Source: Alistipes sp.
GTDB lineage: Bacteria; Bacteroidota; Bacteroidia; Bacteroidales; Rikenellaceae
DNA: 64,000 bases
Direction: 5' to 3'
NCBI GenBank assembly: GCA_017936685.1
Contig: JAGBFA010000008.1
Span: 49,048-113,047, forward strand
The notes under the pieces were generated by a model. It made no database searches and was not told the DNA's origin. It saw nothing but the letters and a program-made list of their open reading frames with translations. A program made the translations under genes and the position numbers. Positions 1-64,000 of this stretch are shown here, piece after piece; the stretch's first letter is position 1; the number at the start of each line of letters is the position of its first letter.

Positions 1-861
1 TCGCGTGCCAACCTCTCGCCCGTACTCTACGAGGGTATCGAGCCGGGCGGCCAGCTGACCACCACCACGCAGATCGAGAACTTCCCGGGTTATCCCGAGG
101 GTATCGGCGGCACTGAAATGATGGAGGACCTGCGCCGTCAGGCGCAGCGTTTCGGCGCGCACGTGCGTCGCGGTATCATCACTTCGGTCGATCTTCGGCA
201 GCGTCCGTTCCACGTGACGGTCGACAACGAGCATGAGATCGAGGCCGAGTCGCTGATCGTGGCCACGGGTGCCTCGGCGCGCTATCTGGGTCTGGAATCG
301 GAGAACCGTTTTCGCGGCATGGGTGTCAGCGCATGCGCCACGTGCGACGGCTTCTTCTATCGCCGCAAGGACGTGGCCGTAGTGGGCGGCGGCGATACGG
401 CGTGCGAGGAGGCCACCTATCTGGCATCGTTGTGCCGTCAGGTCTATATGATCGTCCGCAAGCCCTATCTGCGTGCCTCGAAGGCCATGCAGGAGCGTGT
501 GTTCGCCACCGAGAACATCAAGGTGCTGTTCGAGCAGAACACGGCCGAGGTGTTGGGCGACGACAACGGTGTGACCGGCGCGCGTCTGCGTCACAGCACT
601 ACGGGCGAAGAGACCCAGATCGCCATCGACGGCTTCTTCCTGGCCATAGGCCATCACCCCAATACCGAGCTGTTCAAGGGTCAGTTGGAGCTGGACGACG
701 AGGGCTACATCAAGGTGTGGGGCGCATCGTCGAAGACCAGCGTCGAGGGCGTGTTCGCTGCGGGCGACGTGAAAGACCCGTCGTACCGCCAGGCCATCAC
801 GGCTGCCGGTTCGGGCTGCATAGCCGCACTCGACTGCGAACGTTTCCTTTTGGCGCAATAG
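1..861 (+). CDS. trxB: Thioredoxin-disulfide reductase, 5'-truncated by window edge
   Basis: This FAD- and NADPH-dependent flavoenzyme reduces thioredoxin in the cytoplasm. The reading frame is open from base 1, so roughly the first 30 residues, including the N-terminal FAD dinucleotide motif, lie outside the window. Visible motifs are the redox-active CATC pair (codons at 334-345), the NADPH-binding GGGDTACEEA and the C-terminal FAD motif GVFAAGDV. The frame ends at TAG 859-861. A small lipoprotein gene follows after 29 bases on the same strand and is probably co-transcribed. An ATG at 118 lies inside the domain and is not the true start. The identification is secure; only the N-terminus is unknown. 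Confidence 0.96.
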   Translation, partial: SRANLSPVLYEGIEPGGQLTTTTQIENFPGYPEGIGGTEMMEDLRRQAQRFGAHVRRGIITSVDLRQRPFHVTVDNEHEIEAESLIVATGASARYLGLESENRFRGMGVSACATCDGFFYRRKDVAVVGGGDTACEEATYLASLCRQVYMIVRKPYLRASKAMQERVFATENIKVLFEQNTAEVLGDDNGVTGARLRHSTTGEETQIAIDGFFLAIGHHPNTELFKGQLELDDEGYIKVWGASSKTSVEGVFAAGDVKDPSYRQAITAAGSGCIAALDCERFLLAQ

Positions 862-890
862 GGTGTGAACGACATTAGAATAAGGCTGTT

Positions 891-1301
891 ATGAAACGCT
901 ATCTTGTCATGATCCTGTCGGCCGTGCTGCTCACGGCCTGCGGCGTGTCGGTCTCGTATGTGGGCAAGTCCTACGCTCCGGTGCAGAGCGTCGATCTGTG
1001 GTTCGACTGGCGCGACGTGCCGTGCGACTACGAGACTATGGGGCATATCGACGCTTCGCCGGGTCTGTTCACCAATATCGAAGACGCACAGGCCGCCATC
1101 GAGGCGCGCGCCCGCGAGGCGGGAGCCGATGCCGTGGTCTTCGAGGGTGTGCGGCGCAATGCCTCTGCGCCCGAGTACAAAACCACCGAGCGCAGCGAGA
1201 AGAATATCGACGGTTCGGTGACGCGCACCACAACAACGACCAAGGAGCAGGCCATATCGCACACGCTCATGGCGACCTTCATCAAATACAAACGACCTTA
1301 A
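891..1301 (+). CDS. Small lipoprotein of unknown function
   Basis: The 136-residue product begins with a lysine-arginine n-region, a hydrophobic stretch and the lipobox LTAC, giving a lipidated cysteine at residue 17. It is therefore probably anchored in the outer or inner membrane facing the periplasm. The mature part is short, polar and has a threonine-rich patch near residue 110. I do not recognise a family. It sits 29 bases after trxB and only 4 bases before the rnz start, so it belongs to the trxB-rnz-trmH transcription unit. The gene call is supported by the signal peptide and tight packing; the function is unknown. Confidence 0.85.
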   Translation: MKRYLVMILSAVLLTACGVSVSYVGKSYAPVQSVDLWFDWRDVPCDYETMGHIDASPGLFTNIEDAQAAIEARAREAGADAVVFEGVRRNASAPEYKTTERSEKNIDGSVTRTTTTTKEQAISHTLMATFIKYKRP

Positions 1302-1305
1302 CGAT

Positions 1306-2229
1306 TTGAGCTTCTCGGTAACCATACTCGGCAATGCGTCGGCCAAACCTACGGCCGACAGCCACCCCTCGGCACAGGCGGTCAACTTCAACGAGCAGTA
1401 CTATCTGGTCGATGCAGGCGAGGGCGTGCAGCAGCAGCTGGTGCGCCGCGGCATCAACCCGCTGCGGCTGCGCGGCGTATTCATCTCGCATCTGCACGGC
1501 GACCACGTCTACGGTCTGTTCCCGCTCATCGCCACGCTCGGGCTGTACGGCAAGCGCACGCCGTTGGACGTTTACGCCCCTGCGCCGTTAGGCGAGATAT
1601 TGGAGGGGCACAAACGCTGGTTTGCCGCCGATCTGCCCTACGAGGTGGTGTGGCACAGGGTCGATACGACGCACCACGAGCTTGTATTCGAGAACAATAC
1701 GCTCGAAGTGTGGAGTCTGCCGCTGCGTCACCGCGTGCCTGCGTCGGGCTATCTGTTTCGCGAGAAGACCCCGCAGCTCAACGTCGAGAAGTACAAGATC
1801 GTGAAATACGGGCTCGACATAGGACAGATCGTGGCGGCCAAGCGCGGCGAGGATATCACGCTCCCGACGGGCGAGGTGATCCCCAATTCCGAGCTGACCT
1901 ACATGCCGCACCTGCCGCGGTCGTATGCTTACTGCTCCGACACCAACTTCTCGGCACGGCTGGCCGAGATGGTGCGCGGTGTCGATCTGCTCTATCACGA
2001 GACCACATACGCCGATGCGGAGCGTCGTCAGGCGCGCGACAGAGGACACTCGACCACCGTCGAGGCGGCCGAGGTGGCGTTGCGTGCCGGCGTGGGACGA
2101 CTCATCATCGGGCACTTCTCGTCGCGATACAAAGACCGCGAGGCGTTGCTGGCCGAGTGCCGCAGCCGTTTTGCCGAGAGCTACATAGCCCGTGAGGGCG
2201 AGAAATTCGAAATAGAAGAGAGACGATGA
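1306..2229 (+). CDS. rnz: Ribonuclease Z (tRNA 3'-processing endonuclease)
   Basis: This zinc endonuclease of the metallo-beta-lactamase superfamily removes 3' trailers from pre-tRNAs. The signature HxHxDH is visible as H62, H64, D66 and H67, followed by the later ligands in YCSDTNF and IGHFSSRY. The length of 307 residues is normal. The start is TTG at 1306: it gives the expected N-terminus (SFSVTILGNASAKP) four bases after the upstream stop, and no in-frame ATG fits. The final codons overlap the ATG of the next gene in an ATGA arrangement, which implies translational coupling with the RNA methyltransferase. Confidence 0.93.
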   Translation: MSFSVTILGNASAKPTADSHPSAQAVNFNEQYYLVDAGEGVQQQLVRRGINPLRLRGVFISHLHGDHVYGLFPLIATLGLYGKRTPLDVYAPAPLGEILEGHKRWFAADLPYEVVWHRVDTTHHELVFENNTLEVWSLPLRHRVPASGYLFREKTPQLNVEKYKIVKYGLDIGQIVAAKRGEDITLPTGEVIPNSELTYMPHLPRSYAYCSDTNFSARLAEMVRGVDLLYHETTYADAERRQARDRGHSTTVEAAEVALRAGVGRLIIGHFSSRYKDREALLAECRSRFAESYIAREGEKFEIEERR

Positions 2230-2966
2230 CAAAGGCCGAGATACAATTCGTCCGCTCGTTAGCGGACAAGCGTGCGCGCGACGAGCAGTCGCTGTTCGTG
2301 GCCGAGGGTGAGAAACTCGTCGGCGAGATACGTTCGTCGTACCTGCGCATAAGAAAGATATACACCTCGACCGACAGCCTGCCGTGGCCCGAGGCCGAAC
2401 ATGTCACTGCCGCCGAGATGGGGCGCATCTCGATGCTCAAAACACCCTCCTCGGTGCTTGCCGTGGTCGAAAAGCCGCACTCTCGGCTCGACCGCAGCAC
2501 GCTCGGCTCGCGGCTGACCCTGGCTCTCGACGGTGTGCAGAACCCCGGCAATCTGGGCACCATAATACGTCTGGCCGACTGGTGGGGCATAAGCGATGTG
2601 ATATGCTCCGAGGATTGCGCCGACTGCTTCAACCCCAAGGTCGTGCAGGCCACCATGGGTGCCATACTGCGCGTGCGCGTGCACTACACCTCTCTCGATG
2701 CCCTGCTTGCCGAGGCCTCGGCCGGCGGCGTTCCCGTCTACGGAACCTTCCTCGACGGCGACGACATCTACGCCGCCGATCTTACGCCCAACGGCATCAT
2801 CGTCATGGGCAACGAGGGGCGCGGCATCTCCGACACCTGTGCCCGTCACATCACCCGCCGCCTCTTCATTCCTCCCTATCCGCGCGATTGTCGCGGCTCC
2901 GAGTCGCTCAACGTAGCCATAGCTACGGCGGTGGTGTGTGCCGAGTTCCGCCGATCTTTTTCGTGA
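2226..2966 (+). CDS. TrmH/SpoU-family RNA 2'-O-methyltransferase
   Basis: This 246-residue SPOUT-class enzyme transfers a methyl group from S-adenosylmethionine to a ribose 2'-OH in rRNA or tRNA. An N-terminal substrate-binding domain (residues 1-85) precedes the trefoil-knot catalytic part with the three SpoU motifs: NPGNLGTIIRLADWWGI, IVMGNEGRGI and GSESLNVAIATAVV. Whether the target is 23S rRNA (RlmB-like) or tRNA cannot be told. The start overlaps the rnz stop. The stop TGA at 2964-2966 and the last two or three codons lie inside the left arm of repeat A1, so the repeat supplies the C-terminus of the protein. Confidence 0.93.
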   Translation: MTKAEIQFVRSLADKRARDEQSLFVAEGEKLVGEIRSSYLRIRKIYTSTDSLPWPEAEHVTAAEMGRISMLKTPSSVLAVVEKPHSRLDRSTLGSRLTLALDGVQNPGNLGTIIRLADWWGISDVICSEDCADCFNPKVVQATMGAILRVRVHYTSLDALLAEASAGGVPVYGTFLDGDDIYAADLTPNGIIVMGNEGRGISDTCARHITRRLFIPPYPRDCRGSESLNVAIATAVVCAEFRRSFS

Positions 2967-3078
2967 AAAGCGGCATTCTGCTTCCGCTCGCTCCATTGTC
3001 CGAACGGGTAGTACGTCAAGTACAACCCGTCCGTCCAATGTTCGTTGCGCGTTGCATAATACCGCTTTTGACGAAAAA
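2957..3078 (+). repeat. Family A palindromic repeat, copy A1
   Basis: This is a 122-bp element bounded by near-inverted termini (TTTTTCGTGAAAAGCGG and CCGCTTTTGACGAAAAA). The centre forms a second stem-loop, GGGTAGTAC-GTCAA-GTACAACCC, extended outward by ACG/CGT-type pairs. It begins inside the trmH-like gene and supplies its stop codon. Ten other copies in this window share the architecture. Confidence 0.9.
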
Positions 3079-3100
3079 GCGGGTAGTGGTGCTTGGGTTG

Positions 3101-3222
3101 TTTTCCGTGAAAAGCAGCATTCTGCTTCCGCTCGCTCCATTGTCCGAACGGGTAGTACGTCAAGTACAACCCGTCCGTCCAATGTTCGTTGCGCGTTGCA
3201 TAATACCGCTTTTGACGAAAAA
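3101..3222 (+). repeat. Family A palindromic repeat, copy A2
   Basis: This copy is nearly identical to A1 and lies in direct orientation about 143 bases downstream, separated by a conserved GTAGTGGTGCTTGGG-type spacer. It looks like a recent tandem duplication of A1 plus its spacer. Left and right termini and the GTAC-GTCAA-GTAC apical loop are intact. Confidence 0.9.
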
Positions 3223-3257
3223 GCGGGTAGTGGTGCTTTGGTGGCTATTCCACCTGT

Positions 3258-3690
3258 CATTCTGAACGAAGCTATGCGGAGTAAAGAATCCGGTTATGGA
3301 CGATAAGGCAAAAAGACTGTCACTCCGAGGAGCAACGTAGTTGCGACGTGGGAGTCTCGCCACACAAAACTGTCACTCCGAGGGAGGACATTGCCCGACC
3401 GTGGGAGTCTCGCGGTCGGGAGAGTGGCGGTCGTACAGGAGCGTGTTTGCCGCCCAAAAGAGAGATTCTCACGTCGCAGTCATTCGACTGCTCCTCAGAA
3501 TGACAGGACGGTGGAAATAATCGCGCACAGATTTCTCGCTTGCGCTCGAAATGACAATCTCGACGTGTCATGCTGAGCGGAGCAATGCGGAGTGAAGCAT
3601 CTGGTTGGGGTAGACATGGTGTATTATCCTCTCACGTCGTCCCCAACAAGATTCTTCACTTCGTTCAGAATGACATGGCTGTGGAAATAG
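3258..3690. repeat. Family B short-hairpin repeat cluster
   Basis: This stretch carries several B units in both orientations. Each has flanks TGTCAYTCYGAGGAGC and GCGACGTGRGARTCTC around a self-complementary core that differs per copy, for example 3317-3361, 3370-3412 and (inverted) 3461-3507. Looser relatives with TTCTGAACGAAG...AAGAATC flanks lie at about 3258-3297 and 3568-3675. No gene is seen in the region. Confidence 0.8.
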
Positions 3691-3712
3691 TCTCCAAAGA
3701 ATTATGCGCCGC

Positions 3713-3832
3713 TTTTTCATCAAAATGCCGCAGATGCGACTCTCCGACAGAGCGAGACGATGGGCTGTACTGGTGTACTGCCCATTGGCGAGCGACGAGG
3801 AGAGGAAGCAGGTGCGGTATTCTCACGGAAAA
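3713..3832 (-). repeat. Family A palindromic repeat, copy A3 (inverted)
   Basis: This is a diverged reverse-orientation copy. Its outer arms read TTTTTCATCAAAATGCCG at the plus-strand left end, and the apical part pairs ATGGGCTGTAC with GTACTGCCCAT. It closely resembles copy A9 near leuS, so two sub-types of the element exist. Confidence 0.82.
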
Positions 3833-3854
3833 CTTTCCAAGCACCACAACCCAA

Positions 3855-3976
3855 TTTTTCGTCAAAAGCGGTATTATACCACGCGCAACGAACATTGGAC
3901 GGACGGGTTGTACTTGACGTACTACCCGTTCGGACAATGGAGCGAGCGGAAGCAGAATGCCGCTTTTCACGAAAAA
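3855..3976 (-). repeat. Family A palindromic repeat, copy A4 (inverted)
   Basis: This is the reverse complement of the A1/A2 type, with both termini and the GTACTTGACGTAC apical loop. It ends 12 bases beyond the mqnC stop codon, so in the direction of mqnC transcription its GTGAAAAGCGG end comes first, exactly as in copies behind trmH, leuS and rplQ. Confidence 0.9.
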
Positions 3977-3987
3977 GACACGGAAAA

Positions 3988-5079
3988 TTAGCGGTAACGG
4001 TAGAGCTGATCCCTTAACCGTGGCGTGAAACCCATCTCGCGTATGGCCTGCTGTATGCCCTCGCTGTCGAAACGGTTGCGGGCACCGGCCGAGGAGACGA
4101 CATTCTCTTCGATCATGATCGAACCCATGTCGTTGGCACCGCTGCGCAGAGCCATCTGCGCCGTGGCCTTGCCGACGGTGAGCCACGAGGCCTGTATGTT
4201 GCGTATGTTATTGAGTATAAGTCGGCTTACGGCTATTATGCGCAGATACTCTATCGACGAGAAGTGCGAGGCGACACCCTCGCGTTCGAGCTGCGTGCCG
4301 CTCGAACAGAAGACCCACGGTATGAATGCTATGAAGCCGTAGTTGCCCTCGGGACAGTGCGCCTGCAAGTCGCGTATGGTGAGCAGGTGATCGACCCTCT
4401 CGTGGGGTGTCTCCACATGGCCGTACATCATCGTGGCCGAGGTGGGGAGGTTCATCTCGTGCGCCTCGTGCATGACGCGGATCCACTCTTCGGCCGAGGG
4501 TTTGGCCGGCGATATGCGGCGGCGCACACGGTCGCAGAGGATCTCGGCACCGGCACCGGGCAGCGAGTCGAGCCCCGCTTCGCGCAGACGTTCGAGCGTG
4601 CGGCGCGTGGTGAGTCCGCTCACGCGGGCTATGTGCGAGATCTCGGGGGCACCCAAGGCGTGCAGACGCAGCGAGGGGTACTCTTGTTTGAGGTGGCGGA
4701 AGAGCTGCTCGTAGAAGTCGATGCCCAAGCGCGGGTGCAGGCCGCCCTGCAACAGCAGCTGGTCGGCCCCCAATTCCAGTGCCCGGTCGATTTTGGAGCG
4801 ATACTCGGCCAGCGTGGTGATGAAAGCCCGCTCGGTGTCGTGGGGCTTGCAATGGAAGTTGCAGAACTTGCAGCCCGAGATGCAGACGTTGGTTATGTTG
4901 ACGTTGCGGTCGATCTGCCATGTCACCACATCGGGATCGTCGACCACCTCGCGGCGCAACATGTCGGCCGTCTCGGCCAGCTCCTGCAACGGAGCCTCGT
5001 CGTAGAGGCGGTAGGCCTCTTCGCGCGTCAGCGACTCGCGCTGCAAACACTTTTCGTAAATAGGTTTCAGGCTTATCAT
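3988..5079 (-). CDS. mqnC: Cyclic dehypoxanthinyl futalosine synthase (menaquinone pathway)
   Basis: This radical SAM enzyme cyclises dehypoxanthinyl futalosine in the futalosine route to menaquinone. The [4Fe-4S]-binding CxxxCxxC is formed by C66, C70 and C73 (CISGCKFC), followed by the family landmarks SLPGAGAEIL and QASWLTVGKATAQ. Its 363 residues fit the family. The ATG overlaps the rnr stop by one base (TAATG), so it ends the five-gene operon that starts with the glutaminyl cyclase. The other radical SAM enzyme of the pathway, MqnE, is encoded in this window at 35145. Repeat A4 lies immediately downstream and may serve as the transcript 3' end. Confidence 0.94.
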   Translation of the reverse strand: MISLKPIYEKCLQRESLTREEAYRLYDEAPLQELAETADMLRREVVDDPDVVTWQIDRNVNITNVCISGCKFCNFHCKPHDTERAFITTLAEYRSKIDRALELGADQLLLQGGLHPRLGIDFYEQLFRHLKQEYPSLRLHALGAPEISHIARVSGLTTRRTLERLREAGLDSLPGAGAEILCDRVRRRISPAKPSAEEWIRVMHEAHEMNLPTSATMMYGHVETPHERVDHLLTIRDLQAHCPEGNYGFIAFIPWVFCSSGTQLEREGVASHFSSIEYLRIIAVSRLILNNIRNIQASWLTVGKATAQMALRSGANDMGSIMIEENVVSSAGARNRFDSEGIQQAIREMGFTPRLRDQLYRYR

Positions 5080-7262
5080 TATTTCAGTATCAGTTCAAAA
5101 TCCAATGTCCGGCGGCGCAGGTCGGCACCCTTGACACGCACACGCACGGGTGTGCCGAGCGTGAACGTGCGTCCCGTGGAGCGTCCCTCGATCTGGTAGC
5201 GCGCCTGGTCGAACACATAGAAATCGTCCTCTATGTCGCGCAGGAAGGCCATGCCCTCGATGTGCGTATCGTTCAACTCGACATAGATGCCCCACTCCGA
5301 CATGCCCGACACGCAGCCGTCGAACTCCTCGCCGATCTTGTCGCGCATGAACTCCACCATCTTGTACTTGATGCTGGCGCGTTCGGCCTCGGCAGCTACG
5401 ATCTCGCGGTCGGAGGCGTATGCGCAACGCTCCTCCAACTCGTTCCGATCGGCCGACTTGCCGCCGGCAAGGTAGCGTGCCAGCAGGCGGTGCACCATCA
5501 TGTCGGGGTAGCGGCGTATGGGCGAGGTGAAGTGGGTGTAGTATGGGAATGCCAGACCGTAGTGGCCTATGTTGTCGGTAGTGTAGTATGCCTTGGCCAT
5601 GCTCCTCACGGCCAGCGTCGAGACGGCATTGGCCTCGGGGCGGTCGTGCACCTGTCGTATGAGCTTGTTCATCTCCTTGGCTACGGCGCGCCCCTTCGAG
5701 GCGCGGAACGAGTAGCCGAAGCGCGTGATGAACTCGCGGAAGCGCGTGAGCTTCTCCTCGTTGGGCTCGTCGTGGACGCGATAGACCATCGTGCGTGCCA
5801 CCTTGCGGCCGTTTTGCATGCGGCGGCCGCAGAACTCGGCCACGCGGCGGTTGGCCAGCAGCATGAACTCCTCGATCATCTGGTTGGCCTCCTTCTGCTC
5901 CTTGACGTAGACACCCAACGGGCGACCATTCTCGTCGAGACGGAAACGCACCTCCTCGCGCTCGAAGCTGATGGCACCGCGGCGGAACCGCTCGCGGCGC
6001 AGACCCTGTGCCAGACGGTTGAGCGTCAATATCTCTTCGGCATAGTCGCCGCGGCCGGTCTCGATGACCTGCTGCGCCTCTTCGTAGGCGAAGCGGCGGT
6101 CGGAGTAGATCACCGTGCGGCCGAACCACTCGTCCAAGAGCTCCAACTCCTCGTTGATGGTGAATACGGCCGAGAAGCAGAGACTCTCCTCCTTAGGCCG
6201 CAGCGAGCACAGCTCGTTGGAGAGGCGTTCGGGCAGCATCGGCACCGTGCGATCCACCAGATAGACCGACGTGCCGCGGTCGTATGCCTCCGTGTCGAGC
6301 ACCGAGCCGGGCGTGACATAATGCGTCACGTCGGCTATGTGCACGCCCACCTCCCACACGCCGTCGCTCAGGCGGCGCACCGAGAGTGCGTCGTCGAAGT
6401 CCTTGGCATCGGCCGGATCTATGGTAAAGGTGGTCACCTGCCGGAAGTCGCGACGCTCGGCGTAGTCGGCCTCGGTGATGGCCGCAGGTATGGCCGCGGC
6501 AGCACCCAGCACCTCGTCGTCGAAGCGGTAGGGCAGGTCGTATTCGGCCAGTATGGCGTGCATCTCCGTATCGTTGTCGCCCGCCGGACCCAGTATGTCG
6601 ACTATCTCGCCCACGGGCAGACGCGTGCCCTCGTCCCACGAGACGATGCGCACGGCCACCTTGTCGCCGTCGCGGACATCGGCGTAGAGCTTCTTGGGCA
6701 GATATATGTCCATGCCCAAACGCTTCGAGTCGGGCGTGACGAAGATCGAGGTATGGGTAAGGCTGGCCACACCCACGTATGGCTTGCGGCTGCGCTCGAC
6801 GATCTCCACCACCACGCCCTCGGGCGAAGCACCCGAGCGCACGCGGCGCGACATGACGATGCGCACATGGTCGCCGTCGAGTGCGTTGTGCGCATTGCGG
6901 CGGCTTATATATACCTCCTGCTGCTCGTCGCCGTCGAGCCGAACGAACAGCGCGCCCGACGAAGCTCCGCACACCACACCCTCGAACCGCGGCTGATGGC
7001 GCGACGAGAGACGGTAACGGTCGCGCGAGCACTCCTCGATGAAGCCGTCGGAGAGCATCTGCACAAGCACGTCGCGCGTCGTGTTGCGCCCCTCGCGGTC
7101 GGCACCGCCCGAAGCGGCTGCCAGCTGTTTGAGCGAGAACTTGCGGTCGGAGAACTCGCGGAACATATCGGCGATGAATGCCGCACGGTCGCGCGAGCGC
7201 GACTCACGGCGCACCTCGCGGCGCGAGTCCTTATTGTTTTCTTTTCTGTTTTTTCTACTCAT
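5079..7262 (-). CDS. rnr: Ribonuclease R
   Basis: This processive 3'-5' exoribonuclease degrades structured RNA and takes part in rRNA and mRNA turnover. In order it has a basic, charged N-terminus, a winged-helix-like segment (about residues 30-80), cold-shock domains, the RNB catalytic core with TIDPADAKDFDDALS (metal-binding aspartates near residue 280) and a C-terminal S1 domain starting around residue 640. ATG at 7262 (MSRKNRK) is preferred to a TTG six bases upstream. The 727 residues fit the family. The stop overlaps the mqnC start, and the M20 gene ends 6 bases upstream. Confidence 0.95.
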   Translation of the reverse strand: MSRKNRKENNKDSRREVRRESRSRDRAAFIADMFREFSDRKFSLKQLAAASGGADREGRNTTRDVLVQMLSDGFIEECSRDRYRLSSRHQPRFEGVVCGASSGALFVRLDGDEQQEVYISRRNAHNALDGDHVRIVMSRRVRSGASPEGVVVEIVERSRKPYVGVASLTHTSIFVTPDSKRLGMDIYLPKKLYADVRDGDKVAVRIVSWDEGTRLPVGEIVDILGPAGDNDTEMHAILAEYDLPYRFDDEVLGAAAAIPAAITEADYAERRDFRQVTTFTIDPADAKDFDDALSVRRLSDGVWEVGVHIADVTHYVTPGSVLDTEAYDRGTSVYLVDRTVPMLPERLSNELCSLRPKEESLCFSAVFTINEELELLDEWFGRTVIYSDRRFAYEEAQQVIETGRGDYAEEILTLNRLAQGLRRERFRRGAISFEREEVRFRLDENGRPLGVYVKEQKEANQMIEEFMLLANRRVAEFCGRRMQNGRKVARTMVYRVHDEPNEEKLTRFREFITRFGYSFRASKGRAVAKEMNKLIRQVHDRPEANAVSTLAVRSMAKAYYTTDNIGHYGLAFPYYTHFTSPIRRYPDMMVHRLLARYLAGGKSADRNELEERCAYASDREIVAAEAERASIKYKMVEFMRDKIGEEFDGCVSGMSEWGIYVELNDTHIEGMAFLRDIEDDFYVFDQARYQIEGRSTGRTFTLGTPVRVRVKGADLRRRTLDFELILK

Positions 7263-7268
7263 TTTCAA

Positions 7269-8375
7269 TCACTTGTTTAATACATGAAGCGCAATGCGCT
7301 CCATCAACCGCTCACCCACGGCCATGGCCCGCTCGTCGGGCATGAAAGCAGAGGTGTGCGAGCGGCCTGCCGCGCTACCCACGCCTAAGCGCAGGAAGAG
7401 CGACGGATAACGCTGCGTGTAGTAGCCGAAATCCTCGGCCGTGGGGCGCGGCTGCAATTCGCGTACCGTAAAGCCCTCGGCCGCAGCCACGATCATCGAC
7501 TCGTAGCACAGTGCCACGTCGTTGACCACGCACGGGTATCCGCGGTCGATATCCACGTCGATACGCACGCCGTACATGCCGCCGATCTCTTCGGCGGCCT
7601 TGTAGAGGCTGTTCCACGTCATGCGGCGCACGTCCTCGTCGAATGTACGCATGGTACCCTCGGCGTAGGTCTCGTCGGGTATGACGTTGGTGGCACCCTC
7701 CGATACGAGCCGTCCCACCGACACCACGCACTGGGCCGAGTTCAGTTCGTTCATGCGCACCACCATGCGGCACAATGCCGCCACAGGGTCGCACAGCTGC
7801 GACCGCCATGCGGCATGACCTCCGCGGCCGTACACCCTCAATCGCAGCTCGTCGTTGGAGGCCATGAAGCGGCCGGGGCAGAAACCTATCTCGCCCACCT
7901 CCAAGGCCGAATCGACATGCTGGCCTATGACGGCCGCCACGTCGTAGCCGTCGAAAGCCCCCTCTTCGAGCACCTTCACCGCACCGCCCGGATTGCACTC
8001 CTCGCCGGGCTGGAACAGACCTATGAGCGTACCCTCGAAGTTGCGGTCGGCAGCCATCGACGACAACACGCCGTAGAGCATCGCCGCGTGCATATCGTGG
8101 CCGCAGGCGTGCATCACGCCCCTGTTCTGCGAGGCGAACTCCACGCCGGTGGCCTCCTCGATGGGCAGGGCATCGATGTCGGCGCGCAGCACCACCGCAC
8201 GGCGCGGATTGCCTCTGCGCCCCTCGATCACGGCCATGACACCCGTGCCGGCCACCGGCCTGCTCTCCAAGCCTATTTGCCGGAGCGATTCGATGATGAA
8301 GCGTTGCGTGGCGTGCTCCTCGAACGAAAGCTCGGGGTGGCGGTGCAGCTCTCTGCGAAATTCGATGCTTGTCAT
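7269..8375 (-). CDS. M20-family amidohydrolase (N-acyl-amino-acid/hippurate hydrolase type)
   Basis: This cytosolic metallohydrolase cleaves amide bonds of N-acyl amino acids or related peptides. The dinuclear metal site is visible in HACGHDMH (C91, H93, D94, H96) and FQPGEECNPGG, followed by the lid-domain motif GRGGHAAWR and the C-terminal HTSAFMPDE. With 368 residues it matches the M20D subfamily (hippurate hydrolase, N-acetyl-diaminopimelate deacetylase and similar); the natural substrate cannot be assigned. It begins 4 bases after the homocysteine methyltransferase gene and ends 6 bases before rnr, within one operon. Confidence 0.9.
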   Translation of the reverse strand: MTSIEFRRELHRHPELSFEEHATQRFIIESLRQIGLESRPVAGTGVMAVIEGRRGNPRRAVVLRADIDALPIEEATGVEFASQNRGVMHACGHDMHAAMLYGVLSSMAADRNFEGTLIGLFQPGEECNPGGAVKVLEEGAFDGYDVAAVIGQHVDSALEVGEIGFCPGRFMASNDELRLRVYGRGGHAAWRSQLCDPVAALCRMVVRMNELNSAQCVVSVGRLVSEGATNVIPDETYAEGTMRTFDEDVRRMTWNSLYKAAEEIGGMYGVRIDVDIDRGYPCVVNDVALCYESMIVAAAEGFTVRELQPRPTAEDFGYYTQRYPSLFLRLGVGSAAGRSHTSAFMPDERAMAVGERLMERIALHVLNK

Positions 8376-8379
8376 GACT

Positions 8380-9267
8380 CTATATTTTGCGTGGTTGGTA
8401 ACGGCGGCACACCTCGGCCAAAGCCGCGATATGATCGGGCGTGGTGCCGCAGCAGCCGCCAGCTATATTGAGCAGGCCGCGGCTTGCGAGCGACTTCATA
8501 GTCTCTATGAAATGCTCCTTCGACTCGGGGAACACGCCCCCACGGTCGGGCACACCGGCCGATGGCATGGCGGCAAGGGCGATGTCGCAGCCGTCGGCCA
8601 CAAGCGCGATGTTGTCGGCCACGTTGGCGGCACCGTATGAGCAGTTGAAGCCCACGGCCGCAGGCGCGAAGGGACGCATGTCGTCGATGAAACGCTCCGT
8701 CGGCCGTCCCGAGGCCAGATGCCCCTTTATCTTCGAGAGCGTGGCCGTCACCACCAGATCGATGTCTGTCGACAGGCGGCGGCACTCCTCGGCCGCAATG
8801 GCCGCGTTGCGCACGTCGCATACGCTCTCGATGAGCAACACATCGACTCCCGATTCCAGCAGGGCGGTTATCTGTCGGGCGTATGCCTCGCGCAGCTGCC
8901 GCTCGGTGATGTCGGTCGAGAGCGAGATGTTGCGCACGGTGGGACCGACCGATCCGGCTACCAGCACCCTCCGCGGAGCCTTGTCGGCAGCACGGCGCGC
9001 CGCAGCGACGGCCGCACGCACTATCTCTTCGCACCGATCCTGCAAGTGCCACACCTCCAAGGTCAGAGGGTCGCTGCAAAAGGTGTCGGTGGTAATCATA
9101 TCGGCTCCGGCCGATATGTAGGCGGTGTGCAGAGCCTCCACCGCATCGGACTGCTCGACAGCCAGCAGATCGCAACACTTCGCGCCGGCGCGGGCGGCAA
9201 GCATGGTGCCCGTAGCTCCGTCGGCCACGACGATGCGCTCGCGCATCATATCTTTCAATAATCCCAT
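8380..9267 (-). CDS. Homocysteine S-methyltransferase domain protein
   Basis: The 295-residue protein is a single homocysteine-binding barrel that would transfer a methyl group to homocysteine to make methionine. It begins with the typical DGATGTML motif, and the zinc-binding cysteines are seen in GFNCSYG and GGCCGTTP near the C-terminus. It has no folate, cobalamin or activation domain, so it is either the first piece of a split cobalamin-dependent MetH or a stand-alone enzyme using another methyl donor. The gene lies 8 bases after the glutaminyl cyclase gene and 4 bases before the M20 hydrolase. Confidence 0.88.
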   Translation of the reverse strand: MGLLKDMMRERIVVADGATGTMLAARAGAKCCDLLAVEQSDAVEALHTAYISAGADMITTDTFCSDPLTLEVWHLQDRCEEIVRAAVAAARRAADKAPRRVLVAGSVGPTVRNISLSTDITERQLREAYARQITALLESGVDVLLIESVCDVRNAAIAAEECRRLSTDIDLVVTATLSKIKGHLASGRPTERFIDDMRPFAPAAVGFNCSYGAANVADNIALVADGCDIALAAMPSAGVPDRGGVFPESKEHFIETMKSLASRGLLNIAGGCCGTTPDHIAALAEVCRRYQPRKI

Positions 9268-9275
9268 AACTCTCT

Positions 9276-10094
9276 CTATTCGAATATATCTATCTCGAAC
9301 AACTTGTTCCAGTTCTTTCCCGTAACGAATATGCGCCCGCGCTCAGCATCGTAGGCTATGCCGTTCAGAACGTCGGTCGTGGAGTCGATCTCTATGCGAT
9401 CCGACAGATCCGACAGATCGACGATGCCCTCGACGCGTCCCGTGGCGGGATCGATGATGACTATGGTCGAGGTCAGATAGACATTGGCCCAGATGCGGCC
9501 CTCGATCCACTCCAATTCGTTGATGTTCTCCACGGGGCCTCCCTGCGACATGACGGCTACGCCGCGCCGCGGCTTGAATGTCACGGGATCGATCTCGTAG
9601 ATCATGGCCGAGCCGTCGGACATGAACAGACGCTCGCCGTCGGAGGTGATGCCCCACCCCTCGCCGCGATAGTCGACGCTGCGGTGCAGACGCCCGCTGC
9701 GGTCGTACAGATGCGCCTTGCCCGAGGTCCATGTGAGCTGGTAGATCGTGTCGCCCATTATGGCTATGCCCTCGCCGAACTCCGAGCGAGGCAGCGAGGC
9801 GAGCACCTTACGGCTCCCCGTAGCCGGATCGAGAGTCTGCAAATGCGACTCGCCCCACTGTCCGGTGCCCTCCCACAGAAGGCCGTCCGAGAAGAAGAGT
9901 CCCTGCGTATAGCTCGTCTTGGAGTGGGGATATTCGGCCACCACGCGATGACGGTAGTAGACCGGAGCGGCAGTCTGTGTCGCAGATGCCGAGGGCTGCT
10001 CCGAGGCAGCCTGCCCGCCGTTTCTGCCCGAAGCTCCGCCGCATGCCGCGGCAGCCGAACAGATCAGCAGCAATATGATATATATGTTTTTCAT
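9276..10094 (-). CDS. Glutaminyl-peptide cyclotransferase, lipoprotein
   Basis: This protein of the plant/bacterial glutamine cyclotransferase family would convert N-terminal glutamine to pyroglutamate in the periplasm. A signal peptide ends in a lipobox-like SAAAAC (Cys18), so the 272-residue product is probably lipid-anchored. A beta-propeller follows with family sequences such as SYTQGLFFSDGLLWEGTGQWGES, NELEWIEGRIWANVY and VLNGIAYD. It is the first gene of the operon running through the methyltransferase, M20 hydrolase, rnr and mqnC. The combination with those partners does not suggest one pathway. Confidence 0.88.
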   Translation of the reverse strand: MKNIYIILLLICSAAAACGGASGRNGGQAASEQPSASATQTAAPVYYRHRVVAEYPHSKTSYTQGLFFSDGLLWEGTGQWGESHLQTLDPATGSRKVLASLPRSEFGEGIAIMGDTIYQLTWTSGKAHLYDRSGRLHRSVDYRGEGWGITSDGERLFMSDGSAMIYEIDPVTFKPRRGVAVMSQGGPVENINELEWIEGRIWANVYLTSTIVIIDPATGRVEGIVDLSDLSDRIEIDSTTDVLNGIAYDAERGRIFVTGKNWNKLFEIDIFE

Positions 10095-10115
10095 AACCGC
10101 ACTTTATGTCGGTTA

Positions 10116-10123
10116 CAAAAGTA
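10116..10123 (-). promoter_or_regulatory. Possible -7 box upstream of the glutaminyl cyclase operon
   Basis: On the minus strand TACTTTTG matches the Bacteroidota TAnnTTTG element and lies 22 bases upstream of the ATG. No TTG is found at the usual 19-21-base spacing; the nearest is 26 bases away, so the call is tentative. Confidence 0.35.
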
Positions 10124-10199
10124 GTCAAAATTTTGCGAATATTCTCCTGCAAGGAGGATCGTTATGGCCGATAGCGGCTATAAAGTGTCGCGGCGGCCG

Positions 10200-11408
10200 C
10201 TATCGCCTCTCTATCGAGGCGAACAGACTCTCCCACTGGGCACCTATGCGGTCGATATTATACAGGTCGTGGCAGGCCGCGATCCTTTTCAGATGTTCGG
10301 CTCTGAGCTCGGGCGACGACATCAGACGGCGCAGAGCCTCGGCGTAGGACTCTTCGTCGAACGGCTCGACGAGTACGCCTCCGCAGCTGTCGATCACTTC
10401 ATGCACGCCGGCCGAGCAGTCGAAAGCCACGGGAATCACCCCGCGCTGCTGCGCCTCGACGATCACCATGCCCCAGCCCTCGTATGAAGAGGTCATGCAG
10501 AGTATCGAGGCATGCTCGTATGACGGAGTCGGATCGGTGGTGGCACCGCAGAAGTTGACGCGTCGCAGCGACATGCTTGCGGCCATACGCTCCAATTCGG
10601 CACGCTCCTCGCCGTCGCCCACTATGTCGAGCGACCAGTCGGCGAACTCCTCCTGCAAGCGCGCCCATACCCGCAGCAGACGGTCTATGCGTTTGTCGGC
10701 ATAGGAGAGACGGCCGACGAACAGCAGACGCTTCTGTTTCTTCGACATGTCGGGCAGAGCAGCTGCCGAGGCGGTGGGGTTATAGATGGCAACGGCCTTG
10801 CTCCGGTCTGCATCGATGCCCAGCGCATTGCAGAACTCACCGACATAACCCTTGCACAGCAGTACATAGCGGTCGACACTATCGTAGAGCGAACGGTAGC
10901 GGCGCAAGATGCGTCGGCGGGTCTTCCACTTCTTGTAGGCACGGCTGAGATGATAGAAGGGTGTTATATGGCGGTGGAAACGGTCGTATCCGGCCAGTGA
11001 ACGGGCTACTTCCCAGAAGGGCTGCGAGTGATTGCAGTAGAGGATCGGTGCATCGGTCATGCTGCGCAGCACGTCTATTTTGCGGAGGTAGCCGCCCTGG
11101 CATATTATCAGGTCGATATCGTATTTGCGGCAGCACTCGCCCGCATGCAGACAGTAGTCGCGATAGGAGATCTTGCGGCGAGGCGTGGGCAGCCACACCA
11201 CCTGTTGGCGGTAGCGTTCGGGAATGGCGTCTGCATCGACGGCATTGGCCACGACATAGACCTTGATACCGCGGCTGCGGAACCACTCGGAGAGCATAAG
11301 CGTGACGCGTTCGATGCCTCCGTAAGAGAATGGCGCATGACGCGGATTATGCAGAAACAGTATGCTTCGGGGCTGCATGTTCGTTAATTTTTCCACAAAA
11401 ATAGTCAT
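10200..11408 (-). CDS. Glycosyltransferase, family 4 type
   Basis: This cytoplasmic GT-B sugar transferase probably acts in surface polysaccharide or lipopolysaccharide synthesis. The N-terminal domain starts with HNPRHAPFSYGGIERV, and the donor-binding C-terminal domain contains RLLFVGRLSYADKRIDRLL and the acidic motif SYEGWGMVIVEAQQRG. The longest frame starts at 11408; a second ATG ten codons in (MQPRSILFL) is equally plausible. The gene stands alone, divergent from birA. Donor and acceptor cannot be predicted. Confidence 0.88.
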   Translation of the reverse strand: MTIFVEKLTNMQPRSILFLHNPRHAPFSYGGIERVTLMLSEWFRSRGIKVYVVANAVDADAIPERYRQQVVWLPTPRRKISYRDYCLHAGECCRKYDIDLIICQGGYLRKIDVLRSMTDAPILYCNHSQPFWEVARSLAGYDRFHRHITPFYHLSRAYKKWKTRRRILRRYRSLYDSVDRYVLLCKGYVGEFCNALGIDADRSKAVAIYNPTASAAALPDMSKKQKRLLFVGRLSYADKRIDRLLRVWARLQEEFADWSLDIVGDGEERAELERMAASMSLRRVNFCGATTDPTPSYEHASILCMTSSYEGWGMVIVEAQQRGVIPVAFDCSAGVHEVIDSCGGVLVEPFDEESYAEALRRLMSSPELRAEHLKRIAACHDLYNIDRIGAQWESLFASIERR

Positions 11409-11471
11409 AATGCGACCATTCGCAAAATTTATTTAGTAAATTGCGTCCCAATTCGAAATAGTGCTAAGATT

Positions 11472-12203
11472 ATGATATACCGCATCGACAAAACCACCTC
11501 GACAAACGACGACGCGCGCGAGGCGCGCTACCGGCACGGCGACGTCATCTGGGCCGAGGAGCAGACCGCAGGCCGCGGCCAGCGAGGCCATAAATGGGAG
11601 AGCCGCACGGGCGACAACCTCACATTCTCGGTGGTGCTCACGCCCGAGTTTCTGCCCGTGGCCGACCAGTTCCTGCTCTCGGAGGTGGTGACGCTCGCTC
11701 TGGTGGAGACATTCGCCGACTACGGCATCTCCACGCGCATAAAGTGGACCAATGACATATATGCCGGCGACGGCAAGTTGGTGGGCATACTCATCGAGCA
11801 CATGCTCTCGGGCGAGCGGTTCGACCGCACCATAGCCGGCATCGGCATCAACGTCAACCAGGAGGAGTTCGGCCCCGTGCTGCCCAATCCCGTATCGATG
11901 CGGCAGCTGAGCGGCATGAAGTATTCGCGCGAGGAGGTATTAAACCGATTCGTCGCACATCTGACCGCGCTCTACGAGGAGTTGCGCAGCGGCGGCCGCG
12001 AGCGTATCCAACAGCTCTACCGTCTCAACATGTATCATCTCGACGAGGAGCACACCTACGCCCTGCCCTCGGGCGAGCAGTTCCGCGGCACGATTCGCGG
12101 CGTGGAGCCTTCGGGGCATCTTCTGTTGGAGCACACCGACGGCACACTGCACCGCTACGCCTTCAAGGAGGTGGAGTTCGTGCTGCCCTTCCGCAAACGA
12201 TAA
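11472..12203 (+). CDS. birA: Biotin--[acetyl-CoA-carboxylase] ligase
   Basis: This enzyme activates biotin with ATP and attaches it to the lysine of biotin carboxyl carrier proteins. The biotinoyl-AMP motif GRGQRGHKW (residues 34-42) and KWTNDIYAGDGKLVGILIE are intact, and a short C-terminal domain follows. The N-terminal DNA-binding domain of repressor-type BirA is absent, so the 243-residue protein is a ligase only. It is convergent with folE, and the two genes share a bidirectional hairpin terminator at 12230-12269. Confidence 0.93.
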   Translation: MIYRIDKTTSTNDDAREARYRHGDVIWAEEQTAGRGQRGHKWESRTGDNLTFSVVLTPEFLPVADQFLLSEVVTLALVETFADYGISTRIKWTNDIYAGDGKLVGILIEHMLSGERFDRTIAGIGINVNQEEFGPVLPNPVSMRQLSGMKYSREEVLNRFVAHLTALYEELRSGGRERIQQLYRLNMYHLDEEHTYALPSGEQFRGTIRGVEPSGHLLLEHTDGTLHRYAFKEVEFVLPFRKR

Positions 12204-12229
12204 CGGCTTGGAGACAAGCGGCAACAAAA

Positions 12230-12269
12230 AATGACGGCGACTCAGCTTTCGGGCTGAACCGCCGTCATT
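12230..12269. terminator. Bidirectional terminator between birA and folE
   Basis: Arms AATGACGGCG (12230-12239) and CGCCGTCATT (12260-12269) pair perfectly, with an inner CTCAGC/GCTGA stem around TTTCGG. An A-run lies on the left side, which reads as a T-run for folE. It sits between two convergent genes. Confidence 0.85.
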
Positions 12270-12286
12270 CGATAATACGGGCCGTC

Positions 12287-12889
12287 CTATCTGCGGATAA
12301 GCTGCATGAACTCGTCGCGCGTGCGCGGGTCCGAGAGGAATATGCCCGTGAAGGCCGACGTGGTGGTCGACGATCCCTGCTTCTCCACACCGCGCATCTG
12401 CATGCACGTGTGGCTCGCCTCGATGACCACGGCCACACCCACCGGATTCAACGCCTGCTGTATGCTGTCGCGGATCTGCACCGTCAGCCGCTCCTGCACT
12501 TGCAGACGGCGGGCGAAGCACTCCACAACGCGCGCTATCTTCGATAGTCCGGTGATATATCCGTTGGGGATATAGGCCACGTGCGCCTTGCCTATGAAGG
12601 GCAGCATGTGGTGCTCGCACACCGAAAACAGCTCTATATCCTTTACCACCACCATCTGCTTGTACTCCTCCTTGAACATTGCCGAGCGGAGTATGGCGAT
12701 GGGGTCTTCCGAGTAGCCTTTTGTGATGAACGACATGGCCTTTGCCACGCGCTCGGGGGTCTTCACAAGCCCCTCGCGCTCGGGGTCCTCGCCCAGCAGC
12801 CGCAGTATCTCGCGGTAGTGCACCATCAGTGCCTCTATCGTCTGCTGCGAGTAACGATCCTCGCGCTTGTAGTTTGTCAGTTGTTCCAT
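12287..12889 (-). CDS. folE: GTP cyclohydrolase I
   Basis: This enzyme converts GTP to 7,8-dihydroneopterin triphosphate, the first step of tetrahydrofolate synthesis and also the entry to queuosine-type 7-deazapurines. Zinc ligands are visible in CEHHMLPF and in HTCMQMRG, with [27 protein letters not shown] between them. The 200 residues fit the family. The gene follows rdgB by 18 bases but also has its own promoter inside the rdgB 3' end, and it converges on birA. A queuosine link is possible because tgt lies elsewhere in the window. Confidence 0.95.
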
Positions 12890-12897
12890 AGCGGCTG

Positions 12898-12928
12898 CAA
12901 ATGTAGGCTATTTTACCCGATTGTGCAA
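12898..12928 (-). promoter_or_regulatory. Promoter of folE within the rdgB 3' end
   Basis: On the minus strand TTG (12928-12926), a 20-base spacer and TACATTTG (12905-12898) match the Bacteroidota promoter consensus. The -7 box ends 8 bases before the folE ATG, so the transcript would be nearly leaderless. Confidence 0.65.
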
Positions 12929-13489
12929 AAATTCCACGAGTTTTGCCACGGCGCGTCCGCGGTGCGAGATGGCGTTCTTCTCGTCGGCCGACATCTCGGC
13001 GAAGGTGCGGTCGAAGCCCTCGGGAATGAACAGCGGATCGTAGCCGAAGCCGCCGCCGCCCGACTCGCACTGGGCAATATGTCCCTCGACGATGCCCTCG
13101 AACAGATGCTCCTCGCCGTCGATGATGAGCGATATGACGGTGCGGAAACGCGCACGACGGTTGCCCACGCCATGCAGCTCTTTGAGCAGCCGGCGGTTGT
13201 TGGCCGCGAAGTCGTGGCCGTCGGTGGCATATCGCGCCGAGTGTACGCCCGGTGCTCCGCCCAATGCCTCGACCTCCAAGCCCGTGTCGTCGGCGAAGCA
13301 GTCGCGGCCGGTGCGGTCGTAGATGTAGTGCGCCTTCTGCGAGGCGTTGCCCTCCAAGGTGGGCTGCTCCTCGGGTATATCCTCCGTGATGCCGCACTCG
13401 CGCGGCGTGGAGAGCGAGAATCCCTCGCCCAAGACGGACTCTACCTCGGCTATCTTGTGGGCGTTGTTGGTTGCGAATATTATCTTCAT
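12908..13489 (-). CDS. rdgB: XTP/dITP diphosphohydrolase (RdgB/HAM1)
   Basis: This house-cleaning pyrophosphatase hydrolyses non-canonical purine triphosphates (XTP, dITP) to monophosphates. Family motifs are the N-terminal IIFATNNAHKIAEV, the metal-binding DDTGLEVEALGGAPGVHSARYA and the C-terminal SHRGRAVAKL. The ATG at 13489 gives MKIIFATNN and a 193-residue protein; a longer open frame extends upstream only through the preceding gene. It starts 4 bases after the lipoprotein gene and is part of the HAD-OMP-lipoprotein-rdgB-folE run. Confidence 0.95.
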   Translation of the reverse strand: MKIIFATNNAHKIAEVESVLGEGFSLSTPRECGITEDIPEEQPTLEGNASQKAHYIYDRTGRDCFADDTGLEVEALGGAPGVHSARYATDGHDFAANNRRLLKELHGVGNRRARFRTVISLIIDGEEHLFEGIVEGHIAQCESGGGGFGYDPLFIPEGFDRTFAEMSADEKNAISHRGRAVAKLVEFLHNRVK

Positions 13490-13493
13490 CGTA

Positions 13494-14237
13494 TTACATA
13501 TATTCATAAGTGGCATAACCCCTGTCGACGGTGACTCGCACACGGTCGGTGGTGTGCCCGATGAAATCGTCGTAGACGATCTCCACCTCGGCACTCATAA
13601 GCGAATAGCTCGAATCGTATTTCAGCGGGGCTGCAATGTCGTAGGCGATAGTGTAGGAGGGGTTGTCCTCCATGTCGCCGATGCGGCCCTCACCGCCGCC
13701 GACCGTGACACCGATGCGTGCGCGGTTCTTGTCCACGGTGTAGTTCAGATCGATCGCAGCACGATGATAGCACTCCCGTCTGTGGTAGTCGGCGGCAAGA
13801 TCGAGGTGCAGTCCGGCATCGTCGCGCGTAAGCACCATGTCGGCTTCGGCGAGGTCGGCGGTATAGATCACCTGCCACGGATTATCCTCCGAGGCGGGTT
13901 GTCCGGCCGTGGCGATACGGTAGTGTGCCGCCACGCGGTCGTATGAACCGAATATGCTGATGTCGTAGTTGCCCTCTTCGTCGACGGTTATCGTCGCGTC
14001 GTCGAAATAGCGCACTTCGAGTTTGTCGGCAATATCGCTCCACTCGGGGCTGAGCATGGCATCTAATGCGGCCAGATGCCGGCATATCGGCATCATATCG
14101 TCCATATACCACGACACCTCGCGCCACAGCGTGCGTGCCGGACGGTCGGTATCCCGCGAGGTGCCGTCGTCGAGTTTGCAGCCGACAACCGACAGTGCCG
14201 CAGCCGCTACGGCCAAACATATGGCTATGTGTCTCAT
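13494..14237 (-). CDS. Lipoprotein of unknown function
   Basis: The 247-residue product has a signal peptide ending in the lipobox VVGC (Cys20), so it is lipid-anchored in the envelope. The mature part is rich in acidic residues and beta-strand-like alternation but carries no motif I recognise. Its start overlaps the stop of the outer-membrane-like gene (ATGA), and it ends 4 bases before rdgB. The coupling suggests that this lipoprotein and the upstream membrane protein act together. A longer frame starting at 15071 runs antisense-like through other genes and is not the gene. Confidence 0.85.
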   Translation of the reverse strand: MRHIAICLAVAAAALSVVGCKLDDGTSRDTDRPARTLWREVSWYMDDMMPICRHLAALDAMLSPEWSDIADKLEVRYFDDATITVDEEGNYDISIFGSYDRVAAHYRIATAGQPASEDNPWQVIYTADLAEADMVLTRDDAGLHLDLAADYHRRECYHRAAIDLNYTVDKNRARIGVTVGGGEGRIGDMEDNPSYTIAYDIAAPLKYDSSYSLMSAEVEIVYDDFIGHTTDRVRVTVDRGYATYEYM

Positions 14238-15034
14238 TTCATACCTCCTTTCCCTGCCGAAGCGTTGAACCTGTAACCGATACCCACTCTGAGCATTCCG
14301 CTCATGCCTGCGCCCAACTCCGCGAAGCCGAACAGCCGGCGGCCGAACGTGCAGCCTAAGAGCGACAGATCGTACCAGGGCAATACGCGCGTCTGCCCAC
14401 AGTCGACGGTGAGCACGATGCCCAGACCCACCGACGAATAGAGCGATACGTTCTTGCGATGCAGCCACAGCAGCCGCACCATGGGCAGCACCGAGGCCGC
14501 GTAGCGGTTGTAGCTCTCGACGGTGCGGTCGGTGGCGATATCCTTGCGCCGATAGGTGGAGGCGGCGAAGGTGGCCATCACACCGGCCTCGACACGCCGC
14601 CGTCCGTGATAGGCGTAACTCAGCGAGAAGGTGCCCCAAAGCCGTTCGGGCGTGAGATAGGTGCGCGTGAGAAGCATCTGGTCGCGGAAGCTGTCGGGGT
14701 AGTATACGTCGTCGCAACAGCTGCCGAACCACTCGTCGGTGAGCATCAATCCGGTCGAAAGATTGATCGACCCGATGCCCAATCTTATGTCGTGCATGTC
14801 GACTCGCTCGCGCCAGTACTCTCTGCGCATGGCGCGCACATCGTCCATATCGCGCATGGAGGCCATGCGGCGATACTCCTCGGCACCGACCACCACCACG
14901 GTATCCTGCGCCTGAGCGGCAGCCGCCGTATCGTGCGGCGGCGCGGTGCCGTCGCCGGCGGCGGGCATCTGCGCCCGTGCGGCTCCGAGGGCCGACAGCA
15001 GCGATACGAGCAGTATTGAAAATGCCTCTCTCAT
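14234..15034 (-). CDS. Putative outer-membrane beta-barrel protein
   Basis: The 266-residue protein has a cleavable signal peptide ending near ALGAARAQ, a short polar linker, and then amphipathic strands rich in aromatic residues, such as LGIGSINLSTGLML and WGTFSLSYAYHG. It ends in strand-like VGIGYRFNAS plus a few residues. This is the pattern of a small outer-membrane barrel, though the family is not recognised. Its ATG overlaps the HAD stop and its stop overlaps the lipoprotein start, so the three genes are translationally coupled. Confidence 0.75.
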   Translation of the reverse strand: MREAFSILLVSLLSALGAARAQMPAAGDGTAPPHDTAAAAQAQDTVVVVGAEEYRRMASMRDMDDVRAMRREYWRERVDMHDIRLGIGSINLSTGLMLTDEWFGSCCDDVYYPDSFRDQMLLTRTYLTPERLWGTFSLSYAYHGRRRVEAGVMATFAASTYRRKDIATDRTVESYNRYAASVLPMVRLLWLHRKNVSLYSSVGLGIVLTVDCGQTRVLPWYDLSLLGCTFGRRLFGFAELGAGMSGMLRVGIGYRFNASAGKGGMK

Positions 15035-15879
15035 AGACGGGGTATTTCAAGCTCCGACAGGCGGTTGTCAAGAGCTATCTTGTCGATGATGGTCTTGACG
15101 ACAACGTCTATCTCCGAGCCTTCGGTGTAGTCGGCCGGGCAGACATGGTTGACGCGGTTGTCGCGTATAAGGTCGTTCAGCGTGCGACGCTGCCCCGTCT
15201 CGTCGGGGTTGTAGACGGCGATCGAGTGGCCGCCGAAGTTCTTGACAAGGCGCATGCAGGGTATGTCGGTGGTGCCGTCGCCCACGTAGATCATGCGGCT
15301 GAACGGCACCGGACGGTTCTTCTCCTCCATGTACTGGTTGACCTTGCGGGTGTCGAAGACCGACTCCACGCCCTTGTTGATCTTGAATATGAACTGCGTC
15401 TTGTTGGTGTAGTTGACAGCCACGGCCGGCCAGTAGGCTATGCCGTCGACGTTGTAGAGAAACGAGCAGGCGTATATGTTCTTGAATTCGTGGGCTATGG
15501 AGGTGCCCTCGATGATCTCCTTCAAGCCCGACGAGTTGATATAGTGCAGGATCTCGACCCCGCGGCTGCGGCCGTAGTCGTTGATGCGGGCGAACCACTC
15601 CTTCACGCCGCGGTACAGCTCCACGTGCCGCCCCGACTCGCGGAAGGCCTCGCGGCGCAGCGACAGCCCCTTTGACTGTGCCTCCTGTATCATGCGCGCC
15701 ATGTATGTCAGCACCTGATCGGCGTCCTGCTGCTCGGCCAGCGTGTTGGCATCGTTCCAGAACTCCTTGTTGCTCTTGCCCACGGCCGGAATGAAATCGT
15801 ACTCCTGCATGTTGCCCGGAGCCAGCGTCCCGTCGAAATCGTATATCAGTGCCGCCGTCACTTTTTTCTGCATAGTCAT
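15031..15879 (-). CDS. HAD-superfamily hydrolase
   Basis: This 282-residue cytosolic haloacid-dehalogenase fold protein is probably a phosphatase. Motif I, YDFDGTLAPG, holds the nucleophile and acid-base aspartates D14 and D16, and motif IV is YVGDGTTDIPC. A helical cap lies between. The substrate is unknown. ATG at 15879 (MTMQKKVTAA) is preferred over a longer frame from 15924 whose extra residues show no family similarity; an ATG two codons further in is also possible. It heads a run of five genes ending with folE and is divergent from a nitroreductase. Confidence 0.88.
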   Translation of the reverse strand: MTMQKKVTAALIYDFDGTLAPGNMQEYDFIPAVGKSNKEFWNDANTLAEQQDADQVLTYMARMIQEAQSKGLSLRREAFRESGRHVELYRGVKEWFARINDYGRSRGVEILHYINSSGLKEIIEGTSIAHEFKNIYACSFLYNVDGIAYWPAVAVNYTNKTQFIFKINKGVESVFDTRKVNQYMEEKNRPVPFSRMIYVGDGTTDIPCMRLVKNFGGHSIAVYNPDETGQRRTLNDLIRDNRVNHVCPADYTEGSEIDVVVKTIIDKIALDNRLSELEIPRL

Positions 15880-15900
15880 CGTTACCGATTTATATATTGT

Positions 15901-15932
15901 TTGTAAAAATAATAAAAATTTCATTATTTTTG
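15901..15932 (+). promoter_or_regulatory. Promoter of the nitroreductase gene
   Basis: TTG at 15901-15903, a 21-base spacer and TATTTTTG at 15925-15932 match the Bacteroidota consensus. The ATG follows 28 bases later. The spacer is AT-rich. Confidence 0.55.
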
Positions 15933-15960
15933 TAATATAACGGTATAAAACTTATCGATT

Positions 15961-16488
15961 ATGGAATTTAAGGATCTCATCAATAAGCGTCGCAGCACGC
16001 GGCGATTCATCGACAAGGCCGTCGACCGCGACACGCTGCGGCAGATCATGGAGCAGGCTCTGACGGCTCCGTCGGCCAAGAACACGCGTTCGACGCGGCT
16101 GCTGGCCGTGACCGACCGCACGCAGTTGGAGTGCATGGCGCAGATGCGCGACTTCGGCGCGGCATTTCTGTCGGGCGCGACGGCCGCCGTGGTGGTCATG
16201 GGCGACAGCCGTGTAAGTCCGCTGTGGCTCGACAACGCCGCCATAACGGCCACCATACTGCAATTAGCCGCCGTCGATGCCGGTCTGGCTTCGTGCTGGG
16301 TGCATGTCAACGGCTACCGCCGTCTGAAAGACGATGCCTCGTCGCAGTTGGCCTCGGACTACCTCAAAGAGTTTCTGCCCATACCGGCCGGCTACGACAT
16401 TCTGTGCGTCATGGCACTCGGATATGCCGACTACACGCCCAAGCCGCTGCCCGAATACGAGGGCGACGAGCGAATACTGTTCGCCTGA
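15961..16488 (+). CDS. Nitroreductase-family protein (first copy)
   Basis: This is a small FMN-dependent NAD(P)H oxidoreductase of 175 residues. The N-terminal RRSTRRF contacts the FMN phosphate, APSAKNTRSTRL is the second FMN-binding segment, and the C-terminal MALGYADYTPKPLPEY is typical. The physiological acceptor cannot be predicted. The gene is monocistronic, with its own promoter and no close downstream partner on the same strand. A 12-bp tandem repeat lies just behind it. A second, only distantly similar nitroreductase is at 31718. Confidence 0.9.
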   Translation: MEFKDLINKRRSTRRFIDKAVDRDTLRQIMEQALTAPSAKNTRSTRLLAVTDRTQLECMAQMRDFGAAFLSGATAAVVVMGDSRVSPLWLDNAAITATILQLAAVDAGLASCWVHVNGYRRLKDDASSQLASDYLKEFLPIPAGYDILCVMALGYADYTPKPLPEYEGDERILFA

Positions 16489-16513
16489 AAATTTTTACAT
16501 ATTAGGGAACGGT

Positions 16514-16558
16514 TCTACGGAAGGCTCTACGGAAGGCTCTACGGAAGGCTCTACGGAG
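16514..16558 (+). repeat. 12-bp tandem repeat, about 3.7 units
   Basis: The unit CTCTACGGAAGG is repeated with almost no change, directly downstream of the nitroreductase stop. It does not lie in a gene. Relatives of the unit (ctgtacgaacg, ttgcggacgg) continue degenerately to about 16612. Confidence 0.85.
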
Positions 16559-16648
16559 GTTTTGCGGACGGCTTCAAGAAATAGTGCCTTACGGATAGCT
16601 GTACGAACGATTCTCCGATACTCGGAAAAACTCTTTGTCAGCGGTCGC

Positions 16649-17299
16649 TCAGACCTCTACCAGAGAGTTTTTTATGGCATATACCACCAGCGAGGCCGTA
16701 TTGCGGCAGCCGGTCTTTTCGAGGATATTGGCGCGATGCTTGTCCACGGTGCGCTTCGAGATGAATAGCTTGTCGGCGATCTCCTGATTGGACAGCCCCT
16801 GACAGACGCAGACCAGAATCTCTATCTCGCGCGTCGACAGCCGCTCCTCGTCGCCCTCGTCGTCGCCGCCTGCGGTCGAGCGCATGCGGCTGGTGAGCGA
16901 ATCGAGCAGCGTGCCGCTGAAATACGATCCGCCGGCATAGACCGTGTCGACGGCCGCCATGACCTCGGATATGTCGGAGTCCTTCAACAGGAAGCCCGAC
17001 GCGCCGCACTCCAACATGCGCGTATAATACTGCTCCTCGCCATACATCGACAGCGCAATGACCTTCAAATCGGGGCGCATGGCCAGCGCACGCCGCGTGG
17101 TCTGGCCGCCGTCGATGCCCGGCATCGATATATCCATGAACACGACATCGACATCGAGCGTGGGCAGTGCCGCCAAAAACTCCTCGCCGCTGCCCATGTC
17201 GGCCACAACCGCATAGCCCTCGTGATGGGAGAGCAGGCCGCACAGACCGCTGCGGAAGAGCGTGTGGTCGTCGACCAAGGCTATGTTAATCCTCTCCAT
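16649..17299 (-). CDS. LuxR/NarL-family response regulator
   Basis: This 216-residue two-component transcription factor has a receiver domain with the acidic pair D10/D11, the phospho-acceptor D56 in VVFMDISMPG and the conserved lysine in GFLLKDSD. A GerE-type helix-turn-helix follows (LSTREIEILVCVCQGLSNQE, then IADKLFISKRTVDKHRANIL). Its gene overlaps the 3' end of the histidine kinase gene by 14 bases, which identifies its partner. Target genes are not evident from the window. Confidence 0.93.
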   Translation of the reverse strand: MERINIALVDDHTLFRSGLCGLLSHHEGYAVVADMGSGEEFLAALPTLDVDVVFMDISMPGIDGGQTTRRALAMRPDLKVIALSMYGEEQYYTRMLECGASGFLLKDSDISEVMAAVDTVYAGGSYFSGTLLDSLTSRMRSTAGGDDEGDEERLSTREIEILVCVCQGLSNQEIADKLFISKRTVDKHRANILEKTGCRNTASLVVYAIKNSLVEV

Positions 17300-18290
17300 T
17301 TTCCCTCTTCTGTTTTATCTTGTCGCGCCTGCGCGGCAGCGAATGCACTATTGCGCTGTCGATGTTGACGCATATATCGGCACGCATGCCCTCGCCCGGG
17401 CGGCTCTCTATATCGAAGCTGCCGTTGAGCGATGCTATGCGCGAATTGATGTTCGACAGTCCCATGCCGCAGCCCAACATGTCGTGCGGCGAGAATCCGC
17501 GGCCGTCGTCCTCGAAGTGCAGTCGCAGCTCGTCGCCCGAGAGTGAGAGCGAAACGGAGATGCGCGTGCAGCCCGAGTGTTTCAGAGAGTTGTTGATAAG
17601 CTCGCAGACCACGCGGTAGAGTATCGTCTCTATGTTGGAGTCGAAACGCTCCGCGCTCAGATTGGTCTTGAAGACGATCTTGGTGGAGTGCACCGTGCAG
17701 CTCTTGTCGATGAAGTTCTGTATGCCGCGCGCAAGGCCGAAGTTGTTCAAGACGTGCGGCGAGAGGTTGTTCGAGATCTCGCGCAGCGAGCGTATGGCCT
17801 CATCTATGACATACGTCGTATTATCTATCAACTCCTTGCGGTCGTACGCCTCGTCCTGCGCCGACAAGGCCGACAGCGACATCTTGGCCGACGAGAGCAG
17901 CGGACCCAGACCGTCGTGCAGCTCGCGCGAGAAGTCGGCGCGCGACCGCTCCTCGGCACGCAGCACGGCCGTCATAAGCCGGTTTTCGAGCAGTCGCCGG
18001 TTGAGGTTGATGCGGTCGATATAGCGTATGAGCACATTGGCGAACAACACTCCTATCGAGAAGCACAACGAGATGAATATGCCCAGCCAGATGAACGTCG
18101 TCCGCGGCACGTCCACCCCGTCGTAGGCCAGCAGCTGGCACACGCGCTCGACGGTCAGAAGCGAGAATCCGATTATGCAGCAGATCCACAGCACGTTGAA
18201 CTTGGTCTGGTTGATCAGCAGAATAGCTATTACGGTCGCCACGCTCTGCAAGACGATCGCCACGATAAGCAATATTTCGGTCGCTGTCAT
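17286..18290 (-). CDS. Membrane sensor histidine kinase (HisKA_3 type)
   Basis: The 334-residue kinase has three predicted membrane helices (about residues 5-26, 32-53 and 66-88), a short coiled linker, and a HisKA_3 dimerisation domain with the phospho-acceptor H125 in SRELHDGLGP. The ATPase domain carries the N box ELINNSLKHS and the G boxes DDGRGF and GMGLSNINSR. There is almost no extracytoplasmic loop, so it probably senses a membrane or intracellular cue. It pairs with the downstream response regulator, and surE lies 12 bases upstream. Confidence 0.92.
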   Translation of the reverse strand: MTATEILLIVAIVLQSVATVIAILLINQTKFNVLWICCIIGFSLLTVERVCQLLAYDGVDVPRTTFIWLGIFISLCFSIGVLFANVLIRYIDRINLNRRLLENRLMTAVLRAEERSRADFSRELHDGLGPLLSSAKMSLSALSAQDEAYDRKELIDNTTYVIDEAIRSLREISNNLSPHVLNNFGLARGIQNFIDKSCTVHSTKIVFKTNLSAERFDSNIETILYRVVCELINNSLKHSGCTRISVSLSLSGDELRLHFEDDGRGFSPHDMLGCGMGLSNINSRIASLNGSFDIESRPGEGMRADICVNIDSAIVHSLPRRRDKIKQKRENGED

Positions 18291-18302
18291 CGCTTTGTCT
18301 GT

Positions 18303-19088
18303 TTAATGTTGGGGAATTATGCCGCCCAGTGCCGACAATGCCTTGTAGTCGGTCATGTCGACCTGCACGGGCACTACGGCCACGAAGCCGTGAGCCAAAG
18401 CCCACTCGTCGGTGTCGTCGGCCTCAGGCTCGGCGTTGTGGAACTCGCCCGTCAGCCAGAAGTAGTCGCGGCCGCGCGGGTCTTGACGCGCATAGAAATC
18501 CTCGCGCCAGAAGCCGCGCGTCTGACGGCACATTCTGATGCCGCGGATCTCTTGCAGCGGAATATTTGGAACATTGACATTGAGACACAGCGGACGCGGC
18601 AGCGACTCCTCGTTCTCGAACAGCGAGGCCAATATGCGGCGGCCGTACTCGACGGCAGCCGTGAAGTCGGCATCGGGCGAGTGGTCGTCGAGCGAGAGTC
18701 CCACCGAGGGTATGCCGTAGAAACTGCCCTCGATGGCCGCGCCCATCGTGCCCGAGTACATCACGTTGACGGCGGCATTGGAGCCGTGGTTGATGCCCGA
18801 GAGCACAAGATCGATCCTGCGCTCGCGCAGGAAGTGGTCGAAAGCGATCTTCACGCAATCGACCGGCGTGCCCGAAAAGGCGTAGATCTCCACCCCGTCG
18901 CTCTCTTCGACCTTGCGCAGAAACAGCGGTGTGGCAATGGTTATGGCCTGACTCATACCGCTCTGCACACGGTCGGGTGCTATTGCTATCACCTGTCCGA
19001 ACCCTCGCGCCACCTCTACGGCCGCACGAAAACCCTTCGACGTATAACTGTCGTCGTTGGTCAGAAATATCGTTCTTTCACTCTGCAT
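18303..19088 (-). CDS. surE: 5'-nucleotidase SurE
   Basis: This stationary-phase survival phosphatase dephosphorylates nucleoside 5'-monophosphates, using a divalent metal. The active-site segments are TNDDSYTSKG, DRVQSGMSQ and SGINHGSN. The usual NDDG reads NDDS here. ATG at 19088 gives the expected MQSERTIFLTNDD start and 261 residues; the frame continues upstream only into repeat A5. The gene heads an operon with the histidine kinase and response regulator, an association that may place the two-component system in stress control. Confidence 0.92.
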   Translation of the reverse strand: MQSERTIFLTNDDSYTSKGFRAAVEVARGFGQVIAIAPDRVQSGMSQAITIATPLFLRKVEESDGVEIYAFSGTPVDCVKIAFDHFLRERRIDLVLSGINHGSNAAVNVMYSGTMGAAIEGSFYGIPSVGLSLDDHSPDADFTAAVEYGRRILASLFENEESLPRPLCLNVNVPNIPLQEIRGIRMCRQTRGFWREDFYARQDPRGRDYFWLTGEFHNAEPEADDTDEWALAHGFVAVVPVQVDMTDYKALSALGGIIPQH

Positions 19089-19112
19089 ATTCGTCTCCGA
19101 CTCTTGATCTGA

Positions 19113-19120
19113 CAAATATA
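19113..19120 (-). promoter_or_regulatory. -7 box upstream of surE
   Basis: On the minus strand TATATTTG fits the TAnnTTTG consensus and lies 24 bases before the surE ATG. The -33 position falls within the left end of repeat A5, where no TTG is present. Confidence 0.5.
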
Positions 19121-19135
19121 CGAATTTTTTTGTGA

Positions 19136-19256
19136 TTTTTTCGTGAAAAGCGGCATTCTGCGTCCGCGCCTTGTCGCTCAGCAATGGGAAATACGTTAGT
19201 ATGTCCCATCGCTTCGCTCCTGCGTTGCGTGGCATAATACCGCTTTTGACGAAAAA
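19136..19256 (+). repeat. Family A palindromic repeat, copy A5
   Basis: The outer arms match A1, but the apical stem is ATGGGAAATAC/GTATGTCCCAT, different from A1 yet still complementary. The left end overlaps the expected -33 region of the surE promoter. Confidence 0.88.
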
Positions 19257-19278
19257 ATGGGTAGTGGTTCTTGGTTTG

Positions 19279-19401
19279 TTTTTCGTGAAAAGGCATCATT
19301 TGCTTCGCCTCGTTCAAGTCCGCAAATGGGCAGTACGCCGGGTACAGCCCATCTGCGTTCTTTTCACGTGCGGCTTGCAACTAATGCCTTTTGACGAAAA
19401 A
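19279..19401 (+). repeat. Family A palindromic repeat, copy A6 with covariant outer stem
   Basis: Both outer arms have changed together: GTGAAAAGGCATCA on the left and TAATGCCTTTTGAC on the right, where other copies have AAAAGCGG and CCGCTTTT. The apical stem pairs CGCAAATGGGCAGTAC with GTACAGCCCATCTGCG. Confidence 0.88.
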
Positions 19402-19435
19402 TTAGGTTGTGGTGCTTTGGAGACTATTTCCACTG

Positions 19436-19677
19436 TCTGTCATTCTGAATGGAGCAACGCGAAATGAAGAATCTGTGCGCGACTATTTCCACCCTGTCAT
19501 TCTGAGGAGCGTGCTTGCACGCGACGTGAGAATCTCCCTTTCGGTCGACAAAGGCACTTTCCGGCCGCCAGCCACACTCTCGCCGGCGAGACTCCCACGT
19601 CGCAACTGCGTCGCTCCTCGGAGTGACAACAGTGTGTGAAGAGACTCCCGCGTCGCCTGCGGCTCCTCGGAGTGATA
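19436..19677. repeat. Family B short-hairpin repeat cluster
   Basis: Three clear B units lie at 19496-19540, 19585-19631 and 19641-19676. Their self-complementary cores read GCGTGCTTGCACGC, GTCGCAACTGCGTCGC and CGCCTGCGGC. A looser relative lies at 19440-19475. The conserved A-to-B spacer TTTGGAGACTATTTCCA precedes them. No gene is seen between surE and the ABC permease. Confidence 0.82.
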
Positions 19678-19776
19678 ACCCTTATGAAAACGAATCCGTC
19701 CCGAAGACAATGTCTCTTCGGGACGGATTGCATAGGTGTATGACTGCGGCCGGTTGACAGCCGGCCGCAGCGTATG

Positions 19777-21063
19777 TTATTTCATCTTGATCCACTGCCA
19801 CAGCTCCTTGAACGAGGGCTTCTTGCCGTGCATGAAGATGCCCACGCGGTAGATCTTGGCGGCGATCCAGACCGTAGCGACGAACGAGGCATAGAGGATC
19901 ACGAGCGAGAGAATGACCTCCCATGCGGGTATGTCGAAGGGTATGCGCGCCATCATCACCACGGGCGAGGTGAAGGGTATGATCGAGAACCAGAACACCA
20001 TATCGGAGTTGGGATCGTTGAAGACCTGCATCATGACGATGATGCCCAAGATGATGGGCAGCATGATGATGGTGTTGAACTGCTGGGCGTCCTGCACCGA
20101 GTCGACCGACGAGCCCGAGGCGGCGAACATCGAGGCGTAGAAGAGGAAGCCGCCGAGAATGAAGAGCAGCATGTAGCCGAATAGCATGGTGATGTAGCCC
20201 GCGTCGGAGAATGTGCCTATCATGGCCGACATCATGCCTGTGCTGGTTGCGGCCACTTCTGTCGGGAATACGGCCGGTACGACGAACTTGCTGGCACCGA
20301 TGATGAGCAGTGCCCAGATGGCTATCTGCGTCACGGCAACCAGGGCTACGCCGGCAATCTTGCCCATCATGATCTGGAACGGCGAGCAGCTCGACACCAT
20401 AACGTCGATCACGCGGCTGTTCTTCTCCTCGATTACGGAGGTCATGACCATCTGTCCGTAGATGATGATGATCATGTAGAGCAGCATGCCCAGGACGAGT
20501 CCCAGAATGTAGTTGACACCCGAAGAGGTGGACTCCATCGAGTCGAGGTCGCCTGTGCCGTTGTTCTTGACCGTCTCCAAATCGATGTGCGTGTCGACTT
20601 CGGCCATGATGCGGTCGAGATCCTCTATGTCGTAGGCTTTGAGTTTCTCGCGCTCGACGATGTTTTCGATCTGCGAGGTGATGGCCTCTTCGATGGTGAT
20701 CGACGATGAGGAGTTGGTGATGAGCTTCACGGCGCGGGGATTGGTCATCACGTCGTCGTCGATGGCCAGAATGGCGAATATGTCGCTCTCGTCGTCGTAT
20801 GTCGTGCAGGCCTCGGCAACCGACATGCCCTCCAAGGTCTCGAACAGCAGTTCGTCGCCCGAGGTGAGGGCACCGGCCACAAGGCCGCTGCGGTCGACTA
20901 CGACCACGCGCTTGGCCGAGCCCTTGCCGTAGAGCATGATGAGCGACGGCGCAAGCATCAGGCCGATCATCAGCAGCGGCATCAGAAGGGTGGTGATTAT
21001 GAATGATTTTTTGCGGACGCGCTCCGAAAATTCGCGCATCACTATAAGCATTGTCTTGTTCAT
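19777..21063 (-). CDS. ABC-2 type transporter permease (NatB/YhaP-like)
   Basis: The 428-residue inner-membrane protein has one N-terminal helix (about residues 20-42), a large extracytoplasmic domain to about residue 175, and five to six further helices. This is the layout of ABC-2 exporters such as the NatB sodium exporter subunit and YhaP. ATG at 21063 (MNKTMLIVMREFSERVRKKS) is chosen because the upstream extension is polar and unrelated. It begins 13 bases after its ATPase partner ends. The transported substrate is not predictable. Confidence 0.9.
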   Translation of the reverse strand: MNKTMLIVMREFSERVRKKSFIITTLLMPLLMIGLMLAPSLIMLYGKGSAKRVVVVDRSGLVAGALTSGDELLFETLEGMSVAEACTTYDDESDIFAILAIDDDVMTNPRAVKLITNSSSSITIEEAITSQIENIVEREKLKAYDIEDLDRIMAEVDTHIDLETVKNNGTGDLDSMESTSSGVNYILGLVLGMLLYMIIIIYGQMVMTSVIEEKNSRVIDVMVSSCSPFQIMMGKIAGVALVAVTQIAIWALLIIGASKFVVPAVFPTEVAATSTGMMSAMIGTFSDAGYITMLFGYMLLFILGGFLFYASMFAASGSSVDSVQDAQQFNTIIMLPIILGIIVMMQVFNDPNSDMVFWFSIIPFTSPVVMMARIPFDIPAWEVILSLVILYASFVATVWIAAKIYRVGIFMHGKKPSFKELWQWIKMK

Positions 21064-21076
21064 CGTTTCGAATGTT

Positions 21077-22003
21077 TTAGAGTCGGCCCTCGACCGCACG
21101 TATGAATATGTCGTTCATGCTCGGCATAACCTCCTGGAACGAACGCAGGCGGCAGTTGTCGTTGAGCGCGGCTATCACGCCGCGTATGTCGTCGTCGGAA
21201 GGTATGTGTATTTTGAGCTGGGTGTAGCCGCCGATAAGTCCGCTCGACTCGCCCAGTATGGTCACGCGCCCGCCCAGCAGCGTGCGCAGCTGCTGCTCGT
21301 CGCCGCTGAATACGACCGTGAAGGTGTTGCCGCCGGCCGCGCGGCGTATCTCCTCGACCGAGCCGGAGAGAATGTTGCGCGACTTGTTGATCAGCGTGAT
21401 GTGATCGCATATCTCCTCGACCGAAGCCATGTTGTGGGTGGAGAAGATGACCGTGGCTCCGCGGTCGCGCAGACCCATGATCTCCTCTTTGAGCAGATTG
21501 GCGTTTATGGGGTCGAAGCCCGAGAAGGGCTCGTCGAATATGAGGAGCTTGGGCTCGTGCACCACCGTGGAGATGAACTGCACCTTCTGCGCCATGCCCT
21601 TCGACAGATCCTCGACCTTGCGTCCCCACCACTCCGAGAGACCTAAACGCTCGAACCATTCGTGCAGACGCTTTGCGGCATCGGCTTTCGACATGCCTTT
21701 CAGGCGGGCGAAGAATATGGCCTGGTCGCCCACGCGCATCTTCTTGTAGAGGCCGCGCTCCTCGGGCATGTAGCCTATGTGGTAGATGTCGTCGACGGTA
21801 ATGGGCTTGCCGTCGAGCAGCACGCGTCCGCTGTCGGGGATCGTGATGCGGTTGATGACTCTGATGAGAGTGGTCTTGCCGGCTCCGTTTGGGCCCAAAA
21901 GACCGTAGATCGATCCGCGGGGTATGGCAAGCGACACGTTGTCCAATGCCTTGTGTCCGGTGTAGCTCTTCGACACCCCCTCGATTGTTAGAATGTTATC
22001 CAT
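21077..22003 (-). CDS. ABC transporter ATP-binding protein (NatA-like)
   Basis: This cytosolic ATPase powers the permease encoded next to it. Walker A is GPNGAGKT, the signature is LSKGMAQKVQ, Walker B is LLIFDEPFSG and the switch histidine is in STHNM. The C-terminal 80 residues form the regulatory extension common in export-type ATPases. The 308 residues fit the NatA/YhaQ group. It is first in a two-gene operon. A -7 element lies 115 bases upstream and a nine-C tract lies in its leader. Confidence 0.92.
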   Translation of the reverse strand: MDNILTIEGVSKSYTGHKALDNVSLAIPRGSIYGLLGPNGAGKTTLIRVINRITIPDSGRVLLDGKPITVDDIYHIGYMPEERGLYKKMRVGDQAIFFARLKGMSKADAAKRLHEWFERLGLSEWWGRKVEDLSKGMAQKVQFISTVVHEPKLLIFDEPFSGFDPINANLLKEEIMGLRDRGATVIFSTHNMASVEEICDHITLINKSRNILSGSVEEIRRAAGGNTFTVVFSGDEQQLRTLLGGRVTILGESSGLIGGYTQLKIHIPSDDDIRGVIAALNDNCRLRSFQEVMPSMNDIFIRAVEGRL

Positions 22004-22049
22004 CGTTACATTAAATATGATATTGAGATCGAAATCAATGCCGTAACTA

Positions 22050-22058
22050 CCCCCCCCC
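22050..22058. repeat. Nine-cytosine homopolymer in the natA-like leader
   Basis: A run of nine C (nine G in the transcript) lies 47 bases upstream of the ATPase ATG, between the presumed promoter and start codon. Such runs can change length by slippage; no variation can be seen from one sequence. Confidence 0.9.
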
Positions 22059-22117
22059 AGCGGGTTACGTCTTTGGAGAGCCTCTGTCGCCTTTGTATAT
22101 CAACTCGTTACGACGCA

Positions 22118-22125
22118 CAAATATA
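22118..22125 (-). promoter_or_regulatory. -7 box upstream of the ABC exporter operon
   Basis: On the minus strand TATATTTG matches TAnnTTTG. A clear -33 TTG is lacking. It follows directly on the T-run of the stem-loop at 22128-22156. Confidence 0.45.
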
Positions 22126-22127
22126 AG

Positions 22128-22156
22128 AAAAAAAACGGACATCATGTCATATCCGT
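22128..22156 (-). terminator. Orphan rho-independent terminator-like hairpin (minus strand)
   Basis: Read on the minus strand, ACGGATAT, a six-base loop and ATGTCCGT are followed by at least seven T. No recognised minus-strand gene ends just upstream of it. The rest of the 431-base gap (22004-22434) holds a GGCAGGCTCTGCC hairpin near 22168 and the leader of the lipoprotein gene, and nothing else I can identify. Confidence 0.5.
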
Positions 22157-22434
22157 TTCAAATTATTTGCCGGCAGGCTCTGCCCGGCCGCTTGTCGGGA
22201 TAGAGAAACACGAAATTCGGGATCATCTGCCATGATTGTTTTATGTGTCTGTGTTGCTTGCGGTTGGGTGCCGGCTGTTGATATAGTGTGGACAAAATAT
22301 GGATTGCGGCATGCTGCGCGTATCGAATTTTTTGTTATCTTGCCATCGGTTGGGGTTGATGACAATATCTCTTTTTAGGGAAGAAGTGCGATATTCTTCG
22401 CTCGGCCTTTTGTTTAACATTAAATTTTAAAGTT

Positions 22435-24603
22435 ATGAGTTTACGACTTTTACCCTTGTCGCGAATGCTCTCGGCATTGGCGTGTGTGGCATTGTGTGCC
22501 GTAGGTTGCAAGGACGATCCCGCCGACGAACCGCAGCCGGTTCCTCGTCCCGTGGTCGATATTCAGTTGATTAACGAAGGTGATGCCGAGATAGAGATCA
22601 CTCTGGCGGCATACGGTGCCGACCAGATGGCATATTATGTGGTGGGTGCCGATGATACGGCGACCGTCGAGGCATCGGCCGTCTTCGCTAAGGGCACGTC
22701 GAAGCCCGCCTCTGAGACACCCGAGAATATCGTCATCTCGGATCTGACGGCCGGTACGTCGTATAATATATATGCCGCAGCCGTCAAGGCCGATGTGTAC
22801 AGCGATGTGGTGTCGATCGCGGCCACGACCACCGTGCCTGTGGTGCACTCCCTGATCTCGAACGTTCAGCCCGACGGCATCAACGTCTCGTACATGGTGG
22901 ATCTGGGCGATCACAGCCAGTGCTACCACACATATATAGAAAAGTGGCTTTACGACTATCAGCTCTCGGTAGCCATGCAGGCGGCCGGGCCGGAGTTCGA
23001 TCGCGACAACTTCATTCGCAATATGCTGGCGGATTACGGTGTGGAGTGCAACGCATCGGGTTTATGCGAGTGGAAAGCAGGTGAGGACCACCCCACGCGG
23101 CGCACCGTGTCGCTCACGCCGGGCAAGGAGTATTACGTCATAGCCGCCGCGCTCGACAACGATGCGTGGTCGGCCGAGAAACCGAGCCTTGTGCCCTTCA
23201 AGATGCCCGATCCCAACGGCATGTCGTCGGAGAATATCGAGCTTGTGGTGACCGAACTGACCAATGAGACGGTGACCGTGCGCATGGAGTGCGATGAGAC
23301 CAAGGTGGCATTCTTCTTCTTCGATCTCTACGGCAAGCAGCAGTTCGACGAGTTCAAGGCCGAGAAGGGCGAGTACGGCATGATGGATTTCCTGTTCGAG
23401 TATAACGACGGCAATGTGAGCAGCAACACCTATACCGACAAGCGTGCGGTCTCGGCCGGCGAGTCGTATATGTTCGCCGTTTACGGCGTCGACTACAACG
23501 GCAGCGAGATATACAAGGAGTTGCAGATCGATGTTCCGGGATATGATCCGTCGATAGAGCTCGATGTGACGACTTACGAGCGCGAGTTGCAGGGCTACCA
23601 CGATTACGACACCTTCTTGATGACCTTCGAGCCGAAACACTTTGCGGGCGACCTCGATCCCGAGACGACATATTGCAGCATGCTGCCCATTGACCGTGCG
23701 ACGTTCGATGCCTATCTGGGCTATTTCGGATTGGAGGGCATGGATCTGCCTCAGCTCGAAGAGCTGTTCGCGCAGCAGCCCGAGATGTTGTTGCAGTTGT
23801 CTTACATGATGTATTTCTATCCGATCACTTCCGATGAAGCGGCTGTTGCGGCATTGCAGAAAGAGGGTTATTTCGAACGCGTGTTCGCCGATCTGAACCC
23901 CGATACGGAGTATGTGGTGGCGGCCATGGCTTTCGACGGCGAGACCCCTGTGGTGCGTTTGGTCAGCGCAAGGACGGCCGTTATGCCCGAGCAGCAGCAG
24001 GCATCGGAGGCCTATAAGGCGTATCTGGGCGAGTGGACGCTCAAAGGCAAGAGTACCGCCGACTGGCTGACATACGAGACATACGACCTTCGCATCGAGG
24101 AGCTTACGCCCAACCGCAGCTTCAAGGTCTACGGCTGGTCGCACAGCGCGCTGTCGCAGGAGTTCCCCTTCGTGATGCGCTTCCACCCCGAAACGGGCAA
24201 AATATCGGTCGACGGTCCGCAGCTGCTCGGTACCACAACGTTGAATGACAAAGAGATGGAGATCTGGTTCTACGGCAAGATGTATGTCTCGGGCTATGAC
24301 GATCTGGTGGTGCTTCTCGGCTATAACGGCCCGATGTACACGGGCAGTCTGAGCGGCAGCCATCTCTCGATGTTCAGCGAGATATTGTCGGTGGAGGGTA
24401 CCAGCAAGGAGTTCATGGCGATGAACTATCTGCTGCGCGATGGCGACGATTTCTATAAGATGGAAGACGACGGTTACGATCTGGTCTATTTCAGTATCGA
24501 CCGCCCGAGCGGAGCTGCGGCCTCGCTTGCCGGACGTTCGCCGCTGCGAGAGTCGGTCAAACGTGCCGCGACGGTGAAGTACGGTGCCGTCGAGGCCGAA
24601 TAA
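22435..24603 (+). CDS. Large surface lipoprotein with fibronectin-III-like N-terminal repeats
   Basis: The 722-residue product has a signal peptide with lipobox AVGC (Cys25) followed by acidic residues, suggesting export to the outer membrane. Residues about 40-135 and 135-260 look like fibronectin-III-type beta sandwiches (VVDIQLINEGDAEIEITLAA, LTAGTSYNIYAAAVK, LTPGKEYYVIAAALDN). Further similar domains reach to about residue 525 (LNPDTEYVVAAMAFDG). The last 200 residues form a separate beta-rich domain starting at EWTLKGKS. This architecture is common among Bacteroidales surface lipoproteins of unknown ligand. The gene stands alone and ends at a strong terminator. Confidence 0.85.
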   Translation: MSLRLLPLSRMLSALACVALCAVGCKDDPADEPQPVPRPVVDIQLINEGDAEIEITLAAYGADQMAYYVVGADDTATVEASAVFAKGTSKPASETPENIVISDLTAGTSYNIYAAAVKADVYSDVVSIAATTTVPVVHSLISNVQPDGINVSYMVDLGDHSQCYHTYIEKWLYDYQLSVAMQAAGPEFDRDNFIRNMLADYGVECNASGLCEWKAGEDHPTRRTVSLTPGKEYYVIAAALDNDAWSAEKPSLVPFKMPDPNGMSSENIELVVTELTNETVTVRMECDETKVAFFFFDLYGKQQFDEFKAEKGEYGMMDFLFEYNDGNVSSNTYTDKRAVSAGESYMFAVYGVDYNGSEIYKELQIDVPGYDPSIELDVTTYERELQGYHDYDTFLMTFEPKHFAGDLDPETTYCSMLPIDRATFDAYLGYFGLEGMDLPQLEELFAQQPEMLLQLSYMMYFYPITSDEAAVAALQKEGYFERVFADLNPDTEYVVAAMAFDGETPVVRLVSARTAVMPEQQQASEAYKAYLGEWTLKGKSTADWLTYETYDLRIEELTPNRSFKVYGWSHSALSQEFPFVMRFHPETGKISVDGPQLLGTTTLNDKEMEIWFYGKMYVSGYDDLVVLLGYNGPMYTGSLSGSHLSMFSEILSVEGTSKEFMAMNYLLRDGDDFYKMEDDGYDLVYFSIDRPSGAAASLAGRSPLRESVKRAATVKYGAVEAE

Positions 24604-24632
24604 GCCGATAACGGGATCTGTCGATAAAGATA

Positions 24633-24658
24633 GGGTGTCTGCTGTTTGCCAGACACCC
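24633..24658 (+). terminator. Terminator behind the large lipoprotein gene
   Basis: Arms GGGTGTCTG and CAGACACCC surround a short loop and are followed by a T-rich TCTCTTTTAT. The stem lies between two convergent genes and may serve both. Confidence 0.8.
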
Positions 24659-24689
24659 CGTCTCTTTTATCGTTTTGTCGTCCGGTATG

Positions 24690-25301
24690 TCATATAATGC
24701 CGCAGTGCCGGAACATGGCGGCATAATACTCCGCCTTTTTTGCAAGCGGCACGGGGTAGGCGCGGCTGGTCGAGGGCATGCGCCAGATGTTCAGTCCCTC
24801 GGCACAGGTGACCATCTCCCCCATCTTGGGTATGTCGGTGTCGGTCAGAGCGGCTATGACCGATGCGGCCTTTTCACCCGTGGTGGCCACGGTGCGGCAC
24901 TCGGGCATGCGTGAGAGCAGGCCGCGAAGATCTACCGTCTCAACTATGTCCAAGTATTTGTCCGAAGCGTTGCCCCGCAGACGGCGCACCTTGCGCGCTG
25001 TATCGCTCAGAGCTATGCGGTGCTCGGTCATAAGCGAGCGTATGGCATCGAGATCGAATCCCCTGCCCGACGCATTGCATAGTGCGTCGCGCCGCCCGAG
25101 CAGTATCAGCCCCATCATCGGCCAGAAGTCGTTTGTGGGGTTGGGGTAGTAGAAATCCATGCTCCACCGGTGGTCGCCCGGCGGGAAGGTGCCGAGCAGC
25201 AGTATCTTCGCCCCTGCGGGAACGAACGGCTCCCACGGGTGCGATTCGATCGGCGCATCTTCGTACAGAGCGTGTGCTTCCGTCGTCTTGCTCGTTCTCA
25301 C
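24690..25301 (-). CDS. Uracil-DNA-glycosylase superfamily protein
   Basis: The 203-residue protein shows superfamily hallmarks: the N-terminal LLLGTFPPGDHRWSMDFYYP, followed by NPTNDFWPMMG, a central TTGEKAAS segment and the C-terminal MPSTSRAYP, which corresponds to the DNA-intercalation loop motif. It would remove uracil or a related damaged base. A GTG at 25301, two bases after the upstream glycosyltransferase stop, is the most likely start; the frame is open to 25346 but would overlap that gene. It is the last gene in a glycosyltransferase operon, an association that seems incidental. Confidence 0.78.
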   Translation of the reverse strand: MRTSKTTEAHALYEDAPIESHPWEPFVPAGAKILLLGTFPPGDHRWSMDFYYPNPTNDFWPMMGLILLGRRDALCNASGRGFDLDAIRSLMTEHRIALSDTARKVRRLRGNASDKYLDIVETVDLRGLLSRMPECRTVATTGEKAASVIAALTDTDIPKMGEMVTCAEGLNIWRMPSTSRAYPVPLAKKAEYYAAMFRHCGII

Positions 25302-25302
25302 T

Positions 25303-26106
25303 CTATTGCAAATGTTTTGAGATGCCGTTCTCGCAGCGGTCGGCACCGGCGCGCGTCACTGTATCGAGTATGGTGTCGTTGCGCGAGAGCGAGTCGCGCG
25401 AGGCCTCGCGGTGGTAGAGGTGATATGCCAATGCCGCGAGCTTGGCCGTGCGCTTGCGCACGCCGGCATTCATCAGCCGCAGAGCCAGCTCGCTGTCCTC
25501 GCGACCCCAGCCCACGATATCCTCGTTGTAGCCGTTGACGCGGATCATGTCGTCGCGCCATACGGCCAGATTGCAGCTGCGCACCGAGAAGCTGTCGGAG
25601 TGCACCTTGTAGAGCAGCGGCGACAGAAGCGGCAGACGCAGGGCGTTGAGGCGGTTTTTGAGCCCTCGCCGCCACATCGTCACGCGCACGTCGCCGCGGG
25701 CGATAAGCTCCGCGGTCAGCCTCTGGTCGGTCAGTATGCGGCCGCCGCTGATCATGTATCCGCGGCGTGCCAGCCGCAGGTGGTCCTCGATGAAGCGGCG
25801 GTGGGGCAGCATGTCGCCGTCGATCTGTATTATATAGTCGCTCTTGGCCGCGGCTATGGCCTTGTTGCGTATGACTCCTACGCGGAAGCCGTCGTCCTCG
25901 TGCCAGATATGTCGCAGCCGGAACGGAGCCTTGCGGGCGAATGCGGCGAGCATCTGGCGCGTATCGTCGCGCGAGCCGTCGTCGGCTATCAGCACCTCGT
26001 CGGGCAGGACGCTCTGTCCGGCTACGGCCTTCAATACCAGAGCGAGCGCGTCGGGACGGTTGTATGTCGTGATGAGCAACGCGACGCTGAAATCTCTATT
26101 TGTCAT
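25303..26106 (-). CDS. Glycosyltransferase, family 2 type
   Basis: This GT-A fold sugar transferase of 267 residues has the N-terminal LLITTYNRPDALALVL, an ADDGSRDDT nucleotide-binding segment, the metal-binding QIDGDMLPH, and a C-terminal galactosyltransferase-like motif GWGREDSELALRL. It probably adds a sugar to a lipid-linked or LPS-core acceptor at the cytoplasmic face of the membrane. It overlaps the upstream family-4 glycosyltransferase gene by 11 bases, so the two are translationally coupled and probably work in the same glycan pathway. Confidence 0.9.
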   Translation of the reverse strand: MTNRDFSVALLITTYNRPDALALVLKAVAGQSVLPDEVLIADDGSRDDTRQMLAAFARKAPFRLRHIWHEDDGFRVGVIRNKAIAAAKSDYIIQIDGDMLPHRRFIEDHLRLARRGYMISGGRILTDQRLTAELIARGDVRVTMWRRGLKNRLNALRLPLLSPLLYKVHSDSFSVRSCNLAVWRDDMIRVNGYNEDIVGWGREDSELALRLMNAGVRKRTAKLAALAYHLYHREASRDSLSRNDTILDTVTRAGADRCENGISKHLQ

Positions 26107-27262
26107 CTCTCAAATCTATGCCTATGTGTCTGTAACAGTTCATTATGCCACGTGCGACGTTCTCGGGGGCGAATCGCTCGACGTAGCGTCGACCCTCCTC
26201 GGTCATCTTGCGGCGCAGTTCGTCGTCGGACATGATACTCTTCACGGCATCGGCCATGCCCCAGAAGTTGTCGGGCGACACGTATATCGACGAGCCTCCG
26301 CCCGCCTCCTCCAAGCACGATCCCGTGGCGGCCACGACGGGTATACCCATGCTCATGGCCTCGATTATGGGTATGCCGAAGCCCTCGAAGCGCGACGGAT
26401 AGACGAATACCTCGGCTCCGGCATATACGGCCGGCAGGTCGCCGTAGGCCACATTCGACAAGATGTGTACGCGCTCGCCTATGCCCAGTTCCTCCACGCG
26501 CAGCATGACACGGTCGGTATATGTGGTCTTGCGTCCGACGGCCACCAAGTGTATGTCGTGCGGCAGCAGGGCCAACGCCTCGACTATCGCCATCAGGTTC
26601 TTGCGCTCCTCCAATGTGCCGACGGTCAGCAGATATCGCTGCGGCAGCGAGTAGCGGTCGGCCACCTCCGCGCGCTTCTCTTCGCCGATGGGCTGCGAGA
26701 ACATCTTGTCGCACCCCTGATACACCACATCGATCTTGTCGGGATCGGTGCCGAAGAACTCCACGATGTCGCGTTTGGTGCACTCGCTGACGGCTATTAT
26801 ACGGTCGGCGCGCCGACATGCCGAGCGGAACTTCCACTTGTATATCGTGCGGTCGATCAATGAGTAATACGACGGGTAACGCAGGAATATCAAGTCGTGT
26901 ATCGTCACTACGCCGAGTATGCCGCGCCGCGACAGCCCTAACGGCAGCTCGTTGCTCAGACCGTGGTACAGTACTACCTCGTCGCCCTTTGCATCGGCCG
27001 TTACGCGCAGCGTCCGCCACACCGGCGACAGCTTCTGCCACAGGCCGCCGCGCGGCACCATGGCCTCGACGTTTGGCATGTCGGCTATCGCATCGAACTC
27101 CTTGTTGGCCTTGCGCTTGGGTATGTACAGCCGGAAATATGCCCCGTCGCCGCACGCCCGCGACAGAGCCTCTATGACGAATCTGCTGTAATTGCCTAAT
27201 CCGGTGCGGTTGGCATTGGCGCGTTTCGCGTCGAACCCTATCGTATATCTGTTGTGTTTCAT
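26096..27262 (-). CDS. Glycosyltransferase, family 4 type
   Basis: This GT-B sugar transferase of 388 residues starts with the glycine-rich loop segment GLGNYSRFVIEAL. It contains the LTVGTLEERKNL donor-domain entry and the ERFEGFGIPIIEAMSMG-type acidic motif (here PSRFEGFGIPIIEAMSMG). These are typical of mannosyl- or glucosyltransferases acting in cell-surface glycan synthesis; the exact sugar is unknown. It is first in an operon with the family-2 glycosyltransferase and the UDG-like gene. The promoter -7 box lies directly beside repeat A7. Confidence 0.9.
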   Translation of the reverse strand: MKHNRYTIGFDAKRANANRTGLGNYSRFVIEALSRACGDGAYFRLYIPKRKANKEFDAIADMPNVEAMVPRGGLWQKLSPVWRTLRVTADAKGDEVVLYHGLSNELPLGLSRRGILGVVTIHDLIFLRYPSYYSLIDRTIYKWKFRSACRRADRIIAVSECTKRDIVEFFGTDPDKIDVVYQGCDKMFSQPIGEEKRAEVADRYSLPQRYLLTVGTLEERKNLMAIVEALALLPHDIHLVAVGRKTTYTDRVMLRVEELGIGERVHILSNVAYGDLPAVYAGAEVFVYPSRFEGFGIPIIEAMSMGIPVVAATGSCLEEAGGGSSIYVSPDNFWGMADAVKSIMSDDELRRKMTEEGRRYVERFAPENVARGIMNCYRHIGIDLRDDK

Positions 27263-27277
27263 CGCCGATACTTTTTA

Positions 27278-27285
27278 CAAAGATA
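27278..27285 (-). promoter_or_regulatory. -7 box upstream of the glycosyltransferase operon
   Basis: On the minus strand TATCTTTG matches the consensus exactly and lies 15 bases before the ATG. The -33 region falls inside repeat A7 and lacks TTG. Confidence 0.55.
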
Positions 27286-27289
27286 CATA

Positions 27290-27409
27290 TTTTTCGTGAA
27301 AAGCGGCATTCTACTGCCGCGCACTTGCTCCGCCGAATAGGAAATACGTCAGTATGTCCTATCCGGTGGATCTTCGTTTGCGTGGTATAATACTGCTTTT
27401 GACGAAAAA
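27290..27409 (+). repeat. Family A palindromic repeat, copy A7
   Basis: The apical stem CCGAATAGGAAATAC/GTATGTCCTATCCGG differs from A1 but pairs with a few G-T positions. The outer arms match A1 except for one base on the right side (CTGCTTTTGACG). Confidence 0.88.
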
Positions 27410-27448
27410 TTGGGTAGTGGTGCTTTGGAGACTATTTCCACTATTTTG

Positions 27449-27642
27449 TCATTCTGAGTGGAATGAAATGGAACGAAGAATCTGGTTGGGGACTATGTGC
27501 GAGGTCGACAAAACTGTTCTGTCATTCTGAGGAGCAGTCGAATGACTGCGACGTGAGAATCTCTGTTTTGGACGGCATGCGGTGCTCCCGACCGCGAGAC
27601 TCCCACGGTCGGGCTGTGCCCTCCCTCGGAGTGACAGACCAC
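27449..27642. repeat. Family B short-hairpin repeat cluster
   Basis: A loose unit (27449-27485) and two clear units lie here. The clear ones are at 27520-27562, with core CAGTCGAATGACTG, and 27596-27641 in the opposite orientation. The A-to-B spacer TTTGGAGACTATTTCCA occurs at about 27424-27440. Confidence 0.82.
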
Positions 27643-27680
27643 GTGTCAACGCCATACCTCGGGATACGTCAAAAGCCTGC

Positions 27681-27797
27681 CACGCCCCACATGGAGCGCG
27701 ATATATCGCGCGACCCAAGTCCCCTCCGAGGAGGGGATTTAGGGGAGGGTCAGAATTATAAAACGGCGCAAGCCGTCGCTTTGTGGTCGATATAGGT
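27681..27797 (+). repeat. Family C three-hairpin repeat, copy C1
   Basis: In order it contains the perfect palindrome GCGCGATATATCGCGC (27696-27711), the hairpin CCCCTCCGAGGAGGGG, and the hairpin ACGGCGCAAGCCGT. It ends in a conserved GTGGTCGATATAGGTT. A second copy with compensating changes lies at 32670. Confidence 0.82.
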
Positions 27798-27874
27798 TCA
27801 TCTCCATATATACGATTTCTCTTCGTCACCCGTGGTTTTGCCTCTTCCGTGTGCATAAACATGCCTGCGGCCGC

Positions 27875-27904
27875 TTGCAATCTCGGCAAAAAGGTGTAAC
27901 TTTG
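27875..27904 (+). promoter_or_regulatory. Promoter of leuS
   Basis: TTG at 27875-27877, a 19-base spacer and TAACTTTG at 27897-27904 fit the Bacteroidota consensus closely. The leuS ATG is 44 bases downstream. Confidence 0.8.
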
Positions 27905-27948
27905 TGAGTTAATTGCCGCATACGACGAAAACGAAAATATAAAGCCTT

Positions 27949-30705
<2,757 letters not shown>

Positions 30706-30729
30706 TCTTTTCCGTGACTTTTCCGTGAC

Positions 30730-30851
30730 TTTTTCGTGAAAAGCGGTCATTTGCTTCCGCTCGCTCAATTGGGTGAACGGGCAGTACGTCGAGTACAGCC
30801 CGTCCACCCAATTTTCGTTACGCGTTGCAACTAACCGCTTTTGACGAAAAA
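30730..30851 (+). repeat. Family A palindromic repeat, copy A8
   Basis: This copy lies just behind leuS. The apical stem AATTGGGTGAACGGGCAGTAC pairs with GTACAGCCCGTCCACCCAATT, leaving only the A-C and A-A mismatches that recur in other copies. Confidence 0.9.
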
Positions 30852-30852
30852 C

Positions 30853-30972
30853 TTTTCCATGAAAATACCGCATCTGCTTCCTATCCTCGTCACTCGCCAA
30901 TGGGCAGTACATCTGTACAGCCCATCGTCTCGCTCTGTCGTCGCGTTGCATATACGGCATTTTGATGAAAAA
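30853..30972 (+). repeat. Family A palindromic repeat, copy A9
   Basis: This diverged copy abuts A8. Its outer arms are CATGAAAATACCG and CGGCATTTTGATG, and its apical stem is ATGGGCAGTAC/GTACAGCCCAT. It is the same sub-type as A3. The spacer GTGGCGCATAATTCTTGGG follows. Confidence 0.85.
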
Positions 30973-31009
30973 GTGGCGCATAATTCTTGGGAAACGATTT
31001 CCATTATGC

Positions 31010-31146
31010 TGTCATTCTGAGGAGCAGTCGAACGACTGCGACGTGAGAATCTCATTTTATGGTTGACAAGTACATTTTCGAAAAGAGAGCCACACTCCCG
31101 TCGGCGAGACTCCCACGGTCGGGCAATGCCCTCCCTCGGAGTGACA
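31010..31146. repeat. Family B short-hairpin repeat cluster
   Basis: Unit 31010-31053 has the core CAGTCGAACGACTG. Unit 31106-31145 is inverted, with the core GGTCGGGCAATGCCC. No gene is seen between leuS and rpmH. Confidence 0.82.
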
Positions 31147-31183
31147 GTACAATGGAAATAGTTTACAAAGCACCACGACCTTT

Positions 31184-31302
31184 TTTTTGTCAAAAGCGGT
31201 ATTATGCAACGCAACGCAGGAGCGAAGCGATGGGACATACTAACGTATTTCCCATTGCTGAGCGACAAGGCGCGGACGCAGAATGCCGCTTTTCACAAAA
31301 AA
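31184..31302 (-). repeat. Family A palindromic repeat, copy A10 (inverted)
   Basis: This copy lies directly behind rpmH. The apical stem is ATGGGACATAC/GTATTTCCCAT. The outer end nearest rpmH reads GTGAAAAAAAAG on the complementary side, so its T-run doubles as the tail of the rpmH terminator. Confidence 0.86.
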
Positions 31303-31336
31303 AAGATCGCCGGATAGGAATAATCTCCTATCCGGC
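31297..31336 (-). terminator. Terminator of rpmH
   Basis: On the minus strand GCCGGATAGGA (31336-31326), a six-base loop and TCCTATCCGGC (31319-31309) form an 11-bp perfect stem, followed by GATC and eight T. The T-run overlaps the end of repeat A10. Confidence 0.92.
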
Positions 31337-31358
31337 GGAACAGACTGTGCGCGGAGGA

Positions 31359-31526
31359 TTAAGCGTACTTGAACGTAGCCTCGTCCGAAACGGTCAACTT
31401 CTTGCGACCCTTGGCGCGACGTGCAGCCAACACCTTGCGGCCGTTGGCGGTAGCCATTCTCTGACGGAATCCGTGCTTGTTGATTCTCTTGCGGCGAGAA
31501 GGCTGGAAAGTTCTTTTCATTGCCAT
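31359..31526 (-). CDS. rpmH: 50S ribosomal protein L34
   Basis: This is a 55-residue, strongly basic protein of the large ribosomal subunit. It begins [20 protein letters not shown] and continues with [20 protein letters not shown], which is diagnostic of L34, with a short acidic tail ending in TFKYA. The gene has its own promoter (31592-31621) and a strong terminator. rnpA, often the next gene in other phyla, is not beside it, which is usual in Bacteroidota. Confidence 0.97.
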
Positions 31527-31591
31527 AGTTGTATCGTTTTTATTGTTTTATTGTCCAATTCGATAGCGGCGTAAGCACACTATGCGGAGTG

Positions 31592-31621
31592 CAAAGGTAC
31601 AACCTTTTTTCATAAATCCAA
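31592..31621 (-). promoter_or_regulatory. Promoter of rpmH
   Basis: On the minus strand TTG (31621-31619), a 19-base spacer and TACCTTTG (31599-31592) match the consensus. The transcript leader is about 60 bases. Confidence 0.75.
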
Positions 31622-31717
31622 AAAAAAACGAAAATATTGTCCTCTCCGCCCTGTTTTTTTGTCGCATATCGCCGCTGCCGCAGCTGTCGTAGCGGGCGTT
31701 ATGCCGGCTGCGGCCGG

Positions 31718-32383
31718 TTACAGCCAGCGAACGGGGTGCGGTGCGGCACCGATCTCGAAGTGATATTTGGCGATGCCCAGGTCGACCTTCGAGTAGAATC
31801 CCCAGCGTGTGGTGGCGCGCACCCCTTCGGCGGAGTATTCGAAGCGGAACTTCTGCTGGTTCATGGCCGTGGGTGCGAGCAGTGCCGCCTCCACTCCGCG
31901 GCGGAACCATTCGGGGCGGTCACCGCCGATGTCGGCGATCTTCTCTATCGGCCGCGATTTGTGCGCTACGCCCTGCGTGCGTCCGTATCCGAGCGCAATG
32001 ACGGCCACGATCTTCTCGCCGGCAGCCACCTCGACGGGCACGGCCCTCTTCGCGTAGCTCATACCCACCCAGCAGGTGTTGAGTCCCATTTGCTGCGCTT
32101 GCAGCACGATGCGCTCTCCCCAGTATCCGCACCGCTCGTCGAGATCCTCCGCACGTTCGCCCGCCAGAACGATGTAATTGCTCACCTGCTCGAATCGGCC
32201 GTAACGCGCCATAGGGCTGCGGAATGCTGTCGGCTCGTCGTACACGGGCTGTATGTGCAGTCCGCTGAGGTCGTTGCACTCGTCGATCATCTCGTCGAGG
32301 CGGTTTTTGAGATCGGCTTCCAGAGGACGGGCAAGGTATTGCCTTACCGAGTGACGGCGTTCGATGGCTTCGAGCAGTTCCAT
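31718..32383 (-). CDS. Nitroreductase-family protein (second copy)
   Basis: This 221-residue FMN-dependent oxidoreductase starts MELLEAIERRHSVRQY, with the FMN-binding RRHSVRQY, and contains LQAQQMGLNTCWVGMSYA and a late LLAPTAMNQQKFRFEY that resembles the second FMN contact of the TM1586-type nitroreductases. The substrate is unknown. ATG at 32383 is preferred to a TTG three codons upstream. The gene has a strong promoter and is not co-directional with close neighbours except rpmH. Confidence 0.88.
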   Translation of the reverse strand: MELLEAIERRHSVRQYLARPLEADLKNRLDEMIDECNDLSGLHIQPVYDEPTAFRSPMARYGRFEQVSNYIVLAGERAEDLDERCGYWGERIVLQAQQMGLNTCWVGMSYAKRAVPVEVAAGEKIVAVIALGYGRTQGVAHKSRPIEKIADIGGDRPEWFRRGVEAALLAPTAMNQQKFRFEYSAEGVRATTRWGFYSKVDLGIAKYHFEIGAAPHPVRWL

Positions 32384-32408
32384 AACATGCAATATATTTG
32401 TTTTGCGG

Positions 32409-32438
32409 CAAAGTTACGAATTTTGTGCCGTCGGTCAA
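32409..32438 (-). promoter_or_regulatory. Promoter of the second nitroreductase gene
   Basis: On the minus strand TTG (32438-32436), a 19-base spacer and TAACTTTG (32416-32409) agree with the consensus. The ATG lies 25 bases downstream. Confidence 0.75.
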
Positions 32439-32520
32439 TAGCCGCCGGCAGATTTCACGGCACAGTATGGGGATTGATGCAAAAATGGCTATCTTTGGCT
32501 ACACAGGGAATACACTCGCT

Positions 32521-32570
32521 CGGCAATATCCAAATAAATTTGGTATTGCTCTCACTTATTCGTATCTTTG
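32521..32570 (+). repeat. Family D promoter-bearing repeat, copy D1
   Basis: This 50-bp segment contains CCAAATAAATTTGG (a hairpin that includes the TTTGG of the -33 region) and ends in TATCTTTG. It is identical at 49 of 50 positions to the tgt promoter (D2). No gene starts just behind D1. Partial flanks (ATACACTCGCTC, TATCTTTGGCTAC) continue on both sides. Confidence 0.88.
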
Positions 32571-32669
32571 GCTACGCCGAAGATACTCCGCCTCGGAAAA
32601 ATTCATACAAACAGTCCGGAGCATACAATGCCTTCCAAAGCATCACACCGGATATGGAAATGTGCATAC

Positions 32670-32787
32670 CATGCCCCACCCGGAGCGCGATAAATCGCGC
32701 GACCAAAGCCCCTCCCGAGGGAGGGGTTGGGGTGGGGTCAGAATTGTATAACGGCGTAAGCCGTCGTTCTGTGGTCGACATTGGTTT
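32670..32787 (+). repeat. Family C three-hairpin repeat, copy C2
   Basis: It carries GCGCGATAAATCGCGC, CCCCTCCCGAGGGAGGGG and ACGGCGTAAGCCGT followed by GTGGTCGACATTGG. Each hairpin differs slightly from C1 but still pairs. Confidence 0.82.
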
Positions 32788-32809
32788 CTTCGCCGAAGAT
32801 ACTCCCGTT

Positions 32810-32859
32810 CGGCAATATCCAAATAAATTTGGTATTGCCCTCACTTATTCGTATCTTTG
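32810..32859 (+). promoter_or_regulatory. Promoter of tgt, family D repeat copy D2
   Basis: TTG at 32829-32831, a 20-base spacer and TATCTTTG at 32852-32859 give a canonical promoter ending 18 bases before the tgt ATG. The whole 50 bp is a near-perfect copy of D1. Confidence 0.8.
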
Positions 32860-32877
32860 CACATTATATATATTGTA

Positions 32878-34008
32878 ATGAAGTTCGAGGTTCAACATAC
32901 GCTCGGCGACAGCCGCGCACGTGCAGGTCTGCTGCATACGGATCACGGAGATGTGACCACGCCCATATTCATGCCCGTAGGTACGGCCGCCGCAATGAAG
33001 GGCATATTCCATCGCGACCTGCGGCAGGAGGCTCACGCACAGATCATTTTAGCAAATACCTATCATCTCTATCTGCGTCCCGGAATGGATATCATCGAGC
33101 AGGCGGGAGGCGTGCACCGCTTCTCGACGTGGGACGGCCCGATGCTGACCGACAGCGGCGGGTTTCAGGTATTCTCGCTGGCATCGTGCCGCAAGCTCAA
33201 AGAGGAGGGGTGTCATTTCCAGTCGCATATCGACGGCTCGCGCCATCTGTTCACGCCCGAGAGCGTGATCGACACCGAGCGCACCATCGGTGCCGACATC
33301 ATGATGGCCTTCGACGAGTGCCCACCGGGCGACGCTCCGCGCGATTATGCGGCCAAGTCGTTGGCCATGACCGAGCGGTGGCTCGACCGCTGCTTCGACC
33401 GATACGCGCAGACCGCGCCTAAATACGGTCACTATCAGGCTCTGTTCCCGATAGTTCAGGGCTGCGCATATCCCGACCTGCGGCAGAGTGCGGCACGCAA
33501 CGTGTTGCAGTACGATGCCGACGGCTATGCCATCGGCGGACTGGCCGTGGGCGAGCCGACCGATGTTATGTACTCTATGATTGAGGTCGTCAACGAGGTG
33601 CTGCCCGAGAACAGGCCCCGCTATCTGATGGGTGTCGGCACGCCGATCAACATCTTGGAGGGCATCGACCGCGGTGTGGATATGTTCGACTGCGTGATGC
33701 CCACGCGCAACGGCCGCAACGGCCAGCTGTTCACCTCGGAGGGCGTGATCAACATACGCAACAAGAAGTGGGAGAACGACTTTTCGCCGATCGATCCCGC
33801 CGGCGTGGCTTTCGTCGATACGCTCTACTCGAAGGCCTATCTGCATCATTTAGTGGTGTGCGGCGAGATGCTTGCCGCGCAGATCGCCTCGCTGCACAAC
33901 GTGGCTTTCTACCTGTGGCTGGTGGGCGAGGCGCGCCGCCGCATCGTCGCAGGCGATTTCAAGGCATGGAAGGAGACGATGGTACAACGCCTTGCGCGCC
34001 GACTTTGA
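32878..34008 (+). CDS. tgt: tRNA-guanine (queuine) transglycosylase
   Basis: This enzyme exchanges guanine 34 of certain tRNAs for preQ1 in queuosine synthesis. The substrate-pocket aspartates are in LTDSGGFQVFSL and DECPPGD, and the catalytic loop is FDCVMPTRNGRNG. The zinc site is unusual: where E. coli-type enzymes have CxCxxC before YSRAYLHHL, this protein has GVAFVDT, so all three cysteines are missing although the histidine region AYLHHL is kept. ATG at 32878 (MKFEVQHTLG) follows the promoter by 18 bases. It heads the tgt-lptG-mqnE-rluD-ygiQ operon. Confidence 0.94.
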   Translation: MKFEVQHTLGDSRARAGLLHTDHGDVTTPIFMPVGTAAAMKGIFHRDLRQEAHAQIILANTYHLYLRPGMDIIEQAGGVHRFSTWDGPMLTDSGGFQVFSLASCRKLKEEGCHFQSHIDGSRHLFTPESVIDTERTIGADIMMAFDECPPGDAPRDYAAKSLAMTERWLDRCFDRYAQTAPKYGHYQALFPIVQGCAYPDLRQSAARNVLQYDADGYAIGGLAVGEPTDVMYSMIEVVNEVLPENRPRYLMGVGTPINILEGIDRGVDMFDCVMPTRNGRNGQLFTSEGVINIRNKKWENDFSPIDPAGVAFVDTLYSKAYLHHLVVCGEMLAAQIASLHNVAFYLWLVGEARRRIVAGDFKAWKETMVQRLARRL

Positions 34009-34029
34009 TTTTAACTCTGGCAACGAAGT

Positions 34030-35145
34030 ATGAAGAACAGGTTACTGCCGTCGATAAAGGGCTATCGGATACTCGATCGCTACATACTGGGAAAGTTCCT
34101 CCGGACGTATCTGTTCGGTCTGGCCATGATCATCGTCATCGTGGTGGTGTTCGACTATACGGAGAAGGTCGACGACTTTACCGAGTTGAAGGCTCCCACG
34201 CGAGCCATCATCGTCGATTACTATCTCAATTTCATTCCCTACTTCATCAATCAGTTCAGCGGTCTGTTCACATTCATCGCCGTTATATTCTTCACCTCGA
34301 AGATGGCTTCGCAGACCGAGATCGTGGCCATACTCTCGGGCGGTGTGAGCTTCAAGCGGTTCCTGTGGCCGTACATGCTGGGTGCCATGTTCATCACGCT
34401 GCTCAGCTTCGCGCTGAGTCTGTGGATCATACCCATATCGCAGCGCGACTGCGTGGAGTTCCAGCGCAAATATATCAAGCGTCAGCAGGTACTGCCCTAC
34501 GACCACGACATATACCGTCAGATCGACGACGGCACGTATGCCTACGTGCGCGGCTATTCGCCCAATCTGGAACGCATACCCTATTTCGCCATCGACCGCT
34601 TCGACGGCTCGTCGATGGTCGAGCAGTTGGACGCGGCCAGCGTGTCGTTCGATCCCCAGACGCGTCGCTGGACGGCACCGCGATATACGATACGCCGCTT
34701 CGAGGAGGGTGACGAAGTGTCGTTCAAGCAGTACCGCAATCTCGATACGCTGATCAACCTCGATGCGCGCGAGCTGGGTCACATCGAGTCGCTGATAAAG
34801 ACCATGACCATAGGCGAGCTGAATGACTTTCTGGCGCAGCAGCGCAAGAAGGGTGCCGACGACGTATATGTGATAGAGGTCGAGCGTCATGCACGGTTCT
34901 CCTATCCCATCTCGGCCATCATTCTGACGCTGATCGGCGTGTCGCTCTCGTCGCGCAAGGTGCGCGGCGGCATGGGATTCCACATAGGCATGGGCATAGC
35001 ACTCTGCTTCGCATACATCATGTGCGGCCGCGTGTTCGAGCAGATCGCCGTCAGCGGATCGCTGCCGGCGTGGTTCGGCGTGTGGCTGCCCAACTTCATA
35101 TTCGCCGTAATAGCCGTTGTAATCTACTATAAAGCACCCAAGTAA
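34030..35145 (+). CDS. LptF/LptG-family lipopolysaccharide export permease
   Basis: This 371-residue inner-membrane protein of the YjgP/YjgQ family forms part of the LptB2FG transporter that extracts lipopolysaccharide. It has the usual arrangement of three N-terminal helices (starting YILGKFLRTYLFGLAMIIVI), a periplasmic beta-jellyroll (about residues 140-270) and three C-terminal helices. Whether it is LptF or LptG cannot be decided; the partner is not in the window. It begins 21 bases after tgt, and its stop codon overlaps the mqnE ATG. Confidence 0.92.
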   Translation: MKNRLLPSIKGYRILDRYILGKFLRTYLFGLAMIIVIVVVFDYTEKVDDFTELKAPTRAIIVDYYLNFIPYFINQFSGLFTFIAVIFFTSKMASQTEIVAILSGGVSFKRFLWPYMLGAMFITLLSFALSLWIIPISQRDCVEFQRKYIKRQQVLPYDHDIYRQIDDGTYAYVRGYSPNLERIPYFAIDRFDGSSMVEQLDAASVSFDPQTRRWTAPRYTIRRFEEGDEVSFKQYRNLDTLINLDARELGHIESLIKTMTIGELNDFLAQQRKKGADDVYVIEVERHARFSYPISAIILTLIGVSLSSRKVRGGMGFHIGMGIALCFAYIMCGRVFEQIAVSGSLPAWFGVWLPNFIFAVIAVVIYYKAPK

Positions 35146-37478
35146 TGGAGAGTCTGTCGAGCATCGTCGAAAAGATACGCCGTGCGGAGCGCATATCGCC
35201 GGCCGAGGCCATACGCCTCTGGCGCGAGGCCCCGCTGTGGCTGTTAGGCAGGTTGGCCGCCGAGCGCAAGCGCGCCGTGAGCGGCGACGAGGTCTACTAC
35301 AATCGCAACATACACATCGAGCCGTCGAACATCTGCATCTTCAACTGCGAGTTCTGCTCGTTCCGCCGCACTGCGGGCGATGCGGAGGCGTGGTCGCTGT
35401 CGCTCGACGAGATCGAGCAGCGGGCGCGCGAGGCCGCCGGCCGCGGCATCACGGAGGTGCATATCGTGGGTGGCGTGCACCCCGATTATACGCTCGACTT
35501 CTATTGCCAGATGATACGCCGCGTGAAGCGCGCACTGCCCGAGGTGGCGGTGAAGGCCTTTACGGCCGTCGAGCTGCTCTACATGATCCGCAAGGCGGGG
35601 CTTACCGTGGAGAAGGGCCTGCGCCGTCTGGTGGAGGCGGGCATGGAGGCTATACCGGGCGGCGGCGCGGAGATCTTCGACGAGGAGCTGCGCAGGAAGA
35701 TATGCCCCGACAAGGGTACGGCCGACGAGTGGCTGGCCGTACACCGCATAGCTCACCGCATGGGGCTGAGCAGCAACGCTACAATGCTCTACGGCCATGC
35801 CGAGACCATCGAGCAGAGGGTGGATCACCTCGACCGGCTGCGCCGCTTGCAGGACGAGGCCCCGGGCTTCGATGCCTTTATCCCGCTCAAATACCGCAGC
35901 CGCCACAACCGTATGTCGGATCTGGGCGAGTGCTCGGTGGAGGAGGATCTGCGGACGATAGCCATGAGCCGCATATATCTCGACAACATACCCCATATCA
36001 AGGCTTACTGGGTGGCCTACGGTGCCGCCACAGCCGAGATGTCGCTGCTGTTCGGAGCCGACGACCTGGACGGTACCATCGACGACTCGACCAAGATATA
36101 CTCCATGGCCGGTGCCGATGCGCGCCCGTCGATGAGCGTCGGGCAGATCGAGGCACTCGCCGCCTCAGCCGGCTTCCGCGCCGTCGAGCGCGACACCCAC
36201 TACCGCCCCGTGACATCGCGTCCAGAGGGCGTGACGCAGCCTGCGGTCGAGCGCGAACCTGCGGCAGCCGCGAGCAAGCCCGAGCCTTCGAAACAGCCCG
36301 AGCGGCCGAGACAACCCGTGCAGACAGAACAGCCCGCGCCGTTGAAGCGTCCGGCGCAACCCGAACACGTGCAGCCTCGCAAGCAAGAGCCGGCAGCACC
36401 GATACAAATAGATAAAAAACCTTCCGAAGAGATGCAACGCAGAGAGAGTGATCAGGCAAGGCCTGTGCGCGAACGCCGCGCGCAGCGTACTGCGCGCAGC
36501 AACGGTGCCGATGGCGGCTTTTGGCGGCGTGCCAACCGCCTGCGCAAGAGATATCCGGTGGTGGCACACCTTATATATATAATAGCGGTGCTGCTGCTGC
36601 TTGTCGTCGTGTTAAACTTAGGTCTCAGGTGGGGTACGCGTCACGGCAAGACCATATCGGTGCCCAACTTCGTGGGAATGGGTATCGACGAGGTGCGCGC
36701 GGAGGCTTCGCGCATGGATCTCAATATCGTGGTGCAGGATTCTATATTCGATTCCGATGTGGCCGGCGGTGTGGTCGTCGAGCAGCTGCCGCGCTACGGA
36801 AACAAACGCGATGTGAAGGTGAAGCCCGGCCGAAAGATATATGTCACGATCAACGCCTATAACCGCCGCACGGTGACTGTGCCGTTCGTGGCCAAGCAGT
36901 CGCTGCGTCAGGCCAAGAACCAGTTGGAGCGCGCCGGTCTTACGATCAGGGAGCTGATATACGAGCCCGACCGCGTGGCCACGGACTATGTGCTGCGCGA
37001 GGAGATCGGCGGCCGTCAGATACTCTCCTCTTCGTCGCCCGTAACGGTGCCCTATGCTACGGGCGTGACGCTGTATGTGAGCTACGAGCAGTCGAAGGCC
37101 ATGACCGCGGTGCCCAAGGTGATAGGCATGCGTCTGTCGCAGGCGCAGAGCACATTGTGGGACAACGGTCTGAATGTGGGTGAGGTGATCTACGATGAGA
37201 GTGTCAAGGACTTCAAGCAGCGTCGCGAGGCCAAGGTCTACAAGCAGTCGCTGCATCAGAATGCCGGTGCGCGCCGCGGTGCTCGTGTGACGCTCTATCT
37301 GACGTGCGACGAGGCGGCGGTGTCGGCGAGTGCCAAACGCTCCGAGGCGGAGGCATTGCGGTATGAGCAGCAGCGTCGTCAGCAGGAGCGCGAGCTTGCC
37401 GATTCGCTCTCGGAGGCCGAGACCGTAGCCAAACTGCTCGAAGAGATGTCGACGGAAAACACCGTTCGGAATGATTGA
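35145..37478 (+). CDS. mqnE: Fusion of aminofutalosine synthase MqnE with a transmembrane PASTA protein
   Basis: Residues 1 to about 352 are a complete MqnE, the radical SAM enzyme that makes aminofutalosine in menaquinone synthesis, with cluster cysteines C64, C68 and C71 (CIFNCEFC) and AIPGGGAEI. Residues about 355-470 form a proline-, glutamine- and glutamate-rich linker. A membrane helix lies at about 475-496, followed by three PASTA domains (about 504-575, 578-650 and 654-725) and a charged coiled tail. MqnE is normally about 370 residues long; in Bacteroidota the PASTA protein is usually a separate gene before rluD. An internal ATG at 36432 (residue 430) could also start a free PASTA protein. 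The frame is continuous, with no stop or frameshift in the linker. Confidence 0.93.
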   Translation: MESLSSIVEKIRRAERISPAEAIRLWREAPLWLLGRLAAERKRAVSGDEVYYNRNIHIEPSNICIFNCEFCSFRRTAGDAEAWSLSLDEIEQRAREAAGRGITEVHIVGGVHPDYTLDFYCQMIRRVKRALPEVAVKAFTAVELLYMIRKAGLTVEKGLRRLVEAGMEAIPGGGAEIFDEELRRKICPDKGTADEWLAVHRIAHRMGLSSNATMLYGHAETIEQRVDHLDRLRRLQDEAPGFDAFIPLKYRSRHNRMSDLGECSVEEDLRTIAMSRIYLDNIPHIKAYWVAYGAATAEMSLLFGADDLDGTIDDSTKIYSMAGADARPSMSVGQIEALAASAGFRAVERDTHYRPVTSRPEGVTQPAVEREPAAAASKPEPSKQPERPRQPVQTEQPAPLKRPAQPEHVQPRKQEPAAPIQIDKKPSEEMQRRESDQARPVRERRAQRTARSNGADGGFWRRANRLRKRYPVVAHLIYIIAVLLLLVVVLNLGLRWGTRHGKTISVPNFVGMGIDEVRAEASRMDLNIVVQDSIFDSDVAGGVVVEQLPRYGNKRDVKVKPGRKIYVTINAYNRRTVTVPFVAKQSLRQAKNQLERAGLTIRELIYEPDRVATDYVLREEIGGRQILSSSSPVTVPYATGVTLYVSYEQSKAMTAVPKVIGMRLSQAQSTLWDNGLNVGEVIYDESVKDFKQRREAKVYKQSLHQNAGARRGARVTLYLTCDEAAVSASAKRSEAEALRYEQQRRQQERELADSLSEAETVAKLLEEMSTENTVRND

Positions 37479-38607
37479 TATGCCGAATACCGATAGAGAT
37501 ATGTCGCGCGACGAGCTGCTGCAATCATCGCAGCCAGCGGAAGAGATCGATGCCGCCGTGGACGAGGAGCAGAGCGACGAGCTGTTCGAGCACTTCTCGA
37601 TAACGGTGGACAAGGGACAGTCGCTGCTGCGGTTGGACAAGTTTCTGGTGTGCCGTTTGGAGAACACCTCGCGCAACCGCATACAGGCGGCGGCCGACAG
37701 CGGCAACGTGCTTGTCAACGGCCGTCCGGCCAAGTCGAGCTACAAGGTCAAGCCGCTCGACCGCATATCGATCGTCATGCCCTATCCGCGGCGTGAGTTG
37801 GAGATCATACCCGAGGATATTCCGCTCGACATAGTCTACGAGGACGACGACGTGCTGGTGGTCGATAAAGAGGCCGGCATGGTGGTGCACCCGGGCTTCG
37901 GCAACTACACCGGCACGCTGGTCAACGCGCTGACATTCCATCTGCAACATCTGCCCATGTTCCGCGAGGGCGACATGCGCGCCGGACTGGTTCACCGCAT
38001 CGACAAGAATACGTCGGGTCTGCTGGTGGTGGCCAAGAACGAACGCGCCCATGTCGATCTGGCCAAACAGTTTTTCGACCACACGATCTACCGCCGCTAT
38101 GTGGCTCTTGTGTGGGGCAACATCGAGCAGGACGAGGGCACCATCACAGGCAACATCGGGCGCAACCCCAAAGACAGGTTGCAGATGTGGGTCTTCGCCG
38201 ACGGCTCGGACGGCAAACACGCCGTCACGCACTTTCGCGTGCTGCGCCGCTACGGCTACGTGACGCTGGTCGAGTGCCGGTTGGAGACGGGTCGCACCCA
38301 CCAGATACGCGTGCATTTCGCATGGCAGGGGCACCCGCTGTTCAACGACGAACGCTATGGCGGCGACCGCATATTGAAGGGAACCACATTCATGAAATAC
38401 AAGCAGTTCATAGAAAACTGCTTCCGCACCATGCCGCGCCACGCGCTCCATGCGCGTGCGCTGGGTTTCGTACACCCCCGCACGCACAAGGAGGTGATGT
38501 TCGACAGCGAGCTGCCCGACGACTTCCGTGCGCTGCTGTCGAAGTGGGAGACCTATACGGCAGCGGCGGCGGGCGGACGCGATCCTTTGGACGAGTCGGA
38601 GTTGTAA
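37471..38607 (+). CDS. rluD: 23S rRNA pseudouridine synthase, RluD family
   Basis: This 378-residue enzyme isomerises uridines in 23S rRNA. An N-terminal S4 RNA-binding domain (about residues 48-105, LLRLDKFLVCRLENTSRNRI) precedes the catalytic domain with the aspartate in HRIDKNTSGLLVVAKN and the later RTHQIRVHF. The first 45 residues are an acidic extension. The start overlaps the mqnE-PASTA gene by 8 bases; an ATG three codons in is an alternative. Its position behind a PASTA gene is the usual arrangement in the phylum. Confidence 0.93.
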   Translation: MIDMPNTDRDMSRDELLQSSQPAEEIDAAVDEEQSDELFEHFSITVDKGQSLLRLDKFLVCRLENTSRNRIQAAADSGNVLVNGRPAKSSYKVKPLDRISIVMPYPRRELEIIPEDIPLDIVYEDDDVLVVDKEAGMVVHPGFGNYTGTLVNALTFHLQHLPMFREGDMRAGLVHRIDKNTSGLLVVAKNERAHVDLAKQFFDHTIYRRYVALVWGNIEQDEGTITGNIGRNPKDRLQMWVFADGSDGKHAVTHFRVLRRYGYVTLVECRLETGRTHQIRVHFAWQGHPLFNDERYGGDRILKGTTFMKYKQFIENCFRTMPRHALHARALGFVHPRTHKEVMFDSELPDDFRALLSKWETYTAAAAGGRDPLDESEL

Positions 38608-38625
38608 CGAACTGACGAGGAGACG

Positions 38626-40392
38626 ATGGCATTCTTACCCACAACCATAAAGGAGGTGCGCGAGCGCGGTTGGGAGCAGTTGGACGTGATACTGTTCACG
38701 GGCGACGCATATATCGACCACCCGTCGTTCGGCGCGGCGGTCATAGGCCGTCTGCTCGAAGACGAGGGCTATCGCGTGGCCATCGTGCCGCAGCCCAACT
38801 GGCGCGACGATCTGCGCGACTTCACCAAGCTGGGCACGCCGCGGCTCTTTTTCGGCGTGACGGCCGGAGCCATGGACTCGATGGTCAATCACTATACGGC
38901 CAATCTGCGCCTGCGCAGCAACGACGCTTACACGCCGGGCGGCCGTGCCGGATTCCGCCCCGACCGTGCGGTGGAGACATACGTCGGGATACTCAAACGT
39001 CTGTTCCCGCACACGCCGGTGGTGGTTGGCGGCATCGAGGCTTCGCTGCGGCGGCTCACGCACTACGACTATTGGAGCGACGCGCTGCGCGAGTCGATAC
39101 TGCTGACCAGCGGTGCCGATCTGCTGATGTACGGCATGGGCGAACGCGTCGTGCAGCAGGTGGCGCGCGCCATGCGCAACGGCTATAATGCCAAGCTGCT
39201 GCGCGGAATCAGACAAGTCGGCTTCGTTGCCGACAGAGCATACGTCGAGCGTCTCGATCCTGCCGCGACGCTGCATCTGCACCCGTTCGAGGAGTGCGTG
39301 CGCGACAAGCGCGCTTTCGGCGAAAACTTCGTGCAGATAGAGACGCTGAGCAACATGAAGGAGTGCGATAAGACCATTGTCGAAGGCTCGGGCGACCGCT
39401 ATGTGGTCATCACGCCGCCCAACACCACGTTAACGACCGAGGAGCTGGACCACTCGTTCGATCTTCCCTACGAGCGCGCTCCGCACCCGCGCTACCGCGG
39501 CAAGGGCGATATTCCGGCGTGGGAGATGATCAAGCACTCGATCAACATACACCGCGGCTGCTTCGGCGGCTGCGCGTTCTGCACCATATCGGCGCATCAG
39601 GGCAAGTTCATCAACTCGCGCTCGGAGCGTTCGATCCTCGCCGAGGTCGGCAAGGTGGCGGCCATGCCCGACTTCAAGGGCTATATCTCGGATATAGGTG
39701 CGCCGTCGGCCAACATGTATCGCATGCAGGGGCGTAACGAGGAGGCGTGCCGCAAGTGCCGCCGCCCGTCGTGTCTGCACCCCAAGCTCTGCCCCAACAT
39801 GTGCAACGACCACCGGCCGCTGCTGGACTTGTACGAGAAGATACGCGCCGTTAAGGGGGTTAAGAAGGCATTCATCGGCAGCGGCATACGCTACGATCTG
39901 TTCGACGACTCGCCCTATTTGGAGACTGTCATCAAGCATCACACCTCGGGACGGTTGAAGGTCGCGCCCGAGCATACGGAGCGGGCGGTGCTCGATCTGA
40001 TGCGCAAGCCGCCGTTCGAGATGTTCGAGCGTCTGAACGACGACTTCCAGCGCATCTGCCGTCGCGAGGGGCTGCGCTATCAGCTGATTCCCTACTTCAT
40101 ATCGTCGCACCCGGGCTGTCGCGAGGCCGATATGCAGGCTCTGTCGCACAAGGTGTTGGGCAAGCTGCATTTCACGTTGGAGCAGGTGCAGGACCTCACG
40201 CCTACGCCAATGACGCTCTCGTCGGTGATGTTCTTCACGGGCGAGAATCCCTATACCGGCGAGCGGGTCTACGTGGCGCGCACGCAGGAGCAGAAGCGGC
40301 GGCAGAAGGCTTATTTCTTTGCCGAGCACCCTTCGGGCTATGCACCTCGCCGTGACGGCCGCAAAGCCGCTCTACGGAAGCGAAAACGATAG
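38626..40392 (+). CDS. ygiQ: YgiQ-family radical SAM protein
   Basis: This 588-residue member of the YgiQ family has an uncharacterised role. The radical SAM cluster is bound by C312, C316 and C319 (CFGGCAFC), preceded by the family-specific N-terminal domain with FLPTTIKEVRERGW. It is followed by a cysteine-rich segment CRKCRRPSCLHPKLCPNMC and by APEHTERAVLDLMRKP. The length is normal for the family. It begins 18 bases after rluD and is the last gene of the tgt operon. Its last 21 bases overlap the end of an oppositely oriented small gene. Confidence 0.93.
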   Translation: MAFLPTTIKEVRERGWEQLDVILFTGDAYIDHPSFGAAVIGRLLEDEGYRVAIVPQPNWRDDLRDFTKLGTPRLFFGVTAGAMDSMVNHYTANLRLRSNDAYTPGGRAGFRPDRAVETYVGILKRLFPHTPVVVGGIEASLRRLTHYDYWSDALRESILLTSGADLLMYGMGERVVQQVARAMRNGYNAKLLRGIRQVGFVADRAYVERLDPAATLHLHPFEECVRDKRAFGENFVQIETLSNMKECDKTIVEGSGDRYVVITPPNTTLTTEELDHSFDLPYERAPHPRYRGKGDIPAWEMIKHSINIHRGCFGGCAFCTISAHQGKFINSRSERSILAEVGKVAAMPDFKGYISDIGAPSANMYRMQGRNEEACRKCRRPSCLHPKLCPNMCNDHRPLLDLYEKIRAVKGVKKAFIGSGIRYDLFDDSPYLETVIKHHTSGRLKVAPEHTERAVLDLMRKPPFEMFERLNDDFQRICRREGLRYQLIPYFISSHPGCREADMQALSHKVLGKLHFTLEQVQDLTPTPMTLSSVMFFTGENPYTGERVYVARTQEQKRRQKAYFFAEHPSGYAPRRDGRKAALRKRKR

Positions 40393-40782
40393 CGTGCGCG
40401 CATCGAGGTATCCGGCCGGATAGGGCATGTTCCAGTTGCCCATACTCCCGTTGTTTATGATCATTCGCCATATTGTCACCGTGCTTCGGTCGAGCATGTG
40501 GCGCGGCATTACCACGCGTATTACCACCGAGCGGACGGTGTCGCCGCGCTGGTAGGAGGTGGTGTACTCTATCCTCTCCATATCCATCAGCGGCGGCTGC
40601 CAGTCGATGATAAGAAGCGAGTCGGCGGCCGACATGCGCCCGTCGAGCAGCGTGGTGTCGCGCAGCTCCGTGCTGGTGTCGCGCGGCGGCGGTGTCTGTC
40701 CGGCCCTCTCCGGTGCGGGTCGGGCGGCTGCAATGTCGGCCGACAGGGTCGCGGACAGCAGCAGTATGATCGGTCTGTACAT
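40372..40782 (-). CDS. Small exported protein of unknown function
   Basis: The 136-residue product begins with a signal-peptide-like MYRPIILLLSATLSADIAAA and has a polar mature part without recognised motifs. It is convergent with ygiQ and overlaps its 3' end by 21 bases. Support is the signal peptide and the absence of any competing gene; there is no clear promoter in front of it. I would treat it as probable rather than certain. Confidence 0.6.
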   Translation of the reverse strand: MYRPIILLLSATLSADIAAARPAPERAGQTPPPRDTSTELRDTTLLDGRMSAADSLLIIDWQPPLMDMERIEYTTSYQRGDTVRSVVIRVVMPRHMLDRSTVTIWRMIINNGSMGNWNMPYPAGYLDARTLSFSLP

Positions 40783-41072
40783 CTCGGTTTCGGTTTTTCA
40801 TTGCAGCGTCAACAATCCTGCCGAAGCGAGTTTGCAAGGGTGTGTGCTTGATGCGAATAATAGTATATTTTTGGCTGTATTTTCTTTATGCGTAAATTGT
40901 GCGGAGGCTTGTTTTGTCGCAATTTTGCCAAAATCGATTAATTGTTTGTGTAATAGTATAATATGTAAAATATGATAATTAAAACATTATATCATCTGTA
41001 AAAGTATAAGAAAAAAGTATCGATACTTGCGGAGTTTGCGCTGCGGCAGAGCAAAAATAGTGCTTATATATA
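40783..41072. other. AT-rich intergenic region upstream of rpsL
   Basis: This region changes from G+C-rich to strongly AT-rich. I see no gene, repeat of families A-D, or clear hairpin in it. It probably contributes upstream promoter context for the ribosomal cluster. Confidence 0.6.
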
Positions 41073-41101
41073 TTGTGTTTGAGAAAAAATCACTATCTTT
41101 G
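41073..41101 (+). promoter_or_regulatory. Main promoter of the rpsL ribosomal cluster
   Basis: TTG at 41073-41075, an 18-base spacer and TATCTTTG at 41094-41101 fit the Bacteroidota consensus, with an A-rich spacer. The leader to the rpsL ATG is about 60 bases. Confidence 0.8.
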
Positions 41102-41169
41102 CACGCAATTTCCAGATTATGGGAATTGAAACAGTTAACAAAAATTAAAGGACAAAAACGTTTTAAGAA

Positions 41170-41565
41170 ATGCCGACTATTCAACAGTTAGTAAGAAACG
41201 GTCGAGTAAGCGCGATTGACAAGAGCAAGTCGCCGGCACTCGCAGCGTGTCCTCAGCGTCGCGGAGTTTGTACCCGTGTGTACACGACGACTCCCAAGAA
41301 GCCGAACTCGGCTATGCGTAAGGTGGCACGTGTAAGATTGACCAATGGCAAGGAGGTCAACGCCTATATCCCCGGAGAAGGCCACAACTTGCAGGAGCAC
41401 TCGATCGTGCTCGTTCGCGGCGGTCGTGTCAAGGACCTCCCGGGTGTTCGTTATCACCTCGTGCGCGGTGCGCTCGACTCGGCAGGCGTCGACGGTCGTC
41501 GTCAGCGTCGCTCGAAGTACGGTGCAAAACGCCCCAAGGCAGGTAAGACGGCTGCAAAGAAGTAA
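41170..41565 (+). CDS. rpsL: 30S ribosomal protein S12
   Basis: This 131-residue decoding-centre protein contains [16 protein letters not shown] and the loop [15 protein letters not shown] that contacts helix 44. Lysines of the streptomycin region are wild type (TPKKPNS and RVKDLPG). It is the first gene of the str-type cluster, and rpsG follows after 31 bases. Confidence 0.98.
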
Positions 41566-41596
41566 TTAAACGAAACGATTAAATTAGCAAGAAACA

Positions 41597-42073
41597 ATGA
41601 GAAAAGCTAAGCCAAGAAAGCGAATTCTACTTCCGGATCCCAAGTTCAACGACGTGGAGGTTACGCGTTTTGTGAACAATCTTATGTTGGACGGAAAGAA
41701 GAGTATTGCCTACACCATTTTCTACGATGCGTTGGATCTGGTTGGCAAGAAGATGAAGGATGCTGATAAATCTCCTCTGGAAGTCTGGAAACAGGCTCTC
41801 GAGAATATCACGCCCCAAGTCGAAGTCAAGTCGAAGCGTATCGGTGGCGCGACGTTCCAGGTTCCTACGGAGGTTCGTCCCGAGCGCAAAGTTTCAATTT
41901 CCATGAAAAACCTTGTCCTTTACTCACGCAAGCGTTCGGGCAAGTCAATGGCGGAAAAGCTCTCAGCAGAGATAGTAGATGCCTACAACCAGCAGGGTGC
42001 TGCCTTCAAGCGTAAGGAGGAGATGCACCGCATGGCAGAGGCTAACAAGGCATTTGCACACTTCAGATTCTAA
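41597..42073 (+). CDS. rpsG: 30S ribosomal protein S7
   Basis: This 158-residue primary 16S rRNA 3'-domain binder starts [19 protein letters not shown] and contains the family stretch [16 protein letters not shown], ending in [12 protein letters not shown]. It is flanked by rpsL and fusA in the usual order; fusA starts 15 bases later. Confidence 0.98.
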
Positions 42074-42088
42074 AACAGGTAAGGTTAG

Positions 42089-44203
42089 ATGGCTACAAGA
42101 GATTTACATTATACGCGTAACATCGGTATCATGGCTCACATCGATGCCGGTAAGACCACCACTTCGGAGCGTATCCTCTTCTACACGGGTAAGACCCACA
42201 AGATCGGCGAGGTGCACGAGGGCGGTGCCACCATGGACTGGATGGTTCAGGAGCAGGAGCGTGGTATCACCATTACTTCGGCTGCCACCACTGCATTCTG
42301 GCACTACAAGGACCAGACCTATCAGATCAACCTGATCGATACCCCGGGACACGTCGATTTCACCGTCGAGGTGGAGCGTTCGTTGCGTGTATTGGACGGT
42401 GCCGTTGCAACGTTCTGCGCCGTAGGCGGTGTGGAGCCTCAGTCGGAGACCGTTTGGCGTCAGGCCGACAAGTACAACGTTCCCCGTATCGGTTATGTCA
42501 ACAAGATGGACCGCACGGGTGCCGACTTCCTTGCCGTATGTTCGCAGATCAAGGAGCACTTCGGTGCTACGGCTCTGCCCGTGGTATTGCCTATCGGTGC
42601 CGAGGATAAGTTCGAGGGACTGATAGACCTTATATATAATAACGCGATCTACTACTTCGACGACAAGACCGTGCGCGACAACTTCGAGTTGCGCGAGATC
42701 CCCGATAACATGAAGGCCGAGGCTGCCGAGTGGCGTGCCAAGCTCATCGAGGAGGTCGCTTCGACCGACGATGCGCTGATGGAGAAGTTCTTCGAGGATC
42801 CCGATTCGATCACTCCCGACGAGTTGATCGCCGCTATCCGCACAGCTACCATCTCTATGAAGCTCGTGCCGATGATGTGCGGTTCGTCGTTCCACAACAA
42901 GGGCGTACAGAAGCTGCTCGACTATATCATCGCGTTCCTTCCCTCGCCCATGGACGTGCCCGCTATCGAGGGCATGAACCCCAAGACCGAGGAGACCGAG
43001 GTGCGTCACTCGGACGAGAACGAGCCTTTCTGCGGTCTGGCTTTCAAGATCGCTACCGATCCGTTCGTTGGCCGTCTGGCCTTCGTGCGCGTATATTCGG
43101 GTAAGCTCGATGCCGGTTCGTATGTGCTGAACGCACGCAGCGGCAAGCGCGAGCGCATCAGCCGTATCTATCAGATGCACGCCAACAAGCAGAACCCCAT
43201 GGAGACCGTTACGGCCGGCGATATCTGCGCTGCCGTAGGTTTCAAGGAGATCCACACCGGTGATACGCTCTGCGCCGAGAATGCGCCGATCGTATTGGAG
43301 CAGATGACTTTCCCCGAGCCGGTTATCGGTTTGGCCGTAGAGCCCAAGACCCAGAAGGATCTCGACAAGCTGGGTATCGCCCTTGCCAAGCTGGCAGAGG
43401 AGGATCCCACCTTCACGGTCCGCACCGACGAGGAGAATGGTCAGACGATCATCAGCGGTATGGGCGAGTTGCACCTCGATATCATCGTCGACCGTCTGCG
43501 TCGCGAGTTCGGCGTGGAGATCAACCAGGGTGCTCCGCAGGTCAACTACAAGGAGGCTCTTACGCAGACCGTTCAGCATCGCGAGGTATTCAAGAAGCAG
43601 ACCGGTGGTCGCGGTAAGTTCGCCGACATCATCTTCGAGATCGGTCCCGCCGACGAGGGTGTGGTAGGCTTGCAGTTCGTCGACGAGGTTAAGGGCGGTA
43701 ATATCCCCAAGGAGTATATCCCCGCCGTGCAGAAGGGCTTCGAGTCGGCTATGGCCAACGGTGCTCTTGCCGGTTACACCATCGATTCGATGAAGGTTAC
43801 GTTGAAGGACGGTTCGTTCCACCCCGTCGATTCGGATCAGCTCTCGTTCGAGATCTGCGCCCGCAACGGCTTCCGCGTGGCAGCTCCCAAGGCCGGTTCG
43901 GTCATCATGGAGCCTGTGATGAACGTCGAGGTCGTTACGCCCGAGGAGAACATGGGTGATATCATCGGCGATCTGAACAAGCGTCGCGGCCAGATCCAGG
44001 GTATGGAGTCGAAGGGTACGGCTCGCGTGGTAAAGGCCAAGGTCCCCCTGTCGGAGATGTTCGGTTACGTGACCGTGTTGCGTACGATCTCTTCGGGACG
44101 TGCAACGTCGTCTATGGAGTTCTCTCACTTCGAGGAGGTTCCGGCCGGTCTGGCTAAGGAGATCATCGAGAAGTCGAGTGGCAAACGTAAGGATTTGGAG
44201 TAA
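42089..44203 (+). CDS. fusA: Elongation factor G
   Basis: This 704-residue translocase GTPase shows the G1 motif [14 protein letters not shown]2 [11 protein letters not shown]3 DTPGHVDF and G4 NKMDRTGAD, then domains II-V ending in SGKRKDLE. Position between rpsG and rpsJ is typical. tuf, which follows fusA in many bacteria, is absent here, as is common in Bacteroidota. Confidence 0.98.
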
Positions 44204-44217
44204 AATAAAGAGACAAT

Positions 44218-44523
44218 ATGGATCAGAAAATCAGAATCAGATTGAAGTCTTTCGATCATAACCTCGTCGACAAATCGGCCGAGAAGATCGTCAAGACCGT
44301 GAAGGCTACCGACGCTATGGTAAGCGGTCCGGTGCCCCTGCCTACGCGCAAGCAGATTTTTACTGTGAACCGCTCGACCTTCGTCAACAAGAAGGCGCGC
44401 GAGCAGTTCCAGCTCTGCACTTTCAAGCGCATCATCGACATCTACTCATCGACGCCGAAGACCATCGACGCTCTGATGAAGTTGGAGCTGCCGTCGGGCG
44501 TAGAGGTAGAGATCAAGGTTTGA
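44218..44523 (+). CDS. rpsJ: 30S ribosomal protein S10
   Basis: This 101-residue protein starts [20 protein letters not shown] and contains [14 protein letters not shown] and the tail [15 protein letters not shown]. It also acts in NusB-dependent antitermination in other bacteria. It begins 14 bases after fusA, and a 115-base gap with a hairpin follows before rplC. Confidence 0.98.
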
Positions 44524-44544
44524 TAAAACATTCCGCTCGGGTAT

Positions 44545-44563
44545 GGGCGGCCCATGGCCGCCC
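44545..44563 (+). promoter_or_regulatory. GC-rich hairpin between rpsJ and rplC
   Basis: GGGCGGCC-CAT-GGCCGCCC is a perfect 8-bp stem with a three-base loop. It is not followed by a T-run, so it is more likely an mRNA structure, processing site or regulatory element than a terminator. An AT-rich leader runs to the rplC ATG. Confidence 0.6.
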
Positions 44564-44638
44564 CGCTGCCGGGCAACCCCTATATATAAATATAGGTATA
44601 TAAATTCACTTATTTAACAAACGTAATTAGACAGTACA

Positions 44639-45253
44639 ATGTCAGGACTAATTGGAAAAAAAATCGGAATGACTTCCGTTTACAGTGCCGAGGGTAAGAA
44701 CATACCATGCACTGTTATCGAGGCTGGTCCGTGTGTGGTTACGCAAATCAAGACCGTCGAGAAAGATGCTTATGAGGCGGTTCAGGTTGCCTATGACGAC
44801 AAGAGTGAAAAGCACACCAGCAACAGTTTGTTAGGCCACTTCAAGAAGGCGGGCACCACTCCCAAGCGTAAGCTCGCCGAGTTCAAGGAGATGCCCGAAG
44901 TAACCCTCGGTCAGACCCTTACGGTCGACATGTTCTCTGAGGAGGACTGGGTAGACGTAACGGGGATATCGAAGGGTAAAGGCTTCCAGGGCGTCGTGAA
45001 GCGTCACGGCTTCGGCGGTGTCGGCGGCCAGACTCACGGTCAGCACAACCGCCAGCGCAAGCCCGGTTCACTGGGTGCATCGTCTTATCCGTCGCGCGTA
45101 TTCCCCGGAAAACGCCTTCCCGGACAGATGGGTGGTGAGACCGTAAAGGTCTTGAACCTCAAAGTTTTGAAAGTAATTCCCGAGAACAACCTTATTTTGG
45201 TTAAGGGTTCGATTCCGGGAGCCAAAGGATCTTATTTAACAATTGAGAAGTAG
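44639..45253 (+). CDS. rplC: 50S ribosomal protein L3
   Basis: This 204-residue large-subunit assembly initiator starts [15 protein letters not shown] and contains [16 protein letters not shown], the loop reaching the peptidyl-transferase centre. The gene is preceded by a 115-base structured gap and is followed one base after its stop by rplD. Confidence 0.98.
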
Positions 45254-45254
45254 T

Positions 45255-45881
45255 ATGGAATTAGCTGTATTGAACACACAAGGAAAAGAGACCGGTCGTA
45301 AGGTTGTCCTTTCTGACGCAGTCTTTGGCGTGGAGGCTAATGACCACGCTATATACCTCGACGTTAAGCAGTTCTTGGCTGACCAGCGTCAGGGTACTCA
45401 CAAATCTAAGCAGCGTAACGAAGTTGCAGGCTCTACCCGCAAGCTCAAACGTCAGAAGGGTACCGGCGGTGCACGTTGCGGCAGCATCAAGTCGCCTCTG
45501 TTCCCCGGCGGCGGCCGTGTATTCGGTCCCGTACCCCGCGATTACAGCTTCAAGCTCAACAAGAAGCTCAAGCAGCTGGCACGTCGCAGCGCATTGACCT
45601 ACAAGGCTCAGGCAGGTGCCATCGCCGTTATCGAGTCGGTTGAGATGGAGGCCCCCAAGACCAAGACCGTCGTAGCTCTTGCCAAGGCTCTGAACATGGA
45701 GCAGAAGAAGGTGCTCGTCGTATTGCCCGAGGGTAATGCCAACTTCCAGCTCTCTTGCCGCAACATTCCGTCGGTGAAGCCTATTCTGGCTCAGAACCTC
45801 AATACCTACGAGGTGATGAACGCATCGGCATTGGTTCTGGTCGAGGGTGCTGAACAAGTAATTAATGTAATGTTAGCTTAA
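45255..45881 (+). CDS. rplD: 50S ribosomal protein L4
   Basis: This 208-residue protein contacts the exit tunnel through the loop [23 protein letters not shown] at 45255 directly follows the rplC stop and gives [14 protein letters not shown]; a longer frame would overlap rplC. In E. coli L4 represses its own operon; whether this holds here is unknown. Confidence 0.97.
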
Positions 45882-45894
45882 AATACTCAAAGAG

Positions 45895-46185
45895 ATGGAA
45901 GTAATAATTAAGCCTATTTTGACCGAGAAGATGACGATTCAGGGCGAAAAACTGAACCGCTACGGTTTTATCGTTGACATAAAAGCTAACAAGTTGCAGA
46001 TCCGCAATGCGGTGGAGCAGATGTACAATGTCACCGTGACGGACGTCAACACTATCAACTACATGGGTAAGCAGAAGAGCCGTTACACGAAGGCCGGTTT
46101 GCTTGTAGGTCGTGCCAACAATTTCAAGAAGGCTATCGTCACGCTGAAGTCGGGCGACCAGATCGATTTTTACAGTAACATCTAA
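45895..46185 (+). CDS. rplW: 50S ribosomal protein L23
   Basis: This 96-residue tunnel-exit protein forms the docking site for chaperones and the signal recognition particle. It starts MEVIIKPILTEKMT and contains the TDVNTINYMGKQKSRYTKAG loop. It lies between rplD and rplB in conserved order. Confidence 0.97.
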   Translation: MEVIIKPILTEKMTIQGEKLNRYGFIVDIKANKLQIRNAVEQMYNVTVTDVNTINYMGKQKSRYTKAGLLVGRANNFKKAIVTLKSGDQIDFYSNI

Positions 46186-46198
46186 ACTTTAAGAAGAG

Positions 46199-47023
46199 AT
46201 GGCAGTAAGAAAATTTAAACCGGTAACGCCCGGAACAAGACATAAGATTATAGGTACGTTCGATGAGATCACCTCTTCGACGCCCGAGAAATCGCTGCTT
46301 AGCCCCAAGAAGAGCACCGGTGGTCGTAACAACACCGGTAAGATGACTGTCCGTTACATCGGCGGCGGTCACAAGCAGATGTATCGTAACGTCGACTTCA
46401 AGCGCGCCAAGGACGGCATTGCAGCAACGGTAAAGACGATCGAGTACGATCCCAATCGTACTGCTCGTATCGCACTGGTTGTGTATGCCGACGGCCAGAA
46501 GAGCTATATCCTGGCTCCCAACGGCTTGCAGGTAGGTCAGACGATCATGAGCGGTGCAGGCGTAGCACCCGAGGTGGGCAACACGCTCTTCCTTTCGGAG
46601 ATTCCGCTGGGTACCGTTATCCACAATATTGAACTCTACCCCGGTCAGGGTGCCGCGATGGCTCGTTCGGCCGGTTCGTATGCTCAGCTTTTGGCACGCG
46701 AGGGAAAATTCGCTATTATCAAGTTGCCTTCTGGTGAGACTCGTATGGTACTCGTTACTTGCCGCGCTACGGTGGGTGTTGTGTCGAACATCGACCACAG
46801 CCTCGAAAGCTCGGGTAAGGCAGGTCGTGAACGTTGGCTCGGTCGTCGTCCGAGAAACCGCGGTGTCGTCATGAACCCGGTGGATCACCCGATGGGTGGT
46901 GGCGAAGGTCGTGCGTCGGGTGGTCACCCGCGTTCGCGCAAGGGATTGTTGGCTAAGGGTTATAAGACTCGTAATCCGAAGAAGACAACCTCTAAGTTTA
47001 TTATTTCAAGAAAGAAAAAATAA
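46199..47023 (+). CDS. rplB: 50S ribosomal protein L2
   Basis: This 274-residue protein is needed for subunit association and peptidyl transfer. It starts [16 protein letters not shown] and contains the highly conserved [19 protein letters not shown] segment with the essential histidine. It ends in [10 protein letters not shown]. Confidence 0.98.
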
Positions 47024-47039
47024 TTAAATAGAGTACATA

Positions 47040-47309
47040 ATGAGCCGTTCATTAAAAAAAGGACCATTCATCGACCCCAAGCTCGAAGCTAAGGTTGTAG
47101 CTCAGGCCGAGGGTAACAAGAAGTCTGTCATAAAGACATGGTCGCGAGCAAGTATGATTTCGCCTGACTTCGTAGGTCAGACGATCGCTGTCCACAACGG
47201 AAATAAGTTTATTCCCGTTTACGTAACTGAGAACATGGTCGGTCACAAACTCGGCGAGTTCGCTCCGACGCGTAACTTCCGTGGTCATGCGGGTAACAAG
47301 AAAAAATAG
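47040..47309 (+). CDS. rpsS: 30S ribosomal protein S19
   Basis: This 89-residue small-subunit head protein starts [19 protein letters not shown] and contains IVPVYV-like [20 protein letters not shown]. It lies 16 bases after rplB and 7 bases before rplV. Confidence 0.98.
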
Positions 47310-47316
47310 TTAGACA

Positions 47317-47727
47317 ATGGGTGCAAGAAAAGCAAAGATGGCCGAGAAGTTCAAGGCCGAGAAGAAGCAGAAAGCTATCGCTATTATGCGCGATTGCCCT
47401 ACCTCTCCGCGTAAAATGCGTCTGGTGGCCGACATCATTCGCGGCGTAGAGATCAACAAAGCATTGGGTATCCTTCGTTACTCGAAGAAGGAGGCATCTA
47501 TAAGAATGGAGCGTCTTTTGAAATCGGCTATCGCCAACTGGGAGGCCAAGAACGAGGGCGAGCGTCTGGAAGACGTGCAGCTCTGCGTGAAGGAGGTTTT
47601 CGTCGACGGCGGTCGCATTTTGAAGCGTATACAGCCCGCACCTCAGGGTCGCGCGCACCGTATCCGCAAGCGTTCGAACCACGTTACGCTCGTAGTAGAT
47701 AAAATGGTAATCGCAGAAAACAAGTAG
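47317..47727 (+). CDS. rplV: 50S ribosomal protein L22
   Basis: This 136-residue tunnel protein contains the conserved C-terminal hairpin [20 protein letters not shown] that reaches the exit-tunnel constriction, the site of macrolide interactions. The N-terminus is slightly extended by lysine-rich sequence. rpsC follows after 4 bases. Confidence 0.97.
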
Positions 47728-47731
47728 ACAA

Positions 47732-48481
47732 ATGGGACAGAAAGTAAATCCAATAGCAAACCGTCTTGGTATCATCAAAGGTTGGGATTCTAACTGGTTC
47801 GGTGGTAAGGATTTCTCAGAGAAATTGGTTGAAGACGTAAAGATTCGCAAGTACTTGAACGTCCGTTTGGCAAAGGCAAGTATTTCCAAGATTATCATCG
47901 AGCGCACGTTGAAGCTCGTTACGGTAACCATCTCTACGGCACGTCCGGGCATCATCATCGGCAAGGGCGGCCAGGAGGTCGACAAGTTGAAGGAGGAGTT
48001 GAAGAAGCTCACCGGCAAGGAGGTGCAGATCAACATCTTCGAGGTTAAGCGTCCTGAGGTAGATGCCGTTATCGTAGCCAACAACATCGCCCGCCAGCTG
48101 GAGGGCCGCGTATCTTACCGCCGTGCCATCAAGACCTCTATCGCATCGACGATGCGTATGGGTGCCGAGGGTATCAAGGTACAGATCTCGGGTCGTGTCG
48201 GCGGTGCCGAGATGGCGCGCAGCGAGACCATTAAGGAGGGACGTATTCCGTTGCACACTTTCCGTGCAGACGTAGACTACTGCCTGGCTGAGGCACTGAC
48301 CAAGGTCGGTATCCTCGGTATCAAGGTGTGGATCTGCCACGGTATCGTCTACGGCAAGCGCGATCTGTTCGAGATTGCAGGCGGTGCATCGGCACACGCA
48401 GGCAACGCTCAGGCACAGCAGCCCCGCGGCGGTCGTCGCGACGGCGGTCGTAAGAGACGCAACAACAATAACAACAAGTAG
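47732..48481 (+). CDS. rpsC: 30S ribosomal protein S3
   Basis: This 249-residue protein lines the mRNA entry channel. It contains an N-terminal KH domain with [11 protein letters not shown] and the C-terminal domain with [13 protein letters not shown] glycine-, arginine- and asparagine-rich tail ends in KRRNNNNNK and is probably disordered. Confidence 0.98.
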
Positions 48482-48504
48482 TGACCTTATAAAGCGAAAA
48501 AACT

Positions 48505-48933
48505 ATGTTACAGCCAAAAAAGACTAAATTCAGAAGAATGCAGAAGGGTCGTATGAAGGGTTTCGCTCAAAGAGGAAACCAACTTGCATACGGTTCGTTC
48601 GGAATCAAAGCTCTTGAATCGACGTGGATTACGGGTCGTCAGATCGAGGCGGCACGTCAGGCTATCACGCGTTACATGAAGCGTGAGGGTCAGATCTGGA
48701 TCCGAATCTTCCCCGACAAGCCTATCACCAAGAAGCCGGCCGAGGTGCGTATGGGTAAAGGTAAAGGTAATCCGGAAGGATTCGTAGCACCTGTTACTCC
48801 CGGTCGTATTCTCTTCGAGGCAGAGGGCGTACCTATGGAGATTGCACAGGAGGCACTCCGTCTGGGAGCTCAGAAGTTGCCTATTACAACTAAGTTTATT
48901 GTAAGACGTGACTACGTCGAAACATCACTTTAA
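48505..48933 (+). CDS. rplP: 50S ribosomal protein L16
   Basis: This 142-residue protein lies near the A site. It starts [19 protein letters not shown] and contains [20 protein letters not shown]. It is followed by rpmC after 14 bases. Confidence 0.98.
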
Positions 48934-48947
48934 GAGCTTAAAAGATT

Positions 48948-49142
48948 ATGAAAAGTGCTGAAATAAAGGATATGTCGGTGCAGGATTTGCAGGAGCGCAT
49001 CGCAGCTGAGAAGGCCAATCTGACTCAGTTGAAGGTGCAGCATGCCATCTCGCCCGTCGAGAATCCGTCGATAATCAAGAAATCCCGCAGAGATATTGCG
49101 CGTATGCTGACAATTCTGCGTCAAAAGAACCCTAAATGTTAA
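48948..49142 (+). CDS. rpmC: 50S ribosomal protein L29
   Basis: This 64-residue helical protein at the tunnel exit starts [20 protein letters not shown] and ends with the typical [17 protein letters not shown]. Its stop precedes the rpsQ ATG by 8 bases. Confidence 0.96.
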
Positions 49143-49150
49143 TTACCACT

Positions 49151-49405
49151 ATGGAAAGAAATCTTAGAAAAGAGCGTATTGGGTTGGTTGTCAGCAACAA
49201 AATGGAAAAGACCATTGTGGTTGCAGTAGCGCGTAAGGTTAAGCACCCCATCTATGGTAAGTTCGTGAACAAGACTACGAAGTTCGTAGCCGAGTGCCTC
49301 GACGAGACCGTAAAGCCGGGCGATACCGTTCGCATTATGGAGACCCGCCCGTTGAGCAAGACGAAGCGTTGGAGATTAGTACAAATCATTGAAAGAGCTA
49401 AGTAG
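49151..49405 (+). CDS. rpsQ: 30S ribosomal protein S17
   Basis: This 84-residue primary rRNA-binding protein starts at ATG 49151 with [20 protein letters not shown] and contains [20 protein letters not shown]. An upstream ATG at 49136 lies inside rpmC and is not used. rplN follows 2 bases later. Confidence 0.97.
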
Positions 49406-49407
49406 TT

Positions 49408-49773
49408 ATGATACAACAAGAAAGTAGACTCACAGTAGCTGATAACAGCGGTGCAAAGGAGGTTCTCTGTATCCGCGTGCTTGGCGGTACGAAACGACGC
49501 TACGCATCTATCGGCGACAAAATCGTAGTGGCTGTCAAGAGCGCATCTCCATCGGGCGATGTCAAGAAGGGTGCCGTGTCGAAGGCAGTCGTGGTAAGAA
49601 CAAAGAAGGAGATTCGTCGTGCCAACGGTTCGTATATTCGTTTCGACGACAATGCCGTAGTGCTCCTTAATAATCAGGGTGAGATCAGAGGTACCCGTAT
49701 ATTCGGCCCGGTGGCTCGTGAGCTGCGCGACCAGTATATGAAGATTATCTCTCTGGCTCCCGAGGTATTGTAA
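49408..49773 (+). CDS. rplN: 50S ribosomal protein L14
   Basis: This 121-residue protein forms bridges to the small subunit and is the docking site of RsfS. It starts [20 protein letters not shown] and contains [16 protein letters not shown], both diagnostic. Confidence 0.98.
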
Positions 49774-49794
49774 TCAGTAAAACAGATTGTAAAT

Positions 49795-50118
49795 ATGTCA
49801 GTTAAGTTACATATTAAGAAAGGGGACATGGTTTACGTCAACGCAGGTGACAGCCGCGGTCAGCAGGGTAAGGTGCTCAGCGTCGATCCCGCCAAGCAGC
49901 GTGCAGTAGTCGAGGGCGTCAACATGTGCAAGAAGGCTACTAAACCCAGCAGCCAGAATCCTCAGGGCGGTCTGCAAGAGAAGGAGGCTCCCATTCATAT
50001 CTCTAATCTGCAACCGATCGACCCCAAGAGCGGCAAGCCCACTCGCATAGGTCGCAAGGCGGATTCAAAAGGTAAATTAGTTCGTTACGCTAAAAAGTCA
50101 GGGGAGGAGATCAGATAA
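49795..50118 (+). CDS. rplX: 50S ribosomal protein L24
   Basis: This 107-residue assembly protein has the N-terminal KOW motif ([20 protein letters not shown]). Its last base is the first base of the rplE ATG (TAATG overlap), so the two are translationally coupled. Confidence 0.97.
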
Positions 50119-50678
50119 TGGCATACGTACCTACACTTAAAACGGAGTATAAGGAGCGCATCGTTGCCGCCCTTATGAAGGAGTTCGGTTACAAGAGCAT
50201 CATGCAGTGCCCGAAACTCGAGAAGATCGTCATCAATCAGGGTATGGGTCAGGCTGTTGCCGATAAGAAGCTGATCGACGTAGCCCAGGAGGAGCTTACG
50301 CGCATCACGGGTCAGAAGGCCGTGCAGACCAAGTCTCGCAAGGATATCTCTAACTTCAAGCTGCGTAAGGGCATGCCCATCGGCGTGCGTGTGACGCTGC
50401 GTCAGAACCGCATGTACGAGTTCTTGGAGCGTCTGATCGCCGTGGCTCTGCCGCGTATCCGCGACTTCAAGGGTATCAACGAGAAGTTCGACGGCCAGGG
50501 TAACTACACCCTCGGCATCACCGAGCAGATCATATTCCCCGAGATTGACATCGACAAGATCACCAAGATTTTCGGTATGGAGATCACTTTCGTAACGTCG
50601 GCTGCTACCGATCAGGAGGCATATGCCCTTCTGCGTGAGTTCGGCCTTCCTTTTAAGAACGCTAAAAAGAACCAGTAA
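50118..50678 (+). CDS. rplE: 50S ribosomal protein L5
   Basis: This 186-residue 5S rRNA-binding protein contains [17 protein letters not shown], the P-site-facing loop and [20 protein letters not shown]. It overlaps rplX by one base and is 3 bases before rpsN. Confidence 0.98.
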
Positions 50679-50681
50679 CCT

Positions 50682-50978
50682 ATGGCAAAAGAGTCAATGA
50701 AAGCACGCGAGGTAAAGCGTGAGAAGCTTGCGAACCGTTATGCTCACAAGCGCGAGGAGATTGCCGCCAAGGTGAAGGCGGGCGAGATGGATCACGAGGA
50801 GGCTTGGATCGCATTGTCGAAGCTGCCGCGTAATTCGAATCCTATCCGCCAGCACAACCGCTGCAAGATCACCGGCCGTCCGAAGGGCTATATCCGCCAG
50901 TTCGGTATCAGCCGTATCCAGTTCCGCGAGATGGCCTCTAACGGCTTGATCCCGGGCGTGAAGAAGGCAAGCTGGTAG
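50682..50978 (+). CDS. rpsN: 30S ribosomal protein S14
   Basis: This 98-residue S14 is of the zinc-free type: the zinc CxxC pairs are absent and the C-terminal core reads [20 protein letters not shown]. It starts [20 protein letters not shown]. In most bacteria rpsH follows at once; here a gap of about 1 kb follows instead. Confidence 0.97.
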
Positions 50979-50986
50979 TAGTAGTT

Positions 50987-51026
50987 ATGGGTGCAAGGCT
51001 GTTGCGAGACAGTCTCTTGTACCCAT
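50987..51026 (+). promoter_or_regulatory. Stem-loop directly after rpsN
   Basis: ATGGGTGCAAG...CTGT pairs with ACAGT...CTTGTACCCAT around a TGCGAG loop, with a small bulge. There is no T-run, so it may be a processing or stability element rather than an intrinsic terminator. Confidence 0.6.
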
Positions 51027-51034
51027 GAAGATAC

Positions 51035-51087
51035 GATCCCGCAACGGGGGCTTCTCTCGAAAGAGGGAAGCCTCCGCGAGAGGATCG
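51035..51087 (+). ncRNA. Possible structured RNA element with 14-bp stem and GAAA tetraloop
   Basis: The arms CGGGGGCTTCTCTC and GAGGGAAGCCTCCG close a GAAA tetraloop, with G-T pairs in place of two Watson-Crick pairs. An outer stem CGATCC/GGATCG encloses it across an internal loop. The layout looks like a folded RNA domain; no known family was recognised. Confidence 0.45.
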
Positions 51088-51159
51088 GATCGATAAATTC
51101 GAGGGAGATAATCTGAGAGTGAGTCGCTTATATGCGGCTGCTCGTAATCCCCGGGGCCG

Positions 51160-51471
51160 AGATCGATCGGGCTATGCAGGGGGCTTCCGTTGATGGAAAG
51201 TTGGCCGGTGTGTGGCTGGAACGAGAGATCGGGCGGGCTATGCAAGGGGCTGTCCTTAGTGGAGGTCGGTGCATGGCTGCTTTGAGAGATTGAGCGGGTT
51301 GTGCAGGGGGCTGTCCTTAGTAAGGAGGCTGGTGCATGGCTGAGTCGAGAGATCGGCGGGTTGTGCAAGGGTTTCCGTTAATTGAGGAGGTCGGTGCATG
51401 GCATTCGGAATCAGGCCGGTAGTGTGTGGGGCACTTTGTAGTGTCTTGCGCGGGAGGTCGGGTTTCGGCTG
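51160..51471 (+). repeat. Degenerate tandem repeat, about five 61-64 bp units
   Basis: Unit starts lie near 51160, 51223, 51284, 51347 and 51411. Shared landmarks are GAGAGATCGGGCGGG, CTATGCAAGGGG, CTGTCCTTAGT and GGAGGTCGGTGCATGGCTG; the last unit is weak. The unit length is not always a multiple of three. Confidence 0.75.
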
Positions 51472-51803
51472 GCGGAGATTGGAAGATATCGAACCTTATA
51501 CGGGTGTGGGATCGGAGTATCTTGCGGCTCGAAACAGAGGAAAGTGCCTGCTTGCGGAGCGGTAACTTCTCGTGGAGAGCGAAGCGAAAAGATCCGACAT
51601 TTGGTTGAAGTTCCCGAAATCGAACGTTGTGGCGGAGCATGTCCACAGAGTGCGCGGCATTGTGTATAAGTGGCCTGTGATGAGTATTTTGCAACGGTTT
51701 GAGAGAGGGTTTCATACGTATGAATGTTGGCTCGTATGCGTGCCGACATTTGTCGTGTGAGGCGCATTCGATCTAATCGCTTAAAAATAAGCCGCCAAAG
51801 GTT

Positions 51804-51833
51804 TTGTTTATTCGGATATTTTACGTAAATTTG
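51804..51833 (+). promoter_or_regulatory. Internal promoter for the rpsH-rplQ half of the cluster
   Basis: TTG at 51804-51806, a 19-base spacer and TAAATTTG at 51826-51833 match the consensus. The transcript would have a leader of about 170 bases before the rpsH ATG, ending in an A/T-rich ribosome-loading region. Confidence 0.75.
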
Positions 51834-52009
51834 CACGCTTTCGGCGCATTATGCGCGTATGCGTATGCGAGAAGTGGCGGATCGGGTTGCGGCTGACGGG
51901 AGACCGGAGCTGTGGCAGATGAACGGATTGGATCGCGACAGACGGGCGTAAAGCGTTGAAAAGCAGTGCAAACAATAACAAATTATTAATTTTTAACTTT
52001 TAATTCATT

Positions 52010-52408
52010 ATGACAGATCCAATAGCGGATTTTCTAACCAGAATTAGAAATGCAGTGAAAGCCAATCACAAAGTGGTTGAAGCTCCTGGCTCAAAAATTA
52101 AGCGCGAGATCACCAAGATTCTCTACGAGCAGGGTTACATTCTGGCCTACAAGTTCGATGCAGACGAGAAGGGTCACCCCTCGATCAAGATCGCATTGAA
52201 GTTCGACGCTGCCACCAAGGTCAGCGCAATCAAGAACCTGCAACGTGTCAGCCGTCCCGGTCTGCGTCGTTATGCGTCGGTTGCCGACATGCCTCGCGTG
52301 CAGAACGGTTTGGGTATCGCAATCCTCTCGACGTCGAAGGGCATCATGACCGATGCCAAGGCTCGCAAGGAGAACGTCGGCGGCGAGGTATTGTGCTACA
52401 TCTGGTAA
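52010..52408 (+). CDS. rpsH: 30S ribosomal protein S8
   Basis: This 132-residue 16S central-domain binder starts MTDPIADFLTRIRNAVKANH and ends with the conserved STSKGIMTDAKARKENVGGE-type segment and VLCYIW. It is the first gene after the 1-kb gap and its promoter. In E. coli S8 represses the spc operon. A 133-base gap precedes rplF. Confidence 0.98.
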   Translation: MTDPIADFLTRIRNAVKANHKVVEAPGSKIKREITKILYEQGYILAYKFDADEKGHPSIKIALKFDAATKVSAIKNLQRVSRPGLRRYASVADMPRVQNGLGIAILSTSKGIMTDAKARKENVGGEVLCYIW

Positions 52409-52541
52409 CGGACAAGCCGGTCGAGTGAACCTTTTTCGATAATCCGAAAGCATGGCCGAATCGATTAGGGCAATGCCGAGGAGCGAAAAAAGGTGCATCG
52501 AGAATGAAGAAATTTTTAGAAAACAACAAAACAATTACAAC

Positions 52542-53129
52542 ATGTCAAGAATTGGTAAATTACCTGTAATCTTGCCTGCCGGCGTTACCGTTACGGTTGC
52601 CGCCGACAATACGGTAAGCGTGAAAGGGCCACTTGGGACACTGAGTCAGAAGGTTGATTCAGACATCAAAGTTGAAGTTGGAACGCACATCGAGAAGGAT
52701 ACCGAGAAGGAGGTTCCCGCAGTGATCGTTACCCGTCCGACCAACCAGCCCCGTCACCGTTCGCTGCACGGTCTGTATCGTGCATTGATCAACAACATGG
52801 TCATCGGCGTATCGAAGGGCTATGAAATCAAGCAGGAGCTCGTGGGTGTCGGTTACAAGGCCGAGGTCAAGGGACAGATCCTCGAAATGAGCTTGGGTTA
52901 TTCTCACGATACGGCACTGATGCTGCCCGCCGAGGTGACCGCTACGGCCGTTACCGAGAAGAAGGGTAACCCCATCGTTACATTGAAGAGCATCGACAAG
53001 CAGCTCATCGGTCAGGTGGCTGCCAAGATCCGCTCATTGCGTAAGCCGGAGCCTTACAAGGGCAAGGGTATCAAGTTCGTCGGCGAGCAGATCCGTCGCA
53101 AGGCTGGTAAGTCGGCAGGTGCTAAATAG
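52542..53129 (+). CDS. rplF: 50S ribosomal protein L6
   Basis: This 195-residue protein near the sarcin-ricin loop starts MSRIGKLPVILPAGVTV and ends with PEPYKGKGIKFVGEQIRRKA. ATG 52542 is preferred; the frame is open from 52452, but those 30 extra residues are unlike any L6. The 133-base upstream gap holds no gene. Confidence 0.97.
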   Translation: MSRIGKLPVILPAGVTVTVAADNTVSVKGPLGTLSQKVDSDIKVEVGTHIEKDTEKEVPAVIVTRPTNQPRHRSLHGLYRALINNMVIGVSKGYEIKQELVGVGYKAEVKGQILEMSLGYSHDTALMLPAEVTATAVTEKKGNPIVTLKSIDKQLIGQVAAKIRSLRKPEPYKGKGIKFVGEQIRRKAGKSAGAK

Positions 53130-53144
53130 TAATAAGTCAAGATT

Positions 53145-53507
53145 ATGTCATTGAATAAGATAGAAAGAAGAGCGAGAATCAAGATGCGTATCCGCAAGAT
53201 CGTTAGCGGTACGCCCTCTCAGCCTCGAATGACTGTATTCCGTAGCAACAAGCAGATCTACGTACAGTTTATAGACGACCTTGCAGGCACGACCTTGGCC
53301 ACGGCATCTTCACTGGATAAGGAGGTTGCCGCAGAGGCTGCTGGCAAGAACAAGTGTGAGGTTGCCGCACTGGTGGGCAAGTTGGCCGCTGCGCGCGCAA
53401 TCGAGAAGGGTATTTCGACGGTTGCTTTCGACCGTAACGGCTACCTCTATCACGGACGAGTTAAAATGTTGGCGGACGCCGCACGCGAAGGCGGCCTTAA
53501 ATTCTAA
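53145..53507 (+). CDS. rplR: 50S ribosomal protein L18
   Basis: This 120-residue 5S rRNA-binding protein contains [20 protein letters not shown] and ends in the diagnostic [21 protein letters not shown]. rpsE follows 6 bases later. Confidence 0.97.
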
Positions 53508-53513
53508 GCGATT

Positions 53514-54032
53514 ATGTCAAATACTAACATAAAAAGAGTACGCACGAGCGATCTGGAGTTGAAAGATCGTCTGGTAAGCATCAACCGTGTTACGAAGGTA
53601 ACCAAGGGCGGTCGTACATTCAGCTTCTCGGCCATCGTAGTGGTAGGCAACGAGAACGGTGTTGTCGGCTACGGTTTGGGCAAGGCATCGGAGGTTACGT
53701 CGGCTATCGCCAAGGGCGTCGAAGATGCCAAGAAGAATTTGGTTAAGGTTCCCGTGCTGAACGGTACCATTCCTCACAAGCAGGAGATGCGTTTCGGCGG
53801 TTCGCTGGTCATGATCCGTCCGGCAGCTCCCGGTACCGGTATCATCGCCGGTGGTGCCATGCGTGCCGTGTTGGAGTCGGTCGGCATCAAGAACGTGCTG
53901 GCAAAGAGCAAGGGCTCGTCGAACCCTCACAACCTCGTGAAGGCCACGATCGGTGCCCTGTGCGAGCTGCGCGACGCACGCTCGGTTGCCCAGGCTCGCG
54001 GCATCTCGCTCAATCAGGTGTTTAACGGTTAA
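53514..54032 (+). CDS. rpsE: 30S ribosomal protein S5
   Basis: This 172-residue decoding-fidelity protein has the N-terminal double-stranded RNA-binding fold with [18 protein letters not shown] and [14 protein letters not shown], and the C-terminal [16 protein letters not shown]. It lies between rplR and rpmD in conserved order. Confidence 0.98.
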
Positions 54033-54046
54033 TTCAAAGAGAGTCT

Positions 54047-54229
54047 ATGGCAACATTGAAAATAACTCAGGTGCGCAGCCGTATCGGAGCTTCGGCACAG
54101 CAGCGCAAGAACCTCGATGCTTTGGGTCTTCGCAAGATTAACCAGAGCGTGGAGCACAGCGATTCGGATATCGTAAAGGGTATGTTGGAGCGCGTAAAGC
54201 ACCTCGTTAAGATCGAGGAGGTAAAATAA
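54047..54229 (+). CDS. rpmD: 50S ribosomal protein L30
   Basis: This 60-residue protein starts MATLKITQVRSRIGASAQQR and contains LDALGLRKINQSVEHSDSD, characteristic of L30. rplO follows after 27 bases. Confidence 0.96.
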   Translation: MATLKITQVRSRIGASAQQRKNLDALGLRKINQSVEHSDSDIVKGMLERVKHLVKIEEVK

Positions 54230-54256
54230 GTTTAATCAGAAAAGCAGTATTAAATA

Positions 54257-54703
54257 ATGGAACTTCATAATCTTAAACCCGCCAAGGGTGCCAACCACCA
54301 CGACAAGCGCGTGGGCCGCGGTGCCGGTTCGGGTCATGGCGGTTATTCGACGCGAGGTCTGAAAGGTGCCAAGTCGCGTTCGGGTTACTCTCGCAAGTTA
54401 GGATTCGAGGGCGGTCAGATGCCTTTGCAGCGTCGTCTGCCGAAATTCGGTTTCACCAACTTGAAGCGTGTCGAGTACAAGCCTATCAACCTGTCGACGT
54501 TGGAGGAGCTTTCGGCAAAGAACAATCTGTCGGAGGTAACGTTGGAGACGCTGGTTGCCGCCGGTTTCGTATCGGGCAACGACAAGGTGAAGATTCTGGG
54601 CAACGGTACGCTTACGCGTGCGTTGACTGTTAAGGCCAACGCTTTCTCTAAGAGCGCAGAGGCAGCCATCACGGCAGCCGGCGGCAGCGTAGAGAAGTTG
54701 TAG
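54257..54703 (+). CDS. rplO: 50S ribosomal protein L15
   Basis: This 148-residue protein has the glycine- and arginine-rich N-terminus KRVGRGAGSGHGGYSTRGLK that threads into 23S rRNA, and a globular C-terminus. A 211-base gap separates it from secY. Confidence 0.97.
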   Translation: MELHNLKPAKGANHHDKRVGRGAGSGHGGYSTRGLKGAKSRSGYSRKLGFEGGQMPLQRRLPKFGFTNLKRVEYKPINLSTLEELSAKNNLSEVTLETLVAAGFVSGNDKVKILGNGTLTRALTVKANAFSKSAEAAITAAGGSVEKL

Positions 54704-54914
54704 CGGCGTACTATATTGCGGGTGCAGTCGGGTCGATCGCGAGGTCGATACCGCAGTCAGGCCGGGGACATATATAATAGGTGCGGCAGAGCCGAGTCTC
54801 GCCGCCTGTGTCCGAGGCCGGTCGGTGTGAATGCCCGACATACGGATACTCGACGACGCCAAGACCCGCAACCATGCAATAAACAGTTTTAAGAATCAGT
54901 AAAACCAAATTTTT
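54704..54914 (+). promoter_or_regulatory. Structured 211-base gap between rplO and secY
   Basis: This G+C-rich stretch has no gene. It contains local stems such as GCGGCAGA/TCTCGCCGC near 54785 and a TATATAATAG segment at 54771-54780. It ends in an A/T-rich leader before secY. A leader or processing role is possible; no clear terminator or consensus promoter was found. Confidence 0.4.
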
Positions 54915-56273
54915 ATGAACCAATATCTAATTGTTGGAATTATCCTGGCGGTGATCATCGCACTGCTGGCGACCAACAAAAAACTGGTGGAAACGCTCAA
55001 AAACATCTACAAGATCGAGGAGCTTCGCAAGCGTATCCTCTTTACGCTCGGCCTTCTTCTTGTATATCGTTTGGGCAGTTTCGTGGTGTTGCCCGGCGTG
55101 GATCACGGTGCTCTTGCAGAGTTTACGCGATCGTTCGCTCAGGACGGCGAGAATGCCAACAACCTCATGGGTCTGTTGAACGTATTCTCGGGAGGCGCGT
55201 TCTCGCAGGCCTCTATCTTCGCTCTGGGTGTCATGCCTTATATCACCGCCTCGATCATCATACAGTTGTTGGGAATCATGGTTCCCTACTTCCGCAAGAT
55301 GCAAAAGGAGGGTGAGAGCGGCCGCCGCAAAATGAATCAGTGGACTCGTTTCCTTACCATCGCAGTGTTGCTTTTGCAGGCTCCGGCCTATCTGAAAACT
55401 CAGATTCCGGAGGGTGCGATTATCCCCGAGGGCGGTTTCGTCCTGACCTCGACGATCATTCTTATCGCCGGCACCATGTTCATCATGTGGCTGGGTGAGA
55501 AGATCACTGACAAGGGTATAGGCAACGGTATCTCGCTGATTATTATGATCGGTATCGTGGCACGTCTGCCGCAGGCCTTCTTGCAGGAGGTTATGTTCAA
55601 GCTGGACGGTCATGGCGGTAGCCTGATCATGTTCATCGTAGAGTTAGTGTTCCTGGCTCTGGTGTTCATGATGACCATCGCTCTGGTTCAGGCCGTGCGC
55701 AAGATTCCGGTTCAGTATGCAAAGCGTATCGTAGGTAACAAGCAGTACGGTGGCGTGCGTCAGTACATTCCCTTGAAGCTGAATGCCGCCAATGTGATGC
55801 CTATTATCTTCGCTCAGGCACTGATGTTCATTCCCGCGTTGATTTCAAACGGCGGTGCCTTTGCCGATATCCAGGGTTTCTGGTATAACTTCACGCTTGC
55901 AGTCCTGGTAATTGCGTTCACATACTTCTACACCGCAATTATCATGAATCCTCAAATGATGGCTGACGAGATGAAGCGTAACGGAGGCTTTATCCCGGGC
56001 GTTAAACCCGGCAAGAGCACCGTGACCTACATCGACAACATCATGACGAGAATCACACTCCCCGGTTCGATTTTCCTCGCCATTGTGACCGTTCTTCCGG
56101 CCATAGCGATGAAACTCGGCGTCGTATCGTCGTTCGCATATTTCTACGGAGGTACGTCGCTTCTGATTATGGTGGGCGTGGTGCTCGACACTCTGAAGCA
56201 GATAGAGAGCTACCTGTTGATGCGTCATTACGACGGTCTTATGAAGACGGGACGCATACAGGGACGCTACTAA
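54915..56273 (+). CDS. secY: Protein translocase subunit SecY
   Basis: This 452-residue channel subunit of the Sec translocon has ten predicted membrane helices. Recognisable segments are RILFTLGLLLVYRLGSFVVLPG, the plug-domain region after it, YITASIIIQLL and the cytosolic loop RKIPVQYAKRIVG, with a basic C-terminus MRHYDGLMKTGRIQGRY. It is the usual partner in the spc region and is followed by map after 28 bases. Confidence 0.98.
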   Translation: MNQYLIVGIILAVIIALLATNKKLVETLKNIYKIEELRKRILFTLGLLLVYRLGSFVVLPGVDHGALAEFTRSFAQDGENANNLMGLLNVFSGGAFSQASIFALGVMPYITASIIIQLLGIMVPYFRKMQKEGESGRRKMNQWTRFLTIAVLLLQAPAYLKTQIPEGAIIPEGGFVLTSTIILIAGTMFIMWLGEKITDKGIGNGISLIIMIGIVARLPQAFLQEVMFKLDGHGGSLIMFIVELVFLALVFMMTIALVQAVRKIPVQYAKRIVGNKQYGGVRQYIPLKLNAANVMPIIFAQALMFIPALISNGGAFADIQGFWYNFTLAVLVIAFTYFYTAIIMNPQMMADEMKRNGGFIPGVKPGKSTVTYIDNIMTRITLPGSIFLAIVTVLPAIAMKLGVVSSFAYFYGGTSLLIMVGVVLDTLKQIESYLLMRHYDGLMKTGRIQGRY

Positions 56274-56301
56274 ACGTTGACCGTTAGAGTTACGTTGAGA
56301 A

Positions 56302-57075
56302 ATGATATACTTAAAGACTGACGACGAGATAGAGTTGCTCCGAGAGAACAACATTCTGGTGAGCCAGACGCTTGCCGAGGTGGGACGTCACTGCAAACCG
56401 GGTGTCACCACCCGCGAGCTGAACGATCTGGCCGAAGCATACATGCGTTCGCACGGAGCGACTCCGGCTTGTCTCGGTTACGAAGGATATCCTGCCGCGA
56501 CCTGTATATCGGTCAACGAGCAGGTGGTTCACGGAATTCCGTCGGACTACGTTATCAAGGAGGGCGACATTGTGTCGGTCGATTTTTGTACGTTTATGAA
56601 GGGGTTTGTTGGTGATTCGGCATATACGTTTGCCGTGGGAGAGGTCGGCGATGAAGTTAAGCGACTTCTGGACGTCACCAAAGAGGCTCTTTATAGAGGT
56701 ACGGCACAGGCCAAGGCCGGTAATCGCATAGGCGATATCTCGGCGGCCGTGCAGGAGTATGCCGAGAGTTTCGGCTACGGAGTAGTACGCGAGTTGGAAG
56801 GACACGGCCTGGGTCGCCGCATGCACGAAGATCCGGGAGTCCCCAACTACGGTGCGCGAGGCAGAGGACCGTTGTTGAAAGAGGGTATGGTCATCTGCAT
56901 CGAACCTATGATAACGATGGGCAATCGCGCTGTGGTATTCGAGCGCGACGGCTGGACCGTCCGCACGCGCGACCGCAAGCCTGCGGCTCATTTCGAGTTC
57001 GCGGTGGCGATCCGCAAGTCGGGTCCCGACGTATTGACGGATTTCAGTATCATTGAACAGGCACTTAACTCATAA
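56302..57075 (+). CDS. map: Methionine aminopeptidase, type I
   Basis: This 257-residue enzyme removes the initiator methionine from nascent proteins. The five metal ligands are seen in VSVDFCTFMKGFVGDSAY (two aspartates), GHGLGRRMHE (histidine), CIEPM (glutamate) and the late FEFAVAI segment (glutamate). It lies between secY and infA, the standard order. Confidence 0.97.
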   Translation: MIYLKTDDEIELLRENNILVSQTLAEVGRHCKPGVTTRELNDLAEAYMRSHGATPACLGYEGYPAATCISVNEQVVHGIPSDYVIKEGDIVSVDFCTFMKGFVGDSAYTFAVGEVGDEVKRLLDVTKEALYRGTAQAKAGNRIGDISAAVQEYAESFGYGVVRELEGHGLGRRMHEDPGVPNYGARGRGPLLKEGMVICIEPMITMGNRAVVFERDGWTVRTRDRKPAAHFEFAVAIRKSGPDVLTDFSIIEQALNS

Positions 57076-57084
57076 AAACACTCT

Positions 57085-57303
57085 ATGGCAAAACAAACTG
57101 CTATCGAACGGGACGGAACCATCATCGAGGCGTTGTCTAACGCAATGTTTCGTGTGGAGTTGGATAACGGACACGTTATCACGGCCCATATCTCGGGTAA
57201 GATGCGTATGCACTACATCAAGATCCTGCCCGGAGATAAAGTTAAAGTAGAGATGACTCCTTACGATCTGAGTAAGGGGCGCATATCTTTCAGGTACAAA
57301 TAA
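57085..57303 (+). CDS. infA: Translation initiation factor IF-1
   Basis: This 72-residue S1/OB-fold protein starts [20 protein letters not shown] and contains [20 protein letters not shown] and [19 protein letters not shown]. It binds the 30S A site during initiation and lies 9 bases after map. Confidence 0.98.
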
Positions 57304-57322
57304 TTAAGGTCGCTTGAAAATT

Positions 57323-57439
57323 ATGAAAGTAAGAGCATCGATCAAAAAGAGAAGCGAAGATTGCAAGATCGTACGCCGCAAAGGCAAGCTGTACGTGATC
57401 TGCAAGAAGAACCCTAAGTTCAAAATGCGCCAAGGATAA
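57323..57439 (+). CDS. rpmJ: 50S ribosomal protein L36
   Basis: This 38-residue protein reads [20 protein letters not shown] and then [18 protein letters not shown]. Two of the four zinc ligands of the CxxC...CxxxxH type are missing (serine for the first cysteine, phenylalanine for the histidine), so it probably does not bind zinc. It lies between infA and rpsM in the expected place. Confidence 0.95.
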
Positions 57440-57481
57440 TTTTTTAGTTTGAGTTATTGAAAATTAAAGAGAAACAAATTT

Positions 57482-57862
57482 ATGGCACGTATAGTAGGTG
57501 TTGATTTACCAAAAAATAAGCGCGGCGAAATAGGTCTTACGTATATCTACGGTATAGGCCGCAGCACTGCGCGCAAGATCCTTGACGGCGTGGGCGTAAG
57601 CTACGATATCAAGGTAGAGGATTGGACCGACGAGCAGGTCGGTGCTATCCGTAACAAGATCGCCGAGATGGGCATCAAGGTCGAGGGCGAGTGCCGCTCG
57701 ATGGTTCAGCTCAACATTAAGCGTCTTATGGATATAGGTTGCTACCGTGGTATCCGCCACCGTTTGGGACTTCCCGTGCGCGGTCAGAGCACCAAGAACA
57801 ACGCTCGCACGCGTAAGGGTAAGAAGAAGACAGTAGCAAACAAGAAAAAGGCAACTAAGTAA
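57482..57862 (+). CDS. rpsM: 30S ribosomal protein S13
   Basis: This 126-residue head protein starts [20 protein letters not shown] and contains [14 protein letters not shown] and [21 protein letters not shown]. It bridges to the large subunit. rpsK follows after 12 bases. Confidence 0.98.
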
Positions 57863-57874
57863 TATTAGAGAGTT

Positions 57875-58264
57875 ATGGCAAAGAAAACTGGAACAGTTAA
57901 GAAAAAGGTTGTTAAGGTCGGTGCTCAGGGCATGGCTTTCGTACACTCGACTTTCAACAACGTTATCGTAACCATCACCAACGAGGTCGGTGAGGTCATC
58001 AGCTGGTCATCGGCCGGTAAGATGGGTTTCCGCGGTTCGAAGAAGAATACTCCCTATGCAGCGCAGACGGCTGCCGCCGATTGCGCCAAGGTTGCTTACG
58101 ACATGGGTTTGCGTAAGGTTAAGGTTTATGTCAAGGGTCCGGGTCAGGGCAGAGAGTCTGCCGTGCGTACGATCCACGGCGCAGGCATCGAGGTGATGGA
58201 GATCATCGACGTCACTCCGCTGCCGCACAACGGCTGCCGTGCTCCCAACCGCCGTCGCGTCTAA
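57875..58264 (+). CDS. rpsK: 30S ribosomal protein S11
   Basis: This 129-residue platform protein contains [19 protein letters not shown] and the C-terminal [18 protein letters not shown], both conserved. It lies in alpha-operon order before rpsD. Confidence 0.98.
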
Positions 58265-58330
58265 TCGTGAGGCTTAGGAGGCAAGAACATAACTCAATTA
58301 ATTTTACCAAAGAATTAATATTAAAAAACT

Positions 58331-58939
58331 ATGGCAAGATATATAGGACCAAAATCGAAAATCGCCAGAAAGTTCGGCGAGGCTATTTACGGTGCGGATA
58401 AAGTGCTTGAAAAGCGCAACTTCCCTCCCGGACAGCACGGTCTTGCTCGCAAGCGTAAGAAGAACTCGGAGTATGGAGAGCAGCTTGGCGAGAAGCAGAA
58501 GGCTAAGTACACTTACGGTATCTTGGAGAAGCAGTTCGCCCGCACCTATGAGGCAGCTGCCCGCATGGGCGGTATCACGGGTGAGAACCTGTTGAAGCTC
58601 TTGGAGTGCCGTCTTGACAATGTCGTATATCGTCTGGGCATCGCCCCGACCCGTGCGGCAGCCCGTCAGCTCGTATCGCACCGTCACATCTGCGTCAACG
58701 GCAATGTAGTCAACATTCCGTCGTATTCGCTGAGCGTTGGCGACGTGGTATCGGTTCGCGAGAAGTCTAAATCTTTGGAGGTTATCACCTCTTCGCTGGC
58801 CGGCGCATCGCGCAGCCGCTATGCTTGGTTGGAGTGGGACAACGCTTCGTTGAGCGGTAAGTTCCTGCAAACGCCCGAGCGCGAGGAGATTCCTGAGAAC
58901 ATCAAGGAGCAGCTCATCGTCAACCTGTACTCTAAGTAG
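58331..58939 (+). CDS. rpsD: 30S ribosomal protein S4
   Basis: This 202-residue assembly protein starts [20 protein letters not shown] and contains the S4 domain ([33 protein letters not shown]). It is zinc-free. In E. coli S4 represses the alpha operon; a 66-base gap precedes the gene here. Confidence 0.98.
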
Positions 58940-58963
58940 TGATTTAACAACAAATTCAATATT

Positions 58964-59956
58964 ATGGCAATATTAGCATTCCAAAAGCCTGAAAAGGTAA
59001 TCATGCTCGAATCGACCTCCTCGTTCGGAAAGTTCGAATTCCGTCCGTTGGAGCCCGGTTTCGGCATGACCGTCGGAAATGCCTTGCGCCGTGTGCTGCT
59101 CTCTTCGTTGGAGGGCTATGCCATCACGACAGTCAAGGTTGCCGGCGTGAACAATGAGTTTGCCGCTATCCCCGGTGTGATGGAGGGTATGATCGAGGTC
59201 ATACTTAACCTCAAACAGGTTCGTTTCATTCGCACGGTTGACAATCAGGAGGCCGAGAAGGTCTCGATCAACGTTGCGGGCGTTACAGAACTTACGGCAG
59301 GTTATATCTCGAACTATCTTTCATTCTTCAAGGTCTTGAATCCGGAGTTGGTGATTTGCCATCTTGCTCCCGGCACCAAAATGCAGATGACCATTACCAT
59401 AGGTAAGGGTCGCGGTTACGTGCCCTCGGAGGAGAATACCCCCGCGGAGAAAGATGTCGACACACTGCCGATCGATTCTATTTTCACACCGATCAAAAAT
59501 GTAAAGTACTCTATCGAGGACTACCGTGTCGAGCAGAAGACCGACTATGAGAAGTTGAATTTGGAGATCACTACCGACGGCTCGATCCACCCGAAGGAGG
59601 CGTTGAAGGAGGCAGCAAAGATTCTTATTCAGCACTTTATGCTCTTTTCCGACGAGAAGATCACGCTCGACATGGAGGAGACGGGCGGTGTTGAAGAGTT
59701 CGATGAGAATATCCTTCACATGCGTCAGCTGTTGAAGACGAAGCTGACCGATCAGGATCTGAGCGTGCGCGCTCTGAACTGCCTGAAAGCCGCTGATGTC
59801 GACACGGTCGGCGACTTGGTCAAGCTCAACCGCAACGAACTGTTGAAGTTCCGCAACTTCGGTAAGAAGTCTTTGACGGAGCTCGACGAGTTGCTCGCAT
59901 CGCTGAATCTTAAATTCGGTATGGACGTATCTATCTACAAACTTGATAAAGATTAA
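58964..59956 (+). CDS. rpoA: RNA polymerase alpha subunit
   Basis: This 330-residue subunit has the N-terminal assembly domain ([20 protein letters not shown]) and the C-terminal domain with helix-hairpin-helix ([20 protein letters not shown]) joined by an acidic linker. It lies between rpsD and rplQ as usual, with rplQ starting 2 bases after its stop. Confidence 0.98.
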
Positions 59957-59958
59957 TT

Positions 59959-60546
59959 ATGAGACACAATAAGAATTTTAATCATCTTGGCAGACAGGCC
60001 GGCCACCGTAAGGCTATGCTTTCGAATATGGCCTCGTCGCTTATCCTGCACAAGCGTATCTCGACGACTGTTGCCAAGGCCAAGGCCGTACAGCAGTTCA
60101 TCGAGCCTCTGGCGACCAAATCGAAGGAGGACACCACTCACTCGCGCCGTGTAGTATTCTCGTACTTGAAGCAGAAGGAGGCCGTTACGGAGCTGTTCCG
60201 CACCATCGCTCCCAAGATCGCCGAGCGTCCGGGCGGCTACACCCGTATCCTGAAAACCGGTTTCCGTCTGGGTGACGGTGCCGACATGTGCATCATCGAG
60301 TTCGTCGATTTCAACGACTCATACACCTTCGGCAAGACCGCTTCTGCTGAGGCTGCTAAGCCCAAGACCCGTCGTTCGCGCCGTCCCGCGGCCAAGAAGA
60401 CCGACGCTGTCGAGGACGCAGAGGTAGTGGCAGAGGGCGCAAAGAAGCCTGCTAAGGCTGCTGCTCCCAAGGCCCCCAAGGCTACGGCCGCCAAGGCTGC
60501 CGCACCTAAGGTTGCGAAGAAGACTAATGTAGGTAAGAAGATGTAA
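59959..60546 (+). CDS. rplQ: 50S ribosomal protein L17 with alanine/lysine-rich tail
   Basis: The first 125 or so residues are an ordinary L17 ([40 protein letters not shown]). They are followed by about 65 residues of low-complexity alanine, lysine and proline sequence ending in KTNVGKKM. Extended L17 tails are known in this phylum; the tail is probably disordered and may contact rRNA. It is the last gene of the cluster, and repeat A11 begins 15 bases after the stop. Confidence 0.97.
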
Positions 60547-60561
60547 CATCTTTTCCGTGAC

Positions 60562-60683
60562 TTTTTCGTGAAAAGCGGTCATTTGCTGCCGCTCGCTCAA
60601 TTGCCCGAATAGGCAGTACGTCAAGTACAGCCTATCCGGGCAATTTTCGTTGCGCGTTGCAACTAACCGCTTTTGACGAAAAA
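60562..60683 (+). repeat. Family A palindromic repeat, copy A11
   Basis: This copy lies behind rplQ. The apical stem pairs AATTGCCCG (60599-60607) and following bases with CGGGCAATT (60637-60645), with the same A-C and A-A mismatches as in A6 and A8. It probably forms the 3' end of the ribosomal transcript. Confidence 0.9.
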
Positions 60684-60717
60684 GTAGCGCATAATTCTTT
60701 GGAGACTATTTCCATCA

Positions 60718-61180
60718 CGCTGTCATTCTGAGGAGCGGTCGACGACCGCGACGTGAGAATCTCTGTTTTGTGCGACAAATTCCCGTCCGACAAACGCGCG
60801 ACCGCCCGTGAGACTCCCACGGTCGGGCAAAGCCCTCCCTCGGAGTGACAGAGTGGTCATGCCTTTCCCAACCAGATGTTTCGCTACACTCAACATGACT
60901 GGGTGTCCTGTCATTCTGAGGAGCGGCAAGCTGCCGCGACGTGAGAATCTCTCTCTTGGTCAGCAAACTCCTGCCCGACAAATGCACTTTCGACCGCGAG
61001 ACTCCCACGTCGCAACGGCGTTGCTCCTCGGAGTGACATAGTGGGCGGCGAGACTCCCGCGTCGCCTGCGGCTCCTCGGAGTGACAGCAGTGTGTGAAGA
61101 GACCTCCACGGTCGGGCATGCGCCCTCCCTCGGAGTGACATAGTGGGCGGCGAGACTCCCATGTCGCCTGCGGAGAGTAA
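60718..61180. repeat. Family B short-hairpin repeat cluster (largest in the window)
   Basis: At least six B units lie here, at about 60720-60763, 60812-60850, 60908-60953, 60999-61037, 61048-61085 and 61099-61140, plus a truncated one to 61180. They occur in both orientations. Cores include GGTCGACGACC, GGGCAAAGCCC, GGCAAGCTGCC and GGGCATGCGCCC, each self-complementary. The remaining bases to 61308 hold no clear consensus promoter for the Clp gene. Confidence 0.82.
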
Positions 61181-61308
61181 AAATATCTGCTTTGAGGGTC
61201 AGTGTGTTGTGGGCGTAAGATCTATTTAACATAATAATGCGTTTGCATGGGGCGTTATATTCGTGAAAAATTTTAAGAAATAGTAGAAAGTTTTAAAAAT
61301 ATTGGGAT

Positions 61309-63777
61309 ATGATGCAGACCAGAATTTCAAAAACGCTCGAAGCAATCGTCGCACGTGTTACGTTCGATGTTTCGAAATCCGCAACGAAGAGTTCTTACAA
61401 GGACCGACTCGCATTGGAGATACTGCGCGAAGAGGGAACTTTGGCCTATCAGCTGCTCTCGTCGAGGCTGAAAGACTGGGAGCTTTATCAGATACCGCTG
61501 CGCATCGAGCACGAGTTGGAGTCGTCGCCCGCAGCCGAGCAGCTCTCGCCCGAGGAGTATTACACGTCGTTGTGCGAAGAGATGAAGTCGGCGGTCAAGG
61601 GACGCAACGTCTCGACGGCGCACGCCCTGCGCTATATTGCTTCCGATGTGGAGACGGCTACGGCGCGAGTGCTGGCCATATACGGACTCACGGCCGAGAT
61701 GCTCGACGACGAGATCGAGCAGATGGGCTCGGGCATGGAGTCTGCGCCGATACGCATCGACATGCAAGTCATCGACCTGAACCAAGAAGAGACCCAATCC
61801 GCACCGAACGCCTCACTCGATAAGTTCGGCGTGAATCTCACGCGTCTGGCGCGCGAGGGCAAGATCGATCCTGTCATAGGTCGAGAGCAGGAGATCGAGC
61901 GGGTCATACAGATCCTCTCGCGCCGCAAGAAGAACAACCCTATGCTTATCGGTGAGGCCGGCGTGGGTAAGAGTGCCATTGTAGAGGGGCTTGCGCTGCG
62001 CATGGCCGCAGGCGAGGTGCCCTACACCATATCCAATAAGGAGCTGTACTCGCTGGAAATATCGTCGTTGGTGGCCGGCACCAAGTTCCGCGGCGAGTTC
62101 GAGGAGCGCATGCAGCAGCTCATCGAGTCGCTCTCCAAGTCGCGCAATACGATCATCTTCATCGATGAGATACATACGATCGTGGGAGCTGGAGCGACGC
62201 AGGGGTCGCTCGACACGGCCAACATACTCAAACCCGCTCTGGCGCGCGGCGACTTGCAGACCATAGGTGCCACCACTTTGGACGAGTTCCGCGAGAACAT
62301 CGAGAGTGATTCGGCTTTGGAGCGACGTTTCCAGAGGGTGATGGTGGAGCCGACGACCGCGGCGCAGACATTGGAGATATTGCGTCGGGTGGCTCCCTAC
62401 TACGAGCAGCACCATAAGGTGCGCTATACCGACGAGGCACTCAGAGCGTGTGTCGCGCTCTCGGAGCGATATATCACCGACCGTCACTTCCCCGACAAGG
62501 CCATCGATGTGATGGACGAGGCCGGTTCGAGGGTGCATCTCTCGTCGGCGCGCGAGCCGCAGCAGATACGCGAGTTGGAGACGGCATTGGCCGCGGCGCG
62601 CAACGAACGCCGGCAGGCTGTCGAGGCTTTGATCTACGAGAAGGCGGCTGCGGCGCGTCTGCACGAGATAGCCTTGAAGACGCAGATCGGCCAGCAGCGC
62701 GCCGAGTGGCGTCGCTCGTTGGAGTGCAACCCCACGGAGGTCGGCATAGGACATATCGAGCGCGTCATACACTCCATGACGGGCATTCCCACCGAGCGCA
62801 TCGAGACTGGCGAGATGGAACGGCTCAGAGGATTGAAAGACTATCTGGCCTCGCGCGTGATAGGTCAGAACGATGCCGTGGCGCATCTGTCACAAGCCAT
62901 ACAGCGTTCGCGCGCCGGACTGAAAGACGAGAACCGGCCCATAGGCGTGTTCCTGTTCGTCGGGCCTACGGGCGTGGGCAAGACGCTGCTGGCAAAGGAG
63001 ATAGCCAAGTGGCTGTTCGACGACCGACGCGGTCTGATCCGCATCGACATGTCGGAGTACGGCGAGAAGCACAACGTGTCGCGACTCATCGGCTCGCCTC
63101 CGGGGTATGTCGGTTACGGCGAGGGCGGACAGCTCTCCGAGGCGGTGCGCCGCCAGCCCTATTCAGTGGTGCTGTTCGACGAGATCGAGAAGGCGCACCC
63201 CGACGTATTCAACACGATGTTGCAGATATTCGACGAGGGACACCTCACCGATGGCAGCGGCCGCAAGGTCGACTTCCGCAACACTGTGATCATAATGACC
63301 TCCAATGTCGGTTCGCGTGCCGCCGTCGCGCGCACCGTGCAGGTGGGATACGAGACCTCGTCGAAGAGTCTCAACACCCGCAATGCGCCCGAGACGGAGT
63401 ATCGCAAGGCTTTGGAGGAGTGTTTCGTGCCTGAGTTCTTGAACCGTATCGACGATATAGTCGTATTCCGTCAGTTGGAGCTGAGCGATGTCGAGCGCAT
63501 CATCGATCTCGAACTCGAAGGCATCGTGCGCCGCATCGAGAAGATGGGTTACGGCATCGACATCACGCCGCGCGCCAAGAGTCGTCTGGCCGAGTTGGGG
63601 TTCGAATCGCGCTACGGCGTGAGGGCGTTGCGACGCACGCTGCTCGACAAGATCGAGGTGCCGCTGTCGGCCATGATCGTCGAGGGACGGCTGAAAGGCG
63701 GCGATCGTATCGTCGCGGAGCTTCGCCGCGGCGAGGTGGCTCTGCGCATTGCCGGCCGAAAGCCCGAGGCGGCGTAG
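61309..63777 (+). CDS. ClpC-type AAA+ protein unfoldase
   Basis: This 822-residue ATPase would unfold substrates for the ClpP protease or act as a disaggregase. A divergent N-terminal domain (residues 1-145) precedes NBD1 (Walker A GEAGVGKS, Walker B IIFIDEIH), a short middle coiled coil (about residues 420-470), and NBD2 (Walker A GPTGVGKT, Walker [14 protein letters not shown]). The place of the ClpP-binding loop (usually VGF or IGF) reads VGY. The middle domain length fits ClpC rather than ClpB. Two ATGs occur in a row at 61309 and 61312. It appears monocistronic between two repeat clusters. Confidence 0.92.
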
Positions 63778-63789
63778 GGCTGTCGTCTG

Positions 63790-63985
63790 TCGCTCCGAGT
63801 AAGGCGCACGCCCGACGTGGGGGTCTCAGCGGGCGGGTGCGCATCTGCCGAACGGGGGGTTGTCGCCCGAAACAGAGATTCTCACGTCGCGATTTTCAAT
63901 CGCTCCTCAGAATGACAGGACAGTGGGCATGTCGCGCACAGATTCTTCACTCCGCATAGCTTCGTTCAGAATGACAGAGTGGGCA
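63790..63985. repeat. Family B short-hairpin repeats at the window end
   Basis: A partial unit lies near 63815-63840, and a clear inverted unit at 63873-63918 has the core GCGATTTTCAATCGC. A looser TTCTGAACGAAG unit lies at 63935-63980. The cluster may continue beyond the window. Confidence 0.75.
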
Positions 63986-64000
63986 TATCGACCACATACA

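Follow-up and report, generated by a model that had tools for sequence, protein, structure and literature searches.

The analysed window, a stretch of 64,000 nucleotides on contig JAGBFA010000008.1 (positions 49,048 to 113,047) of the Alistipes sp. assembly GCA_017936685.1, carries a gene in which mqnE, encoding the menaquinone enzyme aminofutalosine synthase, is joined in frame to a gene for a membrane protein with PASTA repeats. The features of the locus, together with a further menaquinone gene on the same contig, are as follows:

3997..5076, minus strand: mqnC, a later step of the menaquinone pathway, on the same contig (TIGR03699, 429.8 bits, above cut-off)
34030..35145, plus strand: LptF/LptG-family permease gene (Pfam LptF_LptG, E 2.2e-69), adjoining mqnE upstream, its stop overlapping the mqnE start
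35145..37478, plus strand: fused mqnE-PASTA gene, a single open frame from ATG to TGA, 777 aa
35145..36215, plus strand: MqnE (aminofutalosine synthase) domain, residues 1-357 (TIGR03700, positions 1-351)
36216..36431, plus strand: first part of the linker, disordered; E/A/P/K/V-rich across 36 fused linkers
36402..36431, plus strand: A-rich, little-structured stretch ahead of the internal ATG (A 0.53, AT 0.70 over 30 nt)
36432..36434, plus strand: internal ATG, codon 430, the likely start of a predicted free PASTA protein of 348 aa
36432..36554, plus strand: second part of the linker, forming the basic tail of the PASTA protein in the cytosol; net positive in 36/36 fused linkers
36555..36635, plus strand: transmembrane helix, residues 471-497 (AlphaFold2 model helix and hydropathy)
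36657..36854, plus strand: PASTA repeat 1 (43.2 bits)
36873..37049, plus strand: PASTA repeat 2 (23.2 bits, at the cut-off)
37107..37301, plus strand: PASTA repeat 3 (31.4 bits)
37311..37472, plus strand: long C-terminal helix, residues 723-776 (AlphaFold2 model)
37471..38607, plus strand: rluD, with an 8-base overlap with the end of the fused gene

A preliminary description of this DNA had proposed one uninterrupted frame in which a complete MqnE is followed by a low-complexity linker, a single membrane helix and three PASTA domains, and this layout is borne out by the frame itself, profile searches, AlphaFold2 modelling and hydropathy, the last two of which agree on the single helix. In a Pfam search, the 777-residue protein matches Radical_SAM (residues 58-232), CofH_C (240-355) and PASTA; two PASTA stretches pass singly in this search of the protein and three in the genome scan, where the PASTA cut-off was 23.2 bits. 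TIGR03700 aligns over 351 of its 351 positions when the whole fused protein is submitted to hmmscan (432.5 bits, just short of the curated cut-off, 434.55), while in the genome scan the MqnE of the window scores 435.2 bits, just above that cut-off. The AlphaFold2 model predicts the MqnE domain well and includes the PASTA strands, with residues 367-457 falling below a pLDDT of 50. The closest structures by both sequence and fold are the MqnE entries 6xi9 and 6xig from Pedobacter heparinus.

Within the enzyme part, the CX3CX2C radical-SAM motif is present in 36/36 fused and 85/85 separate rows, and of 132 near-invariant MqnE columns, 122 are retained in 95% or more of the 37 fused rows; the structure alignment drew on 37 fused proteins and, from the 25 listed separate loci, on 16. 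Judging from dN/dS values of 0.02-0.09 among 11 hand-picked fused pairs, the MqnE part is under strong purifying selection. Of the futalosine pathway, a search of the window genome returned a single gene each for MqnE and MqnC, along with two PF02621 genes, which we take to be MqnA and MqnD.

Across the genus, mqnE was detected in 114 of 180 genomes, being fused to the PASTA gene in 38, present as one of two separate genes in 74 and unreadable in 2. The genomes yielded 177 distinct loci, of which 122 entered the tree and 51 of those a more careful tree; loci without both parts, those with short MqnE matches and those below 58% identity (six excepted) were kept out, as was L207, a fused locus truncated at a contig end whose MqnE match is short. 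Thirty-six fused species and three split ones (L045, L057 and L136) form one clade of 39, gut bacteria akin to Alistipes, with support of 100/100. The starred branches of the tree require two state changes, and a single change sufficed in 0 of 200 bootstrap trees (5-95% range 2-2); the simplest history of the main clade would thus be one old fusion followed by one later fission. A second, independent fusion is found elsewhere in the genus (L069). Independent recent stop losses in individual species, considered as the source of the fused forms, are ruled out for the main clade by the tree, and a chance origin is ruled out by the 38 fused genomes with very different linkers, 36 of which fall in one supported clade.

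Gene order agrees with the proposal that the PASTA protein normally stands alone before rluD and is here joined to mqnE: rluD lies downstream of separate PASTA genes in 76/82 rows, and in the clade lptG upstream and rluD downstream are kept in 39/39 members. In species of the genus with separate genes, mqnE lies close to the PASTA gene, mostly with a short gap or an overlap between the two, and in 22/85 separate rows a single in-frame stop parts the two open frames; the separate state is kept in these rows, one change short of fusion. The comparison of the locus across genomes that had been suggested at the outset was thus carried out for the genus, where fused, separate and secondarily split forms all occur. 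Reported open-frame length was discarded as a fusion test: the 709-aa frame of G015 runs through a TAA that separates the genes, and because a reported frame can span a stop, the locus sequences were examined for stops directly. The 843-aa PASTA frame of G019 was likewise set aside as a fusion, its extra residues looking, by eye, like an alternative frame over the upstream gene.

The linker is long and changeable, ranging from 56 to 186 aa across the 36 clade members; that of L069 has 41 aa and that of the window about 110 disordered residues. The 3370 in-frame codons of the 36 linkers contain 0 stops, whereas the two remaining forward frames have 129 and 305; because fused loci were chosen for this property, the weight of the argument rests on the clade having kept the fusion. 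A rough neutral clock predicts about 178 stop gains for the first linker part, some 38 of them in its last ten codons. Against this stands one observed fission, so that selection appears to keep the fusion; the lack of stops in fused loci is partly a matter of definition. The linker dN/dS, computable for 8 of the 11 hand-picked fused pairs (3/11 being saturated), is below 1 in all 8 and reaches a maximum of 0.93; with constraint this weak, the amino acids of the linker may not matter. Life without the fusion is evidently possible, as the split trio exists.

An ATG is present in all 36 linkers, that of the window lying at 36432. Considering that the linkers are too divergent to be aligned, the ATGs were paired by place and context. 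Choosing the best ATG by context is circular for the base at -1 and for the synonymous test, and the claim of a second start is therefore based on the 14 linkers that have just one ATG, and on 11 of them after removal of three near sisters. In the 14, the A content of positions -20 to -1 is 0.496 compared with 0.358 at random codons, a value equalled in 0 of 5000 draws; the folding energy is -1.86 compared with -7.73 kcal/mol, and the ATG is less structured than half of the other linker codons in 13/14. A T stands at -1 in 12/14 compared with 22% of linker codons, and an A at -3 in only 8/14. In the 11, the A content is 0.473 compared with 0.364 (0/5000), with T at -1 in 10/11. T at -1 is itself common at internal ATGs (0.43 within MqnE, 0.56 within PASTA) and rare at mqnE starts (0.17), which makes this base alone weak evidence; in the window the base is G, not T. 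If each of the 36 linkers is represented by its most A-rich ATG, a choice that is selective in that respect, the mean folding energy is -2.6, close to that of mqnE starts (-3.0) and separate PASTA starts (-2.75), compared with -12.5 at MqnE-internal and -11.2 at PASTA-internal ATGs. Low context-matrix scores, out of 1, occur at L122 (0.15), L051 (0.20), L058 (0.49) and L127 (0.52). In the split trio, the stops between the genes mean that the PASTA gene must start after them, and the first ATG to follow sits 36-40 codons before the helix region, like that of the window.

Initiation sites in Bacteroidota are described as A-rich and unstructured in the available text of PMC6847099, and across the fused linkers the internal ATGs have this context on average. 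The earlier suggestion that the ATG at residue 430 could yield a free PASTA protein is accordingly strengthened for the fused clade, on average, by both A-richness and folding. From these sequence features, the gene most likely makes two products, MqnE-PASTA anchored in the membrane and PASTA as a free protein.

Taken together, the locus is probably best explained as a gene with two predicted nested products that arose when mqnE and the adjoining PASTA gene fused long ago and that selection has since kept, tethering or co-production being the most likely use of the fusion. Ribosomes starting at 35145 would produce MqnE followed by the disordered linker of about 110 residues, one helix and a periplasmic PASTA module, and as MqnE would thereby be translated joined to the helix, the sole MqnE found in the draft genome would be anchored at the cytosolic face of the inner membrane. 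Initiation at 36432 would yield only the PASTA protein, like that of relatives whose genes are separate. The PASTA part presumably lies outside the cell, a placement to which the positive-inside charge rule, holding in only 26/36 fused proteins, lends weak support. Its use would lie in fixed co-production and in tethering an early menaquinone enzyme close to a wall site or to the later, membrane-bound steps of the pathway.

Several other readings were weighed against this one. That the frame reflects a frameshift, misassembly or missed stop might be suspected from a draft genome of 16 contigs and 88.8% completeness, yet fused frames recur in 38 genomes with different linkers, including G190 and G075 (both at 99% completeness), so that an artefact is extremely improbable and the fused open reading frame is confirmed as real, without an assembly slip. 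Expression coupling, in which PASTA output needs ribosomes running into its start and the joining of the proteins is itself useless, would suit both the adjoining genes of separate species and the start-like context retained by the internal ATG; it should, however, tolerate stops near that ATG, where one fission was observed instead of some 38 stop gains, and the 22 rows divided by one in-frame stop stay separate nonetheless, which leaves it unlikely. A cut within the linker after translation, releasing separate MqnE and PASTA proteins in the cell, would be eased by the disorder at residues 367-457 and by the highly variable sequence there, but no cleavage motif common to the 38 linkers was seen by eye and the scarcity of stops would be left unexplained, making it decidedly unlikely.

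The protein could also work after the manner of PASTA receptors, bound wall fragments altering the clustering or activity of MqnE so that menaquinone supply tracks the state of the envelope. The parts follow one another as in PASTA kinases, with a cytosolic enzyme, then a flexible segment, a single helix and the PASTA repeats; the kinase profile NF033483 matches residues 411-719 (89.9 bits, far below its cut-off of 450); fold matches include the kinase ectodomains 3m9g, 3py9 and 5e12, and muropeptide sensing by PASTA kinases is described in the available text of PMC8528326. By analogy such control is conceivable, but a long, disordered linker of hypervariable length is ill suited to relaying a conformational signal, which a free PASTA product would also dilute, and the split species manage without the joined protein, all of which makes it quite unlikely. 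Doubtful to a similar or slightly greater degree is a one-component envelope sensor in which PASTA would read the wall, tethered MqnE would set menaquinone supply and free PASTA, started internally, would tune the response through competition for the ligand. Tethering or co-production is ranked as likelier than the envelope sensing with quinone control put forward in the preliminary description.

If the favoured reading of tethering and co-production holds, an early enzyme of menaquinone (vitamin K2) synthesis is located at the membrane and forms one protein with a wall-binding module that is widespread in bacteria. A single genus offers a natural comparison of fused, separate and secondarily split species, with a second independent fusion besides; the little-studied Bacteroidota PASTA protein gains a testable partner in MqnE, and a second product nested within the fused gene is suggested by comparing genomes. 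No description of an MqnE-PASTA fusion was found in the available text of the literature searched, including PMC6847099, PMC8528326, PMC1262709 and PMC5362031.

Among known systems, the closest look-alikes are the PASTA receptor kinases (PknB/PrkC/Stk1, NF033483), which share the layout, including a single helix followed by PASTA repeats (here residues 471-497 and three repeats). Where these receptors carry a kinase, the fused protein has a radical-SAM biosynthetic enzyme; a Pfam search at E 0.001 returned only Radical_SAM, CofH_C and PASTA, and no Ser/Thr kinase domain. The separate PASTA membrane protein that Bacteroidota encode ahead of rluD, for which no function was found in the titles and abstracts of the literature searched, is the same protein in the same place, and the fused gene is that gene with mqnE added. 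The two differ in the tail before the helix, with a median of 13 aa in stand-alone proteins (80 rows) compared with 36 aa in fused ones when counted from the internal ATG. With known MqnE (TIGR03700; 6xi9, 6xig) the protein shares the whole enzyme domain, the CX3CX2C motif, the fold and the near-invariant residues; other MqnE among the matches listed from 344 genomes of the order have open frames of 288-470 aa, whereas that of the window is fused to PASTA. The profile search of the fused protein also listed NF006687 (CofGH). Bifunctional CofGH (FO synthase) is a natural fusion of an MqnE relative in which two enzymes of one pathway are united, whereas MqnE-PASTA couples its enzyme not to a second enzyme but to a wall-binding membrane module.

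The preliminary description had posited one open frame joining a complete MqnE, a linker, a membrane helix and three PASTA domains, and the reading frame and the profile searches agree on this arrangement. The features concerned are as follows:

35145-37478, + strand: fused mqnE-PASTA gene, a single ORF of 777 codons without interruption
36432, + strand: internal ATG (codon 430) in the linker, putative start of a free PASTA protein of 348 aa
3997-5076: mqnC, encoding a later step of the menaquinone pathway
38626-40392: YgiQ-family radical-SAM protein (TIGR03904), after rluD

The MqnE half is full-length, with Radical_SAM and CofH_C domains (Pfam), and is aligned along the entire length of TIGR03700 at 432.5 bits, slightly below the cut-off of 434.55; then come the linker, a single membrane helix and three PASTA repeats. 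An AlphaFold2 model built from 65 sequences (the window and relatives; mean pLDDT 85.2) predicts an MqnE fold, a disordered stretch (residues 367-457), a helix (471-497), the strands of the PASTA repeats and, at the C-terminus, a long helix, with the relative placement of the two halves not firmly given (pTM 0.53). Searched against the PDB, it matches the MqnE structures 6xig and 6xi9 best (46% identity across ~355 columns), with the PASTA kinase ectodomains 3m9g, 3py9 and 5e12 ranking lower; a search by sequence only with the PASTA half against solved structures gave no match at E 0.001. Since only one MqnE was found in the draft genome (88.8% complete), alongside one MqnC and two PF02621 genes, the fused protein appears to be the sole MqnE source found in this draft.

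The proposed comparison across genomes has been carried out by scanning 180 genomes of the genus, fetching the loci and reading in-frame stops, and both fused and separate forms are present. Among the matches listed, mqnE occurs in at least 114 genomes (fragmentary copies might escape), comprising 38 fused loci, 74 with separate adjoining genes and two unreadable (G010, G074). All 23 named fused loci are MAGs labeled Alistipes or Rikenellaceae, 21 of them with ruminant colon, cecum or rectum as the source, and linker sequences differ greatly between fused genomes. In other families of the order, the PASTA part was matched in 23 of 24 genomes and mqnE in nine, of which eight were readable (G045 was broken). 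The PASTA gene adjoins mqnE in five of these eight loci (L027, L029-L032) and is absent from the 1.5 kb read around mqnE in L028, L033 and L034; because adjacent genes occur in these families, the neighborhood is older than the fusion. Across 344 genomes of the order, the listed matches include no MqnE frame exceeding 470 aa besides that of the window.

Among the same listed matches, mqnE is absent from 66 of the 180 genus genomes, many of which give one match only, suggesting that mqnC is also missing in many of them; where both are apparently missing, the futalosine pathway therefore looks absent. The PASTA gene is retained in all five such genomes fetched (L208-L212).

Trees were built on concatenated MqnE and PASTA parts, excluding the linker. 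A quick tree of 122 rows required three state changes, and a careful tree of 51 rows recovered a clade of 39 (support 100/100) containing 36 fused and three separate loci, the latter (L045, L057 and L136) grouping together within it. Here, starred branches forced two state changes, and a single change occurred in none of 200 bootstrap trees. The simplest history would be a single basal fusion followed by one fission. In each of these three sister species, MqnE and the helix are separated by two or three in-frame stops, and the pre-helix tails (36-40 aa) are as long as is typical for the fused clade (median 36 aa vs 13 aa in other separate rows). A second fusion lies outside the main clade in a single genome, G163 (L069, 5001-7139; sequence identical to L198), where just four codons separate the end of MqnE from the internal ATG.

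The 36 fused linkers contain no in-frame stop in 3370 codons (the other two forward frames have 129 and 305), a zero that is partly definitional because an open frame was the criterion for picking fused loci; clade-wide retention of the open linker is the stronger point. If third codon positions of MqnE are taken as an approximate neutral clock (fixed topology, tree length 25.3), ~178 stop gains would be expected in the linker part upstream of the internal ATG and ~38 in the last ten codons of that part, an estimate rather than a fitted test, against one observed fission. In 11 hand-picked fused pairs, dN/dS is 0.02-0.09 for the MqnE domain and 0.09-0.93 for the linker upstream of the internal ATG (eight computable pairs), and fused rows keep 122 of 132 MqnE columns near-invariant in separate MqnE. 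This combination of a constrained domain, a looser linker and scarce stops indicates that the joined frame is most likely translated and retained, and that precise linker residues most likely count for little beyond disorder and richness in E, A, P, K and V. Separate species maintain the opposite, unfused state; a lone in-frame stop parts the two open frames in 22 of 85 separate rows (e.g., L015, L017, L024 and L026), where stop read-through could also yield a fused product.

All 36 fused linkers, including that of the window, contain at least one ATG (71 altogether). Fourteen linkers have a single ATG, so that no choosing is involved; in these, the A fraction of the 20 upstream bases is 0.496 vs 0.358 (0 of 5000 draws as high), and the surrounding mRNA is nearly unfolded (-1.86 vs -7.73 kcal/mol; above the median in 13). 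When each of the 36 linkers is represented by its most A-rich ATG, folding energy (-2.59) is close to the values for starts of mqnE (-2.98) and of separate PASTA genes (-2.75), in contrast to ATGs inside MqnE (-12.46), inside PASTA (-11.22) or elsewhere in linkers (-9.25). T precedes 12 of the 14 single ATGs, vs 22% of linker codons and 71% of separate PASTA starts, but is a weaker sign than A-richness or low structure, being rare at mqnE starts (0.17) and frequent at PASTA-internal ATGs (0.56). The ATG at 36432 has G at -1 and, for both context and lack of structure, ranks at the 96th percentile within its own linker; linker ATGs in L122, L051, L058 and L127 have poor context scores. Initiation in Bacteroidetes, according to PMC6847099, proceeds without Shine-Dalgarno and favors upstream adenines and low structure. 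The suggestion of an internal start thus gains support from an A-rich, unstructured context that, on average across fused linkers, resembles genuine starts.

If both products are made, the long one would anchor MqnE on the inner membrane and couple its amount to that of the PASTA protein, and the short one would provide PASTA on its own, the form found in relatives. The most economical reading is tethering or fixed co-production. Envelope sensing through the PASTA part is possible by analogy with PASTA kinases of the same layout, described in PMC8528326 as reading muropeptides, although a long, hypervariable, disordered linker speaks against a transmitted conformational signal.

The literature searched, which lacked most subscription papers, yielded no description of an MqnE-PASTA fusion. 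Judged by sequence, the enzymatic domain is MqnE. PASTA receptor kinases carry a kinase domain, whereas none was found in the fused protein, which nevertheless resembles them in layout.
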